Assembly (NCBI GenBank): GCA_003562815.1
Contig: PWTO01000173.1
Span: forward strand, 1-39,258
DNA length: 39,258 nucleotides
Direction: 5' to 3'
Source: Chromatiaceae bacterium
GTDB lineage: Bacteria; Pseudomonadota; Gammaproteobacteria; Chromatiales; Chromatiaceae
A program made the position numbers and the translations under genes. Of this stretch, positions 1-39,258 are shown piece after piece. The first letter of the stretch is position 1; each line of letters starts with the position of its first letter. A model generated the notes under the pieces. The model was not told the origin of the DNA and ran no database searches. It saw nothing but the letters and a program-made list of their open reading frames with translations.

Positions 1-105
1 GAGATTGCCCAAGCCGAGGCGCGCATCGACAGCCTCGTCTACGCGCTGTTCGAGCTGACCGACGAAGAAATCGCGCTTCTTGAAGCGGCGATTGATATCC
101 ACTAA
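1..105 (+). CDS. C-terminal end of a probable type II restriction-modification protein (partial)
   Basis: The window opens inside a reading frame that ends with TAA at 103-105. The 34 visible residues contain a segment of the form IDxLVYALFELTDEEI, followed by a short acidic tail. This resembles the extreme C-terminus of large fused restriction-modification enzymes (Eco57I/type IIG, also PglX-like methylases), which commonly end with 'IDxLVYxLYxLTxEEI'. That is family knowledge applied to a short fragment; the catalytic part lies outside the window. No terminator is obvious after the stop. Confidence 0.5.
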   Translation, partial: EIAQAEARIDSLVYALFELTDEEIALLEAAIDIH

Positions 106-180
106 TCACGCCTGTACTCAGGGAGCAGCTATGACCAACCCCACAAACTCCTGATGCTGCACCGCAGGAGGCGGTGCTGA

Positions 181-267
181 AGACCGGGCTTGGCGCCATC
201 CAGCTTTCCAGAGACCTGCCCATTCAGCGTCGAACAACTGCTCGAAGAAGACGAACTTGCGAACTGA
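181..267 (+). pseudogene. Possible C-terminal remnant of a DUF29-family protein
   Basis: In one forward frame, without any start codon, the stretch before the TGA at 265-267 reads FPETCPFSVEQLLEEDELAN. DUF29 proteins typically end with a segment like 'LPxxCPFTxEQLLDPDF', so this looks like the tail of a decayed copy. An in-frame TGA at 178-180 cuts it off upstream. The rest of 106-319 holds no convincing gene: other short frames there lack a ribosome-binding site and recognisable sequence. The call rests on about 20 residues. Confidence 0.35.
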
Positions 268-319
268 TCCTCGACCCAGTTTGGCTCGCACGGGACGACG
301 CCCCTCGCCCGATCCCACC

Positions 320-1117
320 TCACAACAGCCGCTCGATGAGCAGACGCGAATCGACCTCGCGCACGCCGGGGACATTGCCGGCAATGGTCTCGGCGACGCT
401 GCGCTCGGCCGATGAGGTCACCGAACCACTCAGCATCACCACCGCGTCGCGCACCCTGATCTCGATGGCGCGATCATTCACCGTCGTATCCGCTTGCAGC
501 AGCGCCCGCAAGCGGCTGCTGATCCAGTCGCTCTCGCGCTCCAACTGCTCGGCGCGCCCCTGCCGCTCGCGCTCACCGGCAATCAGGCCAGGATCGACAC
601 TGATGTAATTGAAGACCTGATTGACGCCCTCGGTGCTCTCCGCCATCGCGGCCATGCGATCCTTGGTCGCCGGGGAACCGACCTGACCCTGTAAGCGCAC
701 TACCCCGCGCTCGACCTCGGCGCGCACGTCCAACGGGATATTTCTGACCTGCCAACGTAGCCGCTGTTGCAGCCGAGCGGCGGTGGTTCGATCCTGAACC
801 TTGGCGATCAGGCCGCTCTTCTCCTCCGGCATCGGCGTTTCCAAGCGCAACGCCGACTCAACCTCGATGTCATCGCCGACGATTAGCCGCGCGAGCTGTG
901 TTGCGAGCGTGGCCTCGATCTCATTGGCAACCGCGCCTTCGAGACGTAAACCCGCGTTGCTTGGTTGCACGTCAATGACATAACCACCCAGCAAGGGGTT
1001 CATATCGATCAGCACCTGAGCCTTTGCCGCGCGCTCGGCGGACGTGGCGGTCTCGGCACTCACCGGCAGCGTCATGGCGCTGAGCACGAGCGCTGCTGCG
1101 AAAGGGCCTGTACGCAT
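320..1117 (-). CDS. Exported protein with three BON domains
   Basis: A 265-residue protein starting at ATG 1117, preceded by CAGGAG at good spacing; longer upstream starts would lie ahead of an evident signal peptide (MRTGPFAAALVLSAMTLPVSA, cleaved near residue 21). The mature part holds three BON-like repeats of about 65-70 residues (roughly residues 30-95, 100-175 and 190-260), each with the pattern of an alpha-beta unit ending in a conserved-glycine strand. BON proteins such as OsmY are periplasmic and are thought to bind membranes or protect the envelope under stress. It lies downstream of the DUF4168 gene on the same strand, but a terminator separates them. The exact role is unknown. Confidence 0.75.
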   Translation of the reverse strand: MRTGPFAAALVLSAMTLPVSAETATSAERAAKAQVLIDMNPLLGGYVIDVQPSNAGLRLEGAVANEIEATLATQLARLIVGDDIEVESALRLETPMPEEKSGLIAKVQDRTTAARLQQRLRWQVRNIPLDVRAEVERGVVRLQGQVGSPATKDRMAAMAESTEGVNQVFNYISVDPGLIAGERERQGRAEQLERESDWISSRLRALLQADTTVNDRAIEIRVRDAVVMLSGSVTSSAERSVAETIAGNVPGVREVDSRLLIERLL

Positions 1118-1159
1118 ACCAAATCTCCTGATCACCTGCCTGATCAACCTGATTGTTGA

Positions 1160-1197
1160 AACACAAAGAAAGCCGCCGACCACAGTGGCCGGCGGCT
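1160..1197 (-). terminator. Rho-independent terminator after the DUF4168 gene
   Basis: A strong hairpin lies at 1171-1197: 12-base arms starting AGCCGCCG, one mismatch, loop CAG. Read on the minus strand it is followed by a T-rich run (TTTCTTTGTGTTT). It lies 100 bases beyond the stop of the minus-strand DUF4168 gene and ahead of the BON gene start. Confidence 0.75.
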
Positions 1198-1299
1198 CGC
1201 TTACGGCGCTTTCAGCAACCGCAGCTCAAGCCCAATAGGGCTTGCGTTGGGTGGATGCCAGGACGCCGACGCTGCGGCGCCCTCGGCCAACCCACGCGA

Positions 1300-1719
1300 T
1301 CAACGGGCCTGATCGACAGCCGTCTTAACCCGCTGGGCGAGTTCTTGATCACGCCGCATGCCAACGGCGATGTCATTGTACTGCTCCACTGAAATGCCGC
1401 TTTCCTCAACGGTTTGCGCCATCTTGTCCTGCGCTTCGCGCTGCAGGGTCTGAGCGGCCTCGGCGCTTGGCGCCTCGGACAGCTTCTCGGTCAGATCCGC
1501 GCTGATCTCCTGCACCGAGAGGAAGGCATCTGCGAAGTCCGAGACCGTCGCATCATCGACATCGAGCGGAGCGCTCGGTGGCGGCGGCGCCGCCTGGGTA
1601 CCAGCGGCCGGATTACCGCCGCCCTCCTGCTGATACTGAGCGAAGGCGGTGCCCGCAGTCGCGAGCAGGGCGGTCATCGTGAGTGCCGAGACAACGTACT
1701 TTAGGGTCTTCGTGTTCAT
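1300..1719 (-). CDS. DUF4168-family exported protein
   Basis: A 139-residue protein. ATG 1719 is chosen because GGAGG sits 7 bases upstream; a TTG two codons earlier is less likely. A signal peptide (about residues 1-27, ending TAGTAFA) is followed by a Pro/Ala/Gly/Gln-rich linker. A helical DUF4168 domain (about residues 50-139) then contains the family's 'FADAFLSVQEI' opening and a closing segment with 'YNDIAVGMRRDQELAQRV'. DUF4168 proteins are small periplasmic proteins of unknown function. A sigma-54-like -24 element lies upstream (1776-1783) and a terminator follows. Confidence 0.8.
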   Translation of the reverse strand: MNTKTLKYVVSALTMTALLATAGTAFAQYQQEGGGNPAAGTQAAPPPPSAPLDVDDATVSDFADAFLSVQEISADLTEKLSEAPSAEAAQTLQREAQDKMAQTVEESGISVEQYNDIAVGMRRDQELAQRVKTAVDQAR

Positions 1720-1764
1720 CGTCAAACCTCCAAGAGTGAGACGGTTGTGAATGGCGACTCAACA

Positions 1765-1783
1765 CTTTCACTTGCCGTGCCAA
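1765..1783 (-). promoter_or_regulatory. Candidate sigma-54-type promoter for the DUF4168 gene
   Basis: On the minus strand TTGGCACG (1783-1776) is a perfect -24 element. The -12 position reads GTGAA instead of TTGCA, so the key GC pair is GA. The distance to the gene start (1719) is suitable, and the next locus encodes a sigma-54 activator. The defective -12 element keeps this a candidate only. An ATTGATCAAT palindrome at 1806-1815 could be an upstream activator site. Confidence 0.3.
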
Positions 1784-1881
1784 CCCTGGTGAAAAAACGA
1801 TAAGCATTGATCAATCAAGCACCTATGACATCTTACCCGATCTAGCGCAGAGACTGGACAGCCCAGCCAGTGAGTCATTTA

Positions 1882-1908
1882 GACACATGTAGCGTTCCGC
1901 TACGTGTC
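1882..1908 (-). terminator. Hairpin at the 3' end of the sigma-54 regulator gene
   Basis: Near-perfect inverted repeat GACACATGTAGCG / CGCTACGTGTC with loop TTC and a two-base bulge. It overlaps the TAG stop codon of the response-regulator gene (1900-1902). On the minus strand only a weak T-poor tail follows, so termination may be inefficient or the hairpin may stabilise the 3' end. Confidence 0.45.
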
Positions 1909-3330
1909 ATCTGGGCCCGATTCGTCGAGCTTGCGGTAGAGCGTCTTGCGACCGATACCGAGGATCTTGGCCGCACGCTGTTTGTTGCCTTCGGTCCAAT
2001 CCAGCACCGAGCGGATATAACGTGCCTCGACCTCGGCTAGCGTGTGCCAGTCCGCATCCGAGCGCGCCGCCGATGGCACAGGGGTGCCGGCATGAGCGCT
2101 GCCCTCCGTGCTGCCCGGAGTCAGGCTCCCCTGATCGCCCCGCTGAGCCCTGAACTCGGCGCGCACCCGCTCCGGCAGGTCATCAAGACTGATCACCGCG
2201 TCCGGCGCCAGGGTCACGGCGCGCTCGACCAGACTTGCCAGCTCGCGCACGTTGCCGGGATAGCCGTAGCCCAACAAGGCGCGCCAGGCCTCGGGCGCGA
2301 AGCGCCGCGCGGGACGCTCGCGCGCGACCGTCTGCGTCTTCAGGAAATGCTGCAACAAGGCGGCGATGTCCTCGCCCCGCTCACGCAGCGGCGGCACCTG
2401 GATGCGGAAGGTCTCCAAACGGTAGAACAGATCCTCGCGGAACTGCCCCTCGGCGATACGTTCGCCGATCTCGCGATGGGTCGCGGCGACGATGCGCACG
2501 TCGGTGCTGATCTCGCTATTGGCGCCCACGGGTCGGACCTGACCGTCTTGCAACAGCCGCAGCAGCTTGGTCTGCATCGCGGGCGGCATCTCGGCGATCT
2601 CATCGAGGAACAGGGTGCCGCCGTCGGCCTCGACGAACAGCCCCTGACGCGCGCCCCGCGCACCGCTGAAGGCACCGGCGGCATGACCGAGCAGCTCGGA
2701 TTCGAGTAAGGCCTCCGGGATGCCGGCGCAGTTGAGCGCGACGAAGGGCGCGGCGGCACGCGGGCTTTCGGCATGCAGCGCCCGCGCGACCAGCTCCTTG
2801 CCGGTGCCGGACTCCCCGGTGATCAAGACACTGCTGTCGGACTGGGCGACGCGGCGAATCAGGTCATAGAGCGCGCGCATCGCCGGACTCTGACCGCGCA
2901 TGCCATGGAACTCGCCGCCGGCCAGGACCTGCCGATACTGCGCCACCTCCGCCTGTAATTGGCGGTTCTCCAACACCCGCGCCACCGCCAGGCGCAGATG
3001 CTCGAGATCGACCGGTTTGGTCAGGAAGTCATCGGCACCGGCCTTGAGCGCCGCCACCGCCTGGCCGATGGTGCCAAAGCCGGTCAGCATGATGAAGCCC
3101 GGCCTCGGGGTCAGCGCGCGGGTCGCTTGCAAGACCGCGAGCCCATCCTCGCCCGGCAGCCGCAGATCGCTCAGCACCAAGGCCACGCTTTGGTGAGCGA
3201 AGACGGCACGCGCGGCGTCGGCATCACCGGCCCCAGCGAGCGCATAGCCAGCGTCCTCAAGCTCTTCGATCAAAAGCTGGCGATAGCCGCTATCGTCCTC
3301 GACCACCAGGATCACATCAGCCGCAGTCAT
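1900..3330 (-). CDS. Sigma-54-dependent response regulator (NtrC family)
   Basis: A 476-residue two-component activator. The receiver domain is residues 5-120, with acidic pocket ED at 11-12, phospho-acceptor Asp55 and Lys105. The AAA+ domain follows, with Walker A GESGTGKE (171-178), a sigma-54 contact loop GAFSGA (219-224, Ser in place of the usual Thr of GAFTGA) and Walker B FLDEI (241-245). A Fis-type helix-turn-helix closes the protein (EGNKQRAAKILGIGRKTLYR). ATG 3330 has GAGG upstream and puts the receiver at the usual N-terminal position. ATG 3363, which overlaps the kinase gene by 11 bases, and TTG 3384 are alternatives. It forms an operon with the histidine kinase and presumably activates sigma-54 promoters; the target is unknown. 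Confidence 0.9.
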   Translation of the reverse strand: MTAADVILVVEDDSGYRQLLIEELEDAGYALAGAGDADAARAVFAHQSVALVLSDLRLPGEDGLAVLQATRALTPRPGFIMLTGFGTIGQAVAALKAGADDFLTKPVDLEHLRLAVARVLENRQLQAEVAQYRQVLAGGEFHGMRGQSPAMRALYDLIRRVAQSDSSVLITGESGTGKELVARALHAESPRAAAPFVALNCAGIPEALLESELLGHAAGAFSGARGARQGLFVEADGGTLFLDEIAEMPPAMQTKLLRLLQDGQVRPVGANSEISTDVRIVAATHREIGERIAEGQFREDLFYRLETFRIQVPPLRERGEDIAALLQHFLKTQTVARERPARRFAPEAWRALLGYGYPGNVRELASLVERAVTLAPDAVISLDDLPERVRAEFRAQRGDQGSLTPGSTEGSAHAGTPVPSAARSDADWHTLAEVEARYIRSVLDWTEGNKQRAAKILGIGRKTLYRKLDESGPDDT

Positions 3331-3352
3331 ATCAGCCTCGGTCAGGTCAGGG

Positions 3353-4855
3353 TCAGCCGACATGGCAGGAGGCGCCTCGTTCAACGTCGGCCGAGGCGCG
3401 CTCCGACAGCGGCAAACAGATCAAGAAACAGGCGCCCCGTTGTTGTTTGGGCTCGAGCGCGAGGCGGCCACCATGCTCGGCAATGGCCGTGCGCGCCACC
3501 GCCAGCCCAAGGCCGGTGCCCTGTCCAGCCGGCTTGGTGGTAAAGAACGGCTCGAACAAGCGTTCGACGGCCTCGGCGCCGACCCCGGGCCCATCATCAC
3601 GCACCCGCAACAACAGTCGATCATCGACGCGCTCGGCGCTGATCTCGACCCAGCTCGCCGCCGCCTGCACGGCATTGTCGAGCAGATTCCCCAAGGCTTG
3701 TTCCAGGCGCAGCGGGTCGGCCTGCAGCCTGAGTTCGGCCAAGGCCTCGGGCCGCTCGATCGCCACCCGCACATCCTGGCGCCGCGAGGCCTGCTGCGAA
3801 CGCGCGACGACGCCGTCGATCAGGGCCGCCAGCTCGACCGGGCGACGATTCAACGGCCCCTGGCGGGCGAAATCGAGCAATTCGCGCACGATGCGCTCGA
3901 CGCGCGCGAGTTCGGCCAGCAGTTGCGCGAGTTCGGCCTGCGCCGGCGCATCCGCCGGCAGGCGGCGCGCGGCGCGTTGAGCGCGCCCGGCGACGCTGCC
4001 GAGCGGGGTGCCAAGTTCATGCGCCAAGCCGGCCGCCAGCCGCCCGATCGCCGCCAGCTTCTCCGATTGACGCAGCTCGCGCTCGAGCCGCGCCTCGCGC
4101 GCGCGTTGATCGCGCAGGCGTTGCTCGGAGGCTTCCCAGCGCCCGATCATGGCGTTGATGCTGGTGCCGAGACGGCGTAATTCATCCGGTCCATGCTGGG
4201 GCACGCGCAGTCCCGCCTCGCCGGTCCCGATCGGCTCCATGGCCCCGGTGAGGGCGCGCACATGGCGGCCGACGGCGCGATGATGGCCGATCAGCACCAC
4301 CAGCACGAAGACCACCGCCAGCAACCCCAGCGCGCTGCCGCCGAGCCAGCGCAGGCGCGCCAGGTAGTCGTGGAAGCGCGACAGATCGCGCGTCACCTGC
4401 AGCAGCCCGACCACCTGCCCGGCCGGATCGGACAGCGGCAGAAAGAACGAGAACACCTCGCGGCCGCGGCGCTCCTCGACACTGCCCTGGGTGCCCTCGG
4501 CGGTCACCGCGCGTGCATCGCGGCGGCGCTCCAACAACGGGCTGCGCGGGCCGCTGGTGGCGACTCGCTCGCCGGCGCTGTCGTAGACATAGGCGCCGAA
4601 CACCTGATCGATCTGGAACACCGAGTCCAAGGCCTCGTGGACTGCATCGGTCTCGCCGCGCACCATGGCCGCCGCAATCGGCAGCCGGATCGAGCGCGCC
4701 ACCAGTTCGATGTCATCCTGCAGGCGCCGCATCATCTGCTCCTCGAGTTCGCGCAGCCCGAGCATGCCCACGGCCACCAGGATGCCGAGCAGCGGCAGCA
4801 GCACGAAGAGCAGCACGGCGTTACGCAGAGAGTTGAAACGTTGCATGCTGGGCAT
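3353..4855 (-). CDS. Membrane-bound sensor histidine kinase
   Basis: A 500-residue kinase. Transmembrane segments are at about residues 12-34 and 170-190, flanking a periplasmic sensor region of about 135 residues. A HAMP-like linker leads to the dimerisation/phosphoacceptor domain with H-box His279 (AGLAHELGTPLG). The ATPase domain has an N-box (LGNLLDNAVQAA, Asn394), a G1 box (DDGPGVG, 420-426), an F-box (FEPFFTT) and a G2 box (GQGTGLGLA). It is the cognate partner of the downstream sigma-54 regulator, with the stop codon just before or inside that gene's start. The signal sensed is not readable from the sequence. It is transcribed divergently from the SulP gene across a 144-base gap. Confidence 0.9.
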   Translation of the reverse strand: MPSMQRFNSLRNAVLLFVLLPLLGILVAVGMLGLRELEEQMMRRLQDDIELVARSIRLPIAAAMVRGETDAVHEALDSVFQIDQVFGAYVYDSAGERVATSGPRSPLLERRRDARAVTAEGTQGSVEERRGREVFSFFLPLSDPAGQVVGLLQVTRDLSRFHDYLARLRWLGGSALGLLAVVFVLVVLIGHHRAVGRHVRALTGAMEPIGTGEAGLRVPQHGPDELRRLGTSINAMIGRWEASEQRLRDQRAREARLERELRQSEKLAAIGRLAAGLAHELGTPLGSVAGRAQRAARRLPADAPAQAELAQLLAELARVERIVRELLDFARQGPLNRRPVELAALIDGVVARSQQASRRQDVRVAIERPEALAELRLQADPLRLEQALGNLLDNAVQAAASWVEISAERVDDRLLLRVRDDGPGVGAEAVERLFEPFFTTKPAGQGTGLGLAVARTAIAEHGGRLALEPKQQRGACFLICLPLSERASADVERGASCHVG

Positions 4856-4999
4856 TGTGCCTCGGACCCATCCAGCCGTCGCGCCTCAATGTCGCGTCTA
4901 AACAGCGGTTCACATCAATGGCCGATCCGAGCTGGGCAGGCTAAAATCACGCCTCTAAAACATCCCGCCTGCCTGACGTATCAAGGTCCGAGACGCCCC

Positions 5000-7141
5000 A
5001 TGCGCCCCACCCTGTTCCATAAGCTGTTTCCGTTCCTGCACTGGTTCCCGCTCACCGGCGACCGGCTGCGCGGGGATCTCATCGCCGGTATCACCGTGGC
5101 CCTGGTGCTGGTGCCGCAGAGCATGGCCTATGCCCAGCTCGCCGGCCTGCCGGTGGTCTATGGCCTCTATGCCTCCTTCATCCCGGTGATCATCGGCTCG
5201 CTCTGGGGCTCGATGCCGCAGCTGCATACCGGTCCGGTGGCGATGCTCTCGCTGATGTCTGCGGCGGCGGTGCTGCCGCTAGCGGCCCTCGGCAGCGAGG
5301 ATTTCATCGCCCTCTCGGTGATGCTCGCGCTGATGGTCGGTGTGCTGCGGCTGGTGCTCGGGCTGCTGCGCATGGGCATCCTGGTCAACTTCCTCTCCAG
5401 CCCGGTCATCGTCGGTTTCACCAATGCCGCCGCCCTGATCATCGGCCTCTCGCAGCTGAGCAAAATCCTCAACGTGCCCTTCCCGCGCACCGATAATTTC
5501 ATGCTCGATCTGTGGACCGTGATCGCGCAATTGCCGCATGCCCACCTGCCGACCCTGCTGTTTGCGCTCGCGACCTTCGTCATCATTCTCGGCGCGCGGC
5601 GTGTGATACCCAAGGTTCCCGGGGTCTTGCTCGCCGTGCTCATGACCACCTTGGCGAGTTGGACGATCGGCTTCGAGCACAATCAAACGGTCGAGATGAA
5701 CGCCATTGAGGACCAGAACGCGCGCGCGTTGGCGCAGAAATACGCAGAAACGACCCTCGCCATCGAGTCCCTGAGCGTCACCACCATGCATCTCAATCAC
5801 GAATTGCGCGAGTTGATCAGCGCCAAGGATCAGGATCGCTATACCGAACTGGCGCTGTTGGAGGCCAACTTGCGCGTGCTCACCCGCGAGACCAACAAAC
5901 GCAAGCTGGACAACAACGAGCGTCAGGTGGCTCTGCACAATCTGCGTTTCGAGGCGGTGCCGGGCCAGGATGGCGATAGGCGCTTCTATCGCCAGGGATC
6001 GGTGCCGGCTGGCGCCGAGACCGACGGTCGAATCTGGCGTATCAGCAAGGTCGATGGCGATCAGGTCAAGATGATGGGCGGCGGTGCCGTGGTCGGCGCC
6101 ATTCCCGCCGGTCTGCCAAACTTCCAGATGCCCGAACTGCGCTTGGATTTCTTCTGGACCTTGCTCCCTTCGGCGCTGGTGATGGCGCTGATCGGCTTCA
6201 TGGAAGTGACCTCGATTTCCAAGGCCATCGCCGCCCAGACCCGCCAACGGGCCGATACCAGCAAGGAGTTGGTCGGTCAGGGTCTGGCCAACATCGTCGG
6301 CAGTTTCTTCAGCTCATTCACGGTCAGCGGGTCATTCTCGCGCTCGGCGGTCGCGGCTAAGAATGGCGCCAAGACCGGCTTGTTCGCCATTATCAGCGCC
6401 ATCGCCGTGATGCTGGTGCTGCTGTTCCTGACCCCGTTACTCTATTACCTACCCGAGGCGGTACTGGCGGTGATCGTGATGATGGCCGTCTTCGGGCTAA
6501 TCAACATCCGCTCCTTGGTGCGCGCCTGGAAGATCGAGCGCCAAGAAGCCTTGGTTGGTCTGATCACCTTCCTCGCCACGCTGGCGATGGCGCCGCAGCT
6601 CGCCAACGGCATCCTGCTCGGCGGGGTTCTGGCCATTGTCCTGTTCCTGGTGCGCACGATGAAGCCGCGCACCGATATCCTTGGGCGCCTTCCCGATGGC
6701 AGCCTGGGCGGGATCAGCACCAATGAGATCGATCCGCTCGGCAAGCGCTTCATCGCGGTGCGCTTCGACGGTTCGCTCAACTTCGTCAATGCCTCGCGCT
6801 TCGAAGACCTGTTGCTCGAAGCGCGCTCGATGAATCCGCAAGCGCGCGCCATCCTGATCGATGGCAGCGGTATCAACGACGTCGATGTCACCGGTGACGA
6901 ACGCCTGCGCGAGGTGATCGAGACCTTCCGTGACAACGGCGTCGAACTTTATTTCTGCAGCCTTAAGGCCCAGATCTACGAAACCCTGCGCCGCGGCAAG
7001 CTCTTCAACCTGCTCGAGGAGACGCACTTCATCCGCACCAAGCAGCGGGCGCTTAAATTCATGGAAGAGACCTTCGACAATGACGCCTTCTCGCAGCCGC
7101 CAGCACCGGCGGTTGGTCCCAGGACTCCAGTACTCGGGTAA
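5000..7141 (+). CDS. SulP-family anion transporter with STAS domain and a central insertion
   Basis: A 713-residue transporter. ATG 5000 starts the conserved SulP N-terminus; the frame stays open upstream, but that stretch is antisense to the kinase gene and carries no family sequence. The transport domain has the signature region RGDLIAGITVALVLVPQSMAYAQLAG (about residues 24-49). The cytoplasmic STAS domain lies at about 560-690. SulP proteins move sulfate, bicarbonate or related anions across the inner membrane. Unusually, about 135 residues (226-360) are inserted between the 'PGVLLAVLMTTLASW' membrane segment and the 'VVGAIPAGLP' motif. The insert is hydrophilic and charged, probably coiled-coil at first and then a small beta-rich part. 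The substrate cannot be told; sulfate or bicarbonate would both fit. Confidence 0.9.
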   Translation: MRPTLFHKLFPFLHWFPLTGDRLRGDLIAGITVALVLVPQSMAYAQLAGLPVVYGLYASFIPVIIGSLWGSMPQLHTGPVAMLSLMSAAAVLPLAALGSEDFIALSVMLALMVGVLRLVLGLLRMGILVNFLSSPVIVGFTNAAALIIGLSQLSKILNVPFPRTDNFMLDLWTVIAQLPHAHLPTLLFALATFVIILGARRVIPKVPGVLLAVLMTTLASWTIGFEHNQTVEMNAIEDQNARALAQKYAETTLAIESLSVTTMHLNHELRELISAKDQDRYTELALLEANLRVLTRETNKRKLDNNERQVALHNLRFEAVPGQDGDRRFYRQGSVPAGAETDGRIWRISKVDGDQVKMMGGGAVVGAIPAGLPNFQMPELRLDFFWTLLPSALVMALIGFMEVTSISKAIAAQTRQRADTSKELVGQGLANIVGSFFSSFTVSGSFSRSAVAAKNGAKTGLFAIISAIAVMLVLLFLTPLLYYLPEAVLAVIVMMAVFGLINIRSLVRAWKIERQEALVGLITFLATLAMAPQLANGILLGGVLAIVLFLVRTMKPRTDILGRLPDGSLGGISTNEIDPLGKRFIAVRFDGSLNFVNASRFEDLLLEARSMNPQARAILIDGSGINDVDVTGDERLREVIETFRDNGVELYFCSLKAQIYETLRRGKLFNLLEETHFIRTKQRALKFMEETFDNDAFSQPPAPAVGPRTPVLG

Positions 7142-7151
7142 TCGGGTTGCG

Positions 7152-7526
7152 ATGAAATTCTCTGAGTTCGAGACCGACGCCGGCCCTCTGATCGAGGCCT
7201 ATGAACCAGGTCAGGTGCGCATCCAAGGCCAGCACTACCAGGGCAGCCTGGCGGTCACCGCCGGGCGAGTGCTGAGCGACTGGGGGCCAACAGCGTTCGA
7301 GACGCTCGCGCCCGCGCACTTCGAGGCCCTCGCCGCGCTCGCACCGCAGGTGGTGGTGCTCGGCACCGGCGCTCGGCAGCGGTTTCCCGATCCGGCGCTC
7401 TATGCCGCGCTGCTCGCGCAAGGCATCGGCATCGAGATCATGGACACCGGCGCGGCCTGCCGGACCTACAACATCCTCGCTGGCGAGGGCCGGCGGGTGG
7501 TCGCGGCCCTGATCAACGACGCCTGA
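7152..7526 (+). CDS. Mth938-like (DUF498/Xcc1710-type) protein
   Basis: A 124-residue protein. The core 'VVVLGTGARQRFPDPALYAALLAQGIGIEIMDTGAACRTYNILAGEGRRVVAALI' pattern is characteristic of the Mth938/NDUFAF3-like domain: a single alpha-beta domain with no known catalytic residues in bacteria. It starts 10 bases after the SulP stop and its TGA overlaps the ATG of the next gene by one base (TGATG), so the three genes probably form an operon. Function in bacteria is unknown; the eukaryotic relative NDUFAF3 assists respiratory complex I assembly. Confidence 0.8.
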   Translation: MKFSEFETDAGPLIEAYEPGQVRIQGQHYQGSLAVTAGRVLSDWGPTAFETLAPAHFEALAALAPQVVVLGTGARQRFPDPALYAALLAQGIGIEIMDTGAACRTYNILAGEGRRVVAALINDA

Positions 7527-8215
7527 TGGACCGCAAGATCCTACTCTCGGTGCTGACCGGCGCCCTGCTCGCCTTCATCGGCCTCTGGATGCTGCTCTCG
7601 GCCTTTCCCGACCAGCGCGCGGGCATGCGACTCTACCCCTGGGATGTCACGCGGACGCCAAGCGGGCAGGTGCAGGCGTTTGGGCTCACCCTCGGCGAGA
7701 GTACGCTCGCCGATCTGCGCGCGCTGCTCGGGGAGGACGGCAAGCTGAATCTGTTCGCCGAAACCGCGCCCGATGCGCCCGATACCGATTTCGCCGTCGA
7801 GGCCTACTTCGACAATATCCTGCTCAGCAATCTGAAGGCCGATTGGGTGGCCTCGCTCGCCGTCGCTCAGGAGCGACTCGCCGGCATGTACGACCGCGGC
7901 CTGCGCGCGAGCAAGCTTGCCAGCGGCAGCCGCAAGGTCACGCTCGCCCCCGACGACGCCCAAACGCTGGCCGAAGCGCCGATCCGCTCGCTCACCTATC
8001 TACCTTGGAAGCGCCTGCGCCCGGAGGATATCGTCGGGCGTTTCGGTGAGCCACAGCAGCGGATCACCGAGGAACGCGGCGTGGTCCATTGGCTCTATCC
8101 GGAGCAGGGACTCGATATCGCCCGCGATCCCGACGGTGGCGTCGTCATCCAGTACCTGAACCCGGCAGACTTCGAGCGCGCCTTGGCGCCCCTCGACACG
8201 GAAACGCACAGCTGA
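7526..8215 (+). CDS. Membrane-anchored conserved hypothetical protein
   Basis: A 229-residue protein, translationally coupled to the preceding gene by the TGATG overlap. One N-terminal hydrophobic segment (about residues 6-27) looks like an uncleaved signal anchor. The rest is predicted to face the periplasm and contains two segments reminiscent of the SmpA/BamE-like layout: 'FGLTLGESTLADLRALLG' near residue 52, and 'RPEDIVGRFGEPQQRITEERGVVHWLYPEQGLDI' near 170-205. I do not recognise a named family and assign no function. Confidence 0.7.
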   Translation: MDRKILLSVLTGALLAFIGLWMLLSAFPDQRAGMRLYPWDVTRTPSGQVQAFGLTLGESTLADLRALLGEDGKLNLFAETAPDAPDTDFAVEAYFDNILLSNLKADWVASLAVAQERLAGMYDRGLRASKLASGSRKVTLAPDDAQTLAEAPIRSLTYLPWKRLRPEDIVGRFGEPQQRITEERGVVHWLYPEQGLDIARDPDGGVVIQYLNPADFERALAPLDTETHS

Positions 8216-8314
8216 GCGTCACAGCACCGGTCACCGCTCAGGCCATCCGCTCAAGCCGCCTCGCGAAGACTGGCGTGGATCACGATCTCGTCGTAGGGCA
8301 TCGACAAGACACCG

Positions 8315-8818
8315 TCATAGCGCACGCGCCATCAGCACCGCGTCTTCGCGGCTGGCTCGGCTTGAGTCGGTGCCCGGACCAGCGTTCGCATCGGCACTCG
8401 GGTAATACCCCTTGCGCAGGCCGATCTCATCGAACCCCTCGGCCTGATAGAGCCGGATCGCACCCCGGTTCGACGCCCGCACCTCCAGGAAGGCGGTATC
8501 CGCCTCGCGTTGGCGCGCGAGCGCGAGCGCTCGGCGCAGCAGACGACGCCCCAAGCCACGCCCTTGGTGGCTCGGCGCCACGCACAGGTTCAGGATGTGG
8601 CACTCGCCTGCGGCCACCGACATCACCGTGTGCCCGATCAAGCGTCCGGCCCGATCAGCCACCAAACAATAATAGTGTGCACGCAGGCAATCACGGAAGA
8701 TGCCCTCGGTCCAAGGCACCGCGTAGGCCGCGCATTCGACCCGCATGACCTCGGTGAGATCGGCCTCGGTCATGCGTCGCAAGGCGATCGCGCGTTCCGG
8801 TATGGGGGGGGCAATCAT
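8315..8818 (-). CDS. rimI: Ribosomal protein bS18 alanine N-acetyltransferase RimI
   Basis: A 167-residue GNAT acetyltransferase. The acetyl-CoA loop is VAPSHQGRGLGRRLL and is preceded by the beta4 strand 'HILNLCV'. The C-terminal 'LEVRASNRGAIRLYQAEGFDEIGLRKGYY' is the usual RimI ending. It acetylates the N-terminal alanine of ribosomal protein bS18; other GNAT roles are possible but the motif set favours RimI. ATG 8818 is used; ATG 8773, just before TEADL, is a plausible alternative. A TATAAT sequence lies only 8 bases upstream of ATG 8818 (see findings). The C-terminal 20 or so residues are Ser/Ala/Gly-rich and may be unstructured. Confidence 0.85.
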   Translation of the reverse strand: MIAPPIPERAIALRRMTEADLTEVMRVECAAYAVPWTEGIFRDCLRAHYYCLVADRAGRLIGHTVMSVAAGECHILNLCVAPSHQGRGLGRRLLRRALALARQREADTAFLEVRASNRGAIRLYQAEGFDEIGLRKGYYPSADANAGPGTDSSRASREDAVLMARAL

Positions 8819-9188
8819 CGCCCGATTATAGCCAGTCCCGAGCGCGCCATCGCACCATCGCAACAGCGCGCGGGCGGCATCGGCCAGCGTGCGATCGCCG
8901 CGCGGCGGCCATCGCCAAGGTGTTCATCAATAATAAGATTTAACCTAAACCGAAAGGGTCAGAGCGCGTTTTTGAGTACTGGGTTAACAACCGATTCATT
9001 TTGCTGACGCGGATCATGCTCTGATTGAATTCCGGGGAGTTCTTGAACCGAGATTGATCGGTTGAGGTCAGAACCTCGTTATAGTTCTGCCGAGTTCTCC
9101 GTCTCCGGTCGAGTCGGCGTACAGGTCTCCCGAGAGACCTCGTCCATGTCGGCCGGAGCATCCATCACCCATCCAACGTGGTAACACG
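8819..9188. other. Intergenic region with the probable nifJ promoter and leader
   Basis: 370 bases without a gene. The rimI promoter is expected at the left end (TATAAT at 8826-8831 on the minus strand). An AT-rich patch lies near 8925-8950. The right half has three perfect inverted repeats: 9046-9063 (AACCGA/TCGGTT), 9064-9077 (GAGGT/ACCTC) and 9123-9140 (AGGTCTC/GAGACCT, loop CCGA). The first two are directly adjacent. The start codon of nifJ has only a weak ribosome-binding site. Confidence 0.6.
9123..9140 (+). promoter_or_regulatory. Leader hairpin upstream of nifJ
   Basis: Perfect 7-bp stem AGGTCTC/GAGACCT with tetraloop CCGA, ending 48 bases before the nifJ start. No T-run follows, so it is not an intrinsic terminator. 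It may affect mRNA stability or translation, or may be an operator. Confidence 0.4.
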
Positions 9189-12779
<3,591 letters not shown>

Positions 12780-12865
12780 GACCCTGAATCGCCATCCGCG
12801 AGCGCGGGGCCAAGTCCCCGCGCTCGCGAGCTCGCCCGACTACGACCTTCGTCCCGGAGATCCCC

Positions 12866-13882
12866 ATGGACCTGCCCACCAACTACCTCGGCTTCACACT
12901 CAAAAACCCGATCGTCCCCTCCTCCTCGCCGCTGTCCAAAAGCATCGCGCAAGCGAAAGAGCTGGAGGATCAGGGCGCCTCGGCGCTGATCATGTACTCG
13001 CTGTTCGAGGAGGCCGTCACCACCGAGACCGAGACCATGAACCGGTTCCTGCACCAGCAGGATACCGGCTCCGCCGAGATCGGCGAGGGCTTTATCCCGG
13101 ACTGGAACGACTTCAGTACCGGACTCGATCATTACCTCAATAATCTGCGCCAGCTCAAAGAAGCGCTCGACATTCCGATCATCGCCAGTCTCAACGGCGT
13201 CACCCCCGGCGGTTGGATCGAGCACGCCAAGGAACTCGAGCAGGCCGGCGCCGATGCGCTCGAACTCAACGTCTACTATATCGCCGCCGATATCAACCTC
13301 GATGGCCGCCAGGTCGAAGAGCGCTATCTCGAAATCCTGCGTCTGCTCAAGAGCCAGATCGGCATCCCGATCAACATGAAGCTCTCGCCGAGCTTCAGTT
13401 CGGTCGGCAACATGGTGCGGCGCATGGCCGAGGCCGGCGCCGATGGCGTTTCGCTGTTCAACCGCTTCTATCAGCCCGACATCAATATCGACAGTCTGCG
13501 GTTGCAGCCGAGCCTGCATCCCTCGACCTCGGCCGAAGCGCTGCTCGCGATGCGCTGGATCGCGATTCTGCATGGGCGCATCGACGGCCTGTCGCTCGGC
13601 GCCACCGGCGGTATCCATACCGCCGAGGATGCCATCAAGCTGCTGCTCGCCGGCACCGATGCGGTGCATTTGTGCAGCACCCTGCTGAAGAACGGCGCCC
13701 CGCAGATCGCGCGCATCCTCGACGGCCTCACCACCTGGATGGAGGAGCAGAGCTTCGAGTCGATCGCCGATATGCGCGGTCGTGTCAGCGCGCTGGCGGT
13801 GCCCAATCCAGCCGATTTCGAGCGCGCCAACTACGTCAACATCATCGACAGCTATAGCTTCTCGCCAGGCGTGATGGTCTGA
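12866..13882 (+). CDS. Dihydroorotate dehydrogenase-like flavoprotein
   Basis: A 338-residue TIM-barrel protein. It starts at ATG 12866 with GGAG 7 bases upstream, and lies 86 bases after nifJ. The start 'MDLPTNYLGFTLKNPIVPSSSPLS', the 'INMKLSPSFSS' strand and the 'GATGGIHTAEDAIKLLLAGTDAVHLCS' phosphate/FMN-binding end are typical of the COG0167 family. It differs from true PyrD in lacking the usual catalytic loop context: 'ELNVYYIAAD' replaces the N-[CS]-P motif. It is therefore probably not the pyrimidine enzyme. The linkage to nifJ suggests a redox role with pyruvate oxidoreductase; this is inference. Confidence 0.85.
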   Translation: MDLPTNYLGFTLKNPIVPSSSPLSKSIAQAKELEDQGASALIMYSLFEEAVTTETETMNRFLHQQDTGSAEIGEGFIPDWNDFSTGLDHYLNNLRQLKEALDIPIIASLNGVTPGGWIEHAKELEQAGADALELNVYYIAADINLDGRQVEERYLEILRLLKSQIGIPINMKLSPSFSSVGNMVRRMAEAGADGVSLFNRFYQPDINIDSLRLQPSLHPSTSAEALLAMRWIAILHGRIDGLSLGATGGIHTAEDAIKLLLAGTDAVHLCSTLLKNGAPQIARILDGLTTWMEEQSFESIADMRGRVSALAVPNPADFERANYVNIIDSYSFSPGVMV

Positions 13883-13899
13883 GGCCGAAGGCATCGGCC
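13883..13899 (+). terminator. Weak hairpin after the DHOD-like gene
   Basis: GGCCGA/TCGGCC, a 6-bp stem with a 5-base loop, immediately after the TGA of the DHOD-like gene. There is no T-run. It separates converging transcripts, so it could act on either strand, but a real terminator is not certain. Confidence 0.3.
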
Positions 13900-13974
13900 A
13901 ACGGCAACGGCGGCGCTCGCGACAGTGTGGGCGCCCGCCTCGATCCAGCCTCAAGCCCCACGTCGGATCTCGCC

Positions 13975-14745
13975 TCAGACCAGGGTGCGATCCTCGAGCC
14001 GGAAGCCCAACAGCTCAAGAATGAGCCCGGTCACGGCGCCACCGAGCATCCCGCCCAAAGCTCCGGATGGAACCCCACGCAAAACCTGATCGATGACCGA
14101 ACGCTCGCCGCCGAAGAGCATCGGCGTGGTCATCCCCGCCATCAGCCAGACCGCCGCTCCAACCACCGAGGCGATCAGCCCCGCCACCAGGGGCGCGGCC
14201 AGGTTGTCCGGCAGCCAGCCGTGACAGGCCTGCACGATCCAGTGCTCATTGAGCTGAAACAGCGTGCCGACGATCGCCACCACGCCGGCCGCCATCACGA
14301 AGGGTCCAACGGGCGTTCGCATCGCCGCGAGCACCAGCGCCAAGGCCAGACCGGCGCCGAAACCGGCGAGCATGCCGGTCAGGGTCTCGGCCAGGGGGCG
14401 GGCGTTCTGCCGACCGGTCCAGGCGAAGAAGGCGCCGGCGGCGATTCCGGTCGCGGCGGACACCAGCGTGATCCCGGCCAACTCGATGGTCCGCTCTGCG
14501 GTCACCAGATAACCGATCGAGGCCAACACCCCGGCCGTTGCGCCTACCAGCGCCAGGGGCATGGCGCTGTAGAACGCCGCAGTGGTCATCGCTGCGGCCA
14601 CGGCACCGACCACCAGCGGCTGCCAACCGCTGAGCCCGAGCAACATCAGCACCTCGTATAAGCCGGTGAATAAGCCGCCGAACAAGGCTCCGGCTAGGCT
14701 CCAAACCAACAGCGATACGATGATCGCGATCAATCGTTCTCTCAA
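13975..14745 (-). CDS. Polytopic membrane protein of unknown function
   Basis: A 256-residue hydrophobic protein with about seven predicted transmembrane segments, rich in Gly and Ala; several are glycine-zipper-like (LAGALFGGLFTGLYE, GALGGMLGGAVTGLILE). The start is likely TTG 14745, 8 bases after GGAGGAG; GTG 14754 lies directly against that site, too close for initiation. The C-terminal 'GVPSGALGGMLGGAVTG' resembles segments found in small membrane proteins with no known function. It converges on the DHOD-like gene and is divergent from phaB. Confidence 0.7.
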   Translation of the reverse strand: MRERLIAIIVSLLVWSLAGALFGGLFTGLYEVLMLLGLSGWQPLVVGAVAAAMTTAAFYSAMPLALVGATAGVLASIGYLVTAERTIELAGITLVSAATGIAAGAFFAWTGRQNARPLAETLTGMLAGFGAGLALALVLAAMRTPVGPFVMAAGVVAIVGTLFQLNEHWIVQACHGWLPDNLAAPLVAGLIASVVGAAVWLMAGMTTPMLFGGERSVIDQVLRGVPSGALGGMLGGAVTGLILELLGFRLEDRTLV

Positions 14746-14918
14746 GGCAACCACTCCTCCACGCTTGTCATCATTGTTCTTAGGGGCATTCTAGCTGGCT
14801 CGGGCGCGCGCGTCGCCGCGAAACGCCGTTCGCGTCTGCGTTACTATGTCGCACGCGGTGCGAGCGATCGCAACGTGGCATAACAAGAACCTACCAAAGA
14901 CGAGAGCGAGAGAGAGAC

Positions 14919-15641
14919 ATGGCAAAAACAGCATTGGTCACCGGCGGCACCCGTGGCATCGGCGAGGCGATCTGCGTTGCGCTCAGGGATGCCGGCTATC
15001 AGGTCGCGGCCAACTATGGCGGCAACGATCAGGCCGCCGAGGCCTTTACCCAGCGCACCGGCATCCCGGCCTACAAATTCGATGTCGCCGATTTCGCTGC
15101 CGTTGCCGAGGGCATCCAGCGCATCGAGCAAGCGGTTGGCCCCATCGATATCCTCGTCAACAATGCCGGCATCACCCGCGACACGACCCTGCATAAAATG
15201 CAACCGGAGCAATGGCAACAGGTCATCGACACCAATCTGGGCTCTTGCTTCAACTGCGCGCACGCGGTCATCGACGGCATGCGCGCGCGTGCATTCGGGC
15301 GGATCGTCAACATCGGCTCGATCAACGGCCAGGCTGGCCAATACGGTCAAGTCAATTACGCCGCGTCCAAGTCCGGTATCCATGGTTTTACCAAGGCCCT
15401 AGCCCAGGAGGGCGCGGCCAAGGGCGTCACCGTCAACGCGGTCGCCCCCGGCTATGTGGATACCGAGATGGTGCGCGCGGTGCCGGCCAATGTGCTGGAG
15501 AAGATCATCGCCCGCATCCCGGTCGGCCGCCTTGGCACCCCCGAGGACATCGCGCGCGCGGTGCTCTTCCTGGTCGAGGATGAAGCCGGGTTCATCACCG
15601 GAACCACCCTGTCGATCAACGGCGGACAGCACATGTATTGA
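14919..15641 (+). CDS. phaB: Acetoacetyl-CoA reductase (PhaB)
   Basis: A 240-residue short-chain dehydrogenase. The NADPH-binding motif is TGGTRGIG (residues 8-15), the NNAG motif is present, and the catalytic set is Ser (NIGSINGQ), Tyr and Lys (YAASK). The segment '[32 protein letters not shown]' and the ending '[11 protein letters not shown]' are typical of PhaB, which reduces acetoacetyl-CoA to (R)-3-hydroxybutyryl-CoA for polyhydroxybutyrate synthesis. No phaC or phaA is next to it in the window. FabG is the main alternative, but the C-terminal GGQHMY favours PhaB. Confidence 0.9.
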
Positions 15642-15706
15642 TCAGCGGTTGTCCAACCCCCGTCGCGCCGATAGACTTCGGCGCTTTGCCCGAGAGTCCC
15701 GTCCTC

Positions 15707-17434
15707 ATGCGTACCTCCGATTTTCCGCTGAACACCGTCAAGGAGACGCCGGCCGACGCCGAGATCGCCAGTCATCGGCTGATGCTGCGCGCCGGCATGA
15801 TCCGCAAGCTCGCCGCCGGGCTCTACACCTGGCTGCCGTTGGGCTTAAGGGTGCTGCGCAAAGTCGAGCGCATCGTGCGCGAGGAGATGGACCGCGCCGG
15901 CGCGCTCGAGGTTGCGATGCCGGCGGTGCAACCGGCCGAGCTGTGGCAGGAATCCGGGCGCTGGGAGCAATACGGCCCCGAACTCCTGCGCTTGAAAGAC
16001 CGCCATCAGCGCGAGTTCTGCTTCGGCCCGACGCACGAGGAGATCATCACCGAGCTGGCGCGCAATGAGCTGCGCAGCTACAAGCAGCTGCCGATCAATT
16101 ACTATCAGATCCAGACCAAATTCCGCGACGAGATCCGCCCCCGCTTCGGCATCATGCGCGCGCGCGAATTCCTGATGAAGGACGCCTACTCGTTCCACGT
16201 CGATCAGGACTCGCTCGCCGACACCTATGCGCTGATGTACGAGACCTACAGCCGCATCTTCAAGCGTTGCGGGCTCGACTTCCGCGCCGTGCAGGCCGAT
16301 ACCGGCGCGATCGGCGGCAACGCCTCGCACGAATTCCATGTGCTCGCCGACTCCGGCGAGGATGCCATCGCCTTCTCGACCGGCAGCGACTACGCCGCCA
16401 ATGTCGAGCTGGCCGAGGCGGTCGGGCTCGATGCCAGCGCACCGGCGCCCGGCGAGGAGCCGCGCCTGGTCGATACCCCCAACGCCAAGACCATCGCCGA
16501 TCTGGTCGAGCAGCATGGCCAGCCGATCGAGCGCACGCTCAAGACCCTGGTCGTCGCTGGCGCCGACCCGGAGACCGGCGCGGAGCAAGGACTGGTCGCG
16601 CTGCTGGTGCGCGGCGATCACGAGCTGAATCCAGTCAAGGCCGAGAAGCTCGCGCGAGTCGCAACCCCGTTGCGCATGGCCAGCGAAGAGGAGATCCGCG
16701 CCGCCATCGGCGCCGGTCCCGGCTCGCTCGGGCCGAAGGATCTGCCCCTGCCCTGCATTGCCGATCGCAGCGTCGCCGCCACTGCCGACTTCAGCGCCGG
16801 CGCCAACCAGGACGGCAAGCACTGGTTCGGGCTCAACTGGGGTCGCGATCTGCCCACCCCCGAGGTCGCCGATCTGCGCAACGTCGTCGAGGGCGATCCC
16901 AGCCCGGACGGTCAGGGCACACTAACCATCGCGCGCGGCATCGAGGTCGGTCACATCTTCCAGCTCGGGCGCAAGTACAGCGAGGCGATGAAGGCCGTGG
17001 TGCTGGATGAATCCGGCAAGGCCGTGACCCTGACCATGGGCTGCTACGGCATCGGCGTCTCGCGCGTGGTCGCCGCCGCGATCGAGCAGCATCACGACGA
17101 GCGCGGCATCTGCTGGCCGGCCAGCATCGCGCCGTTCGAGGTCGCGTTGCTGCCGATGAAGCTCGGCAAATCGTTCCGCGTGCGCGAGGCCGTCGATGAC
17201 CTCTATGCACGCCTGCAGGCGGTCGGCATCGAGGTCCTGCTCGACGACCGCGACGCCCGCCCCGGTTTCATGTTCGCCGACATGGAATTGATCGGCATCC
17301 CCCACCGCGTCGTCATCGGCGATCAGCACCTCGATGACGGCAAAGTCGAATACAAGGGCCGGCGCGACGCCGAGATGCAACTGATCGCGCTCGACGACAT
17401 CGTCCCCTTCCTCGAGCGCACGCTGGCCCGCTGA
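15707..17434 (+). CDS. proS: Prolyl-tRNA synthetase
   Basis: A 575-residue class II synthetase, bacterial type. ATG 15707 starts the canonical '[20 protein letters not shown]'. Class II motif 2 ([25 protein letters not shown]) and motif 3 ([17 protein letters not shown]) are visible. The YbaK-like editing insertion lies at about residues 235-380 and contains 'KTLKTLVV' and the HxLNP-like segment '[13 protein letters not shown]'. The C-terminal anticodon-binding domain contains '[29 protein letters not shown]'. Length matches the E. coli enzyme. It charges tRNA-Pro. Confidence 0.97.
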
Positions 17435-17487
17435 ACACGCTCGCCAGCCACTGCCCTCGCCCCACCGAGACGGAATCCAGACCAAGC

Positions 17488-18003
17488 ATGAGCAGAACTG
17501 AAACCTTCGATCGCGAGCAGCTGCTCGCCTGTGGCCACGGCGAGATGTTCGGACCCGGCAACGCCCAACTGCCGGTACCGAACATGCTGATGATGGACCG
17601 CGTGACCCGCATCGCCGACCATGGCGGCGAATACGACAAGGGCGAGATCGTCGCCGAACTCGACATCAAGCCGGAACTCTGGTTCTTCGGCTGCCACTTC
17701 CCCGGCGATCCGGTGATGCCGGGCTGTCTCGGCCTCGATGCCATGTGGCAGATCGTCGGCTTCTACCTGGCCTGGATCGGCAACCCTGGCCACGGGCGCG
17801 CACTCGGCGTCGGCGAGGTCAAGTTCACCGGCCAGGTGCTGCCGAGCGCCGAGAAAGTGACCTACCGCGTCTGCATGAAGCGCGTCATCTCGCGCAAGCT
17901 GGTGCTCGGCATCGGTGACGGCACCATGGATGTCGACGGTCGCGTCATCTACACCGCCAAGGATCTGCGCGTGGGCCTGTTCACCTCCACCGAGGGCTTC
18001 TGA
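17488..18003 (+). CDS. fabA: 3-hydroxydecanoyl-ACP dehydratase/isomerase FabA
   Basis: A 171-residue single-domain hotdog-fold enzyme, the typical length. The active-site His is in [21 protein letters not shown] (about residue 71) and the partner Asp is in the same segment. It introduces the cis double bond in anaerobic unsaturated fatty-acid synthesis. FabB is not in the window. The stop codon directly abuts the GTG of the next gene. Confidence 0.95.
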
Positions 18004-18747
18004 GTGAGCAGCGAGCCGGGCATCGACACCGAGAACGACGAGCCGGGACTGGCTGCGGCAACATCGACCGAGCGCCCGCCCGATGACGCTCAGTCTCGCG
18101 AGGCCATGCTCACGCCGATCGAGGCGCGCGTGCTCGGCTGCCTGATGGAGAAGGAGCGCACCACGCCGGATCAATATCCGCTCACGCTGAATGGTCTCGT
18201 CACCGCTTGCAATCAGAAAAGCGCCCGCGATCCGGTGATGACGCTCACGCCCGGCGAGGTGGGCCACTGCGTTGGCCAACTGCGCGATCGCGGGCTGGTG
18301 CATGCCAGCTCCAACGGTCGCAGCGAGCGGTTCGATCACAAGCTCACCGGGCATTTCATGCTCGATCGCCAGCAGCAGGCGTTGCTCTGTGTGCTGATGC
18401 TGCGGGGCCCGCAGACCAGCGGGGAATTGCGCACCCACTGCGCGCGGCTCGCCGAATTCGCGAGCCTGAATGCTGTGCAGGCCTCGCTCGATCGACTCGC
18501 GCATCACAACCCACCGCTGGTGCGCGAACTGCCACGCCAGCCCGGCCTGCGCGAGCAGCGCTTCGTGCATCTGCTTTGCGGCGAGCCTTCAGCCGAGTCG
18601 ATTGCGCGGGCCGCAAGCGCCCGCCACCCTTCACCCCGCGCCGACAACATGGAGCAGGAAGCGCTCGCCCACCGCGTCGAGCAGCTCGAAACCGAGGTTG
18701 CCGCATTGCGCGCTGAGCTGGATGCGCTCAAGGCAGAGCTGAGCTAG
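18004..18747 (+). CDS. YceH-family (DUF480) protein
   Basis: A 247-residue protein of the YceH/DUF480 family, with two winged-helix domains. The family start 'LTPIEARVLGCLMEKERTTPDQYPLTLNGLVTACNQKSARDPVM' is near residue 35. The C-terminus is a Leu/Glu coiled coil ('RVEQLETEVAALRAELDALKAEL'). GTG 18004 directly follows the fabA stop with GAGGG upstream. ATG 18106, just before the conserved domain, is an alternative that would remove a poorly conserved 34-residue extension. Function is unknown. Confidence 0.85.
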   Translation: MSSEPGIDTENDEPGLAAATSTERPPDDAQSREAMLTPIEARVLGCLMEKERTTPDQYPLTLNGLVTACNQKSARDPVMTLTPGEVGHCVGQLRDRGLVHASSNGRSERFDHKLTGHFMLDRQQQALLCVLMLRGPQTSGELRTHCARLAEFASLNAVQASLDRLAHHNPPLVRELPRQPGLREQRFVHLLCGEPSAESIARAASARHPSPRADNMEQEALAHRVEQLETEVAALRAELDALKAELS

Positions 18748-18760
18748 CTCGCTTTGCTTT

Positions 18761-19173
18761 TTAGTGGGGATACCTCAGCGGGTGTAGACGTAACGTCTTC
18801 GCCAGAACCACGCCGATGATCACCCCTCCCGTATTCAGGCCGATGTCCATCAGCGACGCATAGCGACCTGGAACGAAAAGCTGGCCATACTCAAGCGCGA
18901 TCCCGATACCGCTGGCGAGCACGGCAGCCCAGAACACCGGCCGCTTGAAGCGCTGAAAACGGGCCAGCGTCAGCGCCCAGAACAGGGTCAGTAGGCCGTA
19001 GAGCACGAAGTGCATGGTGTTCTGCAGCAGGGAAGGAACCGAGGCGACGATGAGCAGGAGCTGAGCATCGTCCTCCTGGGGATAACCCGGCACCAGGGAC
19101 AGGAAGACGATGGCTCCGGTCAACGCGAGGCTGGCCGCGAGACGAAGGGGCGTCGGCAGGTTGATTCCTCTGT

Positions 19174-19177
<4 letters not shown>
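18761..19177 (-). CDS. VanZ-like membrane protein
   Basis: A 138-residue protein with four predicted transmembrane segments. The VanZ-like motif is visible: '[19 protein letters not shown]' followed by '[33 protein letters not shown]', which resembles the 'E-xQ-x5-R-xxD-xxxN-xxG' signature. The start is TTG 19177, which overlaps the stop of the upstream ureC-like gene by four bases (TTGA), so it is probably cotranslated with that operon. VanZ proteins confer low-level teicoplanin resistance in some Gram-positives, but in Gram-negatives their role is unknown. Confidence 0.75.
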
Positions 19178-20786
<1,609 letters not shown>

Positions 20787-20790
<4 letters not shown>

Positions 20791-21158
20791 GCCTTGCTCT
20801 CCTCGGCGCTGTCATCGGCGGCGTCGTCATCGGGCTCCGGCTCCGGTATAGGGTCGAGCAGCCCCATCACCTCGCCACGAAATCCATAGACTGCACGCGC
20901 GCCGGCATAGGGCACCAGATCGACGGTGCGCGACTGTCCAGGTTCGAAGCGCACTGCAGTGCCGGCCGGGATATCGAGCCGATGGCCGCGTGTCGGTGTG
21001 CGCTCGAACTGCAGCGCCGGGTTGGTCTCGAAGAAATGGTAATGGGAGCCGACCTGAATCGGCCGATCGCCCGTGTTCGCAACCTCAACCGCTAACACCG
21101 GTCGGCCTGCATTGAGTTCGACCTCACCAGCGGCCGGGAAGAGTTCGCCAGGAATCAT
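20787..21158 (-). CDS. ureB: Urease beta subunit homologue
   Basis: A 123-residue protein from ATG 21158 (GAGG 8 bases upstream). The family segments [42 protein letters not shown] and [11 protein letters not shown] are intact. It is about 18 residues longer than usual, with an acidic, Pro-rich tail ([18 protein letters not shown]). The ATG of the ureC homologue overlaps its stop codon (ATGA). UreB forms the trimeric urease scaffold with UreA and UreC; here it would scaffold an altered alpha subunit. Confidence 0.92.
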
Positions 21159-21186
21159 AGTGCCATCCTCGGGGTAGGTGGACGGG

Positions 21187-21489
21187 CTAGACGATGGGGG
21201 CGTGGACGGTGACCAGTTTGGTGCCATCGGGGAAGGTCGCTTCCACCTGCACCTCTGGGATCATCTCCGGGACACCCTCCATGACATCGTCGCGGCTCAG
21301 CAGCATGCGGCCATCATCCATCAACTCGGCGACTGTGCGGCCATCGCGCGCGCCTTCCAGAATGGCGCAGCTGATGAAGGCCACCGCTTCTGGATAATTG
21401 AGCTTCAGCCCTCTTGCCTTGCGCCTTTCAGCGAGCAGACCGGCGGTGAACAGCAGCAGCTTATCTTTTTCGCGGGGGTTCAGCTCCAT
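21187..21489 (-). CDS. ureA: Urease gamma subunit homologue
   Basis: A 100-residue protein, standard length, with a well-conserved start ([20 protein letters not shown]), '[16 protein letters not shown]', '[29 protein letters not shown]'. ATG 21489 has GAGG 8 bases upstream. It begins the ureABC run, 97 bases after the ABC-F gene on the same strand. Its strong conservation contrasts with the altered alpha subunit. No ureD, ureE, ureF or ureG lies in the window. Confidence 0.93.
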
Positions 21490-21586
21490 GGTCGACGCCT
21501 CGTCGAGTCGGGGGTTGAGATCGATGGGATGAAACAGTGTATACGCCAGCAGGGCGCACTCATAGCGCGAAGCGATGCGATCTGTT

Positions 21587-23611
21587 TCAGTGTCCGAGCG
21601 CCTGCTGAGCGGCTTCGAGCGCTTCCCAGCGTTCGTAACAGCCCGCCAGCGCTGTCTCGACCTCGGCCAGTCGGGTCTGAGTCTCGGTGACCTTCTCTGC
21701 CAGCCCCTGATAGAGCGCGGGATCACCGAGCCGCGCATGCAGCTGTTCGACCTCGTGCTCGAACGCCTCGATCTGTTGTGGCAACTGCTCGAGCGCGCGT
21801 TGATCCTTGTAGCTGAGCTTGCCCGGCGACTTGCCTCGGCCGGCGGACGTGCGCCCCGCCGAGTCGCGTCCCGCCGATGCCTGCACAGCCTCGCTGTCGC
21901 GGCCCTTGCGCTTCGCCTCCGTGGCACGCGGCTGCGCCGAGGGCGTTTTGGCCCCGGCTGTTGTCGAGGTCTGCCACGCCTGCCCCTTGGCGTCTCGCTG
22001 GCGCTGGCGCTGCCAATCCGAGTAGCCGCCGACGTACTCCTGTACCCAACCGTCGCCTTCGAGCACCAGGCTGGAGGTGACTACGTTGTCGAGCAAATCG
22101 CGGTCATGGCTGACCAAGAGCAGGGTGCCGTCGAAGGCGTTCAACAGTTCCTCGAGCAAATCCAGGGTCTCGGCGTCCAGATCGTTGGTCGGCTCGTCGA
22201 GCACCAGCAGGTTGGCCGGCTGGGTGAACAGCTTGGCCAACAGCAGCCGGTTACGCTCACCGCCCGAGAGCGCCGAGACGGGTTGCTGGGCGCGATCCGG
22301 GGCAAACAGGAAATCCTTGAGATACGAGAGCACATGCTGGCTACGCCCGCCGACCTCGACCTGATCGCTGCCGCCGGCGACGTTATCGCGCACACTGCGG
22401 TTGGGGTCGAGCTGAGCGCGGAGTTGGTCGAAATAGGCGACCTTGAGGTTGGTGCCGAGCCGGATCTGGCCCGAATCTGGCTGTAGCTGGCCCAGCAGCA
22501 GCTTGAGCAGCGTCGATTTGCCGGCCCCATTGGGACCGATGATCCCGACCCGGTCGCCGCGCAGGATCAGGGTGTCGAGAGCCTGGATGGTCGGCGCCGA
22601 GCCCGCGTCCGGCCGATAGGCGAAGGTCACGCCCTGCGCCTCGACCACCAGCTTGCCGCTGCGCTCGCCGCTGTCGACGCTCAGGCGCGCCTGCCCCAGC
22701 CCCTCGCGCCGCGCACGACGCTCCTCGCGCATCGCCTGCAAGGCCCGCACCCGCCCCTCGTTGCGGGTGCGCCGGGCCTTGATGCCTTGGCGAATCCAGA
22801 CCTCTTCCTCGGCCAAGCGCTTGTCGAAACGCTCGCGCTCCTTGGCCTCGGCATGCAGGCGCTCCTCGCGCCGGCGCAGATAGTTGTCGTAGTCGCCGGG
22901 CCAATCGGTGAGCTGGCCGCGATCGAGTTCGAGGATGCGGGTGGCGAGGTTGCGCAGGAAACGCCGGTCATGGGTGATGAACAGCAGCGAGCCCTGGAAG
23001 CCGAGCATCAGCTCCTCGAGCCATTCGATGGTCTCGATGTCGAGATGGTTGGTCGGCTCGTCGAGCAGCAGCAGATCCGGCTCGCCGATCAGCGCGCGCG
23101 CCAGCATCACCCGTCGGCGCAGCCCGCCGGAGAGGGTCGCGTAGATCGCCTCGCCATCCAGGCCCAGCCGCGAGATCACCCGCTCGGCGCGTTGCTCGAT
23201 CTCCCAGCCGTTGCCGGCCTCCAGGCGCTGTTGCACGGTCGCCAGCCGCGCCAGATCGCGTTCCGAGGCCGAGGCACCCGCCTTGGCCAAGCCATGGCTG
23301 AGATGGTGATACTCGGCGACCAGTGCGCCGAGTTCGCCAAGCCCTTCGGCGACCACGTCCAAGACCCGATGCGCGTCGCCGAGCGGCGCCTCCTGCGCCA
23401 GACGGGCCACGCGCAGTCCATCGGCGCGCCAGAGCGCGCCGGCATCGGGCTGGATCTCGCCATCGATGAGCTTGAGCAAGGTACTCTTGCCAGTCCCATT
23501 GCGCCCGATGAGACAGACGCGCTCGGCCGGATCGATCTCGAGATCGATGCCATCGAGCAGCGGCGGATGGCCATAAGAGAGCGAGACGGCGCGCAGCGAG
23601 AGCAGGGACAT
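21587..23611 (-). CDS. uup: ABC-F family ATPase (Uup-like)
   Basis: A 674-residue soluble protein with two ATP-binding cassettes and no membrane segments. Walker A1 is GRNGTGKST and Walker A2 is GPNGAGKST; signature motifs are [15 protein letters not shown] and [15 protein letters not shown]; Walker B is followed by [16 protein letters not shown] and [16 protein letters not shown]. The linker between the cassettes is Arg/Glu-rich. A basic spacer then leads to a C-terminal coiled coil of about 70 residues ending near 670, which is the Uup hallmark. Uup-type ABC-F proteins bind the ribosome or DNA. ATG 23611 matches the family start '[14 protein letters not shown]'. Confidence 0.93.
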
Positions 23612-23784
23612 AGGCAGCTTGGCCGGTATCGGCCGGTAATCTGATGAAGTCGGTGACGATAGGCGTGCATCATACTGCGCGCATCGCCTCGCTGTACGCA
23701 TGCACCCATTCATTGTGCAACGCAAAATTCCTGTACACTGTAACGATATCTGTCATTGACAAAGCACTGCATGGATCAATAGGC

Positions 23785-24492
23785 ATGGTCAAATCCATGA
23801 CACTGCGCGAGGCTTGGGCTGGCGAGGCCGACTGCCGAAACTGCGCATTGCGTACATCGGTCCTGTTTGCTGGACTCACCGAGCAGGACTTCGATCACAT
23901 CCACGAACCGATCGATCAGTTCGATCTGAAGCCAGGTACCCCGCTGTACCAGGCCGGCGAGGTCGGTGACTATATGTTCACCGTGCGCAGCGGTTCGCTC
24001 AAGCTCGTCCAATACCTGCCGGACGGCAGCCAGCGCATCGTGCGCATCGTGCGCGGCACCGACGTGCTTGGGCTCGAAGCCCTGCTCGGCAGCGCCTATC
24101 AGCACGACGCCGTGGCCCTCTCGCCGAGCGAGGTCTGCCGGTTCCCGACGCGCGTGGTCAAGGCCCTCAGCAAGGACAACCCAAGCTTGCACGAGGAACT
24201 GATGCAGCGCTGGCAACGCGCGCTCACCGAGGCCGACGCCTGGCTGACCGAACTCTCGACCGGCTCGGCGCGCCAACGCGTTGCGCGTCTGCTGCTGCGC
24301 TTGGTGCGCGATCGCGAATCGAGCGAGTGTCAGCTGTTCGGGCGCGAGGACATGGGCGCCATGCTCGGTATCACCACCGAGACCGCCAGTCGCACCATCG
24401 CCGGCTTCAAGCGCGAGAGCCTACTCGTCGAGTCACGGCCGAATCGCTTCCTGCTCGACATCCCCAATCTCACGCGGATCGCCGAGGATTGA
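23785..24492 (+). CDS. FNR/CRP-family transcription regulator
   Basis: A 235-residue regulator with a cyclic-nucleotide-binding-type sensor domain, a dimer helix and a C-terminal winged helix. The recognition helix reads 'TTETASRTIAGFK', with Glu, Ser and Arg in the positions FNR uses to read TTGAT. FNR-type cysteines at 17, 20 and 118 are present, corresponding to E. coli Cys20, Cys23 and Cys122. The position equivalent to Cys29 is Val26, so a normal 4Fe-4S site looks incomplete. It sits 104 bases upstream of the cyd operon, in the same direction, and is a plausible regulator of it. ATG 23797 is an alternative start. Confidence 0.85.
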   Translation: MVKSMTLREAWAGEADCRNCALRTSVLFAGLTEQDFDHIHEPIDQFDLKPGTPLYQAGEVGDYMFTVRSGSLKLVQYLPDGSQRIVRIVRGTDVLGLEALLGSAYQHDAVALSPSEVCRFPTRVVKALSKDNPSLHEELMQRWQRALTEADAWLTELSTGSARQRVARLLLRLVRDRESSECQLFGREDMGAMLGITTETASRTIAGFKRESLLVESRPNRFLLDIPNLTRIAED

Positions 24493-24544
24493 GAGCGCCA
24501 AAGAGCGTGCGCCTTGGGCGATGAGGCTGTGTGCAAACCGGCGA

Positions 24545-24558
24545 TTGACAGCTTTCAA
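24545..24558 (+). promoter_or_regulatory. Candidate FNR-type operator upstream of the cyd operon
   Basis: TTGACAGCTTTCAA contains TTGA-N6-TCAA and differs from the FNR consensus TTGAT-N4-ATCAA at one base in each half-site. It lies 38 bases before the ATG of the first operon gene. If it were centred at -41.5, transcription would start just before the ATG. The gene for an FNR-type protein lies directly upstream, which makes it the obvious candidate ligand. Confidence 0.4.
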
Positions 24559-24596
24559 TGTGACGCCAACAGGCGGCGACTTAAGCTGCGCGGATC

Positions 24597-25037
24597 ATGG
24601 AACAAACCCTGCTCAACGACCCTTATCCGCTCTTCGTGCTGAGGCTCGATCGTGACGAGATGCGTTACCAGAGCGTCGATGCGATCTGCGACTACTTTCG
24701 CCGCTGCATCGAGGTGCATCGCTGCGGCCAGTTTATCGCCGTCTTCGATCATTACGCCCATACCTGTAACCTGCCGGACGGTCAGGTAGACAGCGAGATC
24801 CGCGCGGCGAAGAATGTGCTGTTTTGCTTCGGCTTAGCCCTGCCGAGCCCCGAGATCCTTGGCCTCAGGCCGCGCTCGATCGGTGTCGCCGAGCTTGATC
24901 GGCAGTTCGTGATCAGCTTCATGGAAACGCCGATGCCGCTCGCCAACGCCGCGATGGAAGACTGGGCGCTCGGGCTGCGTCAGGAAAGCACCGACCCTCT
25001 CAACACCACATCGAACTCGGGATTCCAACCATGCTAG
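24597..25037 (+). CDS. Conserved small protein upstream of cydA (possibly DUF6858)
   Basis: A 146-residue soluble protein with no signal peptide. The visible pattern includes '[11 protein letters not shown]', '[14 protein letters not shown]', 'AKNVLFCFG' and '[10 protein letters not shown]...[20 protein letters not shown]'. I associate this pattern with a small family of unknown function found next to respiratory genes, perhaps DUF6858, but the DUF number is from memory and uncertain. Its 3' end overlaps the cydA start by 7 bases, so the two are translationally coupled. It may help cytochrome bd assembly or sense a ligand; this is inference. Confidence 0.65.
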
Positions 25038-26653
25038 AGAGCGCAATGGTCGAGCTATCGCGGTGGCAATTCGCCATCACCGCGATGTACCACTTCCTGT
25101 TCGTCCCGCTGACCCTTGGGCTCAGTTGGATGCTGGTGATCATGGAAAGCGTCTACGTGATGACGGGACGCCAAATCTATAAGGACATGACCAAGTTCTG
25201 GGGCAAGTTGTTCGGCATCAACTTTGCCCTCGGCGTCACCACCGGCCTGACCATGGAGTTCCAGTTCGGCACCAACTGGGCCTACTACTCGCACTATGTC
25301 GGCGATGTCTTCGGCGCGCCGCTGGCCATCGAAGGGTTGATGGCGTTCTTCCTCGAATCGACCTTCATCGGCCTGTTCTTCCTCGGCTGGGAGCGCCTGA
25401 GCAAGCGCCAGCATCTGATGGTCACCTTCCTTACCGCCGTCGGCTCCAACCTCTCGGCGATGTGGATTCTGATCGCCAACGGCTGGATGCAGTTCCCGGT
25501 CGGTGCCGAGTTCAGCTTCGAGACCATGCGCATGGAGATGGTCAGCTTCAGCGAGGTGCTGTTCAACCCGGTCGCGCAGGTCAAGTTCGTGCATACGGTG
25601 GCCGCTGGCTATGTCACCGGCGCGATGTTCGTCGCTGGCATCAGTGCCTACTACATGCTCAAGGGCCGCGATCTGGCGTTTGCCAAACGCTCGTTCTCGG
25701 TCGCGGTCGGCTTCGGCCTCGCCTCGGTGCTGTCGGTGATCTTGCTCGGCGACGAGTCCGGCTACGAGGTCGGCGATGTGCAGAAGGTCAAACTCGCCGC
25801 GATCGAGGCCGAATGGGACACCGCGCCCGCACCGGCACCGTTCACGCTCTTTGGCCTGCCGAGCAACGCCGATGAGGAAACCCACCATGCGATCAAGATC
25901 CCCTGGTTGATGGGCTTGATCGCCACCCGCTCGCTCAATCAGGAGGTCACGGGGCTGAAAGATCTGATGCACGAGCACGAGATCCGCATCCGTTCCGGGA
26001 TGATCGCCTATGACTACTTGCAGCGACTGCGCAGCGGCCAGAACACTGCCGGCAACCGCGCCATGTTTAAGGACCACATGGACGATCTCGGTTACGGACT
26101 GCTGCTCAAGCGCTACACCGACAATCCTGCCGAGGCCAGCGAGGCGCAGATCCAGCAGGCGGTGAAAGACTCGATCCCCAAGGTCGCGCCGGTGTTCTGG
26201 GCGTTTCGCATCATGGTCGCCGCCGGCTTCTGGATGCTGCTGCTGTTCGTGCTCGGTTTCTACTTCAACGCCAAGCGCCAGATCCAGGACAAGCCTTGGC
26301 TGTTGCGGGCGTTCTTGCTCAGCATCCCAGTGCCTTGGATCGCCGCCGAGACCGGCTGGTTCGTGGCGGAGTTTGGCCGCCAGCCCTGGGCCATCGGTGA
26401 GGTGCTGCCGACCTCGATTGCCGCCTCAAGCCTGACCACCAGCGATCTGATCATCAGCCTGGCCGCCTTCTTCGTGTTCTATACCGCGTTGTTTGTCATC
26501 GAGATGTTCTTGATGATCAAATTCGGTCGGCAAGGGCCGAGTTCACTGCACACCGGCAAGTATCACTTCGAGAAAGCCCCGGTCGAGCCGCCGGTCGGTG
26601 GTGGTCCGCCCTCGGCAACCGCACCCGCTCGCCAGCAGCGAGGAGATGTCTGA
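25031..26653 (+). CDS. cydA: Cytochrome bd ubiquinol oxidase subunit I
   Basis: A 540-residue membrane protein. His21 (MYHFLF, the b595/d ligand region), the b558 His in 'FVHTVAAGY' and the Met in 'FRIMVAAGF' are present, as are the conserved Glu pair of '[18 protein letters not shown]' and GRQPW. The Q-loop is long and carries the quinol-binding lysine and glutamate ([11 protein letters not shown]), so it is an L-type (long Q-loop) enzyme. With CydB and CydX it oxidises quinol and reduces O2 to water with high affinity. The start is coupled to the preceding gene. The C-terminal tail is Pro/Ala-rich, somewhat longer than in E. coli. Confidence 0.97.
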
Positions 26654-27795
26654 TGATCATCGACTACGAAGTCCTTAAATTCATCTGGTGGGTGCTGGTC
26701 GGCGTGCTGTTGATCGGCTTTGCGGTCACCGATGGCATGGACATGGGCGTCGGTACCCTGCTGCCGTTCCTGGGTAAGAACGACGATGAGCGCCGCGTCA
26801 TCATCAACACCATCGGCCCGCACTGGGACGGCAACCAGGTCTGGCTGATCACCGCCGGCGGTGCCATCTTCGCCGCCTGGCCGCTGGTTTATGCCACCGC
26901 TTTCAGCGGCTTCTACTTTGCGATGCTCTTGGCGCTGTTCGCGCTCTTCTTCCGGCCGGTCGGTTTCGACTACCGCAGTAAGATCGAGGATAGGCGCTGG
27001 CGTAACGCCTGGGACTGGGGGTTGTTCGTCGGTGGCGCGGTGCCGGCGCTGGTGTTTGGTATCGCTTTCGGAAACCTGCTGCAAGGCGTGCCCTTTTATC
27101 TCGATGAGCTGCTGCGGCCTTACTACACCGGCAACTTCTTCGGCCTGCTCAACCCCTTCGCGCTGCTCACCGGACTCGTTAGCCTCGGCATGCTGACCAT
27201 GCACGGGGCGATCTGGCTGCAACTGCGCACCAGCGAGCCGATCGCCACCCGCGCCAAGCGCTGGGCGCTCTTCATTGGGCTTGCGACCATCACCAGCTTT
27301 GCGCTCGCTGGCCTGGACATGTTCTTCTTCGTCGATGGTTTCAAAGTGGTGAGCATGCCGGCATTGGATGCGATCTCCAATCCGCTGGTCAAGGAGGTCG
27401 TGGTCGATACCCACGCTTGGCTAGACAACTATTATCAGTACCCTTGGACCTTGGAGTTCCCAGCCCTTGGCTTTGTCGGGCTTGGCGGTGCGATCCTGTT
27501 TTCGATGCTTAATCGCGCTGGGCTTGGACTGATCATGAGCGGCCTTGGCATCGCCGGCATCATCCTGACCGCCGGCGCGGCGATGTTCCCGTTCATCTTG
27601 CCCTCGAGCACCGATCCGAACAGCAGCCTGATCGCCTGGGACGCGACATCGAGCCATCTGACGCTGACGGTGATGTTCTGGGCGGCGGTGATCTTCATCC
27701 CCATCATCCTGAGCTATACCACCTGGACCTATGTCAAGATGTGGCGGCGCGTCACGGTCGAGGAAATCCGCGCGCAAGATCACTCGGCGTACTAG
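26653..27795 (+). CDS. cydB: Cytochrome bd ubiquinol oxidase subunit II
   Basis: A 380-residue membrane protein with eight or nine transmembrane segments. The typical N-terminus is 'VLKFIWWVLVGVLLIGFAVTDGMDMGVGTLLPFLGKND'; WDGNQVWLITAGGAIFAAWP and 'FRPVGFDYRSK' are signature segments. The ATG overlaps the cydA stop by one base (TGATG) with AGGAG 7 bases upstream. It forms the oxidase with CydA. Confidence 0.97.
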   Translation: MIIDYEVLKFIWWVLVGVLLIGFAVTDGMDMGVGTLLPFLGKNDDERRVIINTIGPHWDGNQVWLITAGGAIFAAWPLVYATAFSGFYFAMLLALFALFFRPVGFDYRSKIEDRRWRNAWDWGLFVGGAVPALVFGIAFGNLLQGVPFYLDELLRPYYTGNFFGLLNPFALLTGLVSLGMLTMHGAIWLQLRTSEPIATRAKRWALFIGLATITSFALAGLDMFFFVDGFKVVSMPALDAISNPLVKEVVVDTHAWLDNYYQYPWTLEFPALGFVGLGGAILFSMLNRAGLGLIMSGLGIAGIILTAGAAMFPFILPSSTDPNSSLIAWDATSSHLTLTVMFWAAVIFIPIILSYTTWTYVKMWRRVTVEEIRAQDHSAY

Positions 27796-27867
27796 ATCGG
27801 CCGCCGACGCGATCTCCCTGCGCCGGCCCGTGGCTGGCGCGCAACCTCTTTTTTGGAGCAGCAAGGC

Positions 27868-27990
27868 ATGTGGTACTTCACCTGGATTCTCGGCGTCCTG
27901 CTCGCCGTCGCCTTCGGCATTATCAACGTGATGTGGTACGAGTCCTCGCAGTGCATGGGGGATGCGCAAGACGATCAACCCTCGGCCTGA
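27868..27990 (+). CDS. cydX: Cytochrome bd small subunit CydX
   Basis: A 40-residue protein, MWYFTWILGVLLAVAFGIIN followed by VMWYE and a polar tail. The single transmembrane segment and the 'MWYFTWILG' start are diagnostic for CydX, which stabilises the haems of the bd oxidase. It begins 72 bases after cydB, with GGAG 9 bases upstream. The tail (SSQCMGDAQDDQPSA) is longer and more acidic than in E. coli. Confidence 0.95.
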   Translation: MWYFTWILGVLLAVAFGIINVMWYESSQCMGDAQDDQPSA

Positions 27991-28027
27991 GATGGCTCTG
28001 AACCTCTCTGAACGCCCCCAAGCCCCC

Positions 28028-28789
28028 ATGCAGGATTACCACCCCCGCCCCGACCTCCTCGCCGACCGCATCATCCTGATCACCGGTGCCGCCGAGGGGA
28101 TCGGTCGTGCGCTCGCCCTCGCCTGCGCCCAGCACGGCGCGACCGTGATCCTGAGCGGTGCGCGCGCGCAAGCGCTGGAGTCGATCTACGACGCGATCGT
28201 CGCCGCCGGCGGGCTGGAGCCGGCGAGCTTGCCACTGGATCTGGAGACGGCCGACGAGTCCTTGATGCTCGGCATCGCCACCACCCTCGGCGACGAGTTC
28301 GGGCGCCTCGACGGGCTGGCGCATACCGCGCACTACATCCCCTTCCTCAGCCGCATCGACGATTACGACGCCGAGCAGTGGGAGAAGGTGCTGCGCATCA
28401 ACCTCACTGCGCCCTTCTTGCTGACCCAAGCCTGCCTGCCGCTCCTGCGCACGGCCGAGGCCGGCTCGGTGCTGTTCCAGTCCGATCGCGTCGGCCGGCG
28501 CGCACTGGCCTACTGGGGCGCCTTCGCCGCCGCGATGTCCGGCATCGAGGCGCTGATGCAAACCCTGGCCGAGGAGACCGACGGCAACAGCCGCATTCGG
28601 GTCAACAGCATCGATCCCGGCGCCGTGCGCACTGCGCAGCGGCGGCAACTCTACCCAGCCGAAGATCCGAATACGCTGGCGCCCCCGGAGCAGATCATTA
28701 ACGCTTATCTCTACCTGCTCGGTCCCGATTCGCGCGGCCTAAGCGGACAGGCCCTGAGCGCGCAAACGCCGGGCGTCTTGCGAAAATAG
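28028..28789 (+). CDS. YciK-like short-chain dehydrogenase lacking the YxxxK motif
   Basis: A 253-residue SDR-fold protein. The N-terminal 'DLLADRIILITGAAEGIGRAL' matches the YciK family, and the glycine-rich TGxxxGIG motif (residues 19-26) is intact. Ser152 is kept, but the catalytic Tyr is Phe166 and the catalytic Lys is Met170 (GAFAAAM where YciK has GAYAASK), and the NAG motif reads TAH. Classical NAD(P)-dependent reduction is therefore unlikely. ATG 28028 fits the family start; ATG 27992, just after the cydX stop, and ATG 27962 are alternatives. It lies between cydX and the split transketolase, with no gap before the latter. Confidence 0.85.
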   Translation: MQDYHPRPDLLADRIILITGAAEGIGRALALACAQHGATVILSGARAQALESIYDAIVAAGGLEPASLPLDLETADESLMLGIATTLGDEFGRLDGLAHTAHYIPFLSRIDDYDAEQWEKVLRINLTAPFLLTQACLPLLRTAEAGSVLFQSDRVGRRALAYWGAFAAAMSGIEALMQTLAEETDGNSRIRVNSIDPGAVRTAQRRQLYPAEDPNTLAPPEQIINAYLYLLGPDSRGLSGQALSAQTPGVLRK

Positions 28790-29725
28790 ATGATGACGAC
28801 CGAGAGTGCACGCGTCGCCGACGCGGTCCGCCGTCGCGTGCTTGAGCATACCCTGCGCAACAACGGCGGCTATCTAAGCCAGGCCTGCTCGTCGGCCGAT
28901 ATCCTCGCGACCCTCTACCTGCGGGTCATGCGGTTCGGCCCCAGCATCGCCCCCTTGATCCCGCGCGCTTTTGCCGGCGTGCCCAGCCGCGAGAACCCCG
29001 ATGCCTTCACCGGCGCCGGTTACAACGGCGCCCGCGCGCCGGAGCTGGATCGCTTCATCTTCTCCCCCGTGCATTACGCGCTCGTCCTCTATGCGCTGCT
29101 GATCGAGCTTGGCCGACTTGGCCCGGACGCGTTGCAGCGCTTCAACACCGACGGCAGCACGGTCGAGTTGATCGGCGCCGAGCATTCGCCCGGCCACGAG
29201 GTCACTGCCGGCTCGCTTGGTCAGGCCCTGAGCCAGGCTGGTGGTATCGCCCTGGCGCGCCGGCTGCGGGGCGAGTCCGGGCGGGTCTGGGTCTTCATGT
29301 CCGATGGCGAGTTTCAAGAGGGCCAGACCTGGGAGGCGTTCGCCGCGCTGGCCCATCATCGCATCGGCAACCTCGGTGTCTACATCGATGCCAATGCCCA
29401 GCAATGCGATGGACCGATGGCCGATGTGATGACCATCGAGCCGCTCGCCGATCGGCTGCGTGCGTTTGGCGCCGAGGTGCATGAGGTCGATGGCCACGAC
29501 GGTGACGCCTTGGCGGCGCCCGCGCTCGCGCGCCTGTCCACCGCCGCTCCGACCGCCGCCGCCCCGACCAGGCCGCTGGTCGTCATCGCCCGCACCGATC
29601 CCTGCTGCGGCATCGAGCTGCTGCGCGAGCGCGCGCCTAAATTGCACTATCTTCGCTTCAAGACCCGCGCCGAGCAGGACGCCTACGAAGACTTGCTCGA
29701 ACACTGGCAGGGCCGCACCCCATGA
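28790..29725 (+). CDS. Transketolase, N-terminal (TPP-binding) subunit
   Basis: A 311-residue protein corresponding to the N-terminal half of transketolase. The TPP diphosphate/Mg motif is near residues 171-202 (SDG...N, Ser replacing the first Gly of GDG; then DANAQQCDG). The segment 'GAEHSPGHEVTAGSLGQALSQAGGIALA' is the usual SLGQG-type strand. The conserved 'GH' of the N-terminal 'GHPG' motif is Tyr28 (NNGGYLS), as in the family of split transketolases that includes the apulose-4-phosphate enzyme, as far as I recall. The ATG directly follows the SDR stop. It needs the next gene's product to form an active site. Confidence 0.85.
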   Translation: MMTTESARVADAVRRRVLEHTLRNNGGYLSQACSSADILATLYLRVMRFGPSIAPLIPRAFAGVPSRENPDAFTGAGYNGARAPELDRFIFSPVHYALVLYALLIELGRLGPDALQRFNTDGSTVELIGAEHSPGHEVTAGSLGQALSQAGGIALARRLRGESGRVWVFMSDGEFQEGQTWEAFAALAHHRIGNLGVYIDANAQQCDGPMADVMTIEPLADRLRAFGAEVHEVDGHDGDALAAPALARLSTAAPTAAAPTRPLVVIARTDPCCGIELLRERAPKLHYLRFKTRAEQDAYEDLLEHWQGRTP

Positions 29726-29741
29726 GCCAGGACCACAGACA

Positions 29742-30776
29742 ATGATCGAGCTGGTCACCCGCCCCCATCGCTCGAACCTGATTCGCTGGGCCGCAGAACG
29801 CCCCGAGGTGCTGGTGCTCGGCGCCGATCTCACCGCCTCCTGCGAGGCCGATGGCTTTCGCGACCAGTACCCGGAGCGCTTCTTCTCGTTCGGCATGGCC
29901 GAGCAGAACATGCTCGGCTTCGCCGCTGGGCTCGCGCGCGAAGGCTTTTTCCCGTACATCCACACCTTCTCGGTGTTCGTCACCCGGCGTCCATTCGATC
30001 AGTTGGCGATGAGCATCGCCTATCCGAACCTGCCGGTGCGCCTCATCGGCTTCCTGCCCGGCATCACCACGCCGGGCGGCGTCACCCATCAGGCTATCGA
30101 CGATATTGCCCTGATGCGCGCGGTGCCGAACATGACCGTGCTCGAAGCCGGCGATGCGACCGAGGTCGAATCCATGCTCGATGTGGCCCAGGCGATCGAC
30201 GGGCCGGTTTATGTACGCCAACTGCGTGGCGAGGTGCCCAGGCTGTTCCCCGCCGATCGGCCGCTGCGGCTTGGCCAGGCGCGGCTGCTCGGCGGCGGCA
30301 CCGATCTGGCGGTGATCAGCAGCGGCGTCTGCACTGAAGAGGCCCAAGGCGCCGTTGCCGCGCTGCGTCGTCGGGGGGTTGCCACCAGCCACCTGCATGT
30401 CTCCACCCTCAAGCCCTTCGCCGATCCGCAGCTCATCGAGCAGATCGCCAACGCCCGCTATGGCGCGATCACGATGGAGAACCACGGCATCATCGGCGGT
30501 CTCGGTAGCGCGCTTGCGGAACAGCTCGCCGAGCAAGGCATCGGCAAGCGGCTGATCCGGCTCGGGCTGCGCGACACCTATGCCCACGGCGCCAGCAAGC
30601 CCTACCTGATGCGTGAATACGGGCTCGACGCAGCGGCGCTGGTGCATGCCGCCGAGACCCTGATCGGCGACTCGCTCGGGATTGATGACGCTGTCCTGGC
30701 CGAAGCTGCGGCCAACGCACGCGCCGAGGCGCAGGGCGAGACCTTAGCCAAGGCCGACAAGACCGAGGATCTCTAA
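29742..30776 (+). CDS. Transketolase, C-terminal subunit
   Basis: A 344-residue protein corresponding to the pyrimidine-binding and C-terminal domains of transketolase. The catalytic Glu54 that activates TPP is in FSFGMAEQNMLGFAAGLA. It starts 16 bases after the N-terminal subunit gene; earlier in-frame codons overlap that gene and lack family sequence. A 2-carbon ketol transfer is the expected chemistry, but the sugar substrate is not known. The C-terminal 40 residues are Ala/Glu-rich. Confidence 0.88.
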   Translation: MIELVTRPHRSNLIRWAAERPEVLVLGADLTASCEADGFRDQYPERFFSFGMAEQNMLGFAAGLAREGFFPYIHTFSVFVTRRPFDQLAMSIAYPNLPVRLIGFLPGITTPGGVTHQAIDDIALMRAVPNMTVLEAGDATEVESMLDVAQAIDGPVYVRQLRGEVPRLFPADRPLRLGQARLLGGGTDLAVISSGVCTEEAQGAVAALRRRGVATSHLHVSTLKPFADPQLIEQIANARYGAITMENHGIIGGLGSALAEQLAEQGIGKRLIRLGLRDTYAHGASKPYLMREYGLDAAALVHAAETLIGDSLGIDDAVLAEAAANARAEAQGETLAKADKTEDL

Positions 30777-30780
30777 TCAA

Positions 30781-31953
30781 TTGAACAGGCCCGAGCCCAG
30801 TCTGTCACTCAGCGGCGAGCGCTTCACCGCAGTCTACCGCCTCTGCGGCGCGGCGGCCGAGGTCGAGGCGCGCGCCCGCGCGATCTGTCTTGAGCAGACC
30901 GTCGAGTTCCCGCAGGCCCTGATCCCGAACGAGGCGATCCGCGACCAGATCGTCGGCCAGATCGCCGCCATCATCCCCCGCGCCCTTGATGATGGCAGCG
31001 ACGGCTTCGAGGTCGCGATCCGCTACCCGATCGAGAGCGCCGGGCGCGAGCTGACCCAGTTGCTCAATGTCCTGTTCGGCAATGTCGCACTCCAGCCCGG
31101 CGTGCGGCTGCAGCGCATCGACCTGCCGCCAAGCCTGCTGCAGCACTATCCTGGACCTCGCTTCGGCATCGCCGGGCTGCGGCAACGTCTCGGCGTGCGC
31201 GAGCGCCCGCTGCTCTGCACCGCGCTGAAGCCGATGGGGCTGAGTCCGACCGAGCTGGCGGAGCTGGCCTATCAGCTTGCCCTCGGCGGCATCGATCTGA
31301 TCAAGGACGATCACGGCCTGAGCGATCAGCCCTTCTGCCCGTTCGACGAGCGCGCCAGCCGCTGCGCCGAGGCCGTCGCCCGCGCCAATCGGGAAACCGG
31401 GCACGCCAGCCTGTACCTGCCGAATGTCACCGCGCCCGCCGACGAGGTCGCCGTGCGCGCCCAACGCGCGCGCGCACTCGGCGCCGGCGGGCTGCTGGTC
31501 TGTCCGGGCCTGACTGGGCTCGATGCAATGCGCGCCCTCGCCGACGACGAGGCACTGGCATTGCCGATCTTGAGTCATCCGGCGCTGCTCGGCGGCCTCA
31601 GCCTGGGGCCGCATCAGGGCCTAGCGCACGGACTGCTGTTCGGCACCCTGGCCCGGCTCGCCGGCGCCGATGCGACCATCTTCCCGAGTCACGGCGGGCG
31701 TTTCGCGTTCACCGCCACCGAGTGCCGCGAGATCGCGACCGCCGCCTGCGCGCCGCTGCCTGGGCTCGCGCCGATCTGGCCAGTCCCCGCCGGTGGGATG
31801 CATCTGCAGCAGATCCCCGAGCTGGTGCGCTTCTACGGGCGCGACAGCATGCTGCTGATCGGCGGTGACCTGCATGCCGGCCCGGATCTCAGGGCCCGCT
31901 GCCAGGCGTTTCGGTCGCTCGCCGCACAGGCTTGCGAGCAACACACCGAATGA
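30781..31953 (+). CDS. RuBisCO-like protein (form IV)
   Basis: A 390-residue homologue of the RuBisCO large subunit. The Lys175 equivalent is Lys150 (LKPMGLS), but Lys177 is Met152. The carbamylation Lys201 equivalent is Lys175 and Asp203 is Asp177 (IKDDHGL), while Glu204 is His178. His294 (His266) and His327 (His304) are kept, loop-6 Lys334 is absent, and Ser379 is Ala337. CO2 fixation on RuBP is therefore excluded. KDDHGLSDQ is, as I recall it, the pattern of non-photosynthetic rhizobial/Bordetella-type RLPs linked to apionate degradation (3-oxo-isoapionate-4-phosphate), but that activity is inference here. The start is TTG 30781, 4 bases after the transketolase stop. Unknown substrate. Confidence 0.9.
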   Translation: MNRPEPSLSLSGERFTAVYRLCGAAAEVEARARAICLEQTVEFPQALIPNEAIRDQIVGQIAAIIPRALDDGSDGFEVAIRYPIESAGRELTQLLNVLFGNVALQPGVRLQRIDLPPSLLQHYPGPRFGIAGLRQRLGVRERPLLCTALKPMGLSPTELAELAYQLALGGIDLIKDDHGLSDQPFCPFDERASRCAEAVARANRETGHASLYLPNVTAPADEVAVRAQRARALGAGGLLVCPGLTGLDAMRALADDEALALPILSHPALLGGLSLGPHQGLAHGLLFGTLARLAGADATIFPSHGGRFAFTATECREIATAACAPLPGLAPIWPVPAGGMHLQQIPELVRFYGRDSMLLIGGDLHAGPDLRARCQAFRSLAAQACEQHTE

Positions 31954-31957
31954 TTGT

Positions 31958-31971
31958 TTGACAATTGTCAA
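31958..31971 (+). promoter_or_regulatory. Perfect palindrome TTGACAATTGTCAA, candidate FNR/CRP-type operator
   Basis: A perfect 14-base palindrome (TTGAC-N4-GTCAA) 5 bases after the RuBisCO-like stop. It is followed by a -10-like TATCAT at 31984-31989. It lies within the 247 bases upstream of the secreted W/Y-rich protein gene and overlaps the place of a -35 element. An FNR/CRP-family protein is a good candidate binder. Confidence 0.45.
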
Positions 31972-32200
31972 TGACACCTGCGCTATCATGCCTGCCAGAC
32001 CGCTCTAGCGGTTGATGCTTCACTATTTTCTTATAAACTAACGCGCGTCCTGCCCCGATTTGCACCGTGCACCGCTCTGGCCTGCCCCGCACCAAGGCCC
32101 TGGCGACTGCCTCCGATCAACCCACACAACAAGCATCGCGAGCAGGCAGGACGGTTTGCAGCAGCCCATCTTCATTCGGTTCACTGAGTAAGGTTTATCC

Positions 32201-32848
32201 ATGAAACGTCTCATTCTCTCGGCCTCCGCGCTCACCCTCGTCCTGTCATCCATGACCGCCGCAGCCTGGTGGGCCAATCCCTTCCACGGCCCCTACTCTG
32301 GTCCTTATGGCCCTCACGACTACGGCGCGCCCTATGCTTACGCCCCGCCGCCGTCCCCCCAGCAGCTCCACGCGGTGGCCGAGCGCCAGCGCGAAGCCGC
32401 CATCGAGATGATGGAGGCCCGACGCCAGGCGATGGAGAGCGAGCGCGGCGAGGGCGCCCTGCCGATGCCAGAGAGGCCCGAGTTCCCGGACATGCCGGCA
32501 ATGCCGACGTTCCCCGAGATTCCAAACTATGGTGCGCGGCCAGCGATGCCTGAGTTCACGCTGGATTCGGACCAACATCAGGCCGAAATCGACGCCTACC
32601 ACGCCGCGCTCAAGCAGCATGCGGCCGAGCGCCGTGCCGCGATGCAGGCCCTGAGCGAACAACGCCGCGCCGTCGCCGAGCAGCGTCGGCAAGAGTGGCT
32701 GTGCAGCCGTCAGGCGATGCGGCCCCTGCCTCAGGCTGCTCTGGCGCGAGGATGCGCGCCGGCTGGCAACAAGACCGAGACTGACGGCAACGCCGAGTCC
32801 AGCGATCAGACCGCCGACTCGGCACCAGCCACCAACCAGGCGAGCTGA
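32201..32848 (+). CDS. Secreted W/G/P/Y-rich protein, possible sulfur-globule protein (SgpD-like)
   Basis: A 215-residue exported protein. The signal peptide is about 22 residues (ending TAAA). The first 35 mature residues are rich in Trp, Gly, Pro and Tyr (AWWANPFHGPYSGPYG, then YGAPYAYAPP). Next come a proline/methionine-rich part (repeated MPxFP) and an Ala/Arg/Glu/Gln coiled coil. This layout resembles sulfur-globule envelope proteins of purple sulfur bacteria, in particular the coiled-coil SgpD of Allochromatium as I remember it. Such a protein would coat periplasmic sulfur globules. AAGG lies 8 bases before the ATG. A perfect palindrome lies upstream and a strong terminator follows. Confidence 0.55.
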   Translation: MKRLILSASALTLVLSSMTAAAWWANPFHGPYSGPYGPHDYGAPYAYAPPPSPQQLHAVAERQREAAIEMMEARRQAMESERGEGALPMPERPEFPDMPAMPTFPEIPNYGARPAMPEFTLDSDQHQAEIDAYHAALKQHAAERRAAMQALSEQRRAVAEQRRQEWLCSRQAMRPLPQAALARGCAPAGNKTETDGNAESSDQTADSAPATNQAS

Positions 32849-32913
32849 CCAGGCCCTGCCCTGGGTCGGCCCGCCTCGCTCGGCACCGCTGAGCGCCGCC
32901 CCTCATCGATCGC

Positions 32914-32940
32914 AAGCCCCCGTTCGTCGGGGGCTTTGTG
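32914..32940 (+). terminator. Rho-independent terminator after the secreted protein gene
   Basis: Nine-base-pair stem AAGCCCCCG/CGGGGGCTT with loop TTCGT (32914-32936), followed by TGTGT. The sequence is compact and GC-rich with a short T-rich tail. It lies about 66 bases after the stop. Confidence 0.75.
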
Positions 32941-32962
32941 TGTGAAACCCAATAATCAGTAT

Positions 32963-32991
32963 TTGCCAATTCACTACAGCTCCGGTACTTT
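32963..32991 (+). promoter_or_regulatory. Candidate sigma-70 promoter for the pyruvate dehydrogenase genes
   Basis: TTGCCA (32963-32968) and TACTTT (32986-32991) with a 17-base spacer, between the terminator and the aceE start. The expected start of transcription is about 50 bases before the aceE ATG. Confidence 0.45.
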
Positions 32992-33046
32992 TGACGGCTT
33001 TCGTCTGCTCCGCTGCATCGAAAGCGCCCTCGCCCTAGGAAACGCC

Positions 33047-35734
<2,688 letters not shown>

Positions 35735-36712
35735 ATGAGCAGTCAAGCACACAGACGCGTCGCTTCGCGCCAGCCCAAGGATTACGCACTGGTCTTGCTC
35801 AAGGGGCTAGCGATGGGGGCGGCGGATGTGGTTCCCGGCATTTCCGGAGGCACGATCGCGTTCATTACCGGTATTTACGAAGAATTGCTCGATAGCCTGA
35901 AGGCGATCAATCCGACCTCGGGGCGACAACTCTTTAGCCAAGGCCCGGTTGTTTTTTGGCGCGCAATCAATGGAAATTTTTTGCTTTCCTTGCTCCTCGG
36001 TATTGGCATCAGCATTTTTTCGCTCGCGCGATTGCTGACATTTTTACTTGAGCATCATGCGGTATTGCTTTGGGCGTTTTTCTTCGGGCTTATTTTGGCT
36101 TCGGCGATCTATGTTGCGCGGCGCATTTCGTGCTGGAGCATCGCCAACGCGGCGATTGGCATAGCCGGCGCCCTGTTCGCGTTCTGGATCACGCTTGTCA
36201 CCCCGGCTGAAATGACACATGCGCTTTGGTTTGTCTTTCTTTCTGGTGCCATTGCGATTTGTGCAATGATTTTACCGGGTCTCTCGGGCAGCTTTATTTT
36301 GCTACTGCTGGGCCAGTACAGCTTTATACTGGGTGCGATCGGCGATTTGAATGTTGTGATTATCATGGTGTTTGGCGCCGGTGCAGTGATTGGGCTGCTC
36401 GCGTTTTCTCACCTGCTCTCATGGCTTCTTAACCGATTCCGCGATTTGACCATCGCGCTACTGACCGGGTTTATGATCGGCGCGCTCAATAAAGTGTGGC
36501 CTTGGAAAGAGGTCATCGATACCTATATCGACCGCCATGACGACGTCAAACGGCTGGTTGAAGCGAATGTACTACCAGGGCAATTTACTGGCGATCCGCA
36601 GTTACTCTGGGCGATGCTGTTAGCGAGTCTCGGTTTTACACTGATTTTCGCGTTCGAAGGTATTTCAACATGGCGTAAGCGCAAAAAAGGCGCGCTCGCT
36701 TCTCCCATTTAA
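35735..36712 (+). CDS. DUF368-family undecaprenyl-phosphate transporter (PopT-like)
   Basis: A 325-residue protein with about eight or nine transmembrane segments. The family motif 'KGLAMGAADVVPGISGGTIAFITGIYEELLDSL' is at residues 24-56, and the second half repeats it as 'GAIAICAMILPGLSGSFILLLLGQY'. The matching inverted-repeat PG-SG elements are typical of DUF368. DUF368 (PopT) recycles the C55 lipid carrier across the membrane. The ATG directly follows the aceE stop, placing it between aceE and aceF, an unusual location. The gene is visibly more AT-rich than its neighbours from about 35930 to 36720, which suggests a different origin. Confidence 0.88.
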   Translation: MSSQAHRRVASRQPKDYALVLLKGLAMGAADVVPGISGGTIAFITGIYEELLDSLKAINPTSGRQLFSQGPVVFWRAINGNFLLSLLLGIGISIFSLARLLTFLLEHHAVLLWAFFFGLILASAIYVARRISCWSIANAAIGIAGALFAFWITLVTPAEMTHALWFVFLSGAIAICAMILPGLSGSFILLLLGQYSFILGAIGDLNVVIIMVFGAGAVIGLLAFSHLLSWLLNRFRDLTIALLTGFMIGALNKVWPWKEVIDTYIDRHDDVKRLVEANVLPGQFTGDPQLLWAMLLASLGFTLIFAFEGISTWRKRKKGALASPI

Positions 36713-36798
36713 GGGATGAACGCCGACTGCATAGTATGCGCAGGCGCATACCCGATGACCGTCATTCACCGCATCATTACTTAGGAGCAGACAACGGC

Positions 36799-38532
36799 GT
36801 GGCAACGATAGAAGATGTTCTGCTTCCCGACATCGGCGATTTCACCGATGTCGAGATTATCGAGATCCTCGTCGCTCCCGGCGATCGCATCGAGCCGGAA
36901 CAGTCGCTGCTGACGCTAGAGAGCGACAAGGCGACCATGGAGATCCCCTCACCGCTGGGTGGCCAGGTCACCGAGATCAACGTCAAGGTGGGCGAGCGGG
37001 TTGGGCTCGGGCATCTGCTGCTGCGGGTGGATACCGATGCTGCCGAAAGTGGAAAGCCTTCGGTGAGTGACAGCGCATCGTCGAGCACCTCTGAAGCAGC
37101 CGAGTCTTCCGCAGCCGGCTCTGGCAATGGCGCCGTTGCTGCAACCCCAGCATCCGGCGCGCCGGACCGAACAGGCTCAACCGGGCATACCGGGGCAGCA
37201 CCAGCCGCTGACACGCCCGCGAGTGCAGCGGAACAGATTGAGGTGCCAATGCCGGACATCGGCGATTTCGCCGACATCCCGGTGGTCGAGGTGCTGGTCA
37301 GTGTCGGCGACCAGATCGAGGTCGATCAATCCATCGTCACGCTCGAAAGCGAGAAGGCGACCATGGAGATCCCCTCGCCGGCCGCCGGGACCGTCGAAGC
37401 GGTCCATGTCCAGGCGGGCGATAAGGTCAATCAGGGGGATCGGCTGCTGACGCTCATGTCCGATGCGGCTCAGGCCAGCACTCGGACCCGCACCACCGAG
37501 CCCGAGCGCCCCCAGGACACCGCTGCAACGACACCGGAAAGCCGCGCGCCCGGCGAAGCCGAGCGCCGCAAGGCCCCGGTGCTGCCCCGACCTGCGGACA
37601 TGCAGGCCATCGCCAGCGGCCGCACGGCGCATGCGAGCCCGGCCGTGCGACGCTTCGCGCGTGAACTCGGCGTCGATCTCGCCCAGGTCAAGGGCAGCGG
37701 CCGCAAGGAGCGCATCCTCAAGGACGATGTGCAGGGCTACGTCAAGAAGACCCTCTCCGCTGGTGGCCCTCCGGCTGCGGCCGGCGGCATGCCGTTCCAG
37801 CTCCCGACCGCGCCCGAGATCGATTTCAGCAAGTTCGGCGAGACCGAGACGCAGCCGCTCGCGCGCATCAAAAAGCTCAGCGGCACCCATCTGCACCGCG
37901 CCTGGCTGTCGGTGCCGCATGTCACCCAGTTCGACGAGGCCGACATCACCGAACTCGAAGCCTTCCGCAAGGGCCAGAAACAGGCCGCCGAGCAGGCCGG
38001 CGTCAAGCTCACCTTCATGCCCTTCCTGATGAAGGCCGTCGCCGGTGCGCTGGCGCAGATGCCAACCCTCAAGGCCTCGCTCTCGCCCGATGGCGACAAC
38101 CTGATCCTCAAGTACTACACCCACATCGGCGTCGCCGTCGATACACCGAATGGGCTGGTGGTACCCGTCATCCGCGATGTCGACAAGAAGGGCCTATTCG
38201 AGATCGCCGGCGAGCTGATGGCGCTCAGCGCTAAAGCGCGCGAGGGCAAGCTGCTGCCGGGCGACATGCAAGGCGGCGTGTTCAGCATCTCCAGCCTCGG
38301 CGGCATTGGCGGCACCGCCTTCACGCCGATCGTCAACGCCCCCGAGGTCGCCATCCTCGGTGTCTCGCGCACCGAGACCAAGCCGGTCTGGAATGGCGAG
38401 CGCTTCGAGCCGCGGCTGATGCTGCCGCTGTCGCTGTCCTACGATCATCGCGTGGTCGATGGCGCCGAGGGCGTGCGTTTCACGACCTTGCTCGCCAGCC
38501 TACTTGCAGATATCCGCCGGCTGCTGTTGTAA
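36799..38532 (+). CDS. aceF: Dihydrolipoyl acetyltransferase (PDH E2)
   Basis: A 577-residue protein with two lipoyl domains: lipoyl-Lys44 in ESDKATMEIPSP and the second in ESEKATMEIPSP near residue 187. Ala/Pro/Ser-rich linkers separate the domains. The peripheral subunit-binding domain includes SPAVRRFARELGVDL near residue 280. The C-terminal catalytic domain has the HxxxDG motif (YDHRVVDGAEG). The start is GTG 36799 with AGGAG 11 bases upstream. ATG 36736 would add an unrelated basic stretch. It is the E2 core of the pyruvate dehydrogenase complex. E3 (lpd) is not in the window. Confidence 0.93.
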   Translation: MATIEDVLLPDIGDFTDVEIIEILVAPGDRIEPEQSLLTLESDKATMEIPSPLGGQVTEINVKVGERVGLGHLLLRVDTDAAESGKPSVSDSASSSTSEAAESSAAGSGNGAVAATPASGAPDRTGSTGHTGAAPAADTPASAAEQIEVPMPDIGDFADIPVVEVLVSVGDQIEVDQSIVTLESEKATMEIPSPAAGTVEAVHVQAGDKVNQGDRLLTLMSDAAQASTRTRTTEPERPQDTAATTPESRAPGEAERRKAPVLPRPADMQAIASGRTAHASPAVRRFARELGVDLAQVKGSGRKERILKDDVQGYVKKTLSAGGPPAAAGGMPFQLPTAPEIDFSKFGETETQPLARIKKLSGTHLHRAWLSVPHVTQFDEADITELEAFRKGQKQAAEQAGVKLTFMPFLMKAVAGALAQMPTLKASLSPDGDNLILKYYTHIGVAVDTPNGLVVPVIRDVDKKGLFEIAGELMALSAKAREGKLLPGDMQGGVFSISSLGGIGGTAFTPIVNAPEVAILGVSRTETKPVWNGERFEPRLMLPLSLSYDHRVVDGAEGVRFTTLLASLLADIRRLLL

Positions 38533-38592
38533 AGTGCCCAATTCGACGTGGGCCAGGCGAGGCCTCTGTCAGTTGCTCAAACCGGTGAACTC

Positions 38593-38802
38593 ATGATCAG
38601 TACCATTGAAGCCGTGATCGACGAAAACGGCGCTATCGAACTTGCCGAGCCAATCAAGCTCAACGGTAAGCATCGGGCGCTGGTCACGATCCTCGATGAA
38701 CCCCCATCCGAACGCGATGAAACCCTCTGGCTATCAGAAGAAGCACTTCGACGAGATTGGCTGAGTCCCGAAGAAGACGAAGCCTGGGCGCATCTGAAGT
38801 GA
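38593..38802 (+). CDS. Antitoxin of a MazF/PemK-type toxin-antitoxin pair
   Basis: A 69-residue protein from ATG 38593. An N-terminal beta-rich part (ISTIEAVIDENGAIELAEPIKLNGKHRALVTIL) is followed by an acidic helical tail (LSEEALRRDWLSPEEDEAWAHL). This layout, with a small DNA-binding or beta domain and a toxin-wrapping acidic tail, is typical of type II antitoxins. Its TGA overlaps the GTG of the toxin gene (GTGA), so the two are translationally coupled. I cannot name the family with certainty. Confidence 0.7.
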   Translation: MISTIEAVIDENGAIELAEPIKLNGKHRALVTILDEPPSERDETLWLSEEALRRDWLSPEEDEAWAHLK

Positions 38803-39110
38803 TCGACTACCGACCGGGTACTGTCGTACTCGTCCGCTTTCCATTTTCCGACCTATCTAGCACGAAGCGGCGCCCTGCGGTTGTTGTTGCTGATGCCGGC
38901 CGAGGCGATTGGATTTGCGCTCAAATTACTAGCAACCCGTATGCTGATCCAAATGCCGTCGAATTGAACGATAAACACTTCCGAACCGGCTCGCTCCAAC
39001 GAGTCAGTTATGTGCGGCCAGCAAAGCTGTTTACTGCTTATCATCACATCTTCGAACGTATTTTGGCCGAACTGGGTCAACTACCCCGGCCTAAAGGCCG
39101 GAGCTTGTGA
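38799..39110 (+). CDS. MazF/PemK-type mRNA endonuclease toxin, C-terminus altered
   Basis: A 103-residue protein from GTG 38799. Signature segments: PGTVVLVRFPFSDLSSTKRRPAVVV (beta1-beta2 loop with the catalytic Arg region), ICAQITSN and 'SYVRPAKLFTAYHHIFERILAELGQL'. Family members usually continue for about 20 residues after the 'LGxL' segment. Here the frame runs into PRPKGRSL and stops at 39108-39110, inside the hairpin-rich end of a mobile element. The natural C-terminus appears to have been replaced. Confidence 0.75.
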   Translation: MIDYRPGTVVLVRFPFSDLSSTKRRPAVVVADAGRGDWICAQITSNPYADPNAVELNDKHFRTGSLQRVSYVRPAKLFTAYHHIFERILAELGQLPRPKGRSL

Positions 39111-39210
39111 AAGCAAGCTCGGTTGACCAGGGCAAGCGGTGAAAACCCGCTCCGTGCATCACAGGTCGTTAAGACCCACTCCGGGATGCTTCCTCAGTCC
39201 CGGACCCTGG
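39075..39210 (+). ncRNA. Omega-RNA-like structure upstream of iscB
   Basis: A dense, nested set of inverted repeats with no coding potential beyond the toxin tail: GGTCAAC (39075-39081)/GTTGACC (39122-39128) enclosing CCGGCC/GGCCGG (loop TAAA, 39086-39101) and AGCTTG/CAAGCT (39102-39119); then CCAGGG (39127-39132)/CCCTGG (39205-39210) enclosing AGCGG/CCGCT, GGTC/GACC and CCGGGA/TCCCGG. IscB is known to have its guide-scaffold RNA directly upstream of the gene, and the segment around 39181-39210 resembles the 'GGGA...CAGTCCCGGA' part of known IscB RNAs. The call is inference from structure and position. Confidence 0.55.
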
Positions 39211-39258
39211 AAGATCAGGATCATGCGGGCGAAAGGTAAAACGCCGAAGGTTTTGATC
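39082..39258 (+). mobile_element. Left end of an IS200/IS605-like (IscB) element, partial
   Basis: A subterminal perfect hairpin CCGGCC-TAAA-GGCCGG follows CTACC at 39081. This is the usual kind of palindrome at the end of IS200/IS605-type elements. The toxin's conserved sequence ends just before it, so the element boundary is near 39075-39085. It contains the omega-RNA-like region and the start of a reading frame. The right end is outside the window. Confidence 0.5.
39223..39258 (+). CDS. Probable IscB N-terminus (partial)
   Basis: ATG 39223, with AGGA just upstream, opens a frame of 12 codons that runs to the edge: MRAKGKTPKVLI. IscB proteins start with a short basic stretch followed by a V-L-D/I strand of the RRXRR region, so the fragment is compatible. 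It lies directly after the omega-RNA-like region. Twelve residues do not prove the family. Confidence 0.4.
   Translation, partial: MRAKGKTPKVLI

Follow-up and report, generated by a model that had tools for sequence, protein, structure and literature searches.

A described route for salvage of methylthioadenosine (MTA) that involves a RuBisCO-like protein (RLP) is the MTA-isoprenoid shunt of R. rubrum and R. palustris, which uses MtnP, MtnA, a DeepYkr RLP and a cupin, the MTXu-5-P methylsulfurylase (R. palustris RLP1 and cupin: PMC5893883). Isomerisation by the RLP has been demonstrated for the homologues of both organisms (R. palustris: PMC5893883); RLP1 of R. palustris converts 5-methylthioribulose-1-P to 1-methylthioxylulose-5-P (MTXu-5-P) and 1-methylthioribulose-5-P at 3:1, with a kcat of 1.3 per second, and the cupin acts on the RLP1 product, both enzymes being proven (PMC5893883). 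Another RLP in methionine salvage is MtnW of Bacillus, a diketo-methylthiopentyl-1-P enolase of the YkrW clade that belongs to an oxygen-dependent pathway with MtnD. The DHAP shunts (MtnP/MtnA and the class II aldolase Ald2) also handle methylthioribulose-1-P without an acireductone dioxygenase, but they do so by aldol cleavage and employ neither an RLP nor a transketolase. Among split transketolases, that of Carboxydothermus hydrogenoformans (6YAJ/6YAK) has a solved two-subunit architecture with a ThDP site. A search of the open-access literature found no link between a transketolase and either an RLP or methionine salvage.

The stretch of DNA analysed here (the window, 39,258 nucleotides) forms a single contig in a draft genome (3.2 Mb in 321 contigs, 95.5% complete) that has Halochromatium roseum (Chromatiaceae) among its close relatives. 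Gene calls in high-GC genomes were made with a codon-position caller and tblastn. Eight genes on the forward strand occur in the order DUF6858-cydA-cydB-cydX-SDR-TKN-TKC-RLP, separated by gaps of -7, -1, 72, 37, 0, 16 and 4 bases; the coordinates and the Pfam/NCBIfam matches agree with the initial annotation on both points. The DUF6858 gene (24597–25037; Pfam) lies upstream of cydA, and is near cydA in congeners too. It is followed by the genes for cytochrome bd subunits I (cydA, 25031–26653) and II (cydB, 26653–27795) and for CydX (27868–27990), all assigned by Pfam/NCBIfam, and then by an SDR of the YciK family (28028–28789; NCBIfam PRK08945, score 270 against a cut-off of 269). Next come the two subunits of a split transketolase-like enzyme (TK), the N-terminal, ThDP-pyrophosphate subunit TKN (28790–29725; Pfam Transketolase_N) and the C-terminal, pyrimidine-binding subunit TKC (29742–30776; Transket_pyr and Transketolase_C), and last a DeepYkr-like RLP with a TTG start (30781–31953; RuBisCO_large). 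The RLP and the split TK are very probably the functional core of this set, forming an oxygen-independent branch of MTA salvage in which a ThDP enzyme replaces the cupin. That reading rests on what was observed of the gene content and linkage, of the co-occurrence of RLP and TK, and of the exchange of partners.

The best PDB match of the RLP is 3QFW (E 4e-80, 273 bits), which we take to be R. palustris RLP1, and both the scores and the tree place this structure, rather than MtnW (189) or Photo RLP (141), as its nearest solved relative. In the alignment the active-site signatures KDDHGL and GGRF[AS][FY] are common to the window RLP, its homologues and 3QFW; MtnW, in contrast, belongs to another clade and lacks the KDDHGL and GGRFAF signatures. 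From these features, the function of R. palustris RLP1 and the homologues linked to mtnK/mtnA, the window RLP is predicted to be a 5-methylthioribulose-1-P 1,3-isomerase. A second RLP fragment (G000:C289:8-637; loci L002/L082), located at a contig end and containing an internal stop, shows ~31% identity to the window RLP and is probably of the Photo type.

The closest solved relatives of the TK subunits are the chains of the Carboxydothermus split transketolase (TKN matching 6YAK, the N chain, and TKC matching 6YAJ), and the two enzymes share the two-subunit architecture and the ThDP site. The active site was compared in 47 homologues using the numbering of E. coli TktA. Residues D155, N185 and E411 of the canonical ThDP/metal site are kept in all 47, as are H473 and R520, while R358 and S385, which bind the substrate phosphate in transketolase, are kept in nearly all. 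The canonical substrate site (H26, H100, H461 and D469) is found in none of the 47; H26 is uniformly replaced by Tyr, H461 by Phe and D469 by Gly, and the position of H100 has no matching His. In place of the canonical motifs SGHPGG, GHPD and EDGxSHQ of 6YAJ/6YAK, the RLP-linked group displays GGYLSQ, [LM]IGAEHSPG and [PA]GGxTHQ. Four other split transketolases share the H26 to Tyr change, but not the PGGxTHQ motif. In transketolase the equivalent of H100 contacts the C1 hydroxyl of the donor. The loss of this His would be consistent with a donor carrying a methylthio group on C1, although the invariant His of GAEHSPG, being nearby, could substitute for it.

Among 194 genomes of the family to which the window belongs, close RLP homologues occur in 45. 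A TKC homologue is present in 40 genomes, all of them within these 45 and none among the other 149, and in many of the co-occurring genomes RLP and TK are not adjacent. The Fisher value for this co-occurrence (2e-36) is uncorrected for kinship and overstates independence, because the family genomes are related. If the RLP product is the substrate of TK, an alternative enzyme, the cupin of the MTA-isoprenoid shunt, is expected in the five genomes that have RLP but no TK. On a Terrarubrum plasmid the RLP gene adjoins a cupin gene, as in that shunt, and there is no annotated TK within 9 kb. With this RLP-linked cupin as the query against the 194 genomes, strong matches (E<1e-40) occur in exactly the five genomes concerned (G033, G035, G107, G127 and G156), as expected, and the next best match is at 4.6e-17. 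These five carry the cupin version with closely related RLPs, while neither the window genome nor any TK-bearing genome among the 194 has a close homologue of the cupin methylsulfurylase; in the window genome the split TK stands in its place. Genus g35 holds both cupin-type and TK-type RLP genomes, and the RLP tree requires at least three changes between the cupin and TK labels, including the R. palustris/Terrarubrum pair, one inside g35 and one at G033. The acireductone dioxygenase MtnD (PF03079) is found in 23 of the 194 genomes and is absent from the window genome and from all 45 RLP genomes. O-acetylhomoserine (OAH) sulfhydrylase occurs in 43 of the 45 RLP genomes vs 97 of the 149 others.

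TKN, TKC and RLP are also linked in many genera of the window's family, in one MAG each from Elusimicrobia and actinobacteria, and on plasmids of Rhizobium, Ensifer, Shinella, Mariluticola, Ponticoccus and Vibrio. An operon mtnK-mtnA-TKN-TKC-RLP, with a sugar ABC transporter alongside, is present in Rhizobium rosettiformans, Mariluticola, Shinella and Ensifer. In Ponticoccus the order is nucleoside phosphorylase, amidohydrolase, mtnA, molybdoenzyme, TKN, TKC, RLP. The actinobacterial MAG has, beside these genes, ones for a methylthioribose kinase (381 bits; the cut-off is 275), for a thioinosine phosphorylase (229.6 bits; the cut-off is 223) and for an amidohydrolase that falls in the MTA/SAH deaminase group. 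The window genome has mtnA, as have all four of the genomes that were reached through loci. Some findings weigh against MTA salvage. In the window itself the RLP and TK genes have no neighbouring mtn gene; mtnA and a deaminase homologue are on another contig of the genome. Neither MTA/MTI phosphorylase nor OAH sulfhydrylase was detected in this draft genome, and the latter was not found in G132 either. Both are present in all seven congeners searched, and for this reason the missing phosphorylase is put down to the draft state. In a spirochaete RLP genome no TK was found, the RLP contig being only 3.4 kb.

Several of these loci have further features. The molybdopterin oxidoreductase between mtnA and TKN in the MTA-salvage operon of Ponticoccus alexandrii (L121, 5789–8065) is perhaps a reductase of methylthio S-oxides. 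Plasmid loci of Marinovum algicola (L122, 8062–10005) and Paracoccus seriniphilus (L123, 8062–10005) contain TKN-TKC pairs that share the active-site signature of the RLP-linked group but have no RLP nearby, a further point against the salvage reading; the neighbouring genes, divergently transcribed, encode a molybdoenzyme, an FGGY kinase, a dehydrogenase and a class II aldolase, and may provide a different route to the substrate of this TK. In Vibrio nigripulchritudo (L118, 9054–13673) TKN-TKC-RLP is followed by an FGGY kinase in place of mtnK/mtnA, with sugar transporters, and the RLP forms a long branch in the RLP tree.

The pathway proposed would start with conversion of MTA to 5-methylthioribose-1-P, either by a deaminase and thioinosine phosphorylase or by a nucleosidase and MtnK, after which MtnA would give 5-methylthioribulose-1-P. 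The RLP would isomerise this to MTXu-5-P, a reaction known from homologues, so that up to this point the route shares with the MTA-isoprenoid shunt mtnA, a DeepYkr-like RLP and the same predicted intermediate. MTXu-5-P is xylulose-5-P with CH3S replacing the C1 hydroxyl, and we infer that the split TK, not a cupin methylsulfurylase, takes it and cuts it between C2 and C3 to glyceraldehyde-3-P (G3P) and a methylthio-C2-ThDP intermediate. While the shunt yields DXP and methanethiol, the predicted products of the RLP-TK module are thus G3P and a methylthio-C2 unit. That the genes serve MTA/methylthioribose salvage, with the split TK acting on the RLP product, is in our judgement highly likely, whatever the final step releases.

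For that final step, the methylthio-C2-ThDP adduct may expel methanethiol and leave an acetyl unit, in an elimination like that of phosphoketolase, which expels water; O-acetylhomoserine sulfhydrylase would then fix the methanethiol into methionine. This outcome, to which we give about an even chance, is favoured because methanethiol is also what the cupin, the exchange partner of TK, leads to, and because OAH sulfhydrylase is enriched in RLP genomes. Release of methylthioacetaldehyde is possible at a clearly lower likelihood, and passage of the methylthio-C2 unit to another acceptor is less likely again. The fuller proposal, that the split TK is a ThDP carbon-sulfur lyase converting MTXu-5-P to G3P and methanethiol and leaving acetate or acetyl phosphate, is tentative and falls somewhat short of even.

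The strongest rival keeps the same module and differs only in its end, the TK yielding G3P and 2-(methylthio)acetaldehyde, and the aldehyde being reduced to methylthioethanol to join the later steps of the DHAP-ethylene/DHAP-methanethiol shunt. Simple cleavage between C2 and C3 followed by protonation is ordinary for ThDP enzymes, salvage in R. palustris is known to pass through 2-(methylthio)acetaldehyde (PMC5893883), and SDR genes occur near some clusters (L008, L118), but there is no consistently linked reductase, and the cupin with which the TK is interchangeable leads to methanethiol. As a methylthioacetaldehyde reductase the window SDR is a weak candidate because its YxxxK position reads FAAAM (motif YWGAFAAAM in the window and congeners); the catalytic Tyr is Phe, as also in genus g38, and the Lys is Met in the window's genus, where g38 has FSAAK or FAAAK. 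The catalytic YxxxK pair of a classical SDR is missing. A role for it as the general aldehyde reductase of the pathway was rejected, since it is unlinked elsewhere and has lost this pair. On balance the aldehyde route is rather unlikely.

Far less probable is that the substrate of the module is 5-deoxyribose derived from 5'-deoxyadenosine, the RLP forming 1-deoxyxylulose-5-P for cleavage by TK. Other bacteria have a DHAP shunt that takes 5'-deoxyadenosine as well as MTA (PMC10986504, PMC12632272), but 1-deoxyxylulose-5-P is of use as it stands, as an isoprenoid precursor, which would make a TK needless, and the exchange with the cupin implies a methylthio substrate.

The initial annotation had joined cytochrome bd, SDR, TK and RLP in one functional operon of an oxygen-linked pathway. 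The tight spacing in the window, the FNR-like regulator and sites, and a cyd-SDR-TK order that is kept in the genus are in line with this, and the gap between cydX and the SDR, where a promoter or terminator would have spoken against joining, contains neither a consensus sigma-70 promoter nor an intrinsic terminator (a weak negative). When the window proteins were mapped onto loci of ~45 relatives, however, cyd and SDR adjoined TK together only in the window's own genus, and no cyd was found near TK or RLP outside it. In the congener G066 the cyd-SDR-TK block and the RLP are on separate contigs, and the co-occurrence of RLP and TK holds irrespective of cyd. The SDR gene also lies 5' of TKN in g38, but not in the many other TK-RLP clusters. 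The initial annotation had named a lack of conserved linkage in relatives as a refuting condition, and cyd is indeed unlinked outside the genus, while the SDR-TK pairing reaches just one further genus. The run of eight genes is therefore for the most part peculiar to this lineage; of the joining first proposed, the TK-RLP linkage, kept across phyla, stands. The cyd genes and the SDR are neighbours of the RLP and split TK, not pathway steps, and an oxygen-linked operon of all four is very unlikely.

A CRP/FNR-type regulator gene does lie upstream, as initially annotated (23785–24489); it is transcribed towards DUF6858-cyd, and its product has a CxxC near the N terminus and scores below the Fnr cut-off. 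FNR-like matches number three in the window vs 0.48 expected. One, TTGACAGCTTTCAA at 24545–24558, has 1 mismatch and is upstream of DUF6858-cyd, and another, TTGACAATTGTCAA at 31958–31971, is a perfect palindrome just 3' of the RLP stop and upstream of an ORF at 32201.

Apiose/apionate pathways contain the same two superfamilies, a split transketolase (AptAB) and RLPs (OiaX/OiaT). A comparable catabolism of sugar acids or branched sugars, which the FGGY kinase and sugar transporter of the Vibrio cluster, without mtnK/mtnA, might recall, is the least probable reading and was rejected on score and gene neighbours: the OiaX model (NF042437) gives the window RLP 89.5 bits where its cut-off is 700, the clusters of rhizobia, Ponticoccus and the actinobacterial MAG have linked mtnK, mtnA and MTA phosphorylase/deaminase genes, and the cupin swap fits MTXu-5-P. 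The "oxygen-linked sugar-acid or carbon-salvage module" first suggested is thus retained as a salvage module of TK and RLP, with MTA/methylthioribose as the probable substrate and with neither the sugar-acid nor the oxygen-linked element.

If MTA salvage by RLP and split TK is correct, the cupin/TK swap inside one genus provides a clean test system for it. A ThDP carbon-sulfur lyase would be a new enzyme activity, and, if methanethiol is released, the module would be a further biological, oxygen-independent source of that volatile. The proposal would assign a role to a group of RuBisCO-like proteins that is widespread, as well as to a group of split transketolases for which the usual annotation is transketolase or DXP synthase, and would place an oxygen-independent branch of methionine salvage across purple sulfur bacteria, rhizobial plasmids, roseobacters, actinobacteria and elusimicrobia.
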